NCBI RefSeq assembly: GCF_029428875.1
Contig: NZ_JAJSOO010000001.1
Span: 6,110,501 to 6,174,500, forward strand
Direction: 5' to 3'
From: Streptomyces sp. JH34
GTDB lineage: Bacteria > Actinomycetota > Actinomycetes > Streptomycetales > Streptomycetaceae
Length of the DNA stretch: 64,000 nt
Shown: piece by piece, positions 1 to 64,000 of the stretch
Layout of the letters: each line of letters begins with the position of its first letter
Numbering within the stretch: the stretch's first letter is position 1
Translations under genes and position numbers: made by a program
The notes under the pieces: generated by a model
Databases searched by the model: none
What the model saw: only the letters and a program-made list of their open reading frames with translations
Told to the model about the DNA's origin: nothing

Positions 1-751
1 CGACGCCACGGGCCGCCGGCTCCACCGTGCGGCCGCCGGTCTGGTGGCCGTCGCGGGCATCTGCGCCTACGACTCCGACGCCCATGGGCTCGCCCAGCGC
101 TATTTCCACCAGGCCCTGCGCCTGGCCAAGGCCGGCGGGGACCGCGGGCTCGGCGCCTACGTGATCGCCCTGCTGGTCAACCAGTCGCTGCACCTGGCCG
201 AGTTCCGCCGGTCCGTGGCCTTCGCCGAGGCGGCACTGAGAGCGGCAGGCCCGCACATCACCCCGGCGCTGGCCACCGACCTCCACGCGATGCAGGCGAA
301 GGCCTACGCGGAACTCGGTGACCACCGGGGCGCCCTGGAGTGCATCGGCCGCGCCGAGACCGAGGCCGGCCGGATCGGCAGCGGGGCCGAGCCGGACGAG
401 ACCGGGTACGTCCAGCCCGGACTCGTCAACATCCAGGTCGCAGAGGCGCTGCTGAGTCTCGGGGACCTCGCCGGTGCCAGGGAGCACGCGGCGGCGGCCG
501 TACGCGCCCCGGCGCACGATCGCGGGACCGTGCACCGGCTCGCCACGCTGACCCGCGTCGAACTGCTCCAGGGAGAGGCGGACAGAGCGGCCCGCACGGC
601 TTCGGAGATGGCGGAACGCGCCCGCGGGATGGAGTCCCAGCGGCTCCGGGACCGGCTGCGCTCCGTGCGGGAGCATCTGGCCGCGAGCGGCAGTGCCGAC
701 GCCGAAGCGGCGGCCGGGCTCATCGAGGGGGCGCTGCGCGTGCCCCTGTGA
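1..751 (+). CDS. C-terminal part of a TPR-containing transcriptional regulator (5' truncated by window)
   Basis: The reading frame is open from base 2 with no start needed, so the gene begins outside the window. The visible ~250 residues are alpha-helical and Ala/Leu/Arg-rich. They form repeated helix pairs (for example around 'YFHQALRLAKAGGD' and 'AKAYAELGDHRGALEC') that match tetratricopeptide repeats. In Streptomyces, proteins of this kind usually carry an N-terminal XRE-type HTH and act as regulators; that half is not visible, so the role is inferred. The gene lies 87 bp upstream of a Nudix hydrolase in the same direction, an arrangement often seen in the genus. Confidence 0.7.
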   Translation, partial: DATGRRLHRAAAGLVAVAGICAYDSDAHGLAQRYFHQALRLAKAGGDRGLGAYVIALLVNQSLHLAEFRRSVAFAEAALRAAGPHITPALATDLHAMQAKAYAELGDHRGALECIGRAETEAGRIGSGAEPDETGYVQPGLVNIQVAEALLSLGDLAGAREHAAAAVRAPAHDRGTVHRLATLTRVELLQGEADRAARTASEMAERARGMESQRLRDRLRSVREHLAASGSADAEAAAGLIEGALRVPL

Positions 752-838
752 GCCTCGTCCCAGGAGCCTTCACGCGTTCCCCTGTGGCGCCGACCCTGCT
801 CCGATATTGCCATCGACCAGTCGGAAGGTGGCAGAACT

Positions 839-1369
839 GTGCAGTGGACGAACTTAAACGAACAGACCGTGTATGAGAATCGCTGGTTCCGGGTCAATCT
901 GGCGGACGTCGTCCTCCCCGACGGCCGCCATCTGGACCACTTCCTCATCCGGCTCCGGGCCGTCGCCGCGGCCACCGTCGTCAACGAGGCCAACGAGGTG
1001 CTGCTCCTGTGGCGGCACCGGTTCATCACCGACAGCTGGGGCTGGGAACTCGCGGCGGGCGTGGTCGAGGACGGCGAGGACATCGCCGCCGCGGCGGCAC
1101 GGGAGATGGAGGAGGAGACGGGCTGGCGTCCCGGCGCACTGCGTCCCCTGATGACCGTGGAACCGGCCAACGGACTGGTCGACGCCCGGCACCACCTCTT
1201 CTGGTCCAGGGAGGCGACGTACACCGGTCATCCCGCGGACGACTTCGAGTCCTCGCGCCGCGAGTGGGTCCCGCTCAAGCTCGTGCCGGACATGATAGCG
1301 CGCGGTGAGGTACCGGCGGCGAACATGGCGGCCGGTCTGCTGATGCTGCATCACATGCATCTGGGGTGA
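839..1369 (+). CDS. Nudix hydrolase
   Basis: This 176-aa protein has a complete Nudix box at residues 74-96 (G-x5-E-x7-REMEEETGW), which binds Mg2+ and hydrolyses nucleoside diphosphates linked to another moiety. The overall form resembles the ADP-ribose pyrophosphatase group, with an N-terminal beta domain followed by the Nudix fold, but substrate cannot be read from sequence. The GTG start is preceded by GGAAGG about 10 bases upstream. A strong hairpin follows the gene and probably ends transcription before the convergent aldo/keto reductase gene. Confidence 0.9.
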   Translation: MQWTNLNEQTVYENRWFRVNLADVVLPDGRHLDHFLIRLRAVAAATVVNEANEVLLLWRHRFITDSWGWELAAGVVEDGEDIAAAAAREMEEETGWRPGALRPLMTVEPANGLVDARHHLFWSREATYTGHPADDFESSRREWVPLKLVPDMIARGEVPAANMAAGLLMLHHMHLG

Positions 1370-1391
1370 GGGCTCGTCGCTCCGCGGCGGA

Positions 1392-1416
1392 CGGGCCGGG
1401 CGAGTTGCCCGGCCCG
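1392..1416. terminator. Bidirectional terminator between Nudix gene and aldo/keto reductase gene
   Basis: A perfect 10-bp GC stem (CGGGCCGGGC / GCCCGGCCCG) with a 5-base loop lies between the ends of two convergent genes. There is no U-tract, as is usual for Streptomyces terminators. Confidence 0.7.
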
Positions 1417-1470
1417 CCCGCCGCGGAGGCGGGGGATGGCCGTCCGCCGCCGACCGGCACTCGTCCGGAC

Positions 1471-2328
1471 TCACTTACCGCTGTAGACGGGGAACTCGCT
1501 GTGTTCGCCGTAGTCCACGTCGCGCAGGCCTCGCAGGGCTTCCATGTCCTGCCGGGAGATCTCGAAGTCGACCTCGGCGTTGGAGCGCATGTGTTCGGGA
1601 TTCGCTGTCTTGGGCAGCGAGACCGTGCCCAGTTGCAGGGTGTAGCGGATGCACAGCTGCGGGACGGATACGCCGTACTTCTCTGCCATCGCCTGGACCT
1701 CGGCGTTCTGCAGGATCGCTCCGTGCGCGATGGGCGAGTAGGCCTCGACGAGGATCTGCCTGCCCTCGCAGTAGTCCAGGAGCGCCGAGGGGGTGTTGCC
1801 GGCGTGGACGAGCAGCTGGTTCACGTGCGGCACGACGGTCGCGCCCCGCAGGATGTTCTCGATGTCCTGCTGCTGGAAGTTGGACACCCCGATGGAGCGG
1901 ATCCTGTCGGCCTGCAGCGCCTCTTCCAGCGCGCGCCAAGCGTCGCGGTTGCCCTCGGCGTAGTCGCCGCCGCGGAAGTCGTTCCACGGCTGCGGGCTGT
2001 GGATGAGCATCAGGTCGATGTACTCGGTCCCGAGTTTCTCCAGTGACTCGTCGATCGCGTCGACCGCCCGGTCGTAGTCCTTGATCTCCGCCGCGAGTTT
2101 GGTCGAGACGAACAGCTGGTCGCGGGGCACGCCGGCCGTGCGCACACCCTCACCGACGCCGCGCTCATTGCCGTAGGCCTGTGCGGTGTCGATGTTGCGG
2201 TAGCCGATCTCCACGGCTGCGCGGACCGCCTCGGCCGCCTGGTCGTCGTCGATGAACCAGGTGCCGAGCCCCAGCTTGGGGATTCCGACGCCGTTGGACA
2301 GCGTGTAGGTCTCGTTCAGGATGGTCAT
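1471..2328 (-). CDS. Aldo/keto reductase (2,5-diketo-D-gluconate reductase type)
   Basis: A 285-aa NADPH-dependent carbonyl reductase of the AKR5-like group. The catalytic tetrad is visible as Asp47 (in NIDTAQAYGNE), Tyr52, Lys77 (STK) and His110 (LMLIHSP). The C-terminal segment SLPKTANPEHMRSN contains the usual cofactor-binding signature. Its start codon overlaps the stop of the upstream cupin gene (ATGA), so the two are probably translated together. The pair lies opposite a carboxymuconolactone-decarboxylase-like gene, and such trios are common in soil actinobacteria; the physiological substrate is unknown. Confidence 0.9.
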   Translation of the reverse strand: MTILNETYTLSNGVGIPKLGLGTWFIDDDQAAEAVRAAVEIGYRNIDTAQAYGNERGVGEGVRTAGVPRDQLFVSTKLAAEIKDYDRAVDAIDESLEKLGTEYIDLMLIHSPQPWNDFRGGDYAEGNRDAWRALEEALQADRIRSIGVSNFQQQDIENILRGATVVPHVNQLLVHAGNTPSALLDYCEGRQILVEAYSPIAHGAILQNAEVQAMAEKYGVSVPQLCIRYTLQLGTVSLPKTANPEHMRSNAEVDFEISRQDMEALRGLRDVDYGEHSEFPVYSGK

Positions 2329-2759
2329 GCGTTCGCTCCGTTCTCGGGCAGCTCGCCGTACGCCTTGTCGGTGACGGGCTCGAGCCATTCGTTGCTGACC
2401 CCTTCGCCAGGGGTGATGAAAGCGACGTGGGAGAACCACGAGTCGGCCTTCGCGCCGTGCCAGTGCTTCGTGCCCGCCGGAACACGGACCACCGTTCCGG
2501 GCTCCATGCTGACGGGCTTCTCGCCCTCGGCCTGGTACCAGCCGCTGCCGGCCGTGCACAGCAGGATCTGGTCACCGCCGCCGCCCGTCCCGTGGTGGAT
2601 GTGCCAGTTGTTGCGGCAGCCCGGCTCGAAGGAGACGTTGCTGACGGGCACGCTCCCCGAGGCGAGCGGAGCCAGGTAACTCTGGCCGGTGAAGTACTGC
2701 GCGAAGGCGTCGTTCCTCTCTCCGAGCGGGAAGATCTGTTCGAATCCGTGGACAGTCAT
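2325..2759 (-). CDS. Cupin-domain protein
   Basis: A 144-aa single-domain cupin. Candidate metal ligands are His53 and His55 (WHIHH), Gln64 and His99 (GTKHWHG), matching the two conserved cupin motifs. The product is a small cytosolic beta-barrel protein. It could act as a dioxygenase, isomerase or decarboxylase-associated enzyme, and sequence alone does not decide. The ATG start agrees with the usual length; longer in-frame upstream sequence looks non-coding. It is the first gene of a two-gene operon with the aldo/keto reductase, sharing four bases with it. Confidence 0.85.
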   Translation of the reverse strand: MTVHGFEQIFPLGERNDAFAQYFTGQSYLAPLASGSVPVSNVSFEPGCRNNWHIHHGTGGGGDQILLCTAGSGWYQAEGEKPVSMEPGTVVRVPAGTKHWHGAKADSWFSHVAFITPGEGVSNEWLEPVTDKAYGELPENGANA

Positions 2760-3193
2760 TTCGTTCTTTCCTTCTGTTCCGGTGCACCCCCGGGTGCGGG
2801 TGCGGCAGCGGTGCCATCGCTCCAGCCGGCCAGGCTGCGCGGCATCCCTGGCGGTCGACGTAGGCCAGGTGCTCGGTGTTGTGGCGACCGCCGCCGACGC
2901 CGGACCGCTGGGCAAGGCAGTCGAGGCCGGCGAGCCACGCTGCGGTGTCCGGTGTCCGGAGACCGTCAGACGGGCCCGCCCGGGAGCGAGGTTCGCTCCA
3001 CGGGACATGAGGGACTCCCGTGCTTCGCTCCTGGCGTCCATGCGTTCCACGCTACGGCGCGGAGCCCCTGCGAGGGATGCCCTGTCAGTACGTCCCTCAC
3101 CGGGGACTTCCTCGCTCCGCAGGTGCGGCGATGTCATTGGTGTCGCACCTTCGGAGAGCGACCGACGGACGTCGACGCAGGTAGGGAGAGATC
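2760..3193. other. Divergent intergenic region, cupin operon / CMD-like gene
   Basis: This 434-bp gap holds no convincing gene. It must contain the promoters of both divergent units. On the minus strand around 2815-2945 one frame has coding-like composition (a segment reading '...GLDCLAQRSGVGGGRHN...') without a start or a recognisable domain. This could be the eroded end of a lost regulator, but I cannot identify it. Confidence 0.35.
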
Positions 3194-3529
3194 ATGGCTG
3201 AGAACACAGGCACCGGATGGACCGGCGGGAAGGATGCCTTCGGCGGCTTCGCCCCGGGGATGGTCCATTACACCGACAGGGTCCTCTTCGACGAGGTCTG
3301 GGAGCGTGAGGGCCTGTCCAAGCGGGACAGGAGCCTCGTCACCATCTCCGCTCTGACCGCGCTGGGGAAGATGGACCAGCTGCAGTTCCACCTCGGCTTC
3401 GCCCGCCGGAACGGCGTCACCGACGAGGAGCTGCGGGAGGCCCTTCTGCACTTGGCGTTCTACTCCGGCTGGCCCAACGGCATGGGAGCGACGAGCGTGC
3501 TGAAGAGCATCGTCGAGGATCAGGGCTGA
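3194..3529 (+). CDS. Carboxymuconolactone decarboxylase family protein
   Basis: A 111-aa, all-helical protein of the CMD/AhpD superfamily. It shows the typical pattern 'RSLVTISALTALG', 'QLQFHLGFARRNGVTDEELREALLHLAFYSG' (split here as seen around residues 46-92) and a following Gly-rich turn. There is no CxxC pair, so it belongs with the decarboxylase-like rather than the AhpD peroxidase subgroup. RBS GGGAGAG precedes the ATG by a few bases. It is transcribed away from the cupin/aldo-keto reductase operon, with which it probably shares regulation and a substrate pathway. Confidence 0.88.
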   Translation: MAENTGTGWTGGKDAFGGFAPGMVHYTDRVLFDEVWEREGLSKRDRSLVTISALTALGKMDQLQFHLGFARRNGVTDEELREALLHLAFYSGWPNGMGATSVLKSIVEDQG

Positions 3530-3684
3530 ACATGCCCCCGGGCGCGACCGCCGGGTCGGCCGGACGGTCGGCGACGGCATCCCTGCCTGCCGCTCCAGCA
3601 CGATGGGCGACGGCGACATCGTTCGCGAGCACGCTCGCGGGAGTCGGGGCCGCACGCGGCCCTGACCTCGAGTACGGACCCCGC

Positions 3685-3750
3685 CGGGCCCGGCGGCGTG
3701 AGCGCCGGGCCCGCGGACGGCGGTCGGTCGTACGGGTGGAAGCCCGAACC
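3685..3750. repeat. Diverged duplicate of the hbd gene 3' end and terminator
   Basis: These ~66 bases closely match 5110..5176, which hold the terminator and last codons of the hydroxybutyryl-CoA dehydrogenase gene. The stem GGGCCCGGCG with loop GCGTGAG is identical in both, and the minus-strand peptide still reads TGSGFHPYD against TGSGFYPYD*. The stop codon has been lost in this copy. The rest of the 3530..3977 gap shows only short unassigned frames, such as one beginning MELLEVVALIAG at 3785. Confidence 0.75.
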
Positions 3751-3977
3751 GGTACGGGGAGAGACGATCCGCCCCGGCCGCACCATGGAACTGCTCGAAG
3801 TCGTAGCCCTCATCGCGGGCCGCCCCGTGGTGCGGGCCCGCACCTGGCTCCTGGCGCCCGGAGACGCCACCCGGCAGATCCTCACCGTCCGCCCGCTGTG
3901 GCCCCAGGAAAGGAGAGGCCGGCCACGCGTCGCCGTGTTCACGAGAACGCTTCCGGGCGCCCTGAGAGACTCGCCCT

Positions 3978-4685
3978 ATGATCATCGAACGTGTGTACGC
4001 AGATAGGGCCTCGCACGACCGGTCCGAGTGGCCGTGGTCCTTGCCCTGTGTGAGCCAACTGCTGGACGACGGGCTGCGGATCACCGCGCCGGTGACGTTC
4101 CTCGTCGGCGAGAACGGAACGGGGAAGTCGACTCTGGTGGAGGCCGTCGCCGAGGGCTTCGGTCTGGATTCCTGGGGTGGTTCGCATGACTGGCGTTACG
4201 CGAGTCATCGGCCCAAGTCGGTGCTGGGTGAGCGGATCCGCCTCGACGCGACTGCGTACGGGCGGCGCATGATGGGCAGTTGGTCAGCCCGTAAGGGGTT
4301 CTTCCTGCGCGCCGAGACCGCACTGGACGCCCTGGACCGGGAGGGTTTCGCGCCTGATTCCGTCAGCCACGGCGAGGGCTTCCTTGCGGCGTTCCGGGGA
4401 AAGTTCTTCCAGCCGGGGCTGTATGTGATGGACGAGCCGGAGGCCGCGCTGTCGTTCTCCTCGTGCCTGGAACTGCTCGGTCATGTCGAGCAACTGGTGA
4501 AGAACGGTGGTCAGGTCATCTGTGCCACCCACTCGCCGCTCCTGACCGCTCTCCCCGGTGCCGACATCGTGGAGATCGGCGAGCACGGTATGCGTCGCGT
4601 GGCCTGGAGCGACCTCGCTCTGGTCGATCACTGGCGCCGTTACCTCGCTGACCCGCATTCCTATCTGCGGCATGTCCTCGACTGA
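3978..4685 (+). CDS. AAA-family ATP-binding protein (ABC/RecF-like predicted ATPase)
   Basis: A 235-aa soluble ATPase with a Walker A motif at 44-51 (GENGTGKS), an ABC-type signature near residues 130-139 (SHGEGFLAAF), Walker B with catalytic Asp-Glu at 152-153 (LYVMDEPEAAL) and an H-loop His185 (ATHSP). This is the compact 'predicted ATPase' group related to SMC/RecF heads without a coiled coil. No partner gene is adjacent, so its role is unknown. It lies between a duplicated terminator and a broken DedA gene, which suggests it arrived with, or survived, a rearrangement. Confidence 0.85.
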   Translation: MIIERVYADRASHDRSEWPWSLPCVSQLLDDGLRITAPVTFLVGENGTGKSTLVEAVAEGFGLDSWGGSHDWRYASHRPKSVLGERIRLDATAYGRRMMGSWSARKGFFLRAETALDALDREGFAPDSVSHGEGFLAAFRGKFFQPGLYVMDEPEAALSFSSCLELLGHVEQLVKNGGQVICATHSPLLTALPGADIVEIGEHGMRRVAWSDLALVDHWRRYLADPHSYLRHVLD

Positions 4686-4818
4686 GCGGACGCTCCCGGA
4701 ACGCTCGCCGGGCCACAGTTTCCGGTCAGTGCCGGCTGCCTGCCGACCACAGAGCCTCGTCCCGGCGGCGCAGGCCCGCCGGGGTGGCAGACGCGGGATG
4801 CGCTTCATGATCTTGCCG

Positions 4819-5102
4819 GGTGACGCTGTAGGGGGCGATACGGCGGCAGGACAGACGGGTGGCCCCGCGAAGTGGGGGGCGAGGGTCCGGACCCCGGGCA
4901 GGAAGCGGGCGACGAAGATGGCCCGGCCTCCGTGCCGGTCCATCAGCCGCTCCGCCTGCCGCCGGGCAACGGGCGGAACACGGCGTCCGATACGACCGGT
5001 ACGCAGACGTGTGCCGAGGAGTTGGCCGGTGCGGTGGGCGAGGAGATCACCTGCGACCACGGCGGAGGCGGCCGTGGCGACGACGAGAGGGAAGCTGATT
5101 TC
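4819..5102 (-). pseudogene. DedA-family membrane protein fragment, frameshifted
   Basis: On the minus strand a frame reads from about 5102 'LVVATAASAVVAGDLLAHRT', then 'AERLMDRHGGRAIFVARFLP' and 'VRTLAPHFAG', the hallmark central region of DedA/SNARE-associated membrane proteins. At the run of four Gs (plus-strand CCCC, 4863-4866) the frame breaks. One added base would restore 'GATRLSCRRIAPYSVT', the expected continuation. The N-terminal half is missing, replaced by the terminator of the neighbouring dehydrogenase gene. The remainder of 4686..5149 holds nothing else recognisable. Confidence 0.75.
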
Positions 5103-5107
5103 GCCCC

Positions 5108-5140
5108 TGCGGGCCCGGCGGCGTGAGCGCCGGGCCCGCA
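5108..5140. terminator. Terminator of hydroxybutyryl-CoA dehydrogenase gene
   Basis: A perfect 13-bp stem (TGCGGGCCCGGCG / CGCCGGGCCCGCA) with a 7-base loop lies 10 bases past the minus-strand stop codon at 5150. The core of this hairpin also occurs at 3686..3712. Confidence 0.85.
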
Positions 5141-5149
5141 GGCGGGCGG

Positions 5150-6022
5150 TCAGTCGTACGGGTAGAAGCCCGAGCCCGTCTTGCGGCCGAGCCGGCCCGC
5201 GTCGACCATCCGCTGGAGCAGCGGGGGAGCGGCGTACAGGGGCTCCTTGTACTCCGCGTACATGGAGTCTGCGACCGAGGCGACCGTGTCCAGGCCGATC
5301 AGGTCGGCGAGCTTGAGCGGGCCCATCGGGTGCGCGCAGCCCATCTCCATGCCGTTGTCGATGTCCTCGCGGCTGGCGATGCCCGACTCGAACATCCGGA
5401 TCGCCGAGAGCAGGTACGGGATCAGCAGGGCGTTCACGACGAAGCCCGAACGGTCCTGGGCGCGGATCGCGTGCTTGTCCAGGACGTTCTGCACGACTGC
5501 TTCGGCGCGCTTTATGGTCTCGTCGGACGTCGTCAGCGCCGGGATCAGCTCGACGAGGCGCTGCACCGGGGCCGGGTTGAAGAAGTGGATTCCGATGACC
5601 TGGTCGGGCCGGGAGGTCGCGACGGCCAGCTTCACCAGCGGGATGGAGGAGGTGTTCGAGGCGAGGATCGCGTCCGGCCGCGTCACGACCTGGTCGAGCA
5701 CCTGGAAGATCTCGGTCTTGACCTGCTCGTTCTCGACGACGGCCTCGATCACCAGATCGCGGTCGGCGAACTCGCCGAGGTCGGTGGTGAAGCTGAGGCG
5801 GGCGAGGGTCTCGTCGCGCTCCTCCACGGTGATCTTGCCGCGTTCGGCGGCCTTGGAGAGGGAGTTGTGCAGCCGGGTACGCCCTATCTCCAGAGCCTCG
5901 CCGGTGGTCTCGGCCACCTTGACCTCGAGGCCGCTGCGGGCACACACCTCCGCGATGCCTGCGCCCATTTGGCCACAGCCGACCACTCCGACGCGTGCAA
6001 TGTCGGCCATAGAGTCCGTCAC
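5150..6022 (-). CDS. 3-hydroxybutyryl-CoA dehydrogenase
   Basis: A ~290-aa NAD(P)-dependent dehydrogenase that interconverts acetoacetyl-CoA and 3-hydroxybutyryl-CoA. The N-terminal Rossmann motif GCGQMG, the dehydrogenase signature around ASNTSS / GIHFFNPAP and the C-terminal end GRKTGSGFYPYD are all present, and length is normal. Two starts are possible. The GTG at 6022 has AAAGG at good spacing, while the ATG at 6010 gives MADIARVG and also fits homologues. It probably serves fatty-acid oxidation or C4 precursor supply. A strong terminator follows, and its 3' end is duplicated about 1.4 kb downstream. Confidence 0.93.
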   Translation of the reverse strand: MTDSMADIARVGVVGCGQMGAGIAEVCARSGLEVKVAETTGEALEIGRTRLHNSLSKAAERGKITVEERDETLARLSFTTDLGEFADRDLVIEAVVENEQVKTEIFQVLDQVVTRPDAILASNTSSIPLVKLAVATSRPDQVIGIHFFNPAPVQRLVELIPALTTSDETIKRAEAVVQNVLDKHAIRAQDRSGFVVNALLIPYLLSAIRMFESGIASREDIDNGMEMGCAHPMGPLKLADLIGLDTVASVADSMYAEYKEPLYAAPPLLQRMVDAGRLGRKTGSGFYPYD

Positions 6023-6207
6023 CTCGTGCCTTTCGCTGATCTTCGTGCGGCAGTTCCCGTTTGATTCCGGTGCCCGCCTCGACCCCACGACGTTACTCCG
6101 CGATCCGGTTCACCGGAGCTGCGGGTCGTGCGGTCCGGGGGCGGACATGATCTGTGTCACGCACTGCCGACGTGACACATGGGAATCGGGAAACGAAAGG
6201 TATACAG

Positions 6208-7464
6208 ATGCGTCGTACGGGCCGGAGGTCGTTGGTGTTGGGCGCGGCGGGCGTGGTCGCCGCGATGATGACGGCGGGTGATGCCGTCGCGGCACGCATG
6301 CCCCTCCCGCGGCCGCACCGGGGCGGCAGGGCGGACGGGGGCGAGATGCGCGGGGTGTGGGTCGCCACGGTCGCCAACCTGGACTGGCCGTCGGCGCCGG
6401 GGCTGAGCGCCGCGGCGCAGAAGGCGGAGCTGATCGCCCACCTGGACCGTGCGGTCGCACTCCGGCTGAACGCCGTGGTCCTCCAGGTCCGGCCCGGCGC
6501 CGACGCCCTGTGGCCCTCGTCGTACGAGCCGTGGGCCCAGTGCCTCACCGGCGTACAGGGGAAGGACCCGGGCTGGGACCCGCTGGGCACGGCGGTCACC
6601 GAGGCGCACGCGCGCGGTCTGGAGCTGCACGCATGGTTCAACCCGTACCGGGTCGCGAACCACACCGACCCGTCCCGTCTGGTGGCCTCCCACCCCGCGC
6701 GGCTGCACCCGGACTGGGTCCTGCCGTACGGCGGGAAGCTGTACTACAACCCGGGCCTGCCGGAGGTCCGGAAGTTCGTCCAGGACGCGATGCTCGACGC
6801 GGTGAGCCGTTACCCCGTCGACGCGGTGCACTGGGACGACTACTTCTACCCGTATCCGGTGGCGGGCCAGGTCTTCGACGACGACGACGCGTACGAGAGG
6901 TACGGCCAGGACTTCGCGAGCAAGGCGGCCTGGCGCCGGGACAACACCGACCGGCTGGTGCGCGAGACGGCCGAGCGGATCAAGGAGGTCAGGAGCGGCG
7001 TCCGTCTCGGGATCAGCCCCTTCGCGGTGTGGCGCAACGCCTCCACCGACCCGCTCGGCTCCGACACCGCCGCCGGTGTGCAGACCTACGACGACCTGCA
7101 CGCCGACACCCGCAAGTGGGTGAAGGAGGGGTGGATCGACTACATCTGTCCGCAGGTCTACTGGCACATCGGCTTCGCGGCGGCCGACTACGCGAAGCTC
7201 GTGTCCTGGTGGGCCGCGGCGGTCCGGGGAACCGGCGTCGGCCTCTACGTCGGGGAAGCCCTGTACAAGGCGGGCGACCCGGCCCAGCCCGCCGCCTGGC
7301 AGGACCCGGCCGAACTCTCCCGGCACCTCGACCTCGCCGCCGGCCACCCGGAAGTGGGAGGCCACGTCTACTTCTCGGCGAAGCAGGTCAAGGCCGACCC
7401 CGTCGGCGCCATGGCCCGGGTGGTCGCCGACCACTACCAGGTGCGCGCCCGTGCGCCTCGCTGA
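6208..7464 (+). CDS. Secreted glycosyl-hydrolase-like protein (GHL10/DUF187 family)
   Basis: A 418-aa protein with an N-terminal twin-arginine-like signal (RRTGRRSLVLGAAG, residues 2-15) followed by a hydrophobic stretch, so it is exported. The mature part begins with EMRGVWVATVANLDWPS and contains FNPYRV, VDAVHWDDYFYPYP and ICPQVYWHIGF, the conserved blocks of the GH10-like family of putative beta-glycosidases (YngK-like). The Asp/Glu-rich strand ends fit a TIM barrel. RBS GAAAGG lies 8 bases before the ATG. The substrate is unknown, probably an extracellular polysaccharide. A stem-loop closes the unit. Confidence 0.88.
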   Translation: MRRTGRRSLVLGAAGVVAAMMTAGDAVAARMPLPRPHRGGRADGGEMRGVWVATVANLDWPSAPGLSAAAQKAELIAHLDRAVALRLNAVVLQVRPGADALWPSSYEPWAQCLTGVQGKDPGWDPLGTAVTEAHARGLELHAWFNPYRVANHTDPSRLVASHPARLHPDWVLPYGGKLYYNPGLPEVRKFVQDAMLDAVSRYPVDAVHWDDYFYPYPVAGQVFDDDDAYERYGQDFASKAAWRRDNTDRLVRETAERIKEVRSGVRLGISPFAVWRNASTDPLGSDTAAGVQTYDDLHADTRKWVKEGWIDYICPQVYWHIGFAAADYAKLVSWWAAAVRGTGVGLYVGEALYKAGDPAQPAAWQDPAELSRHLDLAAGHPEVGGHVYFSAKQVKADPVGAMARVVADHYQVRARAPR

Positions 7465-7510
7465 GGGCCGGTGACCCGCCGGGTCTCTCCCGGTCCGGCG
7501 GAAGCGGGAC

Positions 7511-7547
7511 GCGTACGCCGGGGACCACTCGTGCCCCCGGCGTACGC
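7511..7547. terminator. Bidirectional terminator
   Basis: A perfect 13-bp stem (GCGTACGCCGGGG / CCCCGGCGTACGC) with an 11-base loop separates the convergent glycosyl-hydrolase-like and DUF1918 genes. Confidence 0.85.
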
Positions 7548-7552
7548 GCGCT

Positions 7553-7756
7553 CTATCGTTCCCGTTCCTCGGGGGCGGTGTGCTGGACGACGCTGTCGGG
7601 GCCCGGGGACCTGATCGACTCGTGCCCGTCCTCGAAGCGCAGACGGTACGGGGGACTGCCCCCGTCGCCGAGCACCTCGATGATCTCTGCGACCCGGTCG
7701 TGCTGACCCACGGTCCTGCCGTGCGTCAGCAGCCGGTCGCCCGCGTGTGCCTCCAT
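7553..7756 (-). CDS. DUF1918 domain protein
   Basis: A 67-aa small basic-acidic protein with the DUF1918 pattern: 'GDRLLTHGRTVGQHDRVAEI', a short strand, then 'PYRLRFEDGHES' and 'PGPDSVVQH'. The fold is an SH3-like barrel and function is not established. The ATG at 7756 is chosen because AGGAGG lies nine bases upstream and the family starts at this Met. It is monocistronic. Confidence 0.85.
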   Translation of the reverse strand: MEAHAGDRLLTHGRTVGQHDRVAEIIEVLGDGGSPPYRLRFEDGHESIRSPGPDSVVQHTAPEERER

Positions 7757-7798
7757 CGGGAGTGACCTCCTCACGGGTGGCGGTCCATGTCGACAAGT

Positions 7799-8770
7799 CT
7801 ATGACCGTACGGGCGTGTCGGCTCTCGTACGGCGGGAGACCCGGCTCCCCGCGCGCTGGGTGACCGCGATGCACACCAGGACGGCCACGGCCGCCGCCGG
7901 GGCCGCCCCGGACACCTCCTCGCCGAGCACGAGGAACGACCAGACCAGGGTGAGCAGCGGCTGCGCCAGCTGGAGCTGACTGGCCCGCGGGACTCCGATC
8001 TCCGCCATGCCCCGGTACCAGACGTAGAGCCCGAGGAAGGTCGATCCGGCGGCCACCCAGACCAGCCCGACGATCCCGTGCGCCGTGAGGTGCACCGGCT
8101 CCAAGGGCAGCGCCACCACCGCGCCGGCCACCGCGAGCGGCAGGGCGAGGACCAGGGCCCAGCCGATCACCTGCCAGCCGGGCATCGCTCCGGCCAGCCT
8201 GCCGCCCTCGGTGTATCCCGCCGCGCAGACCAGCAGGGCTCCGAAGAGGTACAGATCACCGCCCGAGACCTCCCCGCCGCTCTGCTGGACCGTGAAGGCC
8301 ATCACGACGGCCGCCCCCGTCAGTGCGGCGGCCCAGAAGGCGCGCGGCGGGCGCGAGCCGGTGCGCAGAGCCGAGAGGAGCGCGGTCGTCAGCGGCAGCA
8401 GCCCGACCACGACGGCCGCGTGCGAGCTCGTGGAGGTCTGGAGGGCCAGCGAGGTCAGCAAGGGGAAGCCCACCACCACGCCACCGGCGACGACCGCCAG
8501 GCCTGCCCAGTGGCGGCGCTCCGGCACCGGTACCCGGCCCGCGAGCAGGGCGCAACCGGCGATCAGCGCGGCGAGCACGCCGCGCAGCGCGACCAGGGAC
8601 CAGGGGCCGAAGCTCTCCAGGCCCCACACGGTCGAGGGGAAGGTCAGGGAGAAGGCGAGCACGCCGAGCCCGGCGAGGACGACGCCGCTCCCGGGGCCGC
8701 GGCGTGCCACCGAGGGCGGGGCGTCGACTGCTATTGCGGGTTGGCCGATAGCGCTATTCTTCGCTGTCAT
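7799..8770 (-). CDS. EamA/DMT-family transporter
   Basis: A 323-aa integral membrane protein with about ten hydrophobic segments in two EamA halves (roughly residues 35-155 and 165-300), typical of drug/metabolite exporters such as RhaT/YdcZ relatives. The ATG at 8770 overlaps the ATG of the divergent MocR-type regulator by two bases, so both mRNAs are probably leaderless. MocR regulators often control an adjacent exporter; the ligand here is unknown. Confidence 0.88.
   Translation of the reverse strand: MTAKNSAIGQPAIAVDAPPSVARRGPGSGVVLAGLGVLAFSLTFPSTVWGLESFGPWSLVALRGVLAALIAGCALLAGRVPVPERRHWAGLAVVAGGVVVGFPLLTSLALQTSTSSHAAVVVGLLPLTTALLSALRTGSRPPRAFWAAALTGAAVVMAFTVQQSGGEVSGGDLYLFGALLVCAAGYTEGGRLAGAMPGWQVIGWALVLALPLAVAGAVVALPLEPVHLTAHGIVGLVWVAAGSTFLGLYVWYRGMAEIGVPRASQLQLAQPLLTLVWSFLVLGEEVSGAAPAAAVAVLVCIAVTQRAGSRVSRRTRADTPVRS
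8731..8760. promoter_or_regulatory. Divergent operator/promoter with ATAGCGCTAT palindrome
   Basis: ATAGCGCTAT (8748-8757) is a perfect palindrome, and CTAT at 8731-8734 adds a third half-site. TATTCT (8755-8760) lies 8 bases before the MocR ATG and could be its -10, with TTGCGG at 8734-8739 as a weak -35. A regulator bound here would cover the control region of both divergent genes. Which protein binds is inferred. Confidence 0.5.
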
Positions 8771-10229
8771 GCATGAGCGTAGCAGCGTGTCCGAACTGGT
8801 GAGTTCTCTGAGGGGTGAGCTCAACCGCTACTCGGCAGGTGAGAAGCTGCCGTCGAGTCGCGCGCTCGTCGAGCGTTTCAGGGTCAGCCCGGTCACGGTC
8901 TCCCGGGCCGTCTCGCAGCTCGTCTCCGAAGGCCTGGTCGTCACCCGGCCCGGCTCCGGAGCCTTCCGGGCCGAGACGGCCGGCGCCGCCCCGGCGCCGG
9001 GCGACACCTCGTGGCAGGAGGTCTCGCTCAGCGGGGGCGGCGGCCCCGAGGTCGTGCCGCGCACCGTCGACGCCTCCGGTGTCCTGGTCACCCTCGCCGC
9101 ACCGCCCCCCGGGGTGATCGAGTTCAACGGCGGCTACCTCCATCCCGGCCTCCAGCCCGAGCGGGCCATGGCCGCCGCCCTGGCCCGGGCCGGGCGCCGG
9201 CCGGGGGCGTGGGGGAGGCCGCCCACCGACGGGCTGGGAGAGCTGCGCGCCTGGTTCGCCCGCGAGATCGGCGGCACGCTCACCGGGTCCGACGTTCTGA
9301 TCACAGCGGGCGGCCAGAGCGCGCTGGCCACCGCGCTGCGCGCACTCGCCCCGCCGGGAGCCCCCGTCCTCGTCGAATCGCCCACCTACCCGGGCATGCT
9401 GGCCGCCGCCCGTGCCACGGGGCTGCGGCCGGTCCCCGTGCCGGTCGACGCCGACGGGGTCCGGCCCGACCTGCTGGAGGCAGCCTTCCGCGCCACCGGG
9501 GCCAGGGTCTTCGTCTGTCAGCCGCTCTTCCAGAACCCGACCGGGGTGGTCCTCGCCGCGGACCGGCGCGCACGGATCGTGCGGGCCGCCCGGGAAGCGG
9601 GAGCCTTCGTCGTCGAGGACGACTTCGCCCGCCGTCTCGTCCACGCGGACGCCGGCCCGCTGCCCGAGCCGCTCGCGGCCCACGACCCGGACGGTGTCGT
9701 CGTCCATGTGCGCTCCCTCACCAAGATCACGTCACCGAGCCTCCGTGTCGGGGCCCTGGCCGCCCGGGGGCCCGTCCTGGAACGGCTGCGCGCCATCCAG
9801 GTCGTCGACAGCTTCTTCGTCCCGCGCCCCGTCCAGGAGGCCGCACTCGAACTCGTCGGCTCCCCGTCCTGGGAGCGTCATCTCCGTACCGTGGCCGCCG
9901 AGCTCGGCGGCCGGCGCACCGCGATGACGGCGGCGGTGCGCACCACGCTCCCCGAACTCGCCCTGCCGCACGTGCCGTCGGGCGGCGGCAGCATCTGGCT
10001 CAGGCTCCCCGGCCCGGTGGCGGGCGAACCCGCCCTCGTCGCCGCCGCCCTGCGGGCCGGGGTGGCCGTCGCACCCGGCCGCCCGTACCACTGTGCCGAA
10101 CCGCCCGCCGCACACGTGAGGCTGAGCTTCGCGGCCGTGTCGGGCGCCGCCGAGATCGCCGAGGGGGTGCGCAGGCTGCGCGCAGCGCTGGACGAGCTGC
10201 CCGCGCCGGGCGATAGCCTCCGCGGGTGA
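8769..10229 (+). CDS. MocR/GntR-type regulator with aminotransferase-like domain
   Basis: A 486-aa fusion with an N-terminal winged helix of the GntR class (about residues 8-75: ELVSSLRGELNRYSAGEKLP, SRALVERFRVSPVTVSRAV) and a C-terminal fold-type I aminotransferase domain. The PLP-binding Lys is residue 319 in RSLTKITSPSLRVG, and the Asn-Pro motif FQNPTG and EDDFAR cofactor contact are present. MocR proteins use PLP-bound ligands as effectors. An alternative GTG start at 8787 (MSELVSSL) fits some homologues. It overlaps the following acetyltransferase by GTGA and is divergent to an EamA exporter, its likely target. Confidence 0.92.
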   Translation: MHERSSVSELVSSLRGELNRYSAGEKLPSSRALVERFRVSPVTVSRAVSQLVSEGLVVTRPGSGAFRAETAGAAPAPGDTSWQEVSLSGGGGPEVVPRTVDASGVLVTLAAPPPGVIEFNGGYLHPGLQPERAMAAALARAGRRPGAWGRPPTDGLGELRAWFAREIGGTLTGSDVLITAGGQSALATALRALAPPGAPVLVESPTYPGMLAAARATGLRPVPVPVDADGVRPDLLEAAFRATGARVFVCQPLFQNPTGVVLAADRRARIVRAAREAGAFVVEDDFARRLVHADAGPLPEPLAAHDPDGVVVHVRSLTKITSPSLRVGALAARGPVLERLRAIQVVDSFFVPRPVQEAALELVGSPSWERHLRTVAAELGGRRTAMTAAVRTTLPELALPHVPSGGGSIWLRLPGPVAGEPALVAAALRAGVAVAPGRPYHCAEPPAAHVRLSFAAVSGAAEIAEGVRRLRAALDELPAPGDSLRG

Positions 10230-10663
10230 ACGACGACGACACCGCCGAGCGGCACTACGAGATCTCCGACGACCCCACGCGACTGGACGTGGCCCGAGTC
10301 CACCGCTGGCTGTCCACGGATGCCTACTGGGCCCTCGGGCGAACCCGGGAGCACCAGGAACGCATGATCGCCGGCTCGCGCAACTTCGGTGCGTACGAAC
10401 GGAGTTCGGGCGGACAGGCCGCCTACGCCCGCGTGGTGACCGACCACGCCTCCTTCGCGTGGATATGCGACGTGTACGTGGACCACGCGGCCCGCGGTCA
10501 CGGCCTCGGCACCCGGCTCGTCAGCACGGTGCGGGACGAGCTGGCCCCGCTCGGCGTACGCAGGTTCCTGCTGGCAACCGAGGACGCCCACGGGGTGTAC
10601 GCGAAGCTCGGTTTCACGCCACTCCCCGAGCCGGGCATGTGGATGTCCCTCCAGGTGGGCTGA
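10226..10663 (+). CDS. GNAT-family N-acetyltransferase
   Basis: A 145-aa single GNAT domain. The acetyl-CoA-binding motif A is seen as 'ICDVYVDHAARGHGLGTRLV' (residues ~78-97) and motif B as 'GVYAKLGFTPL'. Length and end (MWMSLQVG) match the family of small acetyltransferases close to YhdJ/Aac-like enzymes. It is translationally coupled to the MocR regulator (4-base overlap), so it may modify the compound sensed or exported by that locus. This is inference only. Confidence 0.88.
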   Translation: MNDDDTAERHYEISDDPTRLDVARVHRWLSTDAYWALGRTREHQERMIAGSRNFGAYERSSGGQAAYARVVTDHASFAWICDVYVDHAARGHGLGTRLVSTVRDELAPLGVRRFLLATEDAHGVYAKLGFTPLPEPGMWMSLQVG

Positions 10664-10731
10664 GACCCGGTCAACGCGCTTTCCGTCCCGCCCTCTTGAC
10701 CGGCGGGGCGGCCGGCCCCACGATCGCGCCC

Positions 10732-11307
10732 ATGAGTGTTCGGGTGTCCCTGGTCGCCGCAGCACGCAGCTCCGCCCTTCTCGCCGAGCGTTTCGACGAC
10801 GACCGGCCGCTCGACCACGAGGGCTGGCGCGAGGTGCAGCTCGCCGCCCACACCCTCGTCCGGCTCGGCGCCGCCGAACTGCGCTACTGCTCACCGACGC
10901 CCCGCAGCCGCGCCACCGGTGACGCCCTCGGCTTCGCCCCGCTCGTCCAGCCCGCGCTGCGCGACTGCGACATGGGCCGCTGGCGGGGGCTGACCCTCTC
11001 CGAGGTCGCCGCACGCGAACCGGCCGGTGTGGACGCCTGGCTCGCCGATCCGCGCTCCGCACCGCACGGCGGCGAATCCCTGCTCGCCTTCATCACCCGG
11101 GTCGGCGGCTGGCTCGACACCAGGCCGGTCCAGGACGGCGCCCTCGTCGCCGTCGCCGAACCCGCCGTCGTCCGTGCGGCCCTGGTCTACGCCCTCAAGG
11201 CCCCGCCGTCGACGTACTGGAACGTCGACGTCCGCCCGCTCTCCGCCGTGACGATCACCGGACTGCCCGGCCGGTGGAGCCTCAGTCTCGAAGCCGTGCC
11301 CCGTTGA
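10732..11307 (+). CDS. Histidine-phosphatase-family protein lacking the catalytic histidines
   Basis: A 191-aa protein with the overall phosphoglycerate-mutase/CobC-like pattern: 'PLDHEGW', 'RYCSPTPRSRATGDAL', 'LRDCDMGRWRGLTLSEV', 'PHGGESLLAF', 'NVDVRPLSAVTIT'. The RHG motif expected at residues 8-14 reads VAAARSS, and the second catalytic His of the SHG motif is replaced (VAEPAVVRAAL). Both histidines needed for phospho-transfer are therefore missing, and the protein is probably a non-catalytic member of the fold. The flanking spacing suggests a single-gene unit. Confidence 0.75.
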   Translation: MSVRVSLVAAARSSALLAERFDDDRPLDHEGWREVQLAAHTLVRLGAAELRYCSPTPRSRATGDALGFAPLVQPALRDCDMGRWRGLTLSEVAAREPAGVDAWLADPRSAPHGGESLLAFITRVGGWLDTRPVQDGALVAVAEPAVVRAALVYALKAPPSTYWNVDVRPLSAVTITGLPGRWSLSLEAVPR

Positions 11308-11401
11308 CCGGATCACCCGGTCGAAGGAACGGGCGTACGGTGCCTTCCCGCCAGTCCGACCAGTCGGTATGGTGCGTGGCACCGAGACGAGGAGAGAGCC
11401 C

Positions 11402-12553
11402 GTGCCGCACATCCAAGGTCACTGCGACGACCGGTTCGCCGCGGTACGTGACGCGTTCGCGGCGAACTTCGCCGAGCGCGACGAGGTGGGCGCGGCGGTC
11501 ACCGTCCTGCTCGACGGGCGCCCGGTGGTGGATCTCTGGGGCGGCTGGGCCGACGGGGCGCGGACCCGGCCGTGGGAGCGGGACACCGTCGTCAACGTCT
11601 GGTCCACGACGAAGGGCCCGACTGCGCTCTGCGCCCACATCCTCGCCGACCGAGGACTTCTCGACCTGGACGCCCCGGTCGCCGCGTACTGGCCCGAATT
11701 CGCCGCCGGGGGCAAGGAGTCCGTGCGTGTCCGCCACCTGCTCTCGCACCGCTCGGGCGTCTCCGGTCTGCGTGACCCGCACACCCTGGCCGAGCTCTAC
11801 GACTGGGAGCTGACCACCGCCCGCCTCGCCGCCACCGAGCCCTGGTGGGAGCCGGGCACCCGCTCGGGGTACCACGCGATCTCCTACGGCTTCCTGGTCG
11901 GCGAGGTCGTCCGCAGGATCACCGGACTGCTGCCCGGGGAGTTCCTGCGCCAGGAGGTCACCGGACCGCTCGGGATCGACTTCACGGTGGGCCTCCCGGA
12001 GAAGGACGCGGGCCGGGTCGCCGAACTGGTCCAGCCCAAGGACGTCTCCCGCGAACAGGCCGCCCTCTTCGCCCGGATGGAGCCGGTGGCCGTCGCCTCG
12101 CTGCTCAACCCGGTCACGGGCACCGCGGCCGCCAACACCCCGGAGTGGCGGGCCGCCGAGATCCCCGCCGCCAACGGCCACGGCACAGCCCGCGCGGTCG
12201 CCGCCCTCTACGGCATCCTCGCCGGGCGCGGCAGCCTCGACGGCAGCCGGATCCTGTCCGAGGAGGCCGCCGAGCGGGTCCGCGAGGGACAGGGCAGCTG
12301 CCGGGACCTGGTGCTGGGGGCGGGCTTCGCCCACGAGACCGAGCTGGGACTCGGCCTCTGGCTGAGCGGCGCCAACGGCTCGTACGGCCCCAATCCGCGC
12401 GCCGTCGGCCATGACGGTGCGGGCGGCTCCTGCGGCCTCGCCGACCCGGAGGCCGGCATCGCCCTCGGCTACGTCATGAACCGCATGGGCCCGCACATCG
12501 CCGACGACCCGCGCAAGATGGCGCTGGTCGACGCGGTGTACGGCGCCCTGTGA
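11402..12553 (+). CDS. Serine hydrolase of the beta-lactamase/EstB (family VIII esterase) type
   Basis: A 383-aa cytosolic-looking hydrolase without signal peptide. The SxxK motif is at Ser68-Lys71 (WSTTKG), the general-base Tyr is Tyr157 (SGYHAISYG), and the third motif is 'GHDGAGGS' near the C-terminus. These features match beta-lactamase-related esterases (PF00144). The GTG start has GGAGAG at about 8 bases. It is likely an esterase or peptidase acting on small substrates rather than an antibiotic resistance enzyme, since the pattern is that of family VIII esterases. It is convergent with the response regulator gene eight bases on. Confidence 0.9.
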   Translation: MPHIQGHCDDRFAAVRDAFAANFAERDEVGAAVTVLLDGRPVVDLWGGWADGARTRPWERDTVVNVWSTTKGPTALCAHILADRGLLDLDAPVAAYWPEFAAGGKESVRVRHLLSHRSGVSGLRDPHTLAELYDWELTTARLAATEPWWEPGTRSGYHAISYGFLVGEVVRRITGLLPGEFLRQEVTGPLGIDFTVGLPEKDAGRVAELVQPKDVSREQAALFARMEPVAVASLLNPVTGTAAANTPEWRAAEIPAANGHGTARAVAALYGILAGRGSLDGSRILSEEAAERVREGQGSCRDLVLGAGFAHETELGLGLWLSGANGSYGPNPRAVGHDGAGGSCGLADPEAGIALGYVMNRMGPHIADDPRKMALVDAVYGAL

Positions 12554-12560
12554 GCGGCGG

Positions 12561-13229
12561 TCAGTAGCCGGCCGGGCGCACCAGCCCCGACTCGTACGCG
12601 AACACCGCGGCCTGCGTCCGGTCGCGCAGGCCCAGCTTCACCAGGATCCGGCTCACATGGGTCTTCACGGTCTGCTCCGCCACCACCAGGCGCACCGCGA
12701 TCTCCGCGTTCGACAGGCCCTGTGCGATCAGCGAGAGCACCTCGGTCTCGCGTTCGGTGAGATCGCCGACGCGCTCCCTGCTGGGGGCGCGCGGGCCGGA
12801 GCTGACCCGGGAGAACTCGGCGATCAGCCGCTTCGTGATGTTCGGGGCGAGCAGCGCGTCCCCCGCCGCCACCACCCGCACGGCCTGCGCGAGTTCGGCG
12901 GCGGAGGCGTCCTTCAGCAGGAACCCGGAGGCGCCCGCGCGCAGCGCCTCGTAGACGTACTCGTCGAGGTCGAAGGTGGTCAGCACGAGGACCCGGACGG
13001 TGGTGCCGGGTGCCTCGATGAGCCGCCGGGTGGCGTCGATGCCGCCGAGCCGGGGCATCCGTATGTCCATCAGCACGACGTCGGGGGTGAGCTCGGCCGC
13101 CTTGGCCAGCGCGTCCAGGCCGTCCACCGCCTGGCCGACGACCTCGATGCCGGGCTCGGCGTCCAGCAGCACGGTGAAGCCCTGACGCACCATCATCTGG
13201 TCGTCGGCGATGAGCACGCGGATGGTCAT
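12561..13229 (-). CDS. LuxR/NarL-family two-component response regulator
   Basis: A 222-aa regulator with a receiver domain carrying Asp9-Asp10, phospho-acceptor Asp55 (VVLMDIRMP), Thr84 and Lys105 (LLKDAS), and a C-terminal LuxR HTH (about 157-215: LTERETEVLSLIAQGLSNAE). It is the last gene of a four-gene overlapping operon and overlaps the sensor kinase by four bases, so it is the cognate partner. Targets are unknown; the upstream esterase and acyltransferase hint at a cell-envelope or lipid-related response. Confidence 0.93.
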   Translation of the reverse strand: MTIRVLIADDQMMVRQGFTVLLDAEPGIEVVGQAVDGLDALAKAAELTPDVVLMDIRMPRLGGIDATRRLIEAPGTTVRVLVLTTFDLDEYVYEALRAGASGFLLKDASAAELAQAVRVVAAGDALLAPNITKRLIAEFSRVSSGPRAPSRERVGDLTERETEVLSLIAQGLSNAEIAVRLVVAEQTVKTHVSRILVKLGLRDRTQAAVFAYESGLVRPAGY

Positions 13230-14530
13230 GCGGGGTCCTCCAGGGTGAGCGTCGCCACGACTTCGTAACCCCCGCCGGGGGTGCGTCCGTGGGTGAGATC
13301 GCCGCCCAGCATGGTGACGCGTTCCCGCATGCCGAGCAGCCCGTGCCCGACCCCGCCCGCCGGCACCGGTGCCCGGTCGGGGGCGGAGTTGGTGACCCGG
13401 ACCGTGACGGCGGTGGAGTGGTAGCCGACCTCCACCCGGGCGCTCGCTCCGGGGGCGTGCCGCATGACGTTGCTGAGCGCTTCCTGCACGATGCGGAACG
13501 CCGAGAGCTCCACGCCCGGAGGGAGAGGCCTGGGCGTGCCCGTCGTCTCCCTCGTGACGGCGACGCCGGCGCCCCGCACCGTGCCGACCAACTCGTCGAG
13601 CCGGTCCAGGGTGGGCTGCGGGGCGTGCCGCAGCCCGTCTGCCGCCGCGTCCTCCGACCGCAGCACACCGAGGACCCTGCGCAGCTCGGCCAGCGCCTCC
13701 ACGGCGTTCTCCCGTATGCCGGCGAGGTTCTCCCTGAGCTCGACCGACGGGTTCTCGACCAGATGAGGGGCCACCTGGGCCTGGATGGAGATCACCGACA
13801 TGTGGTGGGCGACCACGTCGTGCAGCTCCCGGGCGATCCGGTTGCGCTCCTCCAGGAGGGTGCGCCGGGCCCGCTCCTCCTCGGTCTGCTCCGACTGGAC
13901 GACGAGCTGACCACGGGCCACCTTCAGGGCGCGCAGCGCCGCCCCGATCACCACGGCCGTGATGACGACCGACGCGCCGACGTCCAGGGAGTAGTTGTGG
14001 GCCCTGGTGGTGAAGCCGCTGGACACCAGTCCCGCCAGCAGGCTCAGCGCGAGCGCGAGGACGGCCCTGCGCGGCTGGACCCGCAGCGTCAGCAGGAAGA
14101 GCGCCCCGCTCTGCAACGCCATCTCGGGACCCGACCAGGGGAACATGTCGCCGGGCGCCGTCGTGGGCTCGGCGATGCGCACGCTGACGATCATCAGGAC
14201 CAGCGAGACCCACCAGGCGTGCAGCGGCCGCCACAGACCGGCCAACAGCGCCAGGGCCTGGCACACGACGAGGAGCACCACGTACTCCGGCACGGCCGCA
14301 CCGAGAGGGACCAGGTCGGGCACGTGCCACACGGAGACGAACGCCGCCCCGAGCGTCAGCAGCAGTCCGAACGCGGGCCGCCAGACCGGTGAGCCGGGCG
14401 TGCCCGCGGGCGGCACCGGATCGACGGGCGAGGTCCACAGATCCTCGCGCAGCATGTGCGGCAGCCCGCGCAGCACTCCCACGACCCGGCCCCAGGCCCC
14501 CGCCCCCGTCATGCCCCTCAGCTTAGACAC
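13226..14530 (-). CDS. NarL-type sensor histidine kinase
   Basis: A 434-aa membrane kinase with five or six hydrophobic segments between residues 53 and 200, a DHp of the HisKA_3 class with phospho-acceptor His237 (ARELHDVVAHHMSVISIQ), and a C-terminal HATPase domain (FRIVQEALSNVMRHAP, GHGLLGMRERV). The sensor is within the membrane with almost no external loop. The GTG at 14530 has GGAG at 7 bases and overlaps the preceding acyltransferase stop by 8 bases. The ATG at 14512 is less likely because its RBS would be too close. Confidence 0.92.
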   Translation of the reverse strand: MSKLRGMTGAGAWGRVVGVLRGLPHMLREDLWTSPVDPVPPAGTPGSPVWRPAFGLLLTLGAAFVSVWHVPDLVPLGAAVPEYVVLLVVCQALALLAGLWRPLHAWWVSLVLMIVSVRIAEPTTAPGDMFPWSGPEMALQSGALFLLTLRVQPRRAVLALALSLLAGLVSSGFTTRAHNYSLDVGASVVITAVVIGAALRALKVARGQLVVQSEQTEEERARRTLLEERNRIARELHDVVAHHMSVISIQAQVAPHLVENPSVELRENLAGIRENAVEALAELRRVLGVLRSEDAAADGLRHAPQPTLDRLDELVGTVRGAGVAVTRETTGTPRPLPPGVELSAFRIVQEALSNVMRHAPGASARVEVGYHSTAVTVRVTNSAPDRAPVPAGGVGHGLLGMRERVTMLGGDLTHGRTPGGGYEVVATLTLEDPA

Positions 14531-15707
14531 GGCGCGACTCCGGGACCGGTGCGGGGGAACCCGACCGCACGACCGTCGAACGCCCGCCGCGCCCCTGCTC
14601 GTACGCCCCGAACACCGACCGCAGCACCAGCAGCACCAGGGCGAACACGGGCAGCCAGGCCAGCCGTGCGAGCACCCAGCCGGGACCGTCGGGGACCGTG
14701 TGCAGACCGGGCAACGGGCCGCCCAGGAAGAGGGCGGTCGACGTGACCACGATCATCGCGGTCTGATGCCACAGGAACACGGTCATCGCGGACAGGTTCA
14801 GCAGTGCCACCGCCGCCCACACCGCCGGCCGCGCCAAGACCCTCCGCAGACGTCCGAGCACCAGCAGGGCCGTACCGCACTGGGCGAGGCCGAAGGTGAC
14901 GGCGGCGAGGGTCGGCGGGTCGAGGTTGGAGAGGGCGCCGCCGGGCACCCCGACCATCGACGCGGGGTAGCCGGCGAACAGCACCAGCCCGGCCGTGGCC
15001 GCCGCGCCCCCGAGCAGCAGCACCCAACCGGTCCGGCGGTCGCTCAGCGCGCCCCGCGCCCAGGCCGCCCCCAGGCAGTAGGGGACCAGCCAGCCGGCCG
15101 CCACATTGATCCAGCCGAGGGCGGCGGGGCCGTCGGACCCCAGCCGGAACAGGTCGACGTACAGGACGACGGTGAGCGGCCACAACGGGTGCAGCCGGAC
15201 CACCAGCGGCGTCGCGGCCGTCAGCCCGGCGAAGACCAGCAGGAACCACAGGGGCGACCACACCAGCTTCCCCAGCGCTCCCACCGTTTCGCCGTCCACC
15301 CCCGAGGCCGACATCACACCGGCCGCCACGGCCCACACGACGGTCACGGCCGCCACCGGCCGGAACAGGCGCACCATCCGGGCTCCCAGCCAGCTCCCGT
15401 ACGACTCGCCCCTCGCCCGGGCGGACGTGTACCCCTTCGCGCCCACCCGGCCGCCGACCAGGAAGAAGACGGCCAGTGTCTGGAACACCCAGGAGACCGG
15501 TGCGAGCCCGGGCATGTGACGGAGAGGACTCGCCCCGTGCAGCGTGCCGCTGTCGGCGACCAGAGCGGTCACCAGCCAGTGGCCGCACACCACGCCCAGG
15601 ATGGCGAAGGCGCGCAGGGCGTCGACCGCGCGGTCGCGGTCCCGCGGAGTCGCCGCGTCGATCCGCCGCACGAGATCACGCGCGCCGCTGCGCCCGAGGT
15701 CACCCAC
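14523..15707 (-). CDS. Acyltransferase-3 family membrane protein
   Basis: A 394-aa polytopic protein with about ten membrane segments. The family pattern begins 'DRAVDALRAFAILGVVCGHW' (catalytic-site His in CGHW) and continues with 'QTLAVFFLVGG' and 'VFLWHQTAMIV'. Such enzymes O-acylate glycans, lipids or antibiotics at the membrane. It starts with GTG 8 bases inside the upstream hydrolase gene and ends 8 bases inside the kinase gene, so all four genes appear translationally coupled. The substrate is unknown. Confidence 0.85.
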   Translation of the reverse strand: MGDLGRSGARDLVRRIDAATPRDRDRAVDALRAFAILGVVCGHWLVTALVADSGTLHGASPLRHMPGLAPVSWVFQTLAVFFLVGGRVGAKGYTSARARGESYGSWLGARMVRLFRPVAAVTVVWAVAAGVMSASGVDGETVGALGKLVWSPLWFLLVFAGLTAATPLVVRLHPLWPLTVVLYVDLFRLGSDGPAALGWINVAAGWLVPYCLGAAWARGALSDRRTGWVLLLGGAAATAGLVLFAGYPASMVGVPGGALSNLDPPTLAAVTFGLAQCGTALLVLGRLRRVLARPAVWAAVALLNLSAMTVFLWHQTAMIVVTSTALFLGGPLPGLHTVPDGPGWVLARLAWLPVFALVLLVLRSVFGAYEQGRGGRSTVVRSGSPAPVPESRRV

Positions 15708-16659
15708 GGTCGCCCCCGGCCGTCCCCGCCACGATGCCGGCGATGCCGCGCAGCGAGACGGACCCGCGTCTCAGGTAGTCGCTGTGCCCGGCGTCGCCCG
15801 CGTCGAAGACCTCGGCGCCGAACTCCGGCGACACCGGGTCCGTCCCGAATCCGACCGTGACGAACGGCAGCGGGAGAGTCGTGTGCGGAATCCGTGCGAT
15901 CCAGTCGTTACCGCCCAGGCCCGCACGCACCGTGGCCCGGGTGTGCAGACCGGCTGCGCTCCCGGCACCGGTGCCGGGACTCCCGTACAGCACGATGTCC
16001 GCCACATCGAGCCCGGACGCGGCCCGGGCGCAGACCACGGAACCGTAGGAGTGGCAGAGGACGGTCGTACGGGCGCGCGGCGACGCCTGGGTCAGTTCCC
16101 CCACGAACGTGCGCAGACCGGGCGCCGCCTCGTCGGCCCGCCCCGCCGTCAGGGACGACGGGCCCAGCGTGGCGGGCGTCCGGTAGCCGAGCCAGGCGAC
16201 GACGGCCGACCCGCCGCCCAGTTCGCCCAGCAGCGCCTGCGCACCCTGCCGTAAACGCCCGTAGTGATCGAGGTCGACGCCCGCACCCGGCACCAGTACG
16301 GCGATGCGCCGGGCCCGGGACAGATCACCGAGGACCTCGGCGCTGCGCCCGCCGTCCCGCCCGTCGAACATCAGGAAGCGCCGTCCCGGACCCGCCATGT
16401 CCCCGAGCGCGGCGGCCCGCCGGGAGTCCCCGTGCTGGGTGGCCATGTCCCGTGCAGCCCGGATCTCCCGCCGCCCGGCCGCGTACCTGGCATCCAGCTC
16501 GGAGGCCGCCACCGTGCCCAGCGGGGCGAGGACGGCGGGGGCGGGCGCCGGAACGGCGGCGGGACGGGCCGCCCCCGACACCGGCAGTGCCACGGACGTG
16601 GTGACGAGGGCGGTGAGCAGGGCGCGGCGTGCGCGGCTGCTCCATGGGCGGGGCGCCAT
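15700..16659 (-). CDS. Secreted alpha/beta hydrolase (DUF1023 type)
   Basis: A 319-aa protein with a positively charged N-terminus and hydrophobic signal (residues ~8-32), then a DUF1023 alpha/beta hydrolase domain. The oxyanion region is RRIAVLVPGAGVDLDHYG and the nucleophile elbow is TVLCHSYGSVV (CHSYGS). Histidine in 'DAGHSDYL' fits the catalytic His. The ATG has AAGGA about 7 bases upstream. It is the first gene of the operon with the acyltransferase and two-component system and may be exported to act on envelope or extracellular esters. Confidence 0.87.
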   Translation of the reverse strand: MAPRPWSSRARRALLTALVTTSVALPVSGAARPAAVPAPAPAVLAPLGTVAASELDARYAAGRREIRAARDMATQHGDSRRAAALGDMAGPGRRFLMFDGRDGGRSAEVLGDLSRARRIAVLVPGAGVDLDHYGRLRQGAQALLGELGGGSAVVAWLGYRTPATLGPSSLTAGRADEAAPGLRTFVGELTQASPRARTTVLCHSYGSVVCARAASGLDVADIVLYGSPGTGAGSAAGLHTRATVRAGLGGNDWIARIPHTTLPLPFVTVGFGTDPVSPEFGAEVFDAGDAGHSDYLRRGSVSLRGIAGIVAGTAGGDRG

Positions 16660-16797
16660 GGGAAGTCCTTCCGTACCGGATCGATCTCGTTGAATCCGGT
16701 ACCGAAGTTATGGAGCGGTCCGTGTCGTCGGCGTCCCGCTCAGGAGTGCATCCTCCGCGTAGCTCCCAAGTACTACGAGTAGGGGGCGCCCCACCCG

Positions 16798-17580
16798 CTA
16801 CGGCCGACGGCGGGGCTTCCCGCGCTTGGCGCCGCCCTTGGGGTTCTTGGAACCGGCGGCCTTGCCGGACCCGCCGGACCCGCCCCGGGACGTCCTGGCC
16901 CCGGCCGGCTTGCTGGCGCCACCGCTCTTCTTCTCGGCGCGCTTGGCCTTGGGCTGCGGCGGCGTCGGGGCGCGGCCCCGGGTGCTGTTGACGGTCCGCC
17001 CCCGGACGATCCCGATGAACTCCTCGACCAGGTCGGTGGTCTTCTCCTCCGGCCACGACAGCGCGATCCGCGACTCCGGTGCGCCGGTCAGCGGCCGGTA
17101 GGTGAGGTCCTTGCGGTGGTGCAGACGGGCCAGCGACTGCGGGACGACGAGCAGTCCCACGCCCGCCGCCACCAGCTCGACGGCGTCCGCGGTCGTGGCG
17201 GGCCGCTCGAAGGCCGGCCGGCCCGGCGGGCGCTCCCATTCGAGGGTGTCGTCCAGGGGATGGAGCACGATCTCGTCGGCGAGGTCCGCCACCGACATCT
17301 CCTCGACGGCGAAGGCGTCGTGGTCCTTGGGGATCACGACGACCGTCGTCTCGGTGTAGAGGGGGATCGCGCTGAGATCCGTACGGTCGACGGGCAGCCG
17401 CACGAAACCGGCGTCGGCGCCGCCGTCACGCAGCAGGGCGGCCGCCTCGGCCGCGGGGACGCCGACGAGGGTCAGGGGGGTCCCCGGCAGCCGCTCGTTC
17501 CAGATCCGCACCCACTTGGTCGGGGTCACGCCCGGGACGTAGGCGAGCCGGAACGAAGGGGGTACTTCCGAGCCTGTCAC
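16798..17580 (-). CDS. LysR-type substrate-binding domain protein without HTH
   Basis: A 260-aa protein whose first ~195 residues form a LysR effector-binding domain (LAYVPGV..., GADAGFVRLPVD, TTVVVIPKDH, AAGVGLLVVPQSLARLH). The usual N-terminal wHTH is absent. The last ~65 residues are low-complexity and strongly basic (Lys/Arg/Gly/Pro/Ser), ending GKPRRRP, and might bind nucleic acid. The GTG start lies 58 bp from the divergent DUF5997 gene. This gene pair is conserved in Streptomyces; its function is not known. Confidence 0.82.
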   Translation of the reverse strand: MTGSEVPPSFRLAYVPGVTPTKWVRIWNERLPGTPLTLVGVPAAEAAALLRDGGADAGFVRLPVDRTDLSAIPLYTETTVVVIPKDHDAFAVEEMSVADLADEIVLHPLDDTLEWERPPGRPAFERPATTADAVELVAAGVGLLVVPQSLARLHHRKDLTYRPLTGAPESRIALSWPEEKTTDLVEEFIGIVRGRTVNSTRGRAPTPPQPKAKRAEKKSGGASKPAGARTSRGGSGGSGKAAGSKNPKGGAKRGKPRRRP

Positions 17581-17638
17581 CCCGCCAGGTTACCGGCCGT
17601 GGTCGGAGGCGCCGCACATGGTCGATACCCTGGACAGC

Positions 17639-18037
17639 ATGACGTCGCACCAGACCACCCAGACGATGAAGCCCGCCACCGCGGCGAAGAAGCTGGGTGT
17701 GTACCTCGAAGCCACCCCCGCAGAGTTCCAGGAGGGCGTCGTCTCGCGCGCCGAGCTGAACACGCTGCAGTCCGACCCGCCCGAGTGGCTGCAGGAGCTG
17801 CGCCGCAACGGCCCGCACCCCCGGCCGGTGGTCGCCTCGAAGCTGGGCGTCTCCATCGCGGGCCTCGCGCGGGGCGGTGTCACGGAGCCGCTCACGACCG
17901 AGCAGATCGACGCGCTGAAGCAGGAAAGCCCCGAGTGGCTCCAGAAGGAACGCGCCACCCAGGCCGACGTCCGCAAGGAAGCGGTCCGCATCAAGGAGCG
18001 CGACGCCGCGCGCGCCGAGCAGGCCGACCGCGACTGA
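17639..18037 (+). CDS. DUF5997 family protein
   Basis: A 132-aa small, soluble, charged protein. The family core 'KPATAAKKLGVYLEATPAEF' and 'LNTLQSDPPEWLQELRRNGP' is seen, followed by 'HPRPVVASKLGVSIAGLARGGV', which resembles a helix-turn-helix-like segment, and a charged C-terminal helix. Function is unknown. TACCCT seven bases before the ATG could be a -10 box, giving a leaderless mRNA. It is divergent from the HTH-less LysR-domain gene. Confidence 0.82.
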   Translation: MTSHQTTQTMKPATAAKKLGVYLEATPAEFQEGVVSRAELNTLQSDPPEWLQELRRNGPHPRPVVASKLGVSIAGLARGGVTEPLTTEQIDALKQESPEWLQKERATQADVRKEAVRIKERDAARAEQADRD

Positions 18038-18089
18038 CGTGCCCGCCGGGGCCGCCCGCTCCTGACCGCCGTCCGCGCGCGGGACACGG

Positions 18090-18128
18090 CCAGGTGCCGT
18101 GCACCAGGACGGGCAGCCCGGCACCTGG
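18090..18128. terminator. Bidirectional terminator candidate
   Basis: A perfect 10-bp inverted repeat (CCAGGTGCCG / CGGCACCTGG) with a 19-base loop lies between the convergent DUF5997 and SRPBCC genes. Confidence 0.6.
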
Positions 18129-18198
18129 GACCGGACCCGGCCGTCGTCCGGCGGTACGAGGAGCGCCCGGCGGCACGCCGCGAGGCCGACGGCCCGCG

Positions 18199-18828
18199 CT
18201 ACTCGCCCGTGTAGAACGCGATCGTCGCCACGGTCGTGGCGGTCACGGTCTCCGGGTCCGCCCCGGAGGCGGCGAACGCGCGGCCCCACTCTTCGCCCGA
18301 ACGCGCGACGAAGGCCTTCGCCTCGGGTGACGCCTGCCACTCCACGGCGTCCTCCGGGCTGAGCCCGCCGCCCGTCAGATGCCACCCGAGCCCGAGAAGA
18401 GCCAGGTCCCAGCCGATCCCGACCGCGCCCGGCCCGTACTGGCTCCGGAACTCCTCCGGAACCACGGACACGTGCTCCAGCTCGAACACCGTCCCGCCGC
18501 CTTCCGGCGTGAGGCGCACCTCCACCTCGCTGAAGCCCGGGTCGGGCCCGAACAGCCAGGACACACGGAGGCGCTCCCCGGGCACGCACTCCAGGATCTC
18601 GCCGCCGGCGTTCCCCTCGAGCTGGTAGCTCCCGCCGGCCCGGAACTCGCCGGTCACCGGGAGGAACCACCGCGCGATCCGCTCCGGGGAGGTCACCGCA
18701 CTCCAGACCTCGGCGGCATCGGCGCCGAAGGTGCGCCGCAACAGCACCGTGCCCGCCAGGTCCGAGGCAACGCGGCGCGTGCCGACCTCCCGGTGCACAC
18801 GGCTGATCTCGTCCACGATCTCACCCAT
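18199..18828 (-). CDS. SRPBCC/AHSA1-family protein
   Basis: A 209-aa protein with the activator of Hsp90 ATPase homologue 1-like fold: 'LLRRTFGADAAEVWSAVTSP', 'IARWFLPVTGEFRAGGSYQL', 'GGEILECVPGERLRVSW', 'SEVEVRLTPEGGGTVFELEH'. The START-like barrel binds hydrophobic ligands; no enzymatic function is assigned. These genes usually sit beside an ArsR regulator, which is missing here. The ATG at 18828 gives MGEIVDEISRV. A GTG at 18864 is an alternative. Confidence 0.87.
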   Translation of the reverse strand: MGEIVDEISRVHREVGTRRVASDLAGTVLLRRTFGADAAEVWSAVTSPERIARWFLPVTGEFRAGGSYQLEGNAGGEILECVPGERLRVSWLFGPDPGFSEVEVRLTPEGGGTVFELEHVSVVPEEFRSQYGPGAVGIGWDLALLGLGWHLTGGGLSPEDAVEWQASPEAKAFVARSGEEWGRAFAASGADPETVTATTVATIAFYTGE

Positions 18829-19011
18829 GACCTTCCAGCCCTTCTCCGAGTGCCCGCGCCGCACTCCGGTGGTCCCCAGGCCATGTAACCGGAGTTCCGC
18901 CGTCCTCGCCTCGGCGCGCGTCGGATTTGATCTTGGACGAGCTCATGTTCCGCGTGGCCGAGCACGCCGTGCGGGCAGCCGGTCGGTGCGATACCCGATT
19001 AGGGTGCGAGG

Positions 19012-19360
19012 GTGACACCGCGCCGCCTGATGTTCTTGCCCAAGCCGGATGAACACTTCCTCGCCGCGACCCGAGCCGCCTATGACGTCATGGCCGTGGA
19101 GTACGCCGAAAAGGTGGACTCCGACCTGGACGCCGAGCCACTCGACCGTGCCCTGCCGGCCGTCTTCGCCGAGCTGACGCAGGCGGGCGGAAACGGTCCT
19201 GTCGTCGATGTGGGTTGCGGACCCGGCCAGATCACGGCGGCGCCGCACCGCTTGGGACTGAACGCGTCCGGTATCGACCTGTCGCCCGAGACGGTCGCCG
19301 TGGCCCGCCGCACCCACCCGGTGTGACCGTCGGCTGCTTGCTGACCGGCCGCCACGCGGC
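19012..19360 (+). pseudogene. SAM-dependent methyltransferase, frameshifted and truncated
   Basis: The frame from 19012 begins 'FLAATRAAYDVMAVEYAEKV' and contains motif I of class I methyltransferases (VVDVGCGPGQITAA) and motif II (NASGIDLSPETVAVARR), then stops at 19326 after 104 aa. In the next frame the expected continuation 'GVTVG' appears at once, so one base is missing near 19318-19322. After about 19360 homology-like sequence ends, against a usual length above 200 aa. It is therefore a broken 5' fragment at the left edge of the accessory island. Confidence 0.75.
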
Positions 19361-19376
19361 GCCGCGGTCAACTCCG

Positions 19377-20201
19377 TCAGGCGGCGAGGAGGTTGAAACT
19401 GGACAGCGGAGGCCCGTAGACCTTCCGGGCGCCCACCCGGTCGAGTTCGGAGATGACGAGTTCCCGCGATCCCACACCACCGCAGAAGTAGTGCATGACC
19501 GATTGCGGGTCGTATTGCGTGAGGTCCACCGTTCCCTCGGTGGATTCGTCGGGGCAGACGGCGGGCGCGCCCGAGCGGATGTGTTCGTGCCGGAAGCCGA
19601 TAGCATGGCCCAACTCATGCCGCAGTACGCCCACGCGGTCGAAACTGGTGGTCTGGTACGACGGGTCGATGAAGACGCGCCTGCGGTTCTCCGGGTCGTT
19701 CGGGAAGAAGGCCGCGGCGATGAACTGGCCCCCGGAGTCGAGGTGCCGTACCGGAAAGAGGACTTCGGGCGGCCGCAGTGACTCGCTGTCGTCGGCGGCC
19801 TCGACGTGCTCGAACTGCACGCCGCAGGTCGCCGACCAGTCGTCGGTGGCGCGCCGCATGTTCTCGACGACCGACTCGTACCACGCCCTCTCTGGGAAGG
19901 TCTTGCGCAGGACGCAGTACTTCAGGATGGTGCCCGGCTCCCAGCGGAGGATCTTGCCGTCCTGCACGATGCCGAGCAGGCCGCTGCTTGGCTGCCCGAG
20001 CGGGCTGATGCCCGTACCGATGGTGCCGACCCCTGTCTGTGCCAGCAGCCGGGCGGCCTCGCGCTGTGCCCGCAGTGCCCTCTGCGTCTCGGTGTAGACA
20101 TCGAGTTCGTCGGCGTCGAGCAGCAGGTCACCCTCCACCCGGTAAAAAACCTGGCCGTCGATGACGATCTCAGGGCGCTTTACATCGGAGCTATCTCTCA
20201 T
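19377..20201 (-). CDS. Metzincin zinc metalloprotease (astacin/M12A-like), no signal peptide
   Basis: A 274-aa protease. The zinc-binding motif HELGHAIGFRHEH lies near residue 190 and the Met-turn SVMHYF follows about 45 residues later, as in astacins and matrixins. 'YRVEGDLLLDADELD' and 'RWEPGTILKYCVL' in the N-terminal part resemble the pro-segment and first strand of family M12A. There is no signal sequence, so it is either cytosolic or exported by an unusual route. RBS GAGGA lies 7 bases before the ATG. It overlaps the upstream 86-aa gene by 11 bases and is last in a three-gene cluster; the other two products are unknown. Confidence 0.85.
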   Translation of the reverse strand: MRDSSDVKRPEIVIDGQVFYRVEGDLLLDADELDVYTETQRALRAQREAARLLAQTGVGTIGTGISPLGQPSSGLLGIVQDGKILRWEPGTILKYCVLRKTFPERAWYESVVENMRRATDDWSATCGVQFEHVEAADDSESLRPPEVLFPVRHLDSGGQFIAAAFFPNDPENRRRVFIDPSYQTTSFDRVGVLRHELGHAIGFRHEHIRSGAPAVCPDESTEGTVDLTQYDPQSVMHYFCGGVGSRELVISELDRVGARKVYGPPLSSFNLLAA

Positions 20202-20451
20202 TTTCCGTTCCTCTTTCGAGCAGTTGCGGTCGAAACAGCCTGATCCACTCGACCATCATCTGGTCACGATCCATGAGCTGGTCACCCCGGGCCACCCGGA
20301 ACGATTCCGCGTCCACATCGACGAGGGGGAAGCTGTCGTTCCAGGTGGTGAACTCCGGCAGCGACGCGACGGACTCACGCAGCCCGGGAAATCGGTCCAG
20401 CAGGCGGCTTTCCTGTGTCCGCTCTTCACTTGTATCGTTCTCGTCGGGCAC
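20191..20451 (-). CDS. Hypothetical small acidic protein in metalloprotease cluster
   Basis: An 86-aa protein not recognised. The N-terminus is rich in Asp, Glu and Arg (PDENDTSEERTQES). The middle has 'FPLVDVDAESFRVARGDQLM' and the C-terminus has 'RDQMMVEWIRLFRP', probably helical. It has no Cys, signal peptide or membrane segment. It overlaps the protease start by 11 bases, so it may be a partner, inhibitor or substrate of the protease; this is inference from gene order. Confidence 0.6.
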   Translation of the reverse strand: MPDENDTSEERTQESRLLDRFPGLRESVASLPEFTTWNDSFPLVDVDAESFRVARGDQLMDRDQMMVEWIRLFRPQLLERGTENER

Positions 20452-20486
20452 TGTTCGCTCCGGAAAGTTCCGTGCTCAGGAATCGG

Positions 20487-20834
20487 TTACTGCCAGAGCA
20501 CGCTGGCCCGCACCTTGACGTCGGAGTTCCACTGGATCGAGCCCACTATTTCCAGGATTCCGTCGTCATGCGGAACGACGTTGGCGACGCTCATCGTTGC
20601 CAGCCCTCGGAACGGAACGTTGTTCCCATCAACTTCGCAGAGCGACACGAACGCCCGGCTGTACGACTTGAGATTGGGGCCGCATATGAGCCGCCTCGCG
20701 AAGACGCCGTGAGCCGGGAAGAAGAACGTAGTGTAATCGACGATCCGCTGCTCTTCGCCAGCTTCGTTCTCGGGTTCCAGAAGTTCGTCCCGGACGTCGA
20801 TCTCAACCTGTTCGGGGAATGTGTGCGAAACCAT
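20487..20834 (-). CDS. Hypothetical beta-rich protein in metalloprotease cluster
   Basis: A 115-aa protein not recognised. Alternating hydrophobic strands (VEIDVRDELL, YTTFFFPAHG, RAFVSLCEVDG, GLATMSVANVV, ILEIVGSIQWNSD, VKVRASVLW) suggest an all-beta single domain such as a small sandwich. No signal peptide is seen. Codon use is less G/C-biased at third positions than in the core genes around it. It is the first gene of a minus-strand cluster, 35 bp before the 86-aa gene. Confidence 0.55.
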   Translation of the reverse strand: MVSHTFPEQVEIDVRDELLEPENEAGEEQRIVDYTTFFFPAHGVFARRLICGPNLKSYSRAFVSLCEVDGNNVPFRGLATMSVANVVPHDDGILEIVGSIQWNSDVKVRASVLWQ

Positions 20835-21500
20835 GTGATGCCCGCTTTCTGGGAGGCGCGTCAGCGCTTCTCTCCCGCGCGTCCGGCAGGAGGCAAACGG
20901 TCGGCCTCGCCGAGAAGTTGACGCAGAAACTAGGTGGGTGATGCGGAAGGTGAAGGAACGCCGAACTTCCGCAAGCGCAGCCTGTTTTCAGATTACTCAA
21001 ATGTCCACGCACCACCAACCGCAAGACCGGCGCGGTCGAGACGAAGACCGTCTACACGATCACCAGCCTCCCGCCCAAACAGGCCAACCCGACGCAACTC
21101 GCCGAACTCCCGCAGGAGAACTGGAGTTGAGGCCCCGCGCCACGTCAGAAGTAATAATGCATCGCCCCTGCAAGGTATGACGGTCCACACCCGGCGGCGT
21201 AGTGATGGTTGAGGCTTCGTCAATGGCCGGAGAAGGTGTCATCGCGGGCGGGTCGAGCTAGAATCGAGGAAAATTCTGCCCGTCCGGCCTTGATCTCAAA
21301 TACAAAGAGGTCAGGTCGAACCGCAGCTGTTCGGCGAAGTTCCCGGCCTGCGGAGGCACCTGCGATTCTCCGTACCGCACGCGCTCCTGGGCAGCGGCCC
21401 GCTCGGCCCATACAGAAATGGTGCGACGGGCCCGTGGCTCCCGGTTACCCGGTACTGAAGCCGCGACCACATCCCCCTCACCTCCCGAAGGGAGACTCAC
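20835..21500. other. Gene-poor region with insertion-sequence remains
   Basis: Apart from the transposase remnant at 21002..21130, no gene is supported in this 666-bp stretch. It must contain the promoter of the minus-strand metalloprotease cluster and of the 98-aa gene at 21501. Third-position bias is weak throughout, consistent with eroded foreign DNA. Confidence 0.4.
21002..21130 (+). pseudogene. Transposase remnant, ISAs1-like
   Basis: A frame reads TTNRKTGAVETKTVYTITS, then LPPKQANPTQLAELPQENW and stops. This matches the region of ISAs1-family transposases just before the conserved 'RGHWxIE' block, here corrupted to PQENWS*. In another frame 'EAPRHVRSNNASPL' just after may be the decayed continuation. 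Only about 40 codons remain. Confidence 0.55.
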
Positions 21501-21797
21501 ATGTATGCGCACTGGGGCACGTTCACCAAGGAGGCGCGTCTCACGGACAGCCTTACGTTCGCTGCGGACGCGATGAGGAATTCCGGCCTTGAGGTCTGGG
21601 ACAATGCCAGCGACGGCGACTACCAAGTGATGGGCGGGAACGGTAACGTTATCGCCACGGTGGTCAGCGTCCCGCAATCGGGAAATCTGTGGATGACGGT
21701 GAGTGCGTACTCAACCGACTCCGGTCTCGCTGAACGCACCAGGAATGACGTGCGGGAGCACATCGTCAGAACCGTCAGGATAGACGACAATCCGTAA
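21501..21797 (+). CDS. Hypothetical protein, 98 aa
   Basis: Not recognised as a named family. The product begins MYAHWGTFTKEARLTDSLTF and contains 'SGLEVWDNASDGDYQVMGG', 'NVIATVVSVPQSGNLWMTVS' and 'RNDVREHIVRTVRID', suggesting a compact alpha/beta domain. It has a well-placed RBS (GGGAG, 7 bases before ATG) and good coding bias, so it is very likely a real gene although it sits between insertion-sequence remains. No signal peptide or membrane segment. Confidence 0.65.
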   Translation: MYAHWGTFTKEARLTDSLTFAADAMRNSGLEVWDNASDGDYQVMGGNGNVIATVVSVPQSGNLWMTVSAYSTDSGLAERTRNDVREHIVRTVRIDDNP

Positions 21798-22179
21798 GAG
21801 TACCGCGTCCGCCTGGCTCTGTGGTCGACGTACCCTGGACCGGTCGTATCCTGGACCGTCTCCGTTCTTCTGGGTGTCAAACGTAGGGGCCCGCTCACGC
21901 CTGTACTGGTGCGTCAACCGGTGCCTGGCGGCCGGGCTCAGGCGGGCGGGGGCCGCACTCTGCCTTGACCGCGAAGATCTCCTCGCTGACCTCCGCGGCG
22001 ACGCTGCGTCGCCGCGTCCGGCGCCCGTCCGCGCAGGCCGGCAGGAGGCTGTCGCCAGCCAATACTTCCAGCTGGTTGACGCCGTCATCTCACGCCCGGA
22101 CGATGCCCCTGTCTCGCCTGCCACGTGAATGCCGGCATCGGCACGTGAGCCATATTCCGCAGTCGGTCCCGCAGCCCCG

Positions 22180-22335
22180 TTCGTAGCGGCGTATGACCCG
22201 GTCGGTGGCCCCGTCGAGATGACTGAGCCGGGCCAGGCCGAGGCGGACCAGGGCACGGGGCACGGTGGAGGGCACCAGGCCCAGCAGGTGCGCGTCCGCT
22301 CTCGGTCAGAGGTGCATTACGGTTGGGCGTGAGGG
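22180..22335 (-). pseudogene. Transposase remnant, IS481 family, internally deleted
   Basis: Minus-strand frames contain 'TPNRNAPLTESGR', the typical IS481 N-terminus, joined almost directly to 'VPSTVPRALVRLGLARLSHL' and 'DGATDRVIRRYERG', which normally lies some tens of residues later and leads into the DDE core. The catalytic part is absent. About 70 codons of an original gene of roughly 300 remain. Confidence 0.65.
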
Positions 22336-22389
22336 CCTCTCGGGCTGGTGTAGACGTCGCAATCCACACCGAACCCGGAAGGCCCTCAC
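22329..22389. repeat. Inverted repeat beside IS481 remnant
   Basis: GTGAGGGCCT (22329-22338) and AGGCCCTCAC (22380-22389) form a perfect 10-bp inverted repeat, extended imperfectly by CGGG. It borders the IS481 remnant and could be an element end or its promoter-proximal hairpin. From here to the arg promoter (22390-22510) I see no gene. Confidence 0.5.
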
Positions 22390-22513
22390 TCGTTCGAGAT
22401 CCCCAGACGGTTGATCACCGTCACCGCACCCAACCTGCGTGGACAGGCCACCTGGCGCTCTCTGTGTGCCGACCTCGCGGGCGCATGTTCCAGCCGATTC
22501 CGGTCACCGATCT

Positions 22514-24769
<2,256 letters not shown>

Positions 24770-24773
<4 letters not shown>

Positions 24774-25692
24774 GCGCCGCGAGGAAGCACACCGCGCTGC
24801 CGAAGGCACAGATCCTCATCGAGGCACTGCCCTGGCTCACCCGGCACAACGGCAAGACCGTCGTCATCAAGTTCGGCGGCAACGCCATGATCGACGAGGA
24901 GCTGAAGGCGGCCTTCGCCCAGGACGTCGTCTTCTTGCGGCACGCCGGGCTGAAGCCCGTCGTGGTGCACGGCGGCGGCCCGCAGATCAGCGCCCAGCTC
25001 GACAAGCAGGGCCTGGTCAGCGAATTCAAGGCCGGTCTGCGCGTCACGACCCCCGAGGCCATGGACGTCGTCCGCATGGTCCTGGCCGGACAGGTCCAGC
25101 GTGAGCTCGTCGGTCTGCTCAACCAGCACGGCCCGCTCGCCGTCGGCATGACCGGCGAGGACGCGCACACCATCACCGCCGTCCAGCACCGGCCCGTGAT
25201 CGACGGCGAGGCCGTCGACATCGGCCGGGTCGGCGAGATCACCGCCATAGACACCGGGGCGATCCAGGCGCTGCTGGACGACGGCCGGATCCCGGTCATC
25301 TCCTCCATCGCCCGCTCGGCGGAGGACAACCACGTCTACAACGTCAACGCCGACACCGCGGCCGCGGCGCTCGCCGCCGCCCTGAACGCCGAGACGCTGA
25401 TGGTCCTGACCGACGTCGAGGGCCTGTACGAGGACTGGCCGAACAGCGACGACGTCATCAGCCGTCTCACCGCCACCCAGCTGGAGAAGCTGCTGCCCGA
25501 CCTCTCCAGCGGCATGGTGCCCAAGATGCAGGGCTGCCTCCACGCCGTACGCAACGGTGTCGAGACCGCCCGTGTCATCGACGGCAGGGTCCAGCACTCG
25601 ATCCTGCTGGAGATCTTCACCGACGAGGGAATCGGCACGATGGTCGTGCCCGACGCGACAGCCGCCGCACGGTTCGGCGCTGAGGGGGAGTC

Positions 25693-25696
<4 letters not shown>
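24770..25696 (+). CDS. argB: Acetylglutamate kinase
   Basis: A 308-aa amino-acid kinase that phosphorylates N-acetylglutamate; in this class it is feedback-inhibited by arginine. The ATP/phosphate loops '[10 protein letters not shown]' and '[14 protein letters not shown]' and the C-terminal '[16 protein letters not shown]' and 'GTMVVPD' segments are seen. The N-terminal helix '[18 protein letters not shown]' is that of the arginine-sensitive hexameric form. It has four-base overlaps with argJ and argD. Confidence 0.97.
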
Positions 25697-26889
<1,193 letters not shown>

Positions 26890-26914
26890 CGATCCGGAGA
26901 ATGAGGCGACGACG

Positions 26915-27460
26915 ATGACCGAGGCGCAGGAAACCGAGCACGGCGGGCCGTCGGTGCCACAGACACGCACGGCACGCCACCGCAGGATCGTGGACATCCT
27001 GAACCGCCAGCCGGTGCGCTCGCAGAGCCAGCTGGCCAGGCTGCTGTCCGACGACGGGCTGAGCGTCACCCAGGCGACGCTCAGCCGCGACCTGGACGAG
27101 CTCGGCGCGGTGAAGATCCGCAACACCGGCGGTGAGCTGATCTACGCGGTGCCGAGCGAGGGCGGTTTCCGCACCCCGCAGGCGCCGCTCGGGGGCTCGG
27201 CCAAGGAGGAGCGGATGCGCAGGCTCTCCGCCGAGCTGCTCATCTCGGCGGAGGCCTCGGCCAACCTCGTGGTGCTGCGTACGCCGCCGGGCGCCGCCCA
27301 GTTCCTCGCCTCGGCCATCGACCAGGCCGAACTCCGGGCGATCCTCGGCACGATCGCGGGGGACGACACACTGATGCTGATCAGTCGTGACCCGAACGGC
27401 GGCCAGGCGCTCGCGGACCACCTGCTGCGGCTGGCGCAGAACGACCGCGGAGGTCAGTAA
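26915..27460 (+). CDS. argR: Arginine repressor
   Basis: A 181-aa ArgR with an N-terminal winged helix (about 22-80: [34 protein letters not shown]) and a C-terminal arginine-binding oligomerisation domain (about 105-175: [33 protein letters not shown]). It represses arg genes through ARG boxes. Being in the operon it controls, it should be autoregulated. Its last seven bases overlap the end of the convergent L,D-transpeptidase-like gene. Confidence 0.96.
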
Positions 27461-28158
27461 CGGGTGACGGCGGTCGGGCCGGACGCCGTCCCGACCGCGA
27501 TGTGCGGACGGCGGGCCGGGTCGGCCCAGGCCAGGATCCGGTCCATGGCGGCCGCCGGCACGGACACACACCCGGCGGTCGCACCCTTGCCGTCGACGTG
27601 CAGGAAGATCCCGGCGCCCCTGCCCCGCACGGGCCGGTGGTAGTTGAAGCCGATGACGAGCGCGCGGGCGTACTGGGTGGAGTAGCCGACGAGGTGTTCG
27701 GCCTCGTCGGGGCGGCAGTCGGCGGGCCGCGGGTCCACCCAGCGGTTGTACGCCCGGGATGCGTTGTCCTGGCACCACCAGGAGGTTTCGACGGCCCGCC
27801 GGTAGGGGTAGCGGGTCCCCGGCGCGGCGGCCTCGACGCCGAAGGCGTACGGCAGGTCGTAGAGACCGGTGGGCGTGGTGTTCGTGCCCTGGGCGCGGGT
27901 GGCGCCGTCGGTCAGGCCCTTCGCCCCGAAGTGTGCGGGCGCCGAACCCGCCGCCACCCAGCCACCCCCGCGCCGGTCCCACCAGGTGACCGTGCCCGTG
28001 GTGGAGTCCGTCCGCGGGGCCTCCGCGGTGATCAGCTGCGAACCGCCGCCCGTGTCGGCCAGCCGTTCCGGAAGGGGCGCCGTCCCTCCCGCGGGCCGCG
28101 CCGCGAGCGAACCGGCCAGGGCCAGGAGGGCCGACGTGGCCACCAGGAATCTGCGCAT
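27454..28158 (-). CDS. Secreted L,D-transpeptidase-like (YkuD) protein
   Basis: A 234-aa protein with signal peptide ([20 protein letters not shown], cleavage near residue 20-25). The C-terminal motif '[15 protein letters not shown]' holds the catalytic His and Cys of the YkuD fold, as in exported peptidoglycan-modifying or -related enzymes. The middle contains '[16 protein letters not shown]', also typical. No peptidoglycan-binding domain is attached. It is convergent to argR and overlaps it by 7 bases, with no room for a separate terminator. Confidence 0.87.
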
Positions 28159-28222
28159 GCTCCGGACCGTACGGGGCGCGGCGACACGGCCCCACCGCGC
28201 CTGCTCCGTACGGCCCAGTGGC

Positions 28223-28822
28223 TCACCCCGCGGCGGGCGCGGGCGACGCGGGCAGCGGCAGGGGGAGCCCCGGCAGTCCGTCGATGCTGGTGGCGATGTC
28301 CGACTTCTTCTCGAAGTACCGGCTCAGGCTCACGTCGTCCTCGCGCCGGAAACGGTCGGAGTGCAGGGAGCGGTCCTCGTCGTACGACATGAGGGGCACC
28401 GCGTAACCGCAGGTGTCACGGATCAGTCCGGCCGTCACCACCACGATCGCGCGCAGCCCGTGCGGAGTCGGGTCGACCCCGGGGAAATGGCCGAGCAGCG
28501 CGGGGAAGCGCGGGTCGTCACGGAAGACGGGCTCCCCGCGGCCGTGCACCCGCACGATGTTCGGCGGGCCCTGGAAGGCGCACCACATCAGTGTGATGCG
28601 CCCGTTCTCCCGGAGGTGGGCGATGGTCTCGGCGTTGCTTCCGGCGAAGTCGAGATAGGCCACGGTCCGTTCGTCGACGACGGCGAACGACCCGCTCACC
28701 CCCTTGGGCGAGAGGTTGACGGTTCCGTCGCCGTCCAGGGGCGCGGTCGCCGTGAAGAAGACCGGCTGCTCCTCGATGAAGGTCCTCAGCCGTCCCTCGA
28801 TGCGTTCATGTGTTCTTCCCAT
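28223..28822 (-). CDS. Pyridoxamine 5'-phosphate oxidase-family protein
   Basis: A 199-aa FMN-binding split-barrel protein: 'RTFIEEQPVFFTATAPLDGD', 'TVNLSPKGVSGSFAV', 'VAYLDFAGSNAETIAHL', 'NGRITLMWCAFQGPPNIVRV', 'GRGEPVF'. Proteins of this group are flavin- or F420-linked reductases of unknown substrate rather than true PdxH. No Shine-Dalgarno is seen before the ATG at 28822, so the mRNA may be leaderless. The C-terminal tail is Pro/Ala/Leu-rich. Confidence 0.85.
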   Translation of the reverse strand: MGRTHERIEGRLRTFIEEQPVFFTATAPLDGDGTVNLSPKGVSGSFAVVDERTVAYLDFAGSNAETIAHLRENGRITLMWCAFQGPPNIVRVHGRGEPVFRDDPRFPALLGHFPGVDPTPHGLRAIVVVTAGLIRDTCGYAVPLMSYDEDRSLHSDRFRREDDVSLSRYFEKKSDIATSIDGLPGLPLPLPASPAPAAG

Positions 28823-28965
28823 GGGGGGATTCTCGACGGGGCGGGCGGCCGGGGGGCGGGTTTCCACAGTTCGGACAGGACTCGTCCGCGTGCGGGCCCC
28901 GCGCGTCAGGCAGCCGCCGGGCCGCTTCCCGGGCCTGCCGGTGCACGCCGCCCCGAGCCGCAGCT

Positions 28966-30484
<1,519 letters not shown>

Positions 30485-30547
30485 TTCGCAGGCATCGCGG
30501 GCTACGTTGACGGGAAGGCGTTCGGAACCGACCCAGAGGAGCCCGCG

Positions 30548-31519
30548 ATGCCCTTCGCCCGCCTGAACCGAGCGACCACCCCGACCTCCCACATCGGGCT
30601 CGGCCTGGCCGCCGTCGGCAGGCCCGGCTACATCACCCCGCACCGGGACCGCGACCTGCCGGGCGACCGCGGAGTGGACGCGCTGCGCGCCCGCACCCAC
30701 GAACTCCTGGACGCGGCCTACGCCCAGGGTGTGCGCTACTTCGACGCCGCCCGTTCCTACGGCCGCGCCGAGGAGTTCCTCGCCGAGTGGCTGACCGCCC
30801 GCCCCGACGTGACGGACGTGGTCATCGGCAGCAAGTGGGGCTACACCTACACCGGTGACTGGCGTGTGGACGCCGAGGAGCACGAGGTCAAGGACCACTC
30901 CCTCGCCACCTTCGAGCGCCAGTACTCCGAGACGGACGCGCTGCTCGGCGACCGGCTCGATCTCTACCAGGTCCACTCGGTGACGGCCGACAGCCCCGTG
31001 CTCGGCGACAAGGGCCTCCACGCGCGCCTCGCCGAGCTGGCCGCCGCAGGCACCACGATCGGCTTCTCCGCGAGCGGCCCCGGCCAGGCCGACGCCATCC
31101 GGGCCGCCCTCGCCGTGACCGTGGACGGCGAACCCCTCTTCCGTACCGTCCAGGCCACGTACAACGCCCTGGAGACCTCCGCCGAGGCCGCACTCGCCGA
31201 GGCGCACGACGCCGGTGTCACGGTGATCGTCAAGGAGGCCATGGCCAACGGCCGGCTCGCCGGGACCGAGGCGCCCGCCGTCGTGCGCGAGATCGGCGCC
31301 GAGGCCGGCCTGGACGCGGACGCCGTGGCCCTGGCGCTCGTCCTCCGCCGGCCGTGGGCCGGAGTCGTCCTGTCCGGCGCGGCCACCGTCGCCCAGCTGG
31401 CGGCCAACCTGCACGCACCGCTGCTCGACCTGGACCCGGACCGGCTGGACCGGCTGGCAGCCCTGGTGGAGGAGCCGGAGGCGTACTGGCGGCACCGCGC
31501 CTCGCTGCCCTGGAGCTGA
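30548..31519 (+). CDS. Aldo/keto reductase
   Basis: A 323-aa (alpha/beta)8 oxidoreductase of the broad AKR family. The tetrad appears as Asp in 'YFDAARSYG', the Tyr of that motif, Lys in 'IGSKWGY' and His in 'LYQVHSV'. The C-terminal 'SGAATVAQLAANL' binds the cofactor phosphate. RBS AGAGGAG precedes the ATG. It follows argH by 63 bp in the same direction and may be cotranscribed, but no link to arginine metabolism is evident. Confidence 0.88.
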   Translation: MPFARLNRATTPTSHIGLGLAAVGRPGYITPHRDRDLPGDRGVDALRARTHELLDAAYAQGVRYFDAARSYGRAEEFLAEWLTARPDVTDVVIGSKWGYTYTGDWRVDAEEHEVKDHSLATFERQYSETDALLGDRLDLYQVHSVTADSPVLGDKGLHARLAELAAAGTTIGFSASGPGQADAIRAALAVTVDGEPLFRTVQATYNALETSAEAALAEAHDAGVTVIVKEAMANGRLAGTEAPAVVREIGAEAGLDADAVALALVLRRPWAGVVLSGAATVAQLAANLHAPLLDLDPDRLDRLAALVEEPEAYWRHRASLPWS

Positions 31520-31546
31520 GCGACCGGCCCGGCGTCCCCAGGCGTG

Positions 31547-31582
31547 CGCCGGCCGGGGCCGTTCGCGGCTCCCGGGCCGGCG
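31547..31582. terminator. Bidirectional terminator candidate
   Basis: CGCCGGCC and GGCCGGCG form an 8-bp stem with further GC pairing inside. It lies between the convergent aldo/keto reductase and HAD-like genes. Confidence 0.5.
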
Positions 31583-31621
31583 GGACCGCGCCCTCGCGCG
31601 CCGGTCCCCGGTGACGTCCGT

Positions 31622-32134
31622 TCAGGCGGCCCAGGCGGCCCAGTCGGCGAGGGCGTCGAAGTCCTCCCGCAGCAGCCCCACCCAGGGATCGATCCGCCGG
31701 AGCAGGGCCCGGCCCGGGTGATGCGCGGCGACGTAGTCCGTGTCCGGGCCGGAGATCTCGTCGTCCACCCAGGCGAACGGCCTGCCGTCCGCGTAGTCGA
31801 CGACGTACCGCGTCTTCCAGTACGTCCCGTCGGCCGTCACCCCGTGCATCGCCGGCCAGTCGATGTACGGCAGGGGCGGCAGGCCGAGCCGGGGGCCCAC
31901 CCACTCGTTGGCCTCGTCCTTCCAGGTGGTCGCCCAGACGAGCTCGTAACGGGCGGCGAGAGCCAGCAGCTCGTCGCGGTGGCCGGGGCTGAGCAGGACG
32001 GGCAGCGGAGTTCCCTCCTTCCACCCCGTCGGCCGCATCGGGTGGATCCGGTATCCCGCCGGTGGCGTGCTGCGGGCCAGCGCCGCGTACGGATTGAGCG
32101 GACCGTCGATGTCGATCATCAGCAGCGGCTTCAT
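31622..32134 (-). CDS. HAD-like hydrolase domain protein
   Basis: A 170-aa protein starting MKPLLMIDIDGPLNPY, where Asp8 and Asp10 form the HAD nucleophile/acid pair. 'ARYELVWATTWKDEANEWVG' matches motif II (WATTW), and 'FAWVDDEIS' supplies motif IV acidic residues. This pattern resembles the HAD domain found in 'Swiss army knife' RNA-repair proteins, here stand-alone. Substrate is unknown. The start lies close to the TetR operator region, but the two genes are divergent and about 100 bp apart. Confidence 0.8.
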   Translation of the reverse strand: MKPLLMIDIDGPLNPYAALARSTPPAGYRIHPMRPTGWKEGTPLPVLLSPGHRDELLALAARYELVWATTWKDEANEWVGPRLGLPPLPYIDWPAMHGVTADGTYWKTRYVVDYADGRPFAWVDDEISGPDTDYVAAHHPGRALLRRIDPWVGLLREDFDALADWAAWAA

Positions 32135-32193
32135 GCCGCCATGGTGCACTCCTCGGACGCGGGACCGTGCGGTGCGCGGACGAAGGAAGGCGC

Positions 32194-32218
32194 TGAGACG
32201 TTGCTGTCTCAAATGAGA
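32194..32218. promoter_or_regulatory. TetR operator with three alternating half-sites
   Basis: TGAGAC (32194-32199) pairs with GTCTCA (32206-32211), which in turn pairs with TGAGA (32214-32218) two bases on. The middle half-site is therefore shared by two overlapping palindromes. It lies 13 bases before the tetR ATG, where binding would block the tetR-mfs transcript. Confidence 0.7.
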
Positions 32219-32230
32219 TAACTTTGTCCC

Positions 32231-32782
32231 ATGACTCTTGACCGCGAGCAGGTGCTCCGGAGCGCCGCCGCACTGCTGACCCGCAAATCCACGGCCACCA
32301 TGGACGAGGTGGCCAGGGCCGCGGGCATCGGCCGTGCCACCCTGCACCGGCACTTCGCCGGGCGGGACGCACTGGTCGGAGCGCTGGAGGACCTCGGCAT
32401 CCAGGAATTCGAAGCCGCACTGGACGCCGCCGGACTCGACGAGGGGAGCGCCGAGGACGCACTGCGGCGACTCATCACGGCGGTCCAGCCGGCGGCCGGA
32501 CTGCTCTCGTTCCTCGTCACCGAGAACCAGCTCTTCGAGGGCGACGACGTCAACGACGGCTGGAACCGCCTCGACGCCCGCGTCTCCGCCTTCTTCCTCC
32601 GCGGCCAGGAACGGGGTGAATTCCGGATCGACCTCACCCCGGCCTGGCTGACCGAGGCGCTGTACGGCCTCATCGGGAGCTGCGCCTGGGCCGTCCAGGC
32701 CGGCCGGGTCGCCGCGCAGGACTTCCCCTACATGATCGTCGAGTTGCTCCTCGGCGGAGCACGCCGGAGCGTGGAGAAATGA
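32231..32782 (+). CDS. TetR-family transcriptional regulator
   Basis: A 183-aa repressor with an N-terminal HTH at about residues 22-45 (ATMDEVARAAGIGRATLHRH) and a ligand-binding C-terminal helix bundle. It begins right after a repeated palindrome and overlaps the MFS gene by four bases (ATGA). The arrangement is that of a self-regulated efflux operon, where the transported compound probably releases the repressor. Confidence 0.92.
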   Translation: MTLDREQVLRSAAALLTRKSTATMDEVARAAGIGRATLHRHFAGRDALVGALEDLGIQEFEAALDAAGLDEGSAEDALRRLITAVQPAAGLLSFLVTENQLFEGDDVNDGWNRLDARVSAFFLRGQERGEFRIDLTPAWLTEALYGLIGSCAWAVQAGRVAAQDFPYMIVELLLGGARRSVEK

Positions 32783-34326
32783 GCAGCACCTTCTCAAGGG
32801 CGGGCGTCACGGGCGACGAGCACCATCCGGGACGGTGGATCGCCCTCACGGTCCTCGTCCTCGCGGTGCTGCTGGTCGCCGTCGACGCCACCGTCCTCGG
32901 CCTGGCCACCCCGTTCCTCAGCGAGGACCTCGAACCGACCGGAACCCAGCTGCTCTGGATCGGCGACGTCTACTCCTTCGTCATCGCGGGACTCCTGGTC
33001 TCCATGGGCAGCCTCGGCGACCGCATCGGCCGCAAGAAGCTGCTGCTGACCGGTGCCACCGCCTTCGGGGCGGTCTCCGTGCTCAACGCCTACGCGTCGA
33101 GCCCCGAGATGATGATCGTGGCCAGGGCCCTGCTCGGTGTCGCGGGGGCCACGCTGATGCCGTCCACCCTCGCCCTGATCCGCAACCTCTTCCACGACCC
33201 GCGCGAACGCAGCCTCGCCGTCGGCATCTGGGGCGCCATGGCCGCGGCGGGCGCGGCCGTCGGGCCGGTCGTGGGCGGGCTCCTGCTGGAGCACTTCTGG
33301 TGGGGCTCGGTCTTCCTGATCAACCTGCCCGTCATGGCGGTCCTCGTCGCCGTCGGCATCAAGATGATCCCCGAGTCGAAGAACCCGGCACCCGGCCCCT
33401 GGGACCTGCCCAGTGTGGGTCTCTCCCTGGTCGGCATGATCGGCGTCGTGTACGCCGTCAAGGAGGCCGCCGCACACGGTGTGAGCTGGGAGAACGGCGT
33501 GGCGGCCATCGGTGGGGTGCTGGCCCTCACCTGGTTCGTGCGCCGTCAGCTCAAGCTTCCCGCGCCACTGCTGGACATGCGGCTCTTCCACCACCGGGGC
33601 TTCTCCGGCGCGGTCCTCGCCGACCTGCTGACCATCCTCGGCCTCTCCGGGATCGTCTTCTTCCTCTCCCAGTTCCTGCAACTGGTCCAGGGAAGGGGCC
33701 CCCTCGAAGCCGGGCTCGCCGAACTGCCCGCGGCCGTGGGCGCCGTGACCGCCGGTCTCCTGGCGGGAAGGGTGGCGCGCCGTTACTCGGTGCGGTCGGT
33801 CGTCGCCCTGGGGCTCGGAGCCATCGGCGTCTCGCTCGCCGTGGTCACGGTGATCCACAAGGAGACCGGTTACCCCCTGATCGGGGTGCTGCTCCTGGTG
33901 GTGGGCGTCGGCGCGGGCTTCGCCTTCACCGTCACCTCCGACGTCATCCTCTCCAGCGTCCCGAAGGAGCAGGCGGGCTCCGCGTCGGCGGTGTCCGAGA
34001 CGGCGTACGAGCTCGGCGCCGCCCTCGGTATCGCACTGCTCGGGTCCATCGTGACGGGCGTCTACAAGGGCTTCGGAACCCCCGGGGGCATCCCGGACGC
34101 GGCGGCGAGGGCGGCCCACGAATCCCTGGGCGGTGCCGTGGAGACGGCGGCGCGCCTGCCCGCGCACCAGGGGAGCGAACTCGTCGTCGCGGCTCAGGAG
34201 GCCTTCGTGAACGGGCTGCGGGTGTCGGCGGCGGTCGGTGCCGTCGTCCTGCTCGCCACCGCCGCCTCCGCCTGGTACCTGCTGCGTGACCAGAAGCTGG
34301 AGGAGGGGATCATCCCCGACGAATGA
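32779..34326 (+). CDS. MFS transporter, DHA2 (EmrB/QacA) family
   Basis: A 515-aa protein with about 14 membrane segments. Motif A 'GSLGDRIGRKKLL' and motif C 'GIWGAMAAAGAAVGPVVGG' identify a proton-driven drug exporter of the DHA2 class. 'VDATVLGLATPFL' at the start is the usual first helix (Asp in TM1). Control by the coupled TetR gene is likely. A stem-loop directly follows the stop. Confidence 0.93.
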   Translation: MSSTFSRAGVTGDEHHPGRWIALTVLVLAVLLVAVDATVLGLATPFLSEDLEPTGTQLLWIGDVYSFVIAGLLVSMGSLGDRIGRKKLLLTGATAFGAVSVLNAYASSPEMMIVARALLGVAGATLMPSTLALIRNLFHDPRERSLAVGIWGAMAAAGAAVGPVVGGLLLEHFWWGSVFLINLPVMAVLVAVGIKMIPESKNPAPGPWDLPSVGLSLVGMIGVVYAVKEAAAHGVSWENGVAAIGGVLALTWFVRRQLKLPAPLLDMRLFHHRGFSGAVLADLLTILGLSGIVFFLSQFLQLVQGRGPLEAGLAELPAAVGAVTAGLLAGRVARRYSVRSVVALGLGAIGVSLAVVTVIHKETGYPLIGVLLLVVGVGAGFAFTVTSDVILSSVPKEQAGSASAVSETAYELGAALGIALLGSIVTGVYKGFGTPGGIPDAAARAAHESLGGAVETAARLPAHQGSELVVAAQEAFVNGLRVSAAVGAVVLLATAASAWYLLRDQKLEEGIIPDE

Positions 34327-34328
34327 GA

Positions 34329-34352
34329 GACCCGGCGCGGTCGCGCCGGGTC
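34329..34352. terminator. Terminator after MFS gene
   Basis: A near-continuous GC hairpin, GACCCGGCGCG / CGCGCCGGGTC, begins three bases past the MFS stop codon and lies between convergent genes. Confidence 0.75.
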
Positions 34353-34373
34353 GCCGGATGCACCCGTCCGGCC

Positions 34374-35045
34374 TCAGGCGGCCTTGGCCTTCGTTGCGTA
34401 CATGTCGACGTACTCCTGGCCGGACAGCCGCATCACCTCGGCCATCACGGAGTCCGTGACGGCCCGCAGGACGTAGCGGTCGCGGTCCATGCCCTCGTAG
34501 CGCGAGAACTCCATCGGCTCACCGAAGCGGACCGTGACCTTGCCCGGGCGCGGCAGACCGGCACCGCCGGGCTGCAGCTTGTCCGTGCCGATCATCGCGA
34601 ACGGGACGACCGGCGCACCGGTCATCAGGGTCAGCCTGGCGATACCCGTACGGCCCCGGTAGAGACGGCCGTCGGGGGAGCGGGTGCCCTCGGGGTAGAT
34701 GGCGAAGGCCTGCCCCTCCTCCAGCACCCGACGGCCCGTCATCAGCGCCGCGACGCCGCCGCGCCCGCCGTCACGGTCGACCGGGATCATCCCGCAGCCC
34801 GTGAAGAACCACGCCATGAGCCGGCCCTTGAGGCCCTTGCCGGTGACGTACTCGTCCTTGCCGATGTAGAACACCGGCCGGTCGCAGCAGATCGGCATGA
34901 TCATGGAGTCGATGAACGTCAGGTGGTTGCCCGCGAGGATCACCGGACCGGTTCCCGGGATGTTCTCCACGCCTTCCACCTGAGGCCGGAAGAGCAGGCG
35001 CAGGATCGGTCCGAGCACTGCCTTGATGACCGTGAGTCGGGACAA
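34374..35045 (-). CDS. 1-acyl-sn-glycerol-3-phosphate acyltransferase-like protein (PlsC)
   Basis: A 223-aa lysophospholipid acyltransferase. The HX4D motif is His41-Asp46 (GNHLTFIDS) and the third motif is 'IYPEGTRSPDG'. A hydrophobic N-terminus (residues 5-20) attaches it to the membrane. The TTG start at 35045 is chosen because GGAGG lies five bases upstream and no ATG/GTG fits. It would transfer an acyl group to lysophosphatidate or a related lipid, and it is one of several paralogues usual in Streptomyces. Confidence 0.88.
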   Translation of the reverse strand: MSRLTVIKAVLGPILRLLFRPQVEGVENIPGTGPVILAGNHLTFIDSMIMPICCDRPVFYIGKDEYVTGKGLKGRLMAWFFTGCGMIPVDRDGGRGGVAALMTGRRVLEEGQAFAIYPEGTRSPDGRLYRGRTGIARLTLMTGAPVVPFAMIGTDKLQPGGAGLPRPGKVTVRFGEPMEFSRYEGMDRDRYVLRAVTDSVMAEVMRLSGQEYVDMYATKAKAA

Positions 35046-35277
35046 CGCATCCTCCGGTGTCGTGGCCGGGCGGCCGGGGCGGGAAATCGCGAGGGTCTGT
35101 GCAGGTGAGGACGATACTCGCGGGTACCACCTCTCCGCACATCGGGTTCACCGAGCGGATACGCGGTGTTGACATGAGTTTCCGCCATGTTCGTCCACGG
35201 GCCGCCCCACCGATGGCGTAGCTGCCTACGATCAAGCCTCCCCCGAAGGTGCCGGACATCACACGCGAGGAGCATTC

Positions 35278-36440
35278 ATGACAGAGCGCGCGCAGACTGC
35301 ACCCGGTCGGCGGACCCTGCTGGGGGCCGCCGTCCTCGGTACGGCGGTGCTCGGAACATCCGGCGCGGCGAACGCCGCCGGGCGTGGCGCGCCTGCCGGG
35401 CGTGGCGGTGGGCACGGTTCCTACCGTGACCTCCCGGTGCCCACCGTCATCGGCCACCGGGGCGCCAGCGGCTACCGGCCCGAACACACGCTCGGCTCCT
35501 ACCAGCTGGCGCTGGACATGGGCGCGCACATCGTCGAGCAGGACCTCGTGCCGACCAAGGACGGGCACCTCGTCTGCCGGCACGAGAACGACATCACCGG
35601 CACCACGGACGTCGCCGAGCATCCCGAGTTCGCGAGCCGCAAGGCCACCAAGCGGGTCGACGGGGTGTCGCTCACCGGCTGGTTCACCGAGGACTTCACC
35701 CTCGCGGAACTCAAGACGCTCCGCGCCAAGGAGCGGATCCCCGGCAACCGCCAGGAGAACACGGTGTACGACGGGCGCTGGGAGATCCCGACGTTCGAAG
35801 AGGTCCTGCGCTGGGCGGACGAGGAGGGCCGCAGGCGCGGCAGGACCGTCTGGCTCTACGTCGAGACGAAGCACCCCTCGTACTTCAGGGGTCTCGGCCT
35901 CGGCCTGGAGGAGCGGCTCGCCAAGCTGCTGCGCCGCCACGGCCGCCACCGGGCGAACTCCGCGCTGATCCTCCAGTCCTTCGAGCCGAGCTCGATGCAG
36001 CGGATGGCGAAACTCGTCGCCACCCCGCGCGTCGTCCTGCTGTCGGGCCCGAAGGAACGCCCGTGGGACTTCGTCGAGGCCGGCGACCCCGCACCGTCGC
36101 CGATCTGGTCCGGCCCGCCGGACTGAAGTGGATCGCGTCGTTCGCGCAGGGCATCGGCCCCACCCTGGACCTGGTCATCCCCCGCGACGGCTCGGGACGG
36201 CTCACCACGCCCACCGCCCTGGTCGCGGACGCCCACGCGCGGGGCCTGGTCCTGCACCCGTACACGATGCGCAACGAGAACAGTTTCCTGCCCGCGGACT
36301 TCCGGCGCGGCACGGACCCGAATGCCTACGGCGACGTGTTCGGGGCCCTGCGGGTGTACTTCGAGGCGGGTATCGACGGGATCTTCTCCGACAACCCCGA
36401 CACGGCCCTGCTCGCGGCCGCCGACTTTGCCAAGGACTGA
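35278..36440 (+). pseudogene. Secreted glycerophosphodiester phosphodiesterase, disrupted by a frameshift
   Basis: From 35278 the product has a Tat-like signal (GRRTLLGAAVLGTAVLG) and the GDPD start 'VPTVIGHRGASGYRPEHT', with 'VEQDLVPTKDGHLVCRHEND' supplying catalytic acids and His. The frame ends at 36126, but near 36090 the coding sense moves to the next frame (from PRTVADLVRP to a normal C-terminus 'GIFSDNPDTALLAAADFAKD', ending 36440). One missing C in the run at 36088-36091 explains this. If the base is really absent the enzyme is truncated; otherwise it is an intact exported phosphodiesterase of ~387 aa that feeds phosphate/glycerol scavenging. Confidence 0.85.
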
Positions 36441-36576
36441 GTGCCCGGGAAGGACCCGGTGCCCGGGCGGGGCCCACGGCCGGGCCGGAGGCGTCAGCCG
36501 TCCGGCCCGCATGCCCCGGTCGGGTGGAGCTCCCCGGACGGGGCAACCGGCCCCGCCCGGCGAGCGTTGACGGGAC

Positions 36577-37146
36577 ATGACTCTTCTTGATCATGTCCCC
36601 CCGGCCCCGGCCGGGAAGGCGGACGGCCGGGCGGGAGAGGCCGTCCTCGCCCTGCACGCCCTGGTACGGGCGGAAGCGGCAGCCGAGGCCCAGGCCGCCG
36701 GGACCGAGGCCGCGGACCTCGAACAGGCGGTCTGGCTGCGGCTGCTGGAGCGCCGGCCCGGCCCGGAGCTTCCCGAGGACCCTGTCCGCTGGGTCCGCAC
36801 CGCGGTCCGCGCCGAGGCGCGCGTCGCCCGCCGCAGGGTCCGGCGCGAGCGCGCCTTCACCGCGGGTGAACAGCCGGGCGACTGGGCGGACTGTCCCGAA
36901 CGGATCGCCGTGGGGGCCGACGAACGCCGCGCGCTGCGCACCGCGGTGGGACGGCTGCCCGGGAGGTGTCCGCGTCTGCTCGGGGCGATGCTGGCCGCCC
37001 ACGATCCCACGTACCGCGAGATCGCAGGGGAGTTGGGTATGTCACAGGGCAGTTTGGGTCCGATGCGTTCCCGATGCCTTGGATGTCTGCGCAGAATGCT
37101 CGCGACGGAGGTTGTAGCTCCTGAACTGCGGGGAATGGAGCGGTAG
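36577..37146 (+). CDS. Sigma-70 region-4-like protein
   Basis: A 189-aa protein. The C-terminal part 'LRTAVGRLPGRCPRLLGAML' followed by 'TYREIAGELGMSQGSLGPMR' and 'SRCLGCLRRML' is a sigma region 4 helix-turn-helix. Upstream, 'LEQAVWLRLLERRPGPELPE' and 'PVRWVRTAVRAEARVARRRV' resemble a reduced ECF region 2. It is therefore probably an ECF-like sigma factor or derived regulator. No anti-sigma gene is adjacent. Length agrees with small ECF proteins. Confidence 0.75.
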   Translation: MTLLDHVPPAPAGKADGRAGEAVLALHALVRAEAAAEAQAAGTEAADLEQAVWLRLLERRPGPELPEDPVRWVRTAVRAEARVARRRVRRERAFTAGEQPGDWADCPERIAVGADERRALRTAVGRLPGRCPRLLGAMLAAHDPTYREIAGELGMSQGSLGPMRSRCLGCLRRMLATEVVAPELRGMER

Positions 37147-37183
37147 ACAACCGGCGGAGCAGGTGAGCGGGAGGCATGCACAC

Positions 37184-37687
37184 ATGGGCATGAGCGTGAC
37201 CATCTCGGCGGCGACAGCACAGGACGTCGAGCAGATTTTCCGACTCCAGTACCTCTGCTTCCAGAGCGAGGCGGAGCTCTACGGCAACTACCGGATCGAC
37301 CCGCTCGTCCAGTCCCTCGACTCGGTTCGGGACGAAGTCGGCACGGACCTGGTGTTCGTGGCCCGGCTCGGCGACGAAGTCGTCGGCTCCGTACGCGGCT
37401 TCACCGACGCGGACGGCACCGGCCGGATCGGCAAGCTCTGCGTCCACCCCCGGCTCCGCAACCACGGCCTGGGCACCCGTCTGCTGCGTGCCGCCGAGTC
37501 CGGTCTCACGGACGGGCGTTCGGCCACCCGCTTCCGCCTGCACACGGGGGAGCGCAGCGAGGGCAGTCTCCGGCTCTACCGCAAGGCGGGTTACGCCCGG
37601 GTGGGCAACGCCACCGGAGGTGACGGCGTCCGGCTGGTCCTGCTGGAGAAGGACGCCGACGCGCCGGCGTACGTGACCAGCGCCTGA
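37184..37687 (+). CDS. GNAT-family N-acetyltransferase
   Basis: A 167-aa acetyltransferase with one GNAT domain. Motif A is 'GKLCVHPRLRNHGLGTRLLR' and motif B is 'SLRLYRKAGYARVG'. ATG 37184 is nine bases after GGGAGG; ATG 37190 would be too far. It is 37 bp after the sigma-like gene and may share its transcript. Substrate unknown. Confidence 0.87.
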   Translation: MGMSVTISAATAQDVEQIFRLQYLCFQSEAELYGNYRIDPLVQSLDSVRDEVGTDLVFVARLGDEVVGSVRGFTDADGTGRIGKLCVHPRLRNHGLGTRLLRAAESGLTDGRSATRFRLHTGERSEGSLRLYRKAGYARVGNATGGDGVRLVLLEKDADAPAYVTSA

Positions 37688-37715
37688 ACCACCCCGGCGA
37701 CGCCCGGAGCCAGGC

Positions 37716-37769
37716 GTCACGTGCGCCGGTCGGTCACGTGCGCCGGTCGGTCACCACGTGCGCCGGCCG
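37716..37769. repeat. Three tandem copies of a 17-20 bp unit containing CACGTG
   Basis: Two identical copies of GTCACGTGCGCCGGTCG (37716-37732, 37733-37749) and a 20-base variant with an inserted CCA (37750-37769) lie between convergent genes. Each holds the palindrome CACGTG. Confidence 0.85.
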
Positions 37770-37778
37770 TCACGAGCG

Positions 37779-38231
37779 TCAGGCGTTACGCGCGCGGCGC
37801 AGCCAGATCATCCCGGTGACCGGCAGGATCACCGGGATGAACAGGTAGCCCATGCCGAATTCCGACCAGACCGTGCTGTCGGGGAATGCGGACGGCTCCA
37901 ACCGCGTCCAGGTGCCGATGACCAGCACGCCCGCGAGCTCGGCGGCGCAGCACATCAGCGCCGCCTTCCGCGCCTTCTCCCCGCCCCGCACCAGCGAGTA
38001 CGTGATGAAGCCGTACACGACGGCGGCGACGGCCGAGAGGACGTACGCGAGCGGCGCCCTGCCGAAGTCCATGATCATCTCGACGATCGAGCGGGACGCG
38101 GCGGCCACGGTGAACACCCCGTAGAACCAGACCAGTACCCGGCCGGGCCCCGTGCCGAGCTCGAACCGCTGCTTTTGTTCCGGGGTGTCGTGCTGCGGGG
38201 CGGGCGCCCCGGCGCGGTCGGTGTCGCTCAT
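37779..38231 (-). CDS. Integral membrane protein
   Basis: A 150-aa protein with four likely membrane segments (roughly residues 33-50, 63-85, 93-110, 125-145) after a polar N-terminal tail of about 28 residues. It ends MIWLRRARNA with a positive-inside C-terminus. No domain with known function is recognised. It begins two bases after the end of the upstream membrane-protein gene, so both form one operon and may act as a pair. Confidence 0.8.
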   Translation of the reverse strand: MSDTDRAGAPAPQHDTPEQKQRFELGTGPGRVLVWFYGVFTVAAASRSIVEMIMDFGRAPLAYVLSAVAAVVYGFITYSLVRGGEKARKAALMCCAAELAGVLVIGTWTRLEPSAFPDSTVWSEFGMGYLFIPVILPVTGMIWLRRARNA

Positions 38232-38233
38232 GG

Positions 38234-38593
38234 TCACTTTCCCCAGATGTCGTAGAGCCGCACTTCGAGGACGGCGAGGACGACCGCACCGGCAGCCACC
38301 GTCACCGAACCCCAGCGGGTCCGTTCCGACAGCGACAGGAACCCTGCCGCGGGCACGGCCGCGAAGGCGCCGATCAGATAGGCGATGAAGATCGTCATGC
38401 CCTGATCGGGCCGCTCGCCCCGGGCCAGCTGCACGATACCCACGAGCAGCTGTGCCAGCGCCAGCACGGAGACGACGGCCATGCCGATGAAGTGCCAGTC
38501 CTTGGTGGGCTGGTCCCGGTAGGCGGCGATTCCGCACCAGGCGGCGAGGGCGAGCGCGGTCACGGCGACCGCGACCGTCAGGGCGTCAAGCAT
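38234..38593 (-). CDS. Small integral membrane protein
   Basis: A 119-aa protein with four hydrophobic segments (around 5-22, 38-58, 68-85, 92-110) and short polar loops, ending RLYDIWGK. Function unknown. TAATAT 9 bases before the ATG (minus strand of 38603-38608) could be a -10 box, making this the start of a two-gene leaderless transcript with the 150-aa membrane protein. Confidence 0.8.
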   Translation of the reverse strand: MLDALTVAVAVTALALAAWCGIAAYRDQPTKDWHFIGMAVVSVLALAQLLVGIVQLARGERPDQGMTIFIAYLIGAFAAVPAAGFLSLSERTRWGSVTVAAGAVVLAVLEVRLYDIWGK

Positions 38594-38602
38594 GGAGTGA
38601 GG

Positions 38603-38608
38603 ATATTA
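38603..38608 (-). promoter_or_regulatory. Possible -10 box for membrane-protein operon
   Basis: TAATAT on the minus strand lies 9 bases before the ATG at 38593, fitting a very short or absent leader. No convincing -35 is seen. Between here and the leader ORF at 38866 the sequence holds no gene. Confidence 0.4.
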
Positions 38609-38865
38609 CGGACGGGCGGAGCGGCCGCGTGCGGGCCCGGGACGCCACGGCGGGCGGGGGCGGGTGTCTCAGGAATCGTGGCCTTTGCCACAGCGTGTGC
38701 ACAGCATGATCGTGAGGCAGTCGGCGCGAGCAGCGGCCGTTGGCACGTCTCCGCAGGTCAAAGCGGTGCGAAGGGTGATCGCGGTGCCGGGCGTACGCGA
38801 GCCCACGCTGTCCGCTATGCGGACGCCTCGGGTCGTCGGAACGTTACGTCTGTTTTACTTGGGCC

Positions 38866-38952
38866 ATGACCACGACGAGCTACCGCAGCCCTGCGACCGA
38901 GGCGATCCTGACGCCCGGTGCTCGTTGTATGTGTCGAATGCGCGCCTTCTGA
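38866..38952 (+). CDS. Putative leader peptide upstream of metNIQ (attenuator)
   Basis: A 28-codon ORF starting at an ATG 306 bp before metN. It begins MTTTSYRSPATEAILTPGAR and ends C-M-C-R-M-R-A-F before TGA. Two Cys and two Met codons lie within five positions near its end, unusual for any short ORF and fitting for a gene set that takes up methionine. No RBS precedes the ATG, as in leaderless Streptomyces leader peptides. The 219 bases between its stop and metN contain several GC hairpins (for example CTCGC / GCGAG at about 38970-38987). Attenuation by Cys/Met supply is inferred. Confidence 0.6.
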   Translation: MTTTSYRSPATEAILTPGARCMCRMRAF

Positions 38953-39171
38953 GGGCCCCCGCCTGAGCCTCGCGCCCCGAAGCGAGACCGAGCCCGTGCC
39001 ATCCGCACCCAGCGGACCGAGCCGGCCCGGGCATGCCCCGCGCCCTGCGTACCCGCCGGAGCCGGGCCGTGCCGGGACTCCCACCGGTCGACCTCTGAGA
39101 ACAGTCTCACCAGACGAATGCCCCGTGCCCGGCGGACACCGCGCCGCGCACTCGACAGTGACGGAAACCCT

Positions 39172-40239
39172 GTGATCACCACTTCGGGCCTCACGAAGGT
39201 CTACCAGTCACGCGGCCGGGAGGTCACCGCCCTGGACGGCGTGGACCTGCACGTCCGCGAGGGCGAGGTCTACGGCGTCATCGGACAGAGCGGCGCCGGC
39301 AAGTCCTCCCTCATCCGCTGCGTCAACCTCCTCGAACGCCCCACCTCGGGAACCGTGACGGTCGACGGCCAGGACCTCACGGCCCTCGCCGGACGCGGCC
39401 GCCGCGCCGGGAAGGAACTCCGCCGGGCGCGCAGCCGCATCGGCATGGTCTTCCAGCACTTCAACCTGCTGGACTCGCGCACCGTCCGCGACAACGTCGA
39501 GCTCCCCCTGGAGATCCTCGGCATCTCCGGGCAGGCACGCACCCGCAAGGCGCTCGAACTCCTCGACCTCGTCGGCCTCGCCGACAAGGCGAAGTCCTAC
39601 CCCGGCCAGCTGTCCGGAGGTCAGAAGCAGCGCGTCGGCATCGCCCGCGCCCTCGCGGGTGATCCGAAGGTGCTCCTCTCCGACGAGGCGACCTCCGCGC
39701 TGGACCCCGAGACCACCCGCTCCATCCTGCAGCTGCTGCGCGACCTCAACCAGGAGCTCGGCCTCACCGTCCTGCTCATCACGCACGAGATGGACGTCGT
39801 CAAGACCGTCTGCGACTCCGCCGCGCTGATGAAGAAGGGCCGTGTCGTCGAATCGGGCACCGTCGGCGCCCTGCTGGCCACCCCCGGCTCCGAGCTGGCC
39901 CACGAGCTGTTCCCGGTCGGCGGCACCGCCTCCGGCCCCGGGGCCACCGTCGTCGACGTCACCTTCCACGGCGAGACCGCCGCCCGGCCGGTGATCTCGC
40001 AGCTCTCCCGCACGTACAACATCGACATCTCGATCCTCGGTGCCGCGATGGACACCGTCGGCGGCAAGCAGATCGGCCGCATGCGCATCGAGCTCCCCGG
40101 CGGCTTCGAGGAGAACGTCGTGCCGATCGGCTTCCTGCGCGAGCAGGGTCTCCAGGCCGAGATCGTGGACGGCGCCCCCGCCGCCACCGAGATCCCCTCC
40201 CAGACCCCCGCCGCGATCACCAAGGAGGTGGCGAAGTGA
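39172..40239 (+). CDS. metN: Methionine ABC transporter, ATP-binding protein
   Basis: A 355-aa ATPase. Walker A is at 38-45 (GQSGAGKS), signature LSGGQKQR near 147-154, Walker B with Asp171-Glu172 and an H-loop in 'LITHEMD'. The C-terminal ~80 residues (from about 270) form the NIL/ACT-like domain that binds methionine and inhibits transport when it is plentiful. The GTG at 39172 gives the usual start 'MITTSGLTKVY'. It overlaps metI by four bases. Confidence 0.95.
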   Translation: MITTSGLTKVYQSRGREVTALDGVDLHVREGEVYGVIGQSGAGKSSLIRCVNLLERPTSGTVTVDGQDLTALAGRGRRAGKELRRARSRIGMVFQHFNLLDSRTVRDNVELPLEILGISGQARTRKALELLDLVGLADKAKSYPGQLSGGQKQRVGIARALAGDPKVLLSDEATSALDPETTRSILQLLRDLNQELGLTVLLITHEMDVVKTVCDSAALMKKGRVVESGTVGALLATPGSELAHELFPVGGTASGPGATVVDVTFHGETAARPVISQLSRTYNIDISILGAAMDTVGGKQIGRMRIELPGGFEENVVPIGFLREQGLQAEIVDGAPAATEIPSQTPAAITKEVAK

Positions 40240-40907
40240 CCTGGTCCGAAATGCAGCCACTGCTCTCGCAGGGAACCATCGACACCCTCTACATGGTGCT
40301 CTGGTCCACGCTCGTCACCGTCGTCGGCGGGCTTCCGCTCGGCATCCTGCTCGTCCTCACCGACAAGGGCGGACTGCTGCAGAACACCGTGGTGAACAAG
40401 GTCATCGGCGTGATCGTGAACATCGGCCGCTCCCTGCCCTTCATCATCCTGCTGATCGCGCTGATCCCCTTCACCACCTGGGTCGTCGGCACCTTCATCG
40501 GCCCGTCCGCGATGATCGTGCCGCTCGCCATCGGCGCCATCCCGTTCTTCGCGCGGCTCGTGGAGACCGCGGTGCGCGAGGTCGACCACGGGCTCGTCGA
40601 GGCAGTCCAGTCGATGGGCGGCTCCATCCCCACGATCGTCCGCAAGGTCCTGCTGCCGCAGGCGCTGCCCTCGCTCGTCTCCGGTGTCACCACCACCGTC
40701 ATCGTGCTCATCGGCTACTCCGCCATGGCCGGCGCGGTCGGCGGTGAAGGGCTCGGCTCCAAGGCCGTCACCTACGGATTCCAGCGCTTCGACAACCAGT
40801 TCATGCTCATCACCGTCGTGCTGCTCATCGTCATCGTGACCGTGGTCCAGCTGATCGGTGACGGGGCCGTGCGCCTGCTGGCCCGCCGGGGCCGCACCAC
40901 CTCCTGA
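40236..40907 (+). CDS. metI: Methionine ABC transporter, permease
   Basis: A 223-aa permease with five or six membrane helices. The EAA loop that contacts MetN is 'EVDHGLVEAVQSMGGSIPTI', and 'GVTTTVIVLIGYSAMAGAVGGEGLG' (split: residues ~148-172) is diagnostic of the MetI family. GTG start overlapping metN. metQ follows after 72 bp. Confidence 0.95.
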   Translation: MTWSEMQPLLSQGTIDTLYMVLWSTLVTVVGGLPLGILLVLTDKGGLLQNTVVNKVIGVIVNIGRSLPFIILLIALIPFTTWVVGTFIGPSAMIVPLAIGAIPFFARLVETAVREVDHGLVEAVQSMGGSIPTIVRKVLLPQALPSLVSGVTTTVIVLIGYSAMAGAVGGEGLGSKAVTYGFQRFDNQFMLITVVLLIVIVTVVQLIGDGAVRLLARRGRTTS

Positions 40908-40979
40908 CCTTCCCTCCCCATGAAGCCCGAACTCCTTGTCCGGGCGCACCACCTTCACCACCGGAAAGAGGCACTCTTC

Positions 40980-41846
40980 GTGCGTAAGAACATCAAGATC
41001 ACCGCTGCCGCCGCAGCCACCGCCGCCCTCGCCTTCGGGCTCAGCGCCTGCGGTACGGACTCCGACCCGGCCTCCAAGGGCGAGACCGGCGCCAAGGCGG
41101 ACACCTCCAAGGCGCTCGTCGTCGCCGCGTCCCCGACGCCGCACGCCGACATCCTGAACTTCGTCAAGAAGAACCTGGCGGACAAGGCCGGCCTCAAGCT
41201 CGAGGTCAAGGAGTTCACGGACTACGTCCTGCCGAACACCGCCACCGAGAACGGCCAGGTCGACGCCAACTTCTTCCAGCACAAGCCCTACCTGGACGAC
41301 TTCAACAAGAAGAACAAGACCCACATCGTCCCGGTGGTCGACGTCCACCTCGAGCCCCTCGGTCTCTACTCCAAGAAGATCAAGGACGTCAAGGACATCA
41401 AGGCCGGCCAGACGATCGCCGTCCCGAACGACACCACCAACGAGGGCCGTGCGCTCCAGCTGCTCGCCGAGAACGGGCTGATCACCGTCAAGGACGGCGT
41501 CGGCACCAACGCCAAGCTCAGCGACATCACGGACAAGAAGGGCCTGGAGTTCAAGGAGATCGAGGCCGCGACCGTGCCCCGCGCCCTGGACGACGTGGAC
41601 GCCGCCGTCATCAACGGCAACTACGCCATCGAGGCCGACCTGAAGCCCGGCCAGGACTCCCTGGTGCTGGAGAAGGCCGACGGCAACCCGTACGCCAACT
41701 TCCTCGCCGTCAAGGACGGCAACGAGGACGACCCCCGGGTCCAGAAGCTGGCGAAGCTCCTGAACTCCGACGAGGTCAAGAAGTTCATCGAGGACACCTA
41801 CAAGGGCTCGATCATCCCGGCCTTCGGTGAGCCCGCCAAGTCCTGA
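40980..41846 (+). CDS. metQ: Methionine-binding lipoprotein
   Basis: A 288-aa NlpA-family binding protein. The signal ends in a lipobox LSAC with lipidated Cys24. The mature part has 'VVAASPTPHADILNFVKKNL', 'NGQVDANFFQHKPYLDDFNK' and 'VPNDTTNEGRALQLLAENGL', all family hallmarks. The GTG at 40980 is chosen because AGAGG lies nine bases upstream and gives a proper lipoprotein signal. It completes metNIQ, and a double-stem terminator follows. Confidence 0.95.
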   Translation: MRKNIKITAAAAATAALAFGLSACGTDSDPASKGETGAKADTSKALVVAASPTPHADILNFVKKNLADKAGLKLEVKEFTDYVLPNTATENGQVDANFFQHKPYLDDFNKKNKTHIVPVVDVHLEPLGLYSKKIKDVKDIKAGQTIAVPNDTTNEGRALQLLAENGLITVKDGVGTNAKLSDITDKKGLEFKEIEAATVPRALDDVDAAVINGNYAIEADLKPGQDSLVLEKADGNPYANFLAVKDGNEDDPRVQKLAKLLNSDEVKKFIEDTYKGSIIPAFGEPAKS

Positions 41847-41869
41847 CCCCCGGGCACCACTTGCCGCAC

Positions 41870-41905
41870 GAGCCCCGCTCACCCGCATCCGGGTGTGCGG
41901 GGCTC
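41870..41905 (+). terminator. Terminator of metNIQ
   Basis: GAGCCCCGC / GCGGGGCTC (9 bp) encloses CACCCG / CGGGTG (6 bp) around a 4-base loop, with one T:T mismatch between the stems. It starts 24 bases after the metQ stop. Confidence 0.88.
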
Positions 41906-41988
41906 CGCCGTGCGGACCCGGTCATGCGCGTCCACCGTCCGATGCTGCATGCTGGTGGCTTTACACGGTCTTCGGCATGGAGCTGCGC

Positions 41989-42627
41989 ATGACTACCACC
42001 TTCCCGTCCATCTCCATCAGCACGGACAGGTTGGTGCTGCGCCCCTTCGACATGGCGGACGTCCCCGCCTACATCGAGATGATGAACGACGAGCTGGTCA
42101 CCGCCTGGACCGACGCACCGCACCCCTACACCCAGGTCGACGCCGAACGGTGGGTCCGCAGGATCGCGCCCGCCGAGCGCTCCCAGGGCAACGGCATCGT
42201 CTTCGCCGTCACCGAGTTCCTCACCCAGCGCCTCGTCGGTTCGGTACGGCTGCTCAACACCGACCGGCGTACCCTGGCCACCGAGGTCCGCTACATCACC
42301 GCTCCCTGGGCGCGGGGCGAGGGATACGCGACCGAGTCCGTGCTGGCCCTCGCCGAGTGGCTCTTCCGTGACCAGGGCTTCGAGCGGATCGAGCTGCGCA
42401 CCCCCGCCGGAAACACCGCCTCCCAGCAGGTCGCCCAGAAACTGGGCTGCATCAGCGAGGGCGTCCTGCGCAACGCCCGGATAGCCAGGACCGCCACCGA
42501 GGACGGCGGATGGACCGACATCAGGACCGACCTCATCGTGTGGGGGCTCCTGCCCGAGGACCTGGAGGGCGTCGCCGAGCAGCTGGCCGAAGCGGGCGGC
42601 TACGGCGCCTACAACGACTGGAACTGA
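41989..42627 (+). CDS. GNAT-family acetyltransferase (RimJ/RimL type)
   Basis: A 212-aa acetyltransferase: 'STDRLVLRPFDMADVPAYIE', 'ATEVRYITAPWARGEGYATE' (motif A region) and 'RIELRTPAGNTASQQVAQKL' are typical of RimJ/RimL-like proteins. The C-terminus 'GGYGAYNDWN' is unusual but in frame. ATG 41989 has GGAG at 8 bases; ATG 41977 is an in-frame alternative. The substrate may be a protein N-terminus or a small amine. Confidence 0.87.
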   Translation: MTTTFPSISISTDRLVLRPFDMADVPAYIEMMNDELVTAWTDAPHPYTQVDAERWVRRIAPAERSQGNGIVFAVTEFLTQRLVGSVRLLNTDRRTLATEVRYITAPWARGEGYATESVLALAEWLFRDQGFERIELRTPAGNTASQQVAQKLGCISEGVLRNARIARTATEDGGWTDIRTDLIVWGLLPEDLEGVAEQLAEAGGYGAYNDWN

Positions 42628-42746
42628 ACCCGCTCCCGCGCATCGGGAGCCACCGGCAGGCCGTTGGTACGGACCGGATACGCTCACCCTTGCTCCGCCC
42701 ATCCCGCGCGGAGCCCCGCCTGCTCACCCCCTGGAGACTGACGACG

Positions 42747-43970
42747 ATGGCCGACCGGGTCACGGTGATCGGCTGGGACGGCTCCCCACTGCCCGGAGCC
42801 GCGACAGCGGCGCTCTCGGCCGCCACGCTCGTCGCCGGTGCCGGCCACCACCTCGAGCTCCCCGAAGTACCCGAGCGCGCGGAACGCATCCGCCTCGGCA
42901 GCGTCGACCTGGCCGCCCGCAGGATCGCCGGCCACCGTGGCAGCGCCGTGGTCCTGGCCGACGGCGACCCCGGCTTCTTCGGCGTCGTACGCACTCTGCG
43001 CAAGCCGGAACACGGACTCGAGGTCGAGGTCGTTCCCGCCGTGTCGTCCGTCGCCACCGCCTTCGCCCGCGCCGGAATGCCCTGGGACGACGCGCAGATC
43101 GTCGTCGCGCACCCCCGCACCCTGCGCCGCGCGGTCAACGTCATCCGCGCCCACCACAAGGTGGCCGTACTGACGTCCCCCGGCGCGGGCCCCGTCGAAC
43201 TCGCCCTGCTGCTCGACGGTGTCCACCGCACCTTCGTGATCTGCGAGGAGCTCGGCACCGTACGTGAGCGGGTCACCGTCCTCACCTCGGACAAGACGGC
43301 GGACCACACCTGGCGCGACCCCAACGTCGTCATCGTGGTCGGCGGCGGTCCCGAGACCTCCGCCACCGGCGTCTGGATCGCCGGCCGCCGCCCCGCGAAC
43401 CCCGAGGACGTCCGGGGCTGGGCCCTGCCGGCCCCGGCCTACGGTGGCACGGGGGAGGGCGGCGAGGGGGAGTCGCCCGGACTGCGCGCGGCCCAGTTGG
43501 CCCGCCTCGGGCCCCGCACCGGCGACCTCGTCTGGGACATCGGATGCGGCGGCGGCGCCCTCGCCGTGGAGGCGGCCCGCTTCGGCGCGGCCGTGCTCGC
43601 CGTGGACAACGACCCCGACGCCTGCGCGCGCACGACGGCCGCCGCCCGTGCCTTCCAGGTGAGCGTCCAGGTCGTCAGGGGCACGGCGCCGCACGTCCTC
43701 GAACGCCTGCCCGAGCCCGATGTCGTTCGGATCGGCGGGGGCGGGGTCCGCGTGGTCACGGCGGTCGCGGACCGGCGGCCGGAACGCATCGTCACCCATG
43801 CCTCGAACCGGGACGAGGCAGAGGCGCTGGGTGCTGCCCTCGCGGAGAACGGGTACACCGTCGAGTGCGCCCTGCTCCAGTCCGTCGAGCTGGACACCTC
43901 CGCCTGGGCGGAGCGCGAACGCTCCGTCGTCTTCCTGCTCTCCGCCGTGCGTTCCGACCTCGCCCCCTGA
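42747..43970 (+). CDS. cobL: Precorrin-6Y C5,15-methyltransferase (decarboxylating)
   Basis: A 407-aa bifunctional corrin enzyme. The N-terminal CbiE-type tetrapyrrole methylase spans about 1-205 (ADGDPGFFGVVRTL is its SAM-site loop) and the C-terminal CbiT-type class I methyltransferase spans about 235-400 (DLVWDIGCGGGALAVEAARF). It methylates C5 and C15 and removes the acetate side chain in cobalamin synthesis. RBS GGAG is about 11 bases before ATG. The next gene (BluB-CobT) is also cobalamin-related but has its own control region. Confidence 0.93.
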   Translation: MADRVTVIGWDGSPLPGAATAALSAATLVAGAGHHLELPEVPERAERIRLGSVDLAARRIAGHRGSAVVLADGDPGFFGVVRTLRKPEHGLEVEVVPAVSSVATAFARAGMPWDDAQIVVAHPRTLRRAVNVIRAHHKVAVLTSPGAGPVELALLLDGVHRTFVICEELGTVRERVTVLTSDKTADHTWRDPNVVIVVGGGPETSATGVWIAGRRPANPEDVRGWALPAPAYGGTGEGGEGESPGLRAAQLARLGPRTGDLVWDIGCGGGALAVEAARFGAAVLAVDNDPDACARTTAAARAFQVSVQVVRGTAPHVLERLPEPDVVRIGGGGVRVVTAVADRRPERIVTHASNRDEAEALGAALAENGYTVECALLQSVELDTSAWAERERSVVFLLSAVRSDLAP

Positions 43971-44057
43971 AGCGTCCGCGGGGGAGTGCGAGGTAGGCTG
44001 ACCGATTGTTGTACCGCGCCCGGCTGTTCGACGGTTCGTTCGTCAATGTCCGGAATA

Positions 44058-44082
44058 GTGGACCGTTTTGGTCCACATGTGG
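44058..44082. promoter_or_regulatory. Overlapping palindromes upstream of bluB-cobT
   Basis: GTGGACC-GTTTT-GGTCCAC (44058-44076) is a perfect 7-bp inverted repeat, and CCACATGTGG (44073-44082) is a perfect palindrome overlapping it. They lie about 220 bp before the bluB-cobT ATG in a 331-bp gap with no other gene. This could be an operator for an unidentified regulator. A six-codon ORF (MGEGYA, 44284-44304) with its own GAAGGAG overlaps the start codon by ATGA and might aid translation. Confidence 0.5.
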
Positions 44083-44301
44083 TACAGCGAAACCGGGGGA
44101 CGCGCAACGTGGCGCAGTCCACAGCGAGCCGAGGCAGAACTGTCTGTCGCGGTGGCGAACGGCCGCGAGAATGTATACCTCCGCGCGCGTTTCGTGCCGC
44201 GCGGGGAGCCCGCTCGTTCTTGTTGACGAGCACCGGCGTGCCGTGGTTCGGGCATCCCGGGCGAAGGGCGAAGGAGCACTGACGATGGGCGAGGGGTACG
44301 C

Positions 44302-47300
44302 ATGACTGACACCGGCCAGATCCCGGGCGAGGGACTGCCGGAGAACGCAGGCATGGTGGAGCAGCCGGGCGTCCCCGCCCCGGACGCCTACACCTACCTC
44401 GAACCCTCCGAGCACACGTCCGAGGACGACGACCTCCTGTTGATGCCCGCCTCCCAGGGGGCGTGGAGCGACGCCCCGGCCGTACCGGCCGGCCCGCACG
44501 AGCAGTTCACCGCGCAGGGCCACCCCGTGAACGGCACGCTCGGATCCGGCGTCACCGATGTCAACGGTGTGCGCATCCCCGCCCACACGCCCGTACAGGT
44601 CCCGGTCGCCGCCGCGCACGCCCGGCGCCCGCTGCACCGCGGTCCCGCGTCCACCGTGGGGCCCTCCTACGGGGGGCCGCAGACCGGTGGAGTGGTCCGC
44701 TCGCTCGCGGACCGGGGGCCGGCAGGCCCGCAGAGCCCGATGCCCGCGCGGCACGCCGGACCGCCGACGACCGCTCCTGAGCACGTCGACGTCCCGGCCG
44801 ACGACGCGTCCGCGCTTCCCGGTCCGCAGCTGGGCGAGATCCCGCCGCAGGGCGTACCCGCCTGGGGCCCGCCCGAGCCGGTGGCGACCCCGGAGCCGGC
44901 CGCCGTTCCCGAAGCGGTGGCAACCCCTGAGGCGGTGGCAGCCCCCGAACCGGCCGCCCAGCCCGAGGCGGTGGCAACCTCCGAGCCGGTCGAGACGCCG
45001 GAGGCGGCCGATGCCGCCGAGGCCGTGGTGGAGCCCGCAGCGGTGGTGGAGGCCGAGGCGCCCGTCGCGCCCGAGGAGCACGCGGCGCCTGCCGAGCAGG
45101 TCGCGCCCGCAGGACTTGTGGCACCTGACGAACCTGTGGCACCTGCCGAACCGGCCGTGCCCGTCGCCTCCGCAGAAACGGTCGCCCCGGAGCCGGAGCC
45201 GGTGGCGGTCGTGGTTCCGGAGACTCCGGTCGAGCCCGCGCCGGAGGCCGTGGCCGAAACCCCGGTGGCCGACGTGCCGGTGGCCGAAGCCCCGGCGACC
45301 GACGTACCGGTCGGTGTTCCCGCAGACGCCCCGGCCGAAGAGGCCGCCGAGCCGGCCGTCCCGGCCGAGCCCACGGCAGAGTTCGAGCCCGTCGAGGACT
45401 CCGTGGCCGAGCCCGTCGCGCCCGCTCCCGTGGCCGAGCCCGAGCAGGCAGCCGAGCTCCCGCAGCAGCCCGCACCCGCCGAGCCCGAGCAAGTACCGGC
45501 CGCACCCGAGGCCCCGCAAGCACCCGAGGCCCCGGAGCCGGTCACCCTGCAGCAGCCCGGGATCCAGCCCGATGCAGCGCCCGAGCCCGAGGCGGCAGCG
45601 CCTGCGCCCGAGCCCGCTCCCGACCCCGTAGCGGAGCCCGCACCGGCCGTCGAGCCCGTCGCGGAGGTCGCACCCGCTCCCGACCCCGTAGCGGAGCCCG
45701 CACCGGCCGTCGAGCCCGTCGTGGAGACCGCACCGGCTCCCGACCTCGTCGCCGCACCGCCGGCCGGTCCCCAGACCCTCGGCGATCCGGAGTCCGACGG
45801 CGGCCCCGAGATCATCGAGACTCCGGAGACCGAGACCTTCGAGGCGGAGGCGCCGGAGCCGGTGATCCCGGAAGCCCTTGCTCCGGAGGCCCAGGCCCCC
45901 GCGGCCGAGGCACAGCCCACCGAGGCCCCGGCCGCGCAGGCCCCGGCCACGGAGGTCTCTCCGACCGAGGTCCAGGAACCCGCCGGGGAGGCTCCCGAGG
46001 AGGCGCCGCTCGCGGCGGCCACGCAAGACCACCGGCCCGACGAGGCGGCGGCCGAGACCGCGCCCGAAGCGGAAGCGGCCCCCCCCGTCCCTCCCCGCCC
46101 CCGGCTACGACGACGCCGAGCGCGAAGCCGTCCTGCGGGTGATGCGCGAACGCCGCGACATCCGCAACGGCTTCCGCAGCGACCCCATCCCCCACGAGGT
46201 CCTCCTCCGCGTCCTGGAAGCGGCCCACACCGCGCCGAGCGTCGGACACTCGCAGCCCTGGGACTTCGTCGTCATCCGCTCCGCGGAGACGCGCCGCTCC
46301 ATGCACGAACTGGCCCAGCGCCAGCGGGAGGCGTACGCCAAGTCGCTGCCCAAGGCCCGGGCCAAGCAGTTCAAGGAACTGAAGATCGAGGCCATCCTCG
46401 ACACGCCGGTGAACATCGTCGTCACCGCCGATCCCACCCGCGGAGGCCGTCACACCCTCGGCCGGCACACCCAGCCGCAGATGGCTCCGTACTCCTCGGC
46501 GCTCGCCGTGGAGAACCTGTGGCTCGCCGCCCGCGCCGAGGGCCTCGGCGTCGGCTGGGTCAGCTTCTTCGACGAGCGGGAGATGGTCCGTGCGCTCGGC
46601 CTGCCCGAGCACCTCGAAGTCGTCGCCTACCTCTGCGTCGGATACGTCGACGAATTCCCCGAGGAACCCGAGCTGATGCAGGCGGGCTGGTCCAAGCGCC
46701 GCCCGCTGTCCTGGGTCGTCCACGAGGAGACGTACGGCCGGCGCGCGCTGCCCGGCGAGGAGCCGCACAACCTCCTCCAGGAGACCATCGCAGGCATCCG
46801 TCCCCTTGACGCCAAGGCGCTCGGCGAGGCGTGGGAACGCCAGAAGCGGATGACGAAGCCCGCCGGAGCGCTCGGCATGCTGGAGATCATCTCCGCCCAG
46901 CTGTCCGGGCTCTCTCGGCTCTGCCCGCCGCCCGTCCCGGAGCCCGCCGCCGTCGCGATCTTCGCCGGTGACCACGGGGTCCACGCCCAGGGCGTCACGG
47001 CGTGGCCGCAGGAGGTCACCGCCCAGATGGTCGCCAACTTCCTCGGTGGCGGCGCCGTCTGCAACGCCTTCGCCGCCCAGGTCGGCGCCGAGGTCTGCGT
47101 CGTCGATGTCGGTGTGGCCGCCGAACTCCCCGCGACGCCCGGCCTGCTGCCCAGGAAGGTCCGCCCCGGAACGGCCGACTTCACCACCGGTCCCGCGCTC
47201 ACCCGCGAGGAGGTACTCGCGGCGATCGAGGTGGGCATCGAGACCGCCCGCGACCTGGTGGCGGCCGGCAACAAGGGCCTGCTCACCGGTGAGATGGGCA

Positions 47301-47821
47301 TCGCCAACACCACCGCGTCCGCCGCGCTGATCTGTGTCTACACCGGCATGGACCCTGCGGAGGTCACCGGCCGCGGCACCGGGATCAACGACGAGATGCA
47401 CGCCCGCAAGGTCGATGTCGTCCGCCGCGCCCTGGAGTTGCACCAGCCCGACCCGAACGACCCGATCGGAGTGCTGGCCGCGGTCGGCGGTCTGGAGCAC
47501 GCCGCCATGGCGGGCTTCCTGCTGGGCGGTGCCTCTCTCCGCACGCCGGTCATCCTGGACGGCGTGAGCGCCGGTGCGGCCGCGCTGGTCGCCCGGGCGA
47601 TCGCCCCCGAGGCGCTCGCCGCGTGCATCGCGGGCCACCGCAGCGCGGAACCAGGCCATGTCGCGGCCCTGAACAAGCTGGGCCTGCGCCCGCTGGTCGA
47701 CCTGGACCTCCGCCTCGGCGAGGGCACAGGCGCGCTCCTCGCGCTCCCCATCGTGCAGAGCGCGGCCCGCGCGATGCACGACGTGGCCACCTTCGACTCC
47801 GCGGGTGTCACGGAGAAGTAG
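44302..47821 (+). pseudogene. cobT: Fusion of dimethylbenzimidazole synthase (BluB) and CobT, with one-base frameshift
   Basis: The frame from 44302 encodes ~590 residues of low-complexity Ala/Pro/Glu/Val repeats, probably disordered. At a run of eight C's (46079-46086) the sense moves by one base into the next frame, which continues 'GYDDAEREAVLRVMRERRDI' (BluB flavin enzyme, to about 46800) and then CobT (IFAGDHGVHAQGV, VGVAAELP, GEMGIANTT) to a normal stop at 47821. Seven C's would give one protein of about 1,170 aa. BluB makes 5,6-dimethylbenzimidazole from FMNH2 and CobT activates it for the lower ligand of B12. The shift may be real, a sequencing error or a site of slippage. Confidence 0.85.
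45613..45720 (+). repeat. 60-bp tandem repeat in the disordered region of bluB-cobT
   Basis: 48 bases at 45613-45660 recur exactly at 45673-45720, giving a 60-bp (20-codon) period; a third, diverged unit follows. The encoded unit resembles 'PAPDPVAEPAPAVEPVAEVA'. The in-frame period lets repeat number change without loss of frame. Confidence 0.88.
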
Positions 47822-47829
47822 CCGACACC

Positions 47830-47864
47830 GTGCCCGGACGCGCCCGACCGGCCCGTCCGGGCAC
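47830..47864 (+). terminator. Terminator after bluB-cobT
   Basis: A perfect 11-bp stem (GTGCCCGGACG / CGTCCGGGCAC) with a 13-base loop begins 8 bases past the stop. The rest of the 47822..48180 gap shows no gene; TATCGT near 48073 is a possible -10 for the next gene. Confidence 0.85.
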
Positions 47865-48180
47865 CGTTCCGGCCCGGCGGTGACGAACCCGTGCAGCGGG
47901 GTCGTCACCGCGGACCTTCCCGGGCCGGCCACGGCGAGGACACGGCGCCGGCCGGCGACCGCAGTCCGTCTCCAGGTCGCTCTGCCCCGGACGCCGGGGA
48001 GAGCCCGCTCCCGGCGGCGCCGAGCCCGGCCACGAGCCTGCCGCACCGCCCCGGCCACCGCGCCCACCACCCCGTATCGTGTTCCCACGCGTCACCGCCT
48101 CACCCAGCCCGCGTCACCGCCGCTCCACCGCCGCAGCGGCCCGCAGCACACCGCACCCTGCACGAGGAGCCCGCACGACC

Positions 48181-49434
48181 ATGGCCGAGTACGACGATCA
48201 CCCTGCCTACCCCGTCGGACTGCGCCTGAACGGGCGCCGCGTCGTCGTCGTCGGCGGCGGTCAGGTCGCGCAGCGCCGGCTGCCCGCCCTCATCGCGGCC
48301 GGGGCCGACATCACCCTGATCTCCCCGTCGGCGACCGCGTCCGTCGAGGCGATGGCCGACACCGGTGAGATCCGGTGGGAGCGCCGCAGGTATCAGGACG
48401 GCGACCTCACGGACACCTGGTACGCCCTTGTCGCGTCGTCCGACGCGGCGGCCAACGACGCCGCGTCCGCCGAGGCGGAGCGCACCCGCACCTGGTGCGT
48501 CCGCAGCGACGACGCGGAGGCGGCGACCGCCTGGACCCCGGCCACCGGCCGCAGCGAGGGCATCACGGTCGCCGTCCTCTCCACCACCTCGCAGGGCCGT
48601 GACCCCCGGCACTCCGCCGCGGTCCGCGACGCGATCGTGGAAGGCCTGCGCGACGGCACCCTCGCCGCCCCGCACCACCGCACCCGGGCGCCCGGCGTCG
48701 CTCTCGTGGGCGGCGGCCCCGGCGACCCCGACCTGATCACGGTCCGGGGCCGGCGTCTGCTCGCCGAGGCCGACGTCGTCATCGCCGACCGGCTGGGCCC
48801 CCGCGACCTGCTCGACGAACTCCCGCCGCACGTCGAGGTGATCGACGCGGCGAAGATCCCGTACGGGCGGTTCATGGCGCAGGAGGCCATCAACCAGGCG
48901 CTGATCGACCACGCCAAGGCGGGCAAGGCGGTGGTCCGTCTCAAGGGCGGCGACCCGTTCGTCTTCGGCCGTGGCATGGAGGAGGCGCAGGCCCTGGCCG
49001 CAGAGGGCATCGCCTGCACCGTCGTCCCCGGGATCTCCAGCTCAATCTCCGTTCCCGGAGCAGCCGGGATCCCGGTCACCCACCGGGGCGTCGCCCATGA
49101 GTTCACCGTGGTCAGCGGGCACGTGGCGCCCGAGGACCCGCGCTCACTGGTCGACTGGCAAGCCCTCGCGCAGCTGCGCGGCACCCTGGTCCTCCTGATG
49201 GCCGTCGACAAGATCGGCGCCATCTCCCGTGCCCTCATCGCCCACGGGAAGTCTCCCGCGACACCGGTGGCACTGGTCCAGGAGGGCACCACCTCGGCCC
49301 AGCGCAGGGTCGACGCGACCCTCGCCGACGTAGGCGAGAAGGTCGTCGCGGAGGAGGTCAGGCCGCCGGCCGTCATCGTCATCGGTGACGTCGTCGCCGT
49401 CGGCCCCGACCCGGCCGGGCCGCTCGAGGACTGA
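48181..49434 (+). CDS. cysG: Precorrin-2 dehydrogenase / uroporphyrinogen-III C-methyltransferase (CysG-like)
   Basis: A 417-aa fusion. Residues ~10-165 are the NAD-dependent precorrin-2 dehydrogenase (RRVVVVGGGQVAQRRLPALI). Residues ~175-405 are the SAM uroporphyrinogen-III methyltransferase (LVGGGPGDPDLITVRG, VVRLKGGDPFVFGRG, HRGVAHEFTVVSGH). It supplies precorrin-2/sirohydrochlorin for cobalamin and sirohaem. The predicted ferrochelatase half of E. coli-type CysG should be checked, as the N-terminal domain is short. RBS GAGGAG lies about 13 bases from the ATG. The neighbours are cobalamin genes. Confidence 0.9.
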   Translation: MAEYDDHPAYPVGLRLNGRRVVVVGGGQVAQRRLPALIAAGADITLISPSATASVEAMADTGEIRWERRRYQDGDLTDTWYALVASSDAAANDAASAEAERTRTWCVRSDDAEAATAWTPATGRSEGITVAVLSTTSQGRDPRHSAAVRDAIVEGLRDGTLAAPHHRTRAPGVALVGGGPGDPDLITVRGRRLLAEADVVIADRLGPRDLLDELPPHVEVIDAAKIPYGRFMAQEAINQALIDHAKAGKAVVRLKGGDPFVFGRGMEEAQALAAEGIACTVVPGISSSISVPGAAGIPVTHRGVAHEFTVVSGHVAPEDPRSLVDWQALAQLRGTLVLLMAVDKIGAISRALIAHGKSPATPVALVQEGTTSAQRRVDATLADVGEKVVAEEVRPPAVIVIGDVVAVGPDPAGPLED

Positions 49435-49436
49435 TC

Positions 49437-49493
49437 CGCCGTCGTACACCGTCCCCGCCGTCGTACACCGACCTCGCCCTCGTACACCGTCCC
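49437..49493. repeat. Three tandem 19-bp repeats
   Basis: Units CGCCGTCGTACACCGTCCC (49437-49455), a copy ending GACCT (49456-49474) and one with CCC for CGT near its start (49475-49493) fill the gap between the cysG-like and trmH-like genes. Confidence 0.85.
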
Positions 49494-49516
49494 CACCGAC
49501 AAGGCAGTAGCACCCC

Positions 49517-50341
49517 GTGGCTGAACTCATCACCGTCGACGACCCGGACGACCCCCGCCTGGGCGACTACACCGGCCTGACCGACGTCGAGCTCCGGCGA
49601 CGGCGGGAACCCGCCGAGGGTCTCTTCATCGCCGAGGGCGAGAAGGTGATCCGGCGTGCCGCCAACGCCGGGTACGAGATGCGGTCCATGCTGCTCTCCG
49701 CCAAGTGGACCGACGTCATGCGCGATGTGATCGAGGCGGCCACCGCACCGGTCTACGCGGTCACTCCGGCCCTCGCCGAGCGTGTCACCGGCTATCACGT
49801 GCACCGCGGGGCCCTGGCCTCCATGCAGCGCAAGCCTCTCCCCGGCGTCGGCGCGCTGCTGTCCCCGGTGCCGGGGAACGTACGGCGGGTCGCGGTGTTC
49901 GAGGACATCGTCGACCACGCCAATCTCGGAGCGGCCTTCCGCAACGCGGCCGCACTCGGTGTCGACGCGGTCCTCCTCACCCCGCGCTGCGCCGACCCGC
50001 TCTACCGGCGGGCGGTGAAGGTCTCCATGGGGTCCGTCTTCCATGTGCCGTGGACGCGCCTGGCGTCCTGGCCGGATGACCTCACCCTGCTGAGGGAGGC
50101 CGGCTTCACCACTGCCGCGCTGTGCCTCAGCGACAGGTCGATCACCCTGGACGAACTCGTCGCACAGCGGAACGAGAAGCTGGCGCTCGTCTTCGGCACC
50201 GAGGGCGACGGCCTCACCCCCCAGGCGCTCGCCGCGACCGACGCCCATGTGCGGATCCCGATGGACGCCGGGGTCGACTCGCTCAACGTCGCCGCCGCCT
50301 CAGCCGTCGCCTTCTACGCGACCCGGGCCGACCCCGCCTGA
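49517..50341 (+). CDS. SpoU/TrmH-family RNA methyltransferase
   Basis: A 274-aa SPOUT methyltransferase. The three family motifs are 'VDHANLGAAFRNAAALGVDA', 'LALVFGTEGDGL' and 'IPMDAGVDSLNVAAASAVAF', which form the knotted SAM site. The N-terminal 'GLFIAEGEKVIRRAANAG' is the RNA-binding substrate domain (SpoU_sub_bind-like). It probably 2'-O-methylates rRNA or tRNA. GTG start. Located just downstream of the 19-bp repeats. Confidence 0.93.
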   Translation: MAELITVDDPDDPRLGDYTGLTDVELRRRREPAEGLFIAEGEKVIRRAANAGYEMRSMLLSAKWTDVMRDVIEAATAPVYAVTPALAERVTGYHVHRGALASMQRKPLPGVGALLSPVPGNVRRVAVFEDIVDHANLGAAFRNAAALGVDAVLLTPRCADPLYRRAVKVSMGSVFHVPWTRLASWPDDLTLLREAGFTTAALCLSDRSITLDELVAQRNEKLALVFGTEGDGLTPQALAATDAHVRIPMDAGVDSLNVAAASAVAFYATRADPA

Positions 50342-50527
50342 GGTACGCGCTCCACCGTCGGAGCCCACGCCGGCGCGTGAAGCCGTGTCCGGCCCACGTG
50401 CGCTCGGCGGCCCCTCCCGGGTAGTGCCTCGGCCTGTTCGCGTTCCAGTGCGAGGGGCCTGCCCCGGCCCTGGCCGCACCTGGTGCGACGCGGTACCCCG
50501 CAGGGCCCGGGAGGGCGACGGGAAGCC

Positions 50528-51850
50528 TCAGGGGCTGTCCGCCTCCACCGGGTCGACAGCCACTCCGTGGTACGTGTGCGAGGGGGTGCCGCCCAGCCCG
50601 CGTGCGGGGCCCTGGCAGCCCTGCGCGGCCGCGATCCCCAGCGCGACCAGCAGCGTCACCACGACGAAGACGACGAGCCTCTGACGCAGCAGCCGCGGAT
50701 TGGCCGGCCGCCGCTTGCCGGTCTTTCCCGCCGACGTCGTCCGGACGCCCGGCCGGGAGGCCTGCCTGCCGTTCGTCCCCTTCGGTCCCTGGGGGTGCTG
50801 ACCGGAGCGCGACCCGCCGCGCGGGGCCCGCGACTGCGAGCCACCGGTACGAGGGGCGGCCGGGCGGGACGACTGCGTCGAGCGCCGCCCCGGAGCCCGC
50901 GACGTCTGCGCGTGCCCTCCGGCCGTACGCCGGGTCGACTGTTCGGTGTACGGGCCTTCCAGCCGGCCGGTCGGCCGGTCCAGCTCCTGCTCGCTCCGCT
51001 GCGCGGGCGGCCGCCGCTCATGCAGCCCCTGTGCCTCGCGCGCGGCGATCTCCTTCAGCCGCATGGAGAGCTGCAGCGTGCTCGGCCGTTCGTCCGGGTC
51101 CTTCGCCAGACACGCCCGTACGAGTGGCGCGAGCGCGTCGTGCACGTCGAACAGATGGGGTTCCTCATGGACCACGCGGTAGAGCATCACCTCGGAACTG
51201 CCGTGTCCGAAGGGTGAATCGGCCGTCGCCGCATAGGCCAGGGTGGCACCCAGCGAGAAGACGTCCGTGGCGGGCGTCACCGCCGCGCCGCGTACCTGCT
51301 CGGGCGCCAGGAAACCGGGTGAGCCGACTGCCGTCCCGACATGGGTGAGGGTGCTGGCCCCCGTCGCCCAGGCGATACCGAAGTCGATGATCCGGGGGCC
51401 CTTGGGGGAGAGGAGGATGTTCGACGGCTTCAGATCGCGGTGGACGACCCCGGCCTCGTGCACCGCCACCAGACCCTCCGACAGCGCGGCCCCGATCGAG
51501 GCCACCTCGGCGGCCGGGAGAGGTCCCTCCTCGGCCACCTTGTCGTGGAGGGAGGGGCCGGGCACGTACTGCGTGGCGAACCACGGCCGGTCGGCCTCCA
51601 GATCGGCGGCCACCAGGCGGGCCGTGCAGCCGCCGCGAATCCGCCGGGCGGCCGACACCTCGCGCGCGAAGCGTGAGCGGAACTCCTGATCCTCCGCCAG
51701 GTCCGGCCGGATCACCTTGAGCGCCACCCGCTGGCCCCTGCGGTCGGAGCCCAGGTAGACGACGCCCATGCCGCCCGCGCCGAGCCGCCGGTGCAGCCTG
51801 AACGATCCGACGACACGCGGGTCCTCGCGCCGGAGCCGCATCATCGCCAT
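50528..51850 (-). CDS. Membrane-anchored serine/threonine protein kinase
   Basis: A 440-aa Hanks-type kinase. The P-loop GAGGMG lies near residues 24-29, invariant Lys45 (VALKVI), catalytic Asp139 (HRDLKPSN) and DFG Asp156. Residues ~285-395 are a basic, Ser/Gln/Pro-rich linker, followed by one membrane segment (VVFVVVTLLVALGIAAA) and a short external tail with one Cys. There are no PASTA repeats. The start ATG 51850 gives MAMMRLRRE. Partner unknown; the gene is monocistronic. Confidence 0.92.
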   Translation of the reverse strand: MAMMRLRREDPRVVGSFRLHRRLGAGGMGVVYLGSDRRGQRVALKVIRPDLAEDQEFRSRFAREVSAARRIRGGCTARLVAADLEADRPWFATQYVPGPSLHDKVAEEGPLPAAEVASIGAALSEGLVAVHEAGVVHRDLKPSNILLSPKGPRIIDFGIAWATGASTLTHVGTAVGSPGFLAPEQVRGAAVTPATDVFSLGATLAYAATADSPFGHGSSEVMLYRVVHEEPHLFDVHDALAPLVRACLAKDPDERPSTLQLSMRLKEIAAREAQGLHERRPPAQRSEQELDRPTGRLEGPYTEQSTRRTAGGHAQTSRAPGRRSTQSSRPAAPRTGGSQSRAPRGGSRSGQHPQGPKGTNGRQASRPGVRTTSAGKTGKRRPANPRLLRQRLVVFVVVTLLVALGIAAAQGCQGPARGLGGTPSHTYHGVAVDPVEADSP

Positions 51851-52055
51851 CGTCTGCCCATCCCCGCTGCCGGTCCGCCTGACGAGGCACAGCTTACGTA
51901 CCCGTGGCGCGGCGCGCTCAGAGGCCGCGCCCTCGCCGGCCCACCGATTGTCAGTGCCCGGCGGGAGGATTGAGGAGTGGTCAGGGAACCGGCGATCCAG
52001 GTTCCGTGGCCCGTGCGAGATCTCAAAGGACCGTCGCAGAAGGGGGATTGGATCA
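51851..52055. other. Intergenic region upstream of kinase gene
   Basis: No gene is seen. It should hold the kinase promoter (minus) and that of the small ORF at 52056 (plus), for which AAGGGGGA is a plausible RBS. Confidence 0.35.
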
Positions 52056-52200
52056 ATGAAGGGTGATCGTGTGGAAATAGTCGTGGACGCGGGTGACACG
52101 ACCAGGACGCACGAAGTGGTGGCCTCCAGGGCAGGCCGCCGGGTGGAGACAGCGGGCCGCCGGGGTGTGGTGGAAGTGAGTGAAGTCACCTCCCCTCGAA
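52056..52200 (+). pseudogene. Remnant of a small conserved Streptomyces protein gene
   Basis: The ORF begins with ATG behind AAGGGGGA and reads 'MKGDRVEIVVDAGDTTRTHE' then 'VVASRAGRRVETAGRRGVVE', a pattern I associate with a short conserved Streptomyces protein. After 'VSEVT' (about 52190) coding character ends and the frame runs on without stop into unrelated sequence across the next gene. The 3' part seems replaced or shifted. Identification is tentative. Confidence 0.4.
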
Positions 52201-52315
52201 CACCGCCTCCCGGTGACCAGGGAGATCTACGCCCACCCCTAGGTGCTGAGTGCCGTAACCACCACGGCTTCTCCACCCAGGGGAGTACACCGGAGGGGCC
52301 CGGCTCATCCTCCGG

Positions 52316-52362
52316 GAGGCCTGCCATTCGGTACGCGGGCATGACGCCGGGTGGCAGGCCTC
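52316..52362. terminator. Hairpin, possible terminator
   Basis: GAGGCCTGCCA (52316-52326) and TGGCAGGCCTC (52352-52362) form a perfect 11-bp stem with a 25-base loop in the gap before the 68-aa gene. Confidence 0.55.
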
Positions 52363-52450
52363 TCCCTAGTCTTGGAATCAAGCGGCGGGCGTGGAACTCG
52401 TCCCCCGAGGCCAGACGCCCGCCGCTCCGGAACAGGTCAGGAGAGGAACC

Positions 52451-52657
52451 ATGGCGGACACGGCCGCGCGGACCATCATCCGCGCGCAAGGACGCAGGGC
52501 GTACGCCTCGTTCGGCGCACGCCCGTCCGGCACGCGCCACCCACTGGTGGCGACAGCCATGGTTCTTCCTCTGGCGGCCCTGCTGGTCGTCGTGTTCGGC
52601 GGCTGGGACGCAGTGGTCACACAGGCGTCGTCCGTGGGCGTGATGCTGGGGCGCTGA
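52451..52657 (+). CDS. Small membrane protein, 68 aa
   Basis: A 68-aa product with a basic N-terminus (ARTIIRAQGRRAYASFGARP) and one membrane segment at about residues 36-55 (TAMVLPLAALLVVVFGG). RBS AGGAGAGG lies just before the ATG. Unknown function; no family recognised. Confidence 0.65.
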   Translation: MADTAARTIIRAQGRRAYASFGARPSGTRHPLVATAMVLPLAALLVVVFGGWDAVVTQASSVGVMLGR

Positions 52658-52868
52658 GCGGCGCCCCGGGTCCGGAAGAGCGGTCCGGACCGGGACATCC
52701 GGCCAACAGCCCCGTGGGGACGGGGGTGCGGCGGACGGCAGCGTTTGTCCGGCCAGCTGGGGAGCTGGCCGGACATCGCGCTGTCCGGACCCTTTCCGGA
52801 ACGGCCGCGTACGATCACTGCCGTGGCCTGCCGCCCGGCCGGCCGATCACCCCGCGGGAGCGGAGCCG

Positions 52869-53831
52869 ATGACCACCACCCCTGTCGTACGCGCACTGGG
52901 CGGTCTCGCGCACGACAGCGCGCACCCCGGAACGGCGGCGTGCTCCTGCCCCCCGCCCCAGGTGCTCGCCGACCGGCCCGACGGCACCGTGGTCCGCAGC
53001 GGCCCGGTCGTCGCCAAGGCCCACGCCGCCGACTCCGACACCCCCGCCCTCCTGGCCCGGCTGTCCCTGGCCGCCTCGCCCGCGCTCGCCGGAATCCTGC
53101 TCCCGCCGCTCCCCGCCCCGGACGGCCCGCCCGGCAGCGCCGGGGGCCGCACCGTGAGCCTCTGGCCGTACGGCCGTCCCGTCGACCCGTCGGAGCCGGA
53201 CGCCGCACCCTGGGAGGAAGCAGCCGTCCTCCTGGCCCGCCTGCACCGCACCACGCCGCCCCGTCCGCTCCCGCCGATGCGTGGACCGGTCAAGGCCGCC
53301 CGGGCCGTGGCGCGGATGTGCCGGGCCGGAGCCGACGGCACGGCCGCGGCGCCGGTACTGGCCGCCTGGCGGGGGCTGCCCGGCTGGGCCCGCGCCGAGG
53401 ATCCGATGCCCGCACACCGGGACGGCTACCTCTGCCACGGCGATCTGCACCTCGGCCAGCTCGTCCGGCACCCCGCCCCCCGGGGCCCCTGGCTGCTGAT
53501 CGACGTCGACGACGCGGGCCTCGGCGATCCCGCCTGGGACCTGGCACGGCCCGCCGCCTGGTACGCGGCCGGGCTGCTGTCGCCCGGTGTCTGGCTCCGC
53601 TTCCTCGGGGCCTACCGGGCCGCCGACGGCCCGGCCGTGCGCGCCGAAGGGGATCCGTGGCCCGAGCTCGACGTGGCGGCGCGGGCGCTCACGGTGCAGA
53701 CGGCCGCGCTCGCCCTGGCCAAGTCCGTCGCGGAGGAGCGGAGTCCGGATGAGGTGGAACAGTTGATGATCGATGCATGTGTCCGAATTGCCTCCCTCCC
53801 GCCCGAGTTGGTGTCCGAACCCGCGTCGTAG
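52869..53831 (+). CDS. Aminoglycoside-phosphotransferase-fold protein
   Basis: A 320-aa protein of the APH/choline kinase fold. The catalytic loop 'YLCHGDLHLGQLV' (HGDLH) and the metal-binding 'LLIDVDDAGLGDPAWDLARP' are present. The N-lobe nucleotide region is short (VVAKAHAADSDTP). In Streptomyces such proteins phosphorylate small molecules of unknown identity and are not necessarily resistance genes. The start ATG has GGGAG about 8 bases upstream. The next gene follows after 61 bp. Confidence 0.85.
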   Translation: MTTTPVVRALGGLAHDSAHPGTAACSCPPPQVLADRPDGTVVRSGPVVAKAHAADSDTPALLARLSLAASPALAGILLPPLPAPDGPPGSAGGRTVSLWPYGRPVDPSEPDAAPWEEAAVLLARLHRTTPPRPLPPMRGPVKAARAVARMCRAGADGTAAAPVLAAWRGLPGWARAEDPMPAHRDGYLCHGDLHLGQLVRHPAPRGPWLLIDVDDAGLGDPAWDLARPAAWYAAGLLSPGVWLRFLGAYRAADGPAVRAEGDPWPELDVAARALTVQTAALALAKSVAEERSPDEVEQLMIDACVRIASLPPELVSEPAS

Positions 53832-53892
53832 GGTGAAGCGACCGCCGCCGGGCATGCATCCGGCGACGTCTCACGACTGAGGAGCCGATTCG

Positions 53893-54180
53893 ATGATCCA
53901 GTGCCCCAAGTGCCATGCCCAGATGCACACCTACAACCGCAACGGCGTCCAGATCGAGCAGTGCAGCGGCTGCCGCGGGATATTCCTCGACTACGGCGAG
54001 CTGGAGTCCCTGACCCGCCTGGAGTCGCAGTGGGCGCAGCAGGCCCCGCCCGCGCCGCCCGCCCCGCAGGCGTACCCCGCCGCGCAGGCCCCCGCCTGGG
54101 GGGCGCCGCCGCACCAGGGCGGTCACTACGGCGGCCACCACCGCCAGAAGAGCTTCGGCCGGATGCTGTTCAGCTCCTGA
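53893..54180 (+). CDS. TFIIB-type zinc-ribbon protein
   Basis: A 95-aa protein with an N-terminal zinc ribbon (CPKCHAQM and, 20 residues on, CSGCRGIFLDYGELE), the zf-TFIIB pattern. The remainder is Pro/Ala/Gln/His-rich and probably disordered, ending QKSFGRMLFSS. RBS GAGGAG lies about 8 bases before ATG. Function unknown; the ribbon could bind nucleic acid or protein. Confidence 0.88.
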   Translation: MIQCPKCHAQMHTYNRNGVQIEQCSGCRGIFLDYGELESLTRLESQWAQQAPPAPPAPQAYPAAQAPAWGAPPHQGGHYGGHHRQKSFGRMLFSS

Positions 54181-54310
54181 TCCCGCCTCCTGAACGGGTG
54201 TTGCCGCAGGGCGGGTCCGGGCGCGTCGCCCGGGCCCGCATTGCATACGGTCGACGGAGTTCCCTTCATGATCTAGTCATCGCCGTGGCTGGTGCCTAGA
54301 GTGCGGCTGC

Positions 54311-55660
54311 ATGAACTTCCTCGACAGGTCCCGAACTGTCGCGCCCCCGGGGTGGAGCCGCTGGCTCGTGCCGCCCGCCGCGCTCGCCGTGCACCTTTCC
54401 ATCGGACAGGCCTACGCCTGGAGCGTGTTCAAGCCTCCGCTCGAATCCGCTCTCGACCTCTCGGGTACCGCCAGTGCTCTGCCGTTCCAGCTGGGCATCG
54501 TCATGCTCGGCCTCTCCGCCGCGTTCGGCGGAACCCTCGTCGAACGCAACGGCCCCCGCTGGGCCATGTTCGTCTCGCTGGTCTGTTTCTCCTCCGGCTT
54601 CCTCGTCGCCTCGCTCGGCGCCGCGACCGGCAAGTACTGGCTCGTCGTCCTCGGCTACGGCTTCATCGGCGGCATAGGCCTCGGCATCGGCTACATCTCG
54701 CCCGTCTCCACCCTCATCAAGTGGTTCCCCGACCGTCCCGGCATGGCGACCGGTATCGCCATCATGGGATTCGGCGGCGGCGCCCTCATCGCCTCGCCCT
54801 GGTCCACCGGGATGCTGGAGCGCTTCGGGACCGACCGCTCCGGTATCGCCACGGCCTTCCTCGTCCACGGGATCGTCTACGCGGCGTTCATGGCGCTCGG
54901 CGTCCTCCTCGTGCGGGTGCCGCCGGACGGCTGGCTCCCCGACGGCTGGCAGCCGAAGCAGGAGACCCGCAGGCTCGTCACGAACGCCCAGGTCTCCGCC
55001 CGCAACGCCCTGCGCACACCGCAGTTCTGGTGCCTGTGGGTGGTGCTCTGCATGAACGTCACGGCGGGCATCGGCATCCTGGAGAAGGCCGTGCCGATGA
55101 TCCAGGACTTCTTCGCGGACACCTCCACCCCGGTCTCGGTCTCCGCGGCGGCGGGCTTCGTCGCCCTGCTGTCCCTGGCCAACATGGGCGGCCGCCTCCT
55201 GTGGTCCTCCACCTCGGACCTGATCGGCCGCAAGAACATGTACCGGATCTACCTCGGTGTCGGCGCGCTCATGTACGTGGTCATCGCCCAGCTCGGCAAC
55301 GACTCCAAGCCGCTCTTCATCTGCTGCGCGCTCGTGATCCTCTCCTTCTACGGCGGAGGCTTCGCGACCGCTCCCGCCTACCTGCGGGACCTCTTCGGCA
55401 CGTACCAGGTGGGAGCCATCCACGGCCGGCTGCTGACCGCGTGGTCCACGGCCGGGGTGCTCGGCCCGCTCATCGTCAACCGGGTCGCGGACGCGGGGGA
55501 GCGTGCGGGACACAGCGGCCCCAGCCTCTACACGACCTCCCTCACGATCATGATCGGGCTGCTGGTCGTCGGCTTCGTGGCCAACGAATGCATTCGCCCG
55601 GTCCACGCGCGCTTCCACGAGGCACCGGAAAGGAGCCCCCGTGTCCACCAGCAGTCATAA
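54311..55660 (+). CDS. MFS transporter, OFA (oxalate/formate antiporter-like) family
   Basis: A 449-aa transporter with 12 membrane segments. The OFA pattern is seen in 'HLSIGQAYAWSVFKPPLE' and 'GTLVERNGPRWAMFVSL' (motif A equivalent). TAGAGT lies 8 bases before ATG, suggesting a leaderless mRNA. It overlaps a 38-aa downstream ORF. Likely exchanges a small carboxylate; substrate not determined. Confidence 0.9.
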   Translation: MNFLDRSRTVAPPGWSRWLVPPAALAVHLSIGQAYAWSVFKPPLESALDLSGTASALPFQLGIVMLGLSAAFGGTLVERNGPRWAMFVSLVCFSSGFLVASLGAATGKYWLVVLGYGFIGGIGLGIGYISPVSTLIKWFPDRPGMATGIAIMGFGGGALIASPWSTGMLERFGTDRSGIATAFLVHGIVYAAFMALGVLLVRVPPDGWLPDGWQPKQETRRLVTNAQVSARNALRTPQFWCLWVVLCMNVTAGIGILEKAVPMIQDFFADTSTPVSVSAAAGFVALLSLANMGGRLLWSSTSDLIGRKNMYRIYLGVGALMYVVIAQLGNDSKPLFICCALVILSFYGGGFATAPAYLRDLFGTYQVGAIHGRLLTAWSTAGVLGPLIVNRVADAGERAGHSGPSLYTTSLTIMIGLLVVGFVANECIRPVHARFHEAPERSPRVHQQS

Positions 55661-55757
55661 GCCACTCATGGTGTTCGTCTGGCTCTGGGTCGCCGTGCCG
55701 TTCGCCTACGGACTGTACGAGCTCGCCCGTAAGGCCACCCAGCTCTTCACCGGCTGA
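55641..55757 (+). CDS. MFS transporter small subunit-like protein, 38 aa
   Basis: A short ORF that begins with GTG behind GGAAAGGAG (7 bases) and overlaps the end of the MFS gene by 20 bases. It encodes one membrane segment ('PLMVFVWLWVAVPFAYGLYE') followed by a basic end 'LARKATQLFTG'. Such single-span proteins occur next to OFA transporters in actinobacteria. A role as small partner is inferred from position. Confidence 0.75.
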   Translation: MSTSSHKPLMVFVWLWVAVPFAYGLYELARKATQLFTG

Positions 55758-55774
55758 TCCGCACCCCGCACGAC

Positions 55775-55808
55775 GAAACCCCCGGTCGTCTCGACGACCG
55801 GGGGTTTC
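55775..55808. terminator. Bidirectional terminator
   Basis: A perfect 15-bp stem (GAAACCCCCGGTCGT / ACGACCGGGGGTTTC) with loop CTCG ends both the OFA transporter operon and the minus-strand tRNA cluster. It has a T run in each direction. Confidence 0.92.
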
Positions 55809-55814
55809 GGATGG

Positions 55815-55886
55815 TGCGCGATACTGGGATTGAACCAGTGACCTCTTCCGTGTCAGGGAAGCGCTCTCCCGCTGAGCTAATCGCGC
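55815..55886 (-). tRNA. tRNA-Val (GAC)
   Basis: The minus strand folds with acceptor GCGCGAT / ATCGCGC, D-arm, anticodon arm CTTCC-CTGACAC-GGAAG giving GAC, and T-arm with GTTCAATCC. No CCA is encoded. Last of five tRNAs in the cluster. Confidence 0.95.
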
Positions 55887-55909
55887 AGGGTGACCCTGCG
55901 TGTACTGCG

Positions 55910-55981
55910 TGCGCGATACTGGGATTGAACCAGTGACCTCTTCCGTGTCAGGGAAGCGCTCTCCCGCTGAGCTAATCGCGC
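55910..55981 (-). tRNA. tRNA-Val (GAC), second identical copy
   Basis: The body sequence is identical to the copy at 55815 with the same acceptor stem and GAC anticodon. The two are separated by 23 bp. Confidence 0.95.
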
Positions 55982-56000
55982 GGGGGTCCTCGCGGACCGG

Positions 56001-56072
56001 TGGACGATACTGGGATTGAACCAGTGACCCCTTCCGTGTCAGGGAAGTGCTCTCCCGCTGAGCTAATCGTCC
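56001..56072 (-). tRNA. tRNA-Val (GAC), third copy with variant acceptor
   Basis: Acceptor GGACGAT / ATCGTCC, same CTGACAC anticodon loop (GAC). It differs from the other two at compensating acceptor positions and in one D-arm and one T-side base. Confidence 0.95.
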
Positions 56073-56073
56073 T

Positions 56074-56147
56074 TGGAGGTGGAGACGGGATTTGAACCCG
56101 TGTAGACGGCTTTGCAGGCCGTTGCCTCGCCTCTCGGCCACTCCACC
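56074..56147 (-). tRNA. tRNA-Cys (GCA)
   Basis: Acceptor GGTGGAG / CTCCACC, anticodon arm CGGC-CTGCAAA-GCCG (GCA), T-loop GTTCAAATC. A CCA end is encoded (minus strand, 56074-56076). Confidence 0.95.
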
Positions 56148-56184
56148 AGGGATGAGGGTTCGGGAAGATCCCCCACCTTCTGCG

Positions 56185-56257
56185 AGCGGACGACCAGGTT
56201 CGAACTGGCGACCTCAACCTTGGCAAGGTTGCGCTCTACCAACTGAGCTACGTCCGC
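56185..56257 (-). tRNA. tRNA-Gly (GCC)
   Basis: Acceptor GCGGACG / CGTCCGC, anticodon arm AACC-TTGCCAA-GGTT (GCC), T-loop GTTCGAACC. It is the first tRNA of the transcript. Confidence 0.95.
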
Positions 56258-56299
56258 TTGTCTTTCCCGGTCCGCTTGCGCGTCCCGGCGACGTGTTGA

Positions 56300-56327
56300 A
56301 CTCTAGCGGATTCCCGGGCCAGTACAA
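56300..56327 (-). promoter_or_regulatory. Promoter of tRNA cluster
   Basis: On the minus strand TTGTAC (56322-56327) and TAGAGT (56300-56305) are 16 bases apart, about 43 bp before tRNA-Gly. This is a good vegetative promoter. Confidence 0.7.
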
Positions 56328-56388
56328 AAACGCGTTTGCGCAGCGTGCTGCGCCACCGCCACCCGCCGCAGGTCATCGCGTGCCGTCC

Positions 56389-56394
56389 TAGACT
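56389..56394 (+). promoter_or_regulatory. -10 box of pabB (leaderless)
   Basis: TAGACT lies 7 bases before the pabB GTG, so transcription would begin at or next to the start codon. No clear -35 is seen. Confidence 0.55.
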
Positions 56395-56401
56395 CGGTCA
56401 C

Positions 56402-57478
56402 GTGCGCGACCTCACCCCCCTCGCCCGCTTCGGAGGCCTCGTCGCCTCCGGTCTGCGGGACGTCACCGGCGATCCGGCGGCTCTCGAATCAACCGGCTTC
56501 TGGGCTGTGTGTGCCGACTTCGAGGGCGGCCTCGTCTGTGCCCGCTTCGACGACGTGCGGCGCGAGGAGGTACCGCTCCCGGTGCCCGGCGCCTGGCGGG
56601 GGCCCGCCCCCGGGGACTGGACGTCCTCCCTCGACAAGGCCGCCTACACGGCGGGCGTCCGACGGATCCGTGAACACATAGCGGCCGGCGAGGTGTACCA
56701 GGCCAACCTCTGCCGGGTCCTGTCCGCCCCGCTGCCCGGCCCGAGGGCCGACGTGGACGCCCTCACCGCGCTGCTGGCCCGCGGCAACCCGGCCCCCTAC
56801 GCGGGCACGATCCGGCTCCCGGCCCACGGTGTGGAGATCGCGACCGCCTCTCCCGAGCTCTTCCTCGCGCGCGACGGCAGGACCGTCGAGTCCGGACCGA
56901 TCAAGGGAACCGGACGCACCGAGGACGATCTGCTGGAGAAGGACCACGCGGAGAACGTGATGATCGTGGATCTGGTCCGCAACGACGTGGGACGGGTCTG
57001 CGTGCCCGGCAGCGTGAGCGTTCCCGATCTCTGCGCGGTGGAGAAGCACCCCGGACTCGTCCACCTCGTGTCCACCGTGCGCGGGCGGCTGGCCGACGGC
57101 GCGGGATGGCCCGAACTGCTCAACGCCGCGTTCCCGCCCGGCTCCGTCACCGGCGCGCCCAAGTCCAGCGCGCTGGGGATCATCGAGGCGCTGGAGACGT
57201 CCCCGCGCGGCCCCTACTGCGGAGCGGTCGGCTGGGTGGACGCCGACCGGGGCACCGCGGAGCTGGCCGTCGGCATACGTACTTTCTGGATCGACCGCAC
57301 CGGGCCCGCCCCCCTCCTCCGCTTCGGCACCGGAGCCGGCATCACCTGGGGTTCGGATCCGGAGCGCGAATGGGCGGAGACCGAGCTCAAGGCCGCGAGG
57401 CTGCTCGACGTGGCGTCGGGCGCCCACCAGGGGACGGCGTCGGGCGTACACCAGGAAACAGGAAGGACCGCGTCATGA
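56402..57478 (+). CDS. pabB: Aminodeoxychorismate synthase component I (chorismate-binding enzyme)
   Basis: A 358-aa enzyme of the anthranilate synthase I/PabB family. 'YTAGVRRIREHIAAGEVYQA' binds chorismate; 'GPIKGTGR', 'ENVMIVDLVRNDVGRVC' and 'FPPGSVTGAPKSSALGIIEA' supply Mg2+- and substrate-binding residues. Lys in 'PIKGT' is the PabB-type nucleophile. It makes 4-amino-4-deoxychorismate for folate and aminoaryl metabolites. It is coupled to pabC by ATGA. Confidence 0.9.
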   Translation: MRDLTPLARFGGLVASGLRDVTGDPAALESTGFWAVCADFEGGLVCARFDDVRREEVPLPVPGAWRGPAPGDWTSSLDKAAYTAGVRRIREHIAAGEVYQANLCRVLSAPLPGPRADVDALTALLARGNPAPYAGTIRLPAHGVEIATASPELFLARDGRTVESGPIKGTGRTEDDLLEKDHAENVMIVDLVRNDVGRVCVPGSVSVPDLCAVEKHPGLVHLVSTVRGRLADGAGWPELLNAAFPPGSVTGAPKSSALGIIEALETSPRGPYCGAVGWVDADRGTAELAVGIRTFWIDRTGPAPLLRFGTGAGITWGSDPEREWAETELKAARLLDVASGAHQGTASGVHQETGRTAS

Positions 57479-58296
57479 GGATCTGGGTCAACGGAGCGCT
57501 GCGGGACGCCGACGACGCCCGCCTGTCCGTGCTCGACCACGGGCTGACCGTGGGGGACGGCATCTTCGAGACGGTCCGGGTGGCCGGGGGGCGGCCCTTC
57601 GCCCTCACCCGTCACCTGGAGCGGCTGACCCGCTCGGCCAGGGGGCTGGGCCTGACCGACCCCGATCACGACGCCGTGCGCCAGGCGGTGGCGGCCGTCG
57701 TCGAGGCCAACCCCGTGGAGCTCGGACGCCTGCGGATCACTTACACCGGAGGTCTCTCGCCACTCGGCTCCGACCGTGGTGACGAGGGCCCCAGCCTGGT
57801 CGTCGCCATGAGCGGGACGACCCGCCGGCCCGACAGCACCGCCGTCGTCACCGTCCCCTGGACACGGAACGAGCGGGGCGCGGTGACGGGCCTCAAGACC
57901 ACCTCGTACGCGGAGAACGTCGTCGCCCTCGCGCGCGCCCACGAGCAGGGCGCCTCCGAGGCGCTCTTCCCCAACACGGTCGGACAGCTCTGCGAGGGCA
58001 CCGGCTCCAACGTCTTCGTCGTCCTCGACGGCCGTGTCCACACCCCTCCGCTCGCCTCGGGATGCCTCGCCGGGATCACCCGCGCGCTGGCGGTGGAGTG
58101 GACGGGAGCCCAGGAGACCGACCTTCCGCTGGACGTGCTCGAGCGCGCCGACGAGATCTTCCTGACCTCCACGCTCCGCGACATCCAGGCCGTCCACCGG
58201 GTCGACGGGAGAGAACTGCCCGGCGCTCCCGGACCCGTGACGGCGAAGGCCATGCGGATCTTCGACGAGCGTGCGGCGGACGATCTCGACCCGTGA
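57475..58296 (+). CDS. pabC: 4-amino-4-deoxychorismate lyase
   Basis: A 273-aa fold-type IV PLP enzyme. The PLP Lys is Lys141 (TGLKTTSYAENV). 'LDHGLTVGDGIFETVR' at the N-terminus and 'LCEGTGSNVFVVLDG' near the C-terminal half are hallmarks. It converts aminodeoxychorismate to p-aminobenzoate and pyruvate, though some relatives are D-amino-acid or branched-chain aminotransferases. The pabB context favours lyase. Confidence 0.9.
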   Translation: MRIWVNGALRDADDARLSVLDHGLTVGDGIFETVRVAGGRPFALTRHLERLTRSARGLGLTDPDHDAVRQAVAAVVEANPVELGRLRITYTGGLSPLGSDRGDEGPSLVVAMSGTTRRPDSTAVVTVPWTRNERGAVTGLKTTSYAENVVALARAHEQGASEALFPNTVGQLCEGTGSNVFVVLDGRVHTPPLASGCLAGITRALAVEWTGAQETDLPLDVLERADEIFLTSTLRDIQAVHRVDGRELPGAPGPVTAKAMRIFDERAADDLDP

Positions 58297-58299
58297 GAC

Positions 58300-58318
58300 G
58301 CGGGCCTTGCGGGCCCGC
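58300..58318 (+). terminator. Terminator after pabBC
   Basis: GCGGGCC / GGCCCGC with a 5-base loop starts four bases past the pabC stop. Confidence 0.65.
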
Positions 58319-58380
58319 ACCGGATCGCCGGAATCGGTAAAGAGGGTGACGGCCGGCGGTACAGCGGATAGAACACCCTG

Positions 58381-59217
58381 ATGACCACGACCATCCGGCC
58401 GGCCGAGCCGGTCCAGCAGGGCGCCGACGGCGCGCGGGCACGCACCTACGACGTGTGCGACAACGGGCGGCCCGTGGGGGCCGTCGGCATCTCCACCGAC
58501 CCCGCGTTCGGCCCCTCGGCGGGGGTACTCCGGTCGCTCGGCATCGAGGAGGCGCACCGCAGGCGCGGGCGCGGGACCATCGCCGCCCTCGCCGCCGAGG
58601 AGGTGCTCCGCGGCTGGGGGTGCACCCAGGTCCGGCTGGTGGCCCCCGCGGACAACCGCGCTGCCCAGGCCCTGGCGGCCGTGCTCGGCTACACCGAACG
58701 CAGCCGGAACATGCTGAAGACCCTCCGGCGGACCGCCCCGGCGCTGCCAGCGGGAGTCACCGGACGTCCGATGACGGAGCGGGAATTCGCCGAGTGGGCC
58801 ACCGTCAGCGTCGGGACGTACGCGCGGAGCTGGATGGAGCGCGGCGTGCCGGAGGAGCAGGCCCGGCGCAAGTCCGAGACCGACCACGCCACGAACCTGC
58901 CGGACGGGCTGGCCACCCCCGGGATGTACTTCCACGTGCTCGTCCACGACGGAGCCGTCGTCGGCCACGTCTGGGTGGCGCGACGCCATGAACCGGAGGG
59001 CGACGACCTCGGCTACGTCTTCGACGTCGAGGTGCGGGAGGAGCACCGGGGGCGCGGATACGGGCGGGCGCTGATGCACCTCGCCGAGGACATCACCCTC
59101 GACGCCGGCCTCGGACTGCTCGGCCTGCACGTCTTCGCCTCCAACACCCCGGCGCTCCGCCTCTACGAGTCGCTCGGTTACGAGGTGACGCAGTACAACC
59201 TGGCGAAGGCGTTGTAG
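58381..59217 (+). CDS. Tandem GNAT acetyltransferase (MshD-like architecture)
   Basis: A 278-aa protein holding two GNAT domains. The first (about 1-115) has 'LGIEEAHRRRGRGTIAALAA'; the second (about 130-278) has 'FDVEVREEHRGRGYGRALMH' and 'LHVFASNTPALRLYESLGYE'. Two-domain GNATs include mycothiol synthase, but the conserved sequence of MshD is not evident. TAGAAC lies seven bases before ATG, suggesting a leaderless mRNA. Confidence 0.87.
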   Translation: MTTTIRPAEPVQQGADGARARTYDVCDNGRPVGAVGISTDPAFGPSAGVLRSLGIEEAHRRRGRGTIAALAAEEVLRGWGCTQVRLVAPADNRAAQALAAVLGYTERSRNMLKTLRRTAPALPAGVTGRPMTEREFAEWATVSVGTYARSWMERGVPEEQARRKSETDHATNLPDGLATPGMYFHVLVHDGAVVGHVWVARRHEPEGDDLGYVFDVEVREEHRGRGYGRALMHLAEDITLDAGLGLLGLHVFASNTPALRLYESLGYEVTQYNLAKAL

Positions 59218-59237
59218 CGGACCCGGCCGCGCACCGG

Positions 59238-59753
59238 TCAGCCCTGGCCGGCGAGCAGGCGGTCGGCGATCTCCTCGATGCGCCGGCGCAGCCCGTCCTG
59301 GCTCCTGCCGCCGTCCAGCCGCTCGTCCCCGATCACATACGTCGGGGTGCCGGTGACGCCGATCGCCTTTCCCTCGGCCTGGTCCGCGTCCACGATCAGC
59401 AGGTGCCTGCCGTCGATGAGTGCGGTGTCGAACTCCTCCGCGTCCAGGCCGAGTTCGGCCGCCACCTCGATCAGCAGGGGCTCACCCGAGCGGGCCAGGT
59501 CGGCGGTGCGGGCCAGCACGGCCTCGATGTACGGCCATCCCTTGCCCTGGACGACGGCCTCCTCGGCGGCCTGCGCCGCCGCGTACGCGTGCTTGTGCTT
59601 CTCCAGCGGGAAGTGCCGCAGCCGGATCTCCAGCCGGTCGCCGTAGCGGGCGCGCAGGGCGTGGAGGTCGGAGAGGGCCCGGTGGCAGTCGGGACACTCG
59701 AGCTCGCACCAGACGTCGAGGACGACCGGTGCTGCGGAGGGGGATTCGCTCAT
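59238..59753 (-). CDS. DsbA-family thioredoxin-fold protein
   Basis: A 171-aa protein with the CxxC motif Cys20-Pro-Asp-Cys23 (CELECPDCHRALSDL) and the cis-Pro region 'AIGVTGTPTYVIGDERLDGG'. It lacks a signal peptide, so it is likely a cytosolic disulfide oxidoreductase or FrnE-like isomerase. No RBS precedes the ATG at 59753. Stand-alone unit. Confidence 0.88.
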   Translation of the reverse strand: MSESPSAAPVVLDVWCELECPDCHRALSDLHALRARYGDRLEIRLRHFPLEKHKHAYAAAQAAEEAVVQGKGWPYIEAVLARTADLARSGEPLLIEVAAELGLDAEEFDTALIDGRHLLIVDADQAEGKAIGVTGTPTYVIGDERLDGGRSQDGLRRRIEEIADRLLAGQG

Positions 59754-59907
59754 GCGGCCAGTCTTCCAGGCCGGACCCGCGCCTCCCAAACGGGACCTGG
59801 GGAGGAGCACGGCCCTGAGAAGTCCCTGATGTGGTCCCGCGCCGTGGCTCCCGCGGTGGTGGCCGGTGCAGGATGGAAGGGACAAGTCCCGATCGCTGGA
59901 GGTTCCG

Positions 59908-60372
59908 ATGCTTGCCGAGACCATCTGTTCCGCGGTGTCGGCGGCCGGTCTCGGCATCGCCGCGATCACCGCCTACCGGAAACGGTTCCTGGCGGCGACC
60001 CGGATCTTCGCCTACTCGCTGGTGCCCGTCGCTCTGGTGATGACCGGTGTCGTCGAGTGGGTGTCCGGCATCGCCTTCAAACCGGGTGTCTGGATCGGCT
60101 TCGGCCTGCTGGCCGTGGCCTGGCTGCTCTTCATGACCACACGTGCCGTGGAGCGGCGCAGCGGTTCGAGCCGTAAGGAGCGCAGGGCCGCGAAGGCCGC
60201 CGGGCGGGACGCCGAGGTCGCGCCGGCCGCTCCGTCGCCCTCGCTGACCACCGGCGCCGGCGCGTCGGCCCCGCAGGCGCAGGGTCGGCCGAGGAGGAAG
60301 CCGGAGCAGGGTGCCGCACCGGGTGACGACTTCAGCGACATCGAGGCGATCCTGAAGAAGCACGGGATCTGA
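59908..60372 (+). CDS. Membrane protein of unknown function
   Basis: A 154-aa protein with two or three hydrophobic segments (about 3-22, 35-52, 62-80). The C-terminal tail is charged and low-complexity (RRSGSSRKERRAAKAAGRD ...), ending DDFSDIEAILKKHGI. RBS GGAGG lies 5 bases before ATG. Not assigned to a family. It is transcribed toward the LacI gene. Confidence 0.75.
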   Translation: MLAETICSAVSAAGLGIAAITAYRKRFLAATRIFAYSLVPVALVMTGVVEWVSGIAFKPGVWIGFGLLAVAWLLFMTTRAVERRSGSSRKERRAAKAAGRDAEVAPAAPSPSLTTGAGASAPQAQGRPRRKPEQGAAPGDDFSDIEAILKKHGI

Positions 60373-60442
60373 CGGGACGGACCGTTCGGGCCGTGCCCGC
60401 TCACGGCCACCGGCGAGGCGTGCCGGGGCGATGTGCAGGGTG

Positions 60443-60454
60443 TGAATCGATTCA
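60443..60454. promoter_or_regulatory. Palindromic operator upstream of lacI-type gene (distal)
   Basis: TGAATCGATTCA is a perfect 12-bp palindrome with central CG, the form typical of LacI-family operators. It is 243 bp before the GTG of the LacI gene, in a 324-bp gap with no other gene. Confidence 0.65.
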
Positions 60455-60565
60455 TGCCGCAGCCCGGTGCCGAACGGTACGCCTGAGTCCGTCGTCTCGG
60501 TATATTCGTTCGGCGGCGCGTCGATCTTGACGCTCTCCCGCAGGTCCGGTTAGCGTCGCGAGCGG

Positions 60566-60581
60566 ATTGAAACAATTCAAT
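60566..60581. promoter_or_regulatory. Palindromic operator upstream of lacI-type gene (proximal)
   Basis: ATTGAA-ACAA-TTCAAT is a 16-bp inverted repeat with a short spacer. TTGACG (about 60526) may be a -35 upstream of it. Two operators in one gap would permit looping. Confidence 0.6.
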
Positions 60582-60696
60582 GCAGCGGCGTGCCGTCCGG
60601 GCGGCGACATGTCCGGACCACGTCGTGCGACCGTGGGCGGACCGATGACCCGGCGCCGGCCGCGCGGCGGCGACAAGTAGCAGTGGGGCAGGGCAA

Positions 60697-61716
60697 GTGG
60701 GGCGTGTGGCAGGGATCAAGGACGTGGCCCGGCAGGCCGGAGTCTCGGTGGGCACGGTCTCCAATGTGATCAACCGTCCCGAGGCGGTGCTACCCGACAC
60801 CCGGGCCCGCGTGCTGGCGGCGATCGAGGACCTCGGATACGTACGCAGTGAGTCCGCCCGGCAGCTCAGGGCGGGGCGCAGCCGCATCATGGCGCTGCTC
60901 GTGCTGGACATGGGCAACCCGTTCTTCGTCGACGTCGCCCGGGGCGCCGAGCGTGCGGCCCGGGACGCCGGCCTCGGCGTGATGGTCTGCAACAGCGGCC
61001 AGAGCCAGGAGGAGGAGGCCGAATACCTCGGGCTCTTCGCCGAGCAGCGGGTCTGCGGGGTGCTGGTCACCCCGGCCGACGCCACCGGCGGCAACCTCGA
61101 GGCCTTCGCCCGCCACCGGATCCCGTACGTGCTGGTCGACCGGGTGGCCGCGTCCACCGACACCTGCGCCGTCTCCGTGGACGACGTACGGGGCGGCATG
61201 CTCGCCGTCGGGCACCTCGTGTCGGCCGGCCACCGCTCGGTCGCCTATGTGAGCGGGCCCGGCGACCTCCACCAGATCAGGGACCGCCGCGAGGGCGCCC
61301 TCGCCGCCCTCGCCGAGGCGGGGCTCGGCCTCGAGGCGCTCGTCGAGATCCCGTCCGACCGGCTGGACGTGGCGGCGGGCCGCGACGCCGGGGCCAGGCT
61401 GCTCGGCCTCGTCCCCCGGCCGACCGCGGTGTTCTGCGCCAACGACCTGCTGGCGCTCGGCGTCCTGCAGTCCCTGTACGCCGCGGGCGTGCGCGTGCCG
61501 CAGGACGTCGCCATCGTCGGCTACGACGACATCGAGTTCGCCGCTGCCGCGGCCGTGCCGCTCACCTCGGTCCGGCAGCCCGCCGTGGTCATGGGCAGGA
61601 TGGCGGCGGAGCTCCTCCTGGAGGAGGCGGACGACGAGGACGGCAGCCACCGGCACCGGAGCGTGGTGCTCCAGCCGGAGCTGGTCGTACGCGCCTCCAG
61701 CGCCGCCCCGCGCTGA
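60697..61716 (+). CDS. LacI-family transcriptional regulator
   Basis: A 339-aa regulator with the N-terminal HTH and hinge at 7-58 (IKDVARQAGVSVGTVSNVIN, VLAAIEDLGYVRSESARQLR) and a periplasmic-binding-like effector domain (LLVLDMGNPFFVDVARGAE, VSVDDVRGGMLAVGHL, CANDLLALGVLQSLY, VAIVGYDDIEFAAAA). The target is unknown, as no sugar gene is adjacent. The two palindromes upstream suggest autoregulation. GTG start. Confidence 0.93.
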   Translation: MGRVAGIKDVARQAGVSVGTVSNVINRPEAVLPDTRARVLAAIEDLGYVRSESARQLRAGRSRIMALLVLDMGNPFFVDVARGAERAARDAGLGVMVCNSGQSQEEEAEYLGLFAEQRVCGVLVTPADATGGNLEAFARHRIPYVLVDRVAASTDTCAVSVDDVRGGMLAVGHLVSAGHRSVAYVSGPGDLHQIRDRREGALAALAEAGLGLEALVEIPSDRLDVAAGRDAGARLLGLVPRPTAVFCANDLLALGVLQSLYAAGVRVPQDVAIVGYDDIEFAAAAAVPLTSVRQPAVVMGRMAAELLLEEADDEDGSHRHRSVVLQPELVVRASSAAPR

Positions 61717-61899
61717 CGCAGTCGGGGCGGACCGGGAGGTGCGTCCTGCCTGACGCGCCCGAGGGGGCGTACGGGACGAACGCGTGCGGGGACTTCGGAC
61801 GGGGGAGCGAATCCGTACGACCCGGAGCGGGTGAACTACCCCTGCGAGGGGTTCTGTTGATCGCGGGCAGGGGCGACTCTGCGTCATGATCGCTACGAG

Positions 61900-62055
61900 A
61901 TGGTGGACACATCCCGGGGCGACGCCCCCGCACCCCCTGCCGAGGAGCCGCGTGGCTGCCTCTTCGCGCTTTCCCAGCCGCCGCTGATGATCTTCCTGAC
62001 GGTGGTCGGCGGCCTGCTGCTGATGGCCGCCCTGCACGATCTCTTCCTCCTGTGA
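61900..62055 (+). CDS. Putative small membrane protein, 51 aa
   Basis: A short ORF starting MVDTSRGDAPAPPAEEPRG, then CLFALSQPP and a membrane segment LMIFLTVVGGLLLMAALHDL (residues 28-47), ending FLL. Coding bias is good and no other gene lies in 61717..62156. No clear RBS is seen; tentative. The part before it (61717-61899) appears empty. Confidence 0.5.
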   Translation: MVDTSRGDAPAPPAEEPRGCLFALSQPPLMIFLTVVGGLLLMAALHDLFLL

Positions 62056-62156
62056 GCGGCCGGCCCCCCGCGAGCGGCCGACGGGCGCGGACACCCGCCG
62101 TCCCGCGGGTCCGGCCCCCACCCGACGGTGGCCGGGGGTGCGGGGCGCGAGGCCGG

Positions 62157-62714
62157 TCAGCCTGCCGCTTCCCGGCGCCTGGCCCGGTACGCGGCGACGT
62201 GGAGCCGGTTGCCGCAGGTGCGGCTGGAACAGTAGCGACGGGACCGGTTGCGCGACAGGTCGACGAAGGCGTCCCGGCAGTCCGGGGCCTCGCAGCGCCG
62301 CAGCCGGTCCTGCTCCCCGGCGACGACGATGAAGGCCAGGGCCATTCCGCAGTCGGCGGCGAGGTGGTCCGCGATCGAGGCGTCAGGCGCGAAGTAGTGG
62401 ATGTGCCAGTCGTAGCCGTCGTGGTCCGTGAGCTGCGGCGTGGTGCCGGCCGCGGCCACCAGGGCGTTGACCAGGTCGGCCGCGGTGCGGGCGTCGGGCG
62501 CCGCGAATATCTCCGCGAACCGGCTCCGGACGTCCAGTACGGCGCGCAGGTCCTTGTCGCCCAGAGCGCCGACGCCGCTGATGTGGTGGCGCTCCGCGAA
62601 GGCGTAGAGAGCGGTGAGCTCCGCGAGCCCGTCGCCCGTGTCCTCCTGGGGTGCGGTGTTCACCAGATCGACCACCACGTCGAGGGCGATCCGGGTGTCG
62701 TGAGGGATCAGCAC
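62157..62714 (-). CDS. CGNR zinc-finger domain protein
   Basis: A 185-aa protein of the DUF1470/ABATE + CGNR architecture. The N-terminal part 'ALDVVVDLVNTAPQ' is the ABATE domain; the C-terminal 'LRRCEAPDCRDAFVDLSRNR' and 'RRYCSSRTCGNRLHVAAYRA' contain four Cys that form the stress-induced zinc finger with the CGNR tetrad. Probably a DNA-binding regulator. GTG start with GGAGCG upstream. Divergent to a long gap. Confidence 0.88.
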   Translation of the reverse strand: MLIPHDTRIALDVVVDLVNTAPQEDTGDGLAELTALYAFAERHHISGVGALGDKDLRAVLDVRSRFAEIFAAPDARTAADLVNALVAAAGTTPQLTDHDGYDWHIHYFAPDASIADHLAADCGMALAFIVVAGEQDRLRRCEAPDCRDAFVDLSRNRSRRYCSSRTCGNRLHVAAYRARRREAAG

Positions 62715-62851
62715 GTTTCGCTCCCTGGCCTCCGGCGGACGGGCGTCCGCCGATGCCGGGTGACTCTACTGGCTCGACGGAGGCGCCCATGGCCCGGTGC
62801 GGGCTCGGCGGGGGAGGGGAGCCCCTTTCCTCGGCGGACCGAGCTGCCGGA

Positions 62852-62891
62852 GCCTGAGGGGCCTCCTGGTGGCCCTGGAGGCCCCTCAGGC
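62852..62891. terminator. Long hairpin in CGNR/ssgB gap
   Basis: A perfect 15-bp stem (GCCTGAGGGGCCTCC / GGAGGCCCCTCAGGC) with a 10-base loop lies in 62715..63156. It lies 138 bp upstream of the CGNR start, so it could back up the ssgB terminator; the gap holds no gene. Confidence 0.7.
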
Positions 62892-63038
62892 GGGAGGCGA
62901 GGGGTGCAGGGGGCGGATGGTGCGGGTGTGGCAATGTCTCGCTGCGCCGGACTCCCGTAGCCCGCGCCGTACGCACCCCGGCGCCGCACCGCCGTGCGTA
63001 CCCCGCCGCCCGCACTCCGGCGCCCCCCGCCGTACGCG

Positions 63039-63084
63039 CACCGGCGCCGCCGCCGCGGTGGGTTCCGCGGCGACGGCGCCGGTG
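63039..63084 (-). terminator. Terminator of ssgB
   Basis: An almost perfect 20-bp stem (19 of 20 pairs) with a 6-base loop, 73 bp past the ssgB stop codon. Upstream of it (62955-63040) are loose repeats of a GCCGTACGCACC-like motif. Confidence 0.75.
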
Positions 63085-63156
63085 TCTGCCCTATGGGGTT
63101 GTCCGCGTGACGCCGTCTCCCCGAGTCGGACGGCGTCCCGCAGCTCTCGGCCTGGC

Positions 63157-63570
63157 TCAGCTCTCGGCCAGGATGTGTGAGAGCTCCGTATCGAGGTCGA
63201 AGTGACGATGCTCGGTGCCGGGCGGTACCGCGGCGTCGGTCCTCTTCAGGAACGACTCCAGGGCCCTTGCCGGGGCTTCCAGCAGGGCTTCGCCCTCCGG
63301 GGAGCTCAGTGCGATGCAGACGACGCCTTGGCCGTGACTTCGAGATGGCCAGACGCGGACGTCTCCGGTGCCGGTGGGCCGGTGCAGCCCCTCGGCAAGG
63401 AGGTCACGGGCGAAAACCCATTCGACCGTCTCCTCCGCTCCGGTGTGGAAGGTGGCGTGCACGGCATAGGGATCGGCCGTGTCATACCGCAGGCCCGCGG
63501 GTACAGGCAGTGAGGACTCGCTCGACACAACGAGGCGCAGGTGCAGCTCGCAGCTGACCGTGGTGTTCAT
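63157..63570 (-). CDS. ssgB: Sporulation-specific cell division protein SsgB
   Basis: A 137-aa SsgA-like protein. It begins MNTTVSCELHLRLVVSSESS and ends DTELSHILAES; length and sequence agree with SsgB, which is nearly invariant across Streptomyces. SsgB localises to future septum sites with SsgA and recruits FtsZ at the onset of sporulation-specific division. The ATG at 63570 is the conserved start. It is a single-gene unit with a stress-sigma-like promoter upstream and a strong terminator. Confidence 0.96.
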   Translation of the reverse strand: MNTTVSCELHLRLVVSSESSLPVPAGLRYDTADPYAVHATFHTGAEETVEWVFARDLLAEGLHRPTGTGDVRVWPSRSHGQGVVCIALSSPEGEALLEAPARALESFLKRTDAAVPPGTEHRHFDLDTELSHILAES

Positions 63571-63629
63571 AAGCGCCAGGGCCTTTCGCTCAGTGTGCGC
63601 TCGGGGATTCGCACGTCGGCGAAATCGAC

Positions 63630-63655
63630 ATGCCACCTACGGTGGCGTTGTAAAC
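63630..63655 (-). promoter_or_regulatory. Possible SigH/SigB-type promoter and inverted repeat before ssgB
   Basis: On the minus strand GTTT (63652-63655) is followed 16 bases later by TGGCAT (63630-63635), close to GTTT-N14-16-GGGTAT. The spacer contains GCCACC-TAC-GGTGGC (63632-63646), an inverted repeat that could be a binding site. ssgB of S. coelicolor is reported to depend on SigH; the match here is inference. Confidence 0.45.
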
Positions 63656-63760
63656 CCCTCTGACCTATTTGTGATGCTTCAGGTCCCTCGTCCAGCGGTG
63701 TGTAACTTTGGGTCATGCGTCCATTCCGGTGACGATCGCCGTTCCGGTAGGTTGGGCTTC

Positions 63761-64000
63761 ATGAACGCGGAGAGTGACGAGCGGAAAGAGGCCGCCGCGA
63801 CGGTGGCCCCTGGGTCCGCTGCGGGGGACGAGAAGGCGGCGGAGCGTGAGCTGGGCTCGCGGGCGCCCGGGTTCATCAAGGGATCGAGGGTTCTCCACCT
63901 GAGCTGGCAGGTGGGGATCTTCGTCGTCGGCCTCGCCGTCGTCGGGGCGGGCATCGTGATGCTCCCGCTGCCCGGCCCGGGGTGGCTCGTGATCTTCGGC
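63761..64000 (+). CDS. PGPGW-motif membrane protein (TIGR02611-like), 3' truncated by window
   Basis: The first 80 residues are visible. A charged Ala/Glu-rich tail (MNAESDERKEAAATVAPGS) is followed by 'VLHLSWQVGIFVVGLAVVGA' and 'PLPGPGWLVIF', a membrane segment running into the PGPGW motif that names the family. Function unknown. TAGGTT about 8 bases before ATG suggests a leaderless mRNA. Divergent from ssgB. Confidence 0.85.
   Translation, partial: MNAESDERKEAAATVAPGSAAGDEKAAERELGSRAPGFIKGSRVLHLSWQVGIFVVGLAVVGAGIVMLPLPGPGWLVIFG

Follow-up and report, generated by a model that had tools for sequence, protein, structure and literature searches.

Immediately upstream of the methionine importer operon metNIQ of Streptomyces sp. 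JH34 lies a very short ORF that ends in a cluster of Cys and Met codons, which raises the question of whether translation of this ORF governs the expression of the operon and, if so, by what route. The locus was analyzed within a stretch of 64 000 nucleotides of the contig NZ_JAJSOO010000001.1 (hereafter the window, to which all coordinates refer) and compared with related loci from the genus, the family and the class. The best explanation, which we consider probable, is ribosome-mediated attenuation of metNIQ by a leaderless leader that answers to the supply of methionine and/or cysteine; the stalling, the amino acid that is sensed and the output are all components that we infer. Such a leader would probably let the cell sense a shortage of sulfur amino acids.

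The leader ORF and its transcription start

The 28-codon ORF that the original prediction described as ending in C-M-C-R-M-R-A-F is real (Table 1). It encodes the peptide MTTTSYRSPATEAILTPGARCMCRMRAF and terminates with TGA. Its codons 21-25 read TGT ATG TGT CGA ATG, in agreement with the claim of two Cys and two Met codons within five positions, and the 219 nt that were said to separate the leader stop codon from the GTG of metN were recovered by counting. The best NCBIfam match of the MetN protein is TIGR02314 (MetN), with 374.8 bits, which is below the cut-off of 499.7. The leader peptide is unique within its own genome (E 1.4e-14, next match 0.55); the 28-aa ORF has no match in NCBIfam or Pfam, and a peptide search of a plasmid collection with the leader gave no match either. 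A divergent ORF of 119 amino acids with a membrane-like sequence (38234-38593, minus strand) is located upstream of the leader, and several relatives have a similar ATG start at the matching place.

Table 1. Features of the metL-metNIQ region of Streptomyces sp. JH34, in window coordinates
Feature	Positions	Strand	Basis
Palindromic box TGTCCGCTATGCGGACG	38809..38825	.	conserved palindrome count
Promoter motif TCTGTTTTACT, probable -10 region of leaderless transcript	38849..38859	+	motif count, S. lividans TSS
metL leader ORF, 28 codons	38866..38952	+	peptide matches, conserved frame
Predicted three-way junction: P1 38872-38880/38920-38928; P2 38884-38887/38892-38895; P3 38896-38904/38912-38919	38872..38928	+	minimum-energy fold, covariation
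Cys/Met stretch C21 M22 C23 R24 M25 R26, with near-invariant CGA-ATG	38926..38943	+	codon counts
GAGGGCCC element overlapping the stop codon	38951..38958	+	fixed distance to last Met codon
Hairpin P4, stem CTCGC/GCGAG, invariant loop GCCCCGAA at 38974-38981	38969..38986	+	locus count, covariation
C-rich, poorly conserved spacer, candidate Rho-loading region	38987..39137	+	C vs G composition
Conserved block GCACTCGACAGTGACGGAAA before metN, with weak GGA as possible RBS	39148..39167	+	listed in 145 loci
metN, methionine importer ATPase, GTG start	39172..40239	+	TIGR02314, NIL domain PF09383
metI, permease	40236..40907	+	ORF list and family matches (NCBIfam, Pfam)
metQ, substrate-binding lipoprotein	40920..41846	+	ORF list and family matches (NCBIfam, Pfam)

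The existence of the leader is known in one species, where it bears the name metL (PMC8079986). Thus, the original prediction, which regarded a mixed Cys/Met leader for metNIQ as a separate case, had been anticipated: metL of S. lividans occupies the same place before metNIQ, and one of the loci collected here (L071) reproduces the published 29-aa peptide letter for letter (PMC8079986). That description covers one species, presents metL as a methionine/threonine-containing leader and leaves termination unclear; the passages on metL do not discuss cysteine, RNA structure or conservation in other species (PMC8079986). In a search confined to the open-licence literature, as distinct from subscription papers, only PMC8079986 prints ARCMCRRMCAF, and the other papers that contain RCMCR are unrelated, judging by their titles. 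As far as this literature was searched, the conservation, the mixed Cys/Met reading, the covarying RNA elements, the fixed spacing and the occurrence in a second family are new.

The leader of Streptomyces sp. JH34 very probably starts leaderless and needs no RBS. The motif TCTGnTTTAmT precedes the leader ATG in 140 of 147 loci, with a gap of 6 nt (57 loci) or 7 nt (83 loci), and in S. lividans TK24, RNA-seq shows a leaderless transcript at the leader ORF (metL, SLIV_29928; PMC8079986). The observation that the ORF has no RBS was, accordingly, correct and only has to be qualified, in that the RBS appears to be absent because the start is leaderless, with a -10-like motif 6-7 nt before the ATG. 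A transcript start downstream of 38952, an eventuality that the original prediction had raised, is not what is found: in the sister species S. lividans, the start is the ATG of the ORF (PMC8079986). A scan of 38550-39250 for sigma-70 promoters detected none.

Farther upstream, 126 of 147 loci contain a box of the form GTCC-N5/6-YGGAC, whose start lies at -57 to -60 (101 loci) or at -66 to -69 (24 loci) relative to the ATG; the two positions differ by about one helical turn, as expected of a regulator site. The sequence GTCCGNNATNCGGAC occurs once in the window, compared with a mean of 0.02 in shuffles. The box is likely to be a regulator-binding site of the leader promoter. When one mismatch is tolerated, the palindrome is found at 38 places in its own genome, compared with 24 for a reversed control pattern, and no regulon emerged, the inspection extending to one further place, the closest in form (L132). 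There, the palindrome TGTCCGATATACGGACT (2441-2457 of L132) lies upstream of an ORF that resembles an aminopeptidase by eye, and no link to methionine was seen at this locus.

It could be proposed that metNIQ is controlled solely from the promoter, via this palindromic box, with the leader being a passive conserved 5' region. The frequency of the box and its two positions are compatible with such an arrangement, as is the proposal that the regulator SenR acts on metN of S. coelicolor (PMC4991794). However, a passive region would not keep the reading frame, the Cys/Met codons, the CGA codon and the covarying hairpin that are described below, and we consider control from the promoter only to be improbable. 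Promoter control and leader control can coexist.

Conservation of the codons, the reading frame and the leader

Matches to the leader peptide with E<0.01 were found in 137 of 150 genomes of the genus. From these 137 genomes, 110 loci were read (108 parsed and 2 more), and together with 39 others, which include further members of the genus, they yield 149 leaders. The counts over 147 loci omit L220, a chance match, as well as L093 and L106, which are unparsed and enter only the counts over 149; the counts over 145 loci further omit L192 and L195, whose fetched stretches contain no P-loop; in L201 and L211, the leader start is shifted by one codon.

An Arg-Met pair is present near the stop codon in 148 of 149 leaders. 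The exception, L106, ends in GARCRCCTCAR and contains four Cys and no Met in this region. At least two Cys are likewise found in 148 of 149 leaders (the exception is L195), and in 142 of 147, a Cys stands immediately before the Arg or immediately after the Met. After the Met, 108 of the 147 leaders have Cys, 37 have Arg and 2 have His, and the number of codons between the Met and the stop is three in 130 and two in 17. The Arg codon is CGA in 146 of 147 leaders, compared with none of the 41 Arg codons in the metNIQ genes of Streptomyces sp. JH34; TGT and TGC account for 299 and 145 Cys codons, respectively, in the 147 leaders, compared with 0 and 3 in the same metNIQ genes.

Between the ATG and CGNATG, nine different distances from 66 to 99 nt occur, and the distance is a multiple of 3 in 147 of 147 leaders, of which 108 were chosen by a peptide pattern, favoring in-frame ORFs, and 39 come from frame-blind matches to an RNA model. 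In contrast, the distance from GAGG to the loop of hairpin P4 is spread over the three frame classes (70, 40 and 21 loci). Because the lengths within the ORF keep the frame and those beyond it do not, the frame conservation is strong evidence that the leader is translated. In three loci (L113, L114 and L218), an insertion of about 10 codons (RAWPSPTG-like) separates the first Cys-Met codons from the terminal R-M-C without breaking the frame.

No single residue of the leader is more constant than the Met of the Arg-Met pair, and Cys codons remain in both Met exceptions, namely, L106 and a locus from a second family (L409, family f17), which has Thr at the matching place. The leader probably answers to both methionine and cysteine. 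A leader answering to either amino acid would suit a cell that is able to make cysteine from imported methionine.

The search was extended to the family with R1, a covariance model of the leader ORF built on 89 sequences. At E<=0.01, R1 matched 137 of 249 family genomes, in 11 of 17 genera, with at least one chance match among them (L220, without the promoter motif, the P-loop and R-M); outside the family, the best E was 0.005. From the family genomes without a leader at E<0.01, 25 were chosen and searched for metN, which is missing at E<=1e-60 from 13 of them and present in 12. After three of these 12 were set aside (contig ends, or the P-loop missing from the fetched stretch), nine readable metN loci remained, and all nine have a diverged leader ending in R-M-C-x-x-stop, seven of them with the same promoter motif ahead. 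Within the family, conservation of metN is accompanied by that of the leader ORF, its reading frame and its Cys/Met codons. This is what the original prediction had anticipated from an alignment of the region before metN across Streptomyces, and the opposite pattern, with metN kept and the ORF or its Cys/Met codons lost, was observed in none of the nine readable family loci. The distribution of metN itself is patchy: besides being absent from the 13 family genomes mentioned above, it is found at E<=1e-90 in 47 of 246 genomes sampled from the class.

The second actinobacterial family with such leaders, f17, was sampled by reading the best 30 of the metN matches from 56 genomes. Among these best 30 loci, 24 have an upstream Cys/Met-rich ORF whose richness is equaled by at most 2 of 100 mononucleotide shuffles, and seven (L256, L401-L404, L406 and L407) contain the core CGAATGTG..TGAGGGCCC followed by P4. 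The R2 model included these seven core sequences and matches them by construction; R3, a core model from 33 sequences of the first family only, recovered exactly the same seven among the 30 loci, with E between 1.6e-16 and 1.6e-11, and no other match appeared at E<=1. In two of the f17 core loci, the P4 stem is the compensatory CTCAC/GTGAG. The f17 leaders are different in their N-terminal halves, and the P1-P3 junction is not recognizable in these leaders by eye; the R-M-C codons stay. Some f17 leaders end otherwise, for example, in RMCAMGGMPSMR, and lack the core, and are still Cys/Met-rich. A second type of f17 leader before metN has CAMGGMPS, or a sequence very similar to it, at its end, contains as many as four Met codons and lacks the GAGGGCCC/P4 core (L257, L260, L261, L415, L416 and L423).

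In a class-wide scan, strong R2 matches came only from the genus of Streptomyces sp. JH34 (39) and from three f17 genomes (L256, L403 and L406); in the genome of JH34, the R2 match that ranks after the leader itself has E 0.29. Beyond families f1 and f17, R2 matched 10 genomes, with E between 7e-5 and 0.01. Among the stretches fetched for these matches, that of L461 lies in a coding ORF, and that of L462, which itself belongs to f17, lacks a P-loop motif. A draw from the class gave 26 metN matches outside the family, of which 25 were read, 18 of the 25 being from f17. Seven of the 25, all from f17, have a Cys/Met ORF score of at least 4, which was reached by 0 of 60 shuffles, and L278 (family f28) has a score of 3, equaled by 0 of 60 shuffles. 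Most of the remaining loci have no such ORF, and the device is therefore not general in the class.

The constancy of the leader end could also reflect arrest by the nascent peptide, whereby a C-terminal Arg-Met-Cys peptide would stall its own ribosome on a metabolite, without any sensing of codons. The near-universal Arg-Met and its narrow range of distances from the stop would suit such a peptide. Several features count against it: the N-terminal halves are free to vary, the Met can go while the Cys stays (L106), the ends of f17 leaders differ and yet remain rich in Cys and Met, and the synonymous choice of CGA is kept almost without exception although a peptide mechanism has no need of it. 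We regard arrest of this kind as unlikely, compared with the reading of codons by the ribosome that we favor.

RNA structure within and beyond the ORF

The original prediction placed hairpin-forming sequence in the 219 nt between the leader and metN. One conserved hairpin, P4, is indeed found after the stop codon; however, the stretch as a whole exceeds its shuffles in folding stability by only a small margin (z -1.68, equaled by 13 of 200), and the conserved structure is mostly confined to this hairpin and to the ORF, whose fold is more stable than that of shuffles (z -2.41, 2 of 200 as good).

The predicted structure inside the ORF is a three-way junction (P1-P3). In an alignment of 66 diverse family sequences that was made without reference to structure, 88.4% of the cells are paired and nine pairs show changes on both sides; the double-change cells number 48, compared with 20.2 in shuffles, none of 500 shuffles reaching 48. 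When the junction is slid by 1-3 columns, the paired fraction drops to 25.6-43.4%; the version slid by -1 also has nine two-sided pairs, but only 22 cells. Other measures are less favorable: the count of further pair types was reached by 42 of 500 shuffles of the 66 sequences, and RNAalifold kept only 7 pairs on the same alignment (-2.5 kcal/mol). The evidence from the genus alone (89 sequences) is weaker and does not prove the junction, the true junction and the version slid by -2 both having 4 double-change pairs. The clearest example is a P1 pair for which 28 of the 66 sequences have G-C and 23 have A-U. This pair couples residue 5 of the peptide to the residue after Pro-Gly, which are Ser/Ala in 106 and Asn/Val in 22 of the 147 leaders, so that two linked amino acid changes (Ser-Ala vs Asn-Val) result from a single base pair. 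Taken together, the case for a junction conserved with covariation appears good, if not final, given that shuffles leave the relatedness of the sequences in.

Two further elements are located at and after the stop codon. The motif GAGG[GC][CT], which corresponds to GAGGGCCC of the window, is found in 140 loci and, in 138 of these, begins 10-12 nt beyond the last Met codon. This distance is the same whether the Met is followed by two or by three codons before the stop, so that the element keeps its spacing from the Met codon and not from the stop. P4 with the loop GCCCCGAA (one extra C tolerated) is present in 131 and absent from 16 of 147 loci. In an alignment of 40 of the 44 listed core rows, 99.5% of the P4 cells are paired, and 6 are double-change cells, compared with 0.6 in shuffles; the number of pairs with double changes was reached by 33 of 500 shuffles, and the cells and the score by none. 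All 131 loci with P4 have the motif GGG[CT] near the stop, compared with 6 of the 16 without P4, a co-occurrence that is no more than suggestive, with the P4-less loci belonging in part to one clade. By sequence complementarity, GGGC near the stop could pair with GCCC of the P4 loop. In the window, no U tract follows the hairpin.

A covarying junction together with an invariant hairpin loop ahead of a methionine gene brings to mind a riboswitch, in which the junction and P4 would bind a ligand, such as SAM, and the ORF would be incidental. SAM riboswitches and the Streptomyces-metH and metK RNAs are structured RNAs before methionine or SAM genes in the same genus (PMC8079986). In contrast to these, the metL region contains a conserved translated ORF, and no Rfam covariance model (release 15) matched 36000-43000 on either strand at E<=1. 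The strict reading frame and the persistence of the R-M-C codons in f17, where the junction is no longer recognizable, also speak against a ligand-binding RNA, which we consider very improbable.

Possible routes from ribosome position to metN expression

The likeness of the layout to ribosome-mediated attenuation, which was the central claim of the original prediction, holds for the translated ORF with Cys/Met codons at its end; on the other side of the ledger, it extends neither to an intrinsic terminator nor to a covarying alternative stem. A scan for intrinsic terminators over 38550-39250 found none, as also no typical Rho-independent terminator is reported for metL of S. lividans (PMC8079986), and neither was a covarying alternative partner detected nor an antiterminator established.

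Within the explanation that we favor, the sequence of events would be as follows. Ribosomes would start on the 5'-terminal AUG and translate the metL leader; a shortage of charged Met-tRNA and/or Cys-tRNA would delay them on the Cys/Met codons that immediately precede the stop. A ribosome slowed there would cover the 3' strand of P1, whereas one at the stop codon would leave P1 free; a ribosome near the last Met would also reach GAGGGCCC and hence could affect its contact with the P4 loop. Through the altered RNA structure, the metNIQ message would then be completed more often or become easier to translate. Ensemble folding of 49 of the 145 loci is consistent with the effect on P1, with 6.96 modeled P1 pairs in the free RNA, 7.01 with the ribosome at the stop and 1.73 with the ribosome on the Cys/Met codons. 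In these terms, ribosome position can be written into the modeled RNA structure at two points, which is a matter of geometry rather than a demonstration.

As to the output, the composition of the spacer points to Rho. C exceeds G over the whole stretch from the stop to metN in 145 of 145 loci, with a mean C minus G fraction of 0.162, compared with 0.022 ahead of the ORF and 0.057 in the first part of metN; in the window, the C-skew is moderately unusual, 2.3% of equal stretches on either strand being as high. A C-rich spacer and the lack of an intrinsic terminator would suit Rho, and Rho-dependent termination in the spacer has, in our estimate, a little less than an even chance of being the output. 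Translational control at the metN start appears rather less probable, and an output of some other kind is unlikely.

One version of translational output is a lock in which the Cys/Met stretch pairs with the conserved block before metN until a stalled ribosome breaks the pairing. Complementarity of this kind would suit translational control like that of the LEU element of leuA (PMC1262725) or of the polycysteine leaders of mycobacteria (PMC13236596, PMC9031893). Among 32 leader windows, the stretch is, on average, the best partner of the block (-16.7 vs <=-14.1 kcal/mol), and in 62 of 145 loci no other leader window ranks above it; in the window, 12 of its 13 positions can pair with the block, and more than 3 pairs are expected in 23 of the 49 modeled loci. 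However, the pairing shows no covariation, the energy being -18.65 kcal/mol with the own partner and -18.64 with swapped ones (53 of 100 swaps as good); 2.6% of shuffles do as well for the window, but this share ranges from 0.2 to 15.5% over the six loci tried; and the modeled accessibility of the metN start is nearly constant over ribosome positions (0.44 to 0.47), hardly increasing when the stretch is masked. We consider a lock of this type doubtful. A small hairpin within the metN block (CACT-CGAC-AGTG) looks broken, by eye, in several loci.

Codon-reading attenuation by metL has several relatives among known systems. Leaderless polycysteine uORF attenuators of mycobacteria were reportedly described by Canestrari et al. 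in 2020. Like metL, the mycobacterial elements are leaderless Cys ORFs before sulfur operons with no typical terminator, and they have contiguous Cys codons and precede cysteine genes (PMC13236596, PMC9031893). In metL, by contrast, Cys is interspersed with Met and Arg (C-M-C-R-M), the operon encodes a methionine importer, a junction is predicted inside the ORF and a conserved hairpin follows it. The LEU element of leuA is another actinobacterial leader ORF whose regulatory codons, in this case for Leu, may pair with the gene start region (PMC1262725), whereas the equivalent pairing in metL shows no covariation. In attenuators of the trp type, as in metL, the regulatory codons lie a few codons before the stop and a hairpin follows (PMC1262725); metL differs in having no intrinsic terminator in 38550-39250 and no demonstrated antiterminator. 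Tentatively, and with the chances rather against it, metL could be assigned to a composite attenuator class of two actinobacterial families, in which a CGA-AUG-UGY core reads both Met and Cys and gates the GGGC/GCCC contact between GAGGGCCC and P4, with no intrinsic terminator.

If codon-reading attenuation is the correct explanation, the methionine importer of many antibiotic-producing soil bacteria would be under a leader that reads two sulfur amino acids and dispenses with a classical terminator. It would provide a testable mixed-codon leader, a leaderless ORF acting as a sensor and an RNA element whose spacing seems to be set by the ribosome; a leader so far merely catalogued would gain a likely function, along with a conserved RNA core that no model of Rfam release 15 matches in the window.

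Expression data from S. coelicolor bear on the output as well. After H2O2 treatment, the mRNAs of metN, metI and metQ rise 5.2-, 3.5- and 2.3-fold, together with those of cysteine genes (PMC4991794), a rise that is compatible with mRNA levels responding to a loss of cysteine. The authors attributed the rise of the three mRNAs to the regulator SenR and predicted a SenR site 31 nt before the start codon of metN (SCO1559) (PMC4991794). If transcription starts at metL, this site would fall well inside the metL-metN transcript, so that its assignment may deserve a second look.
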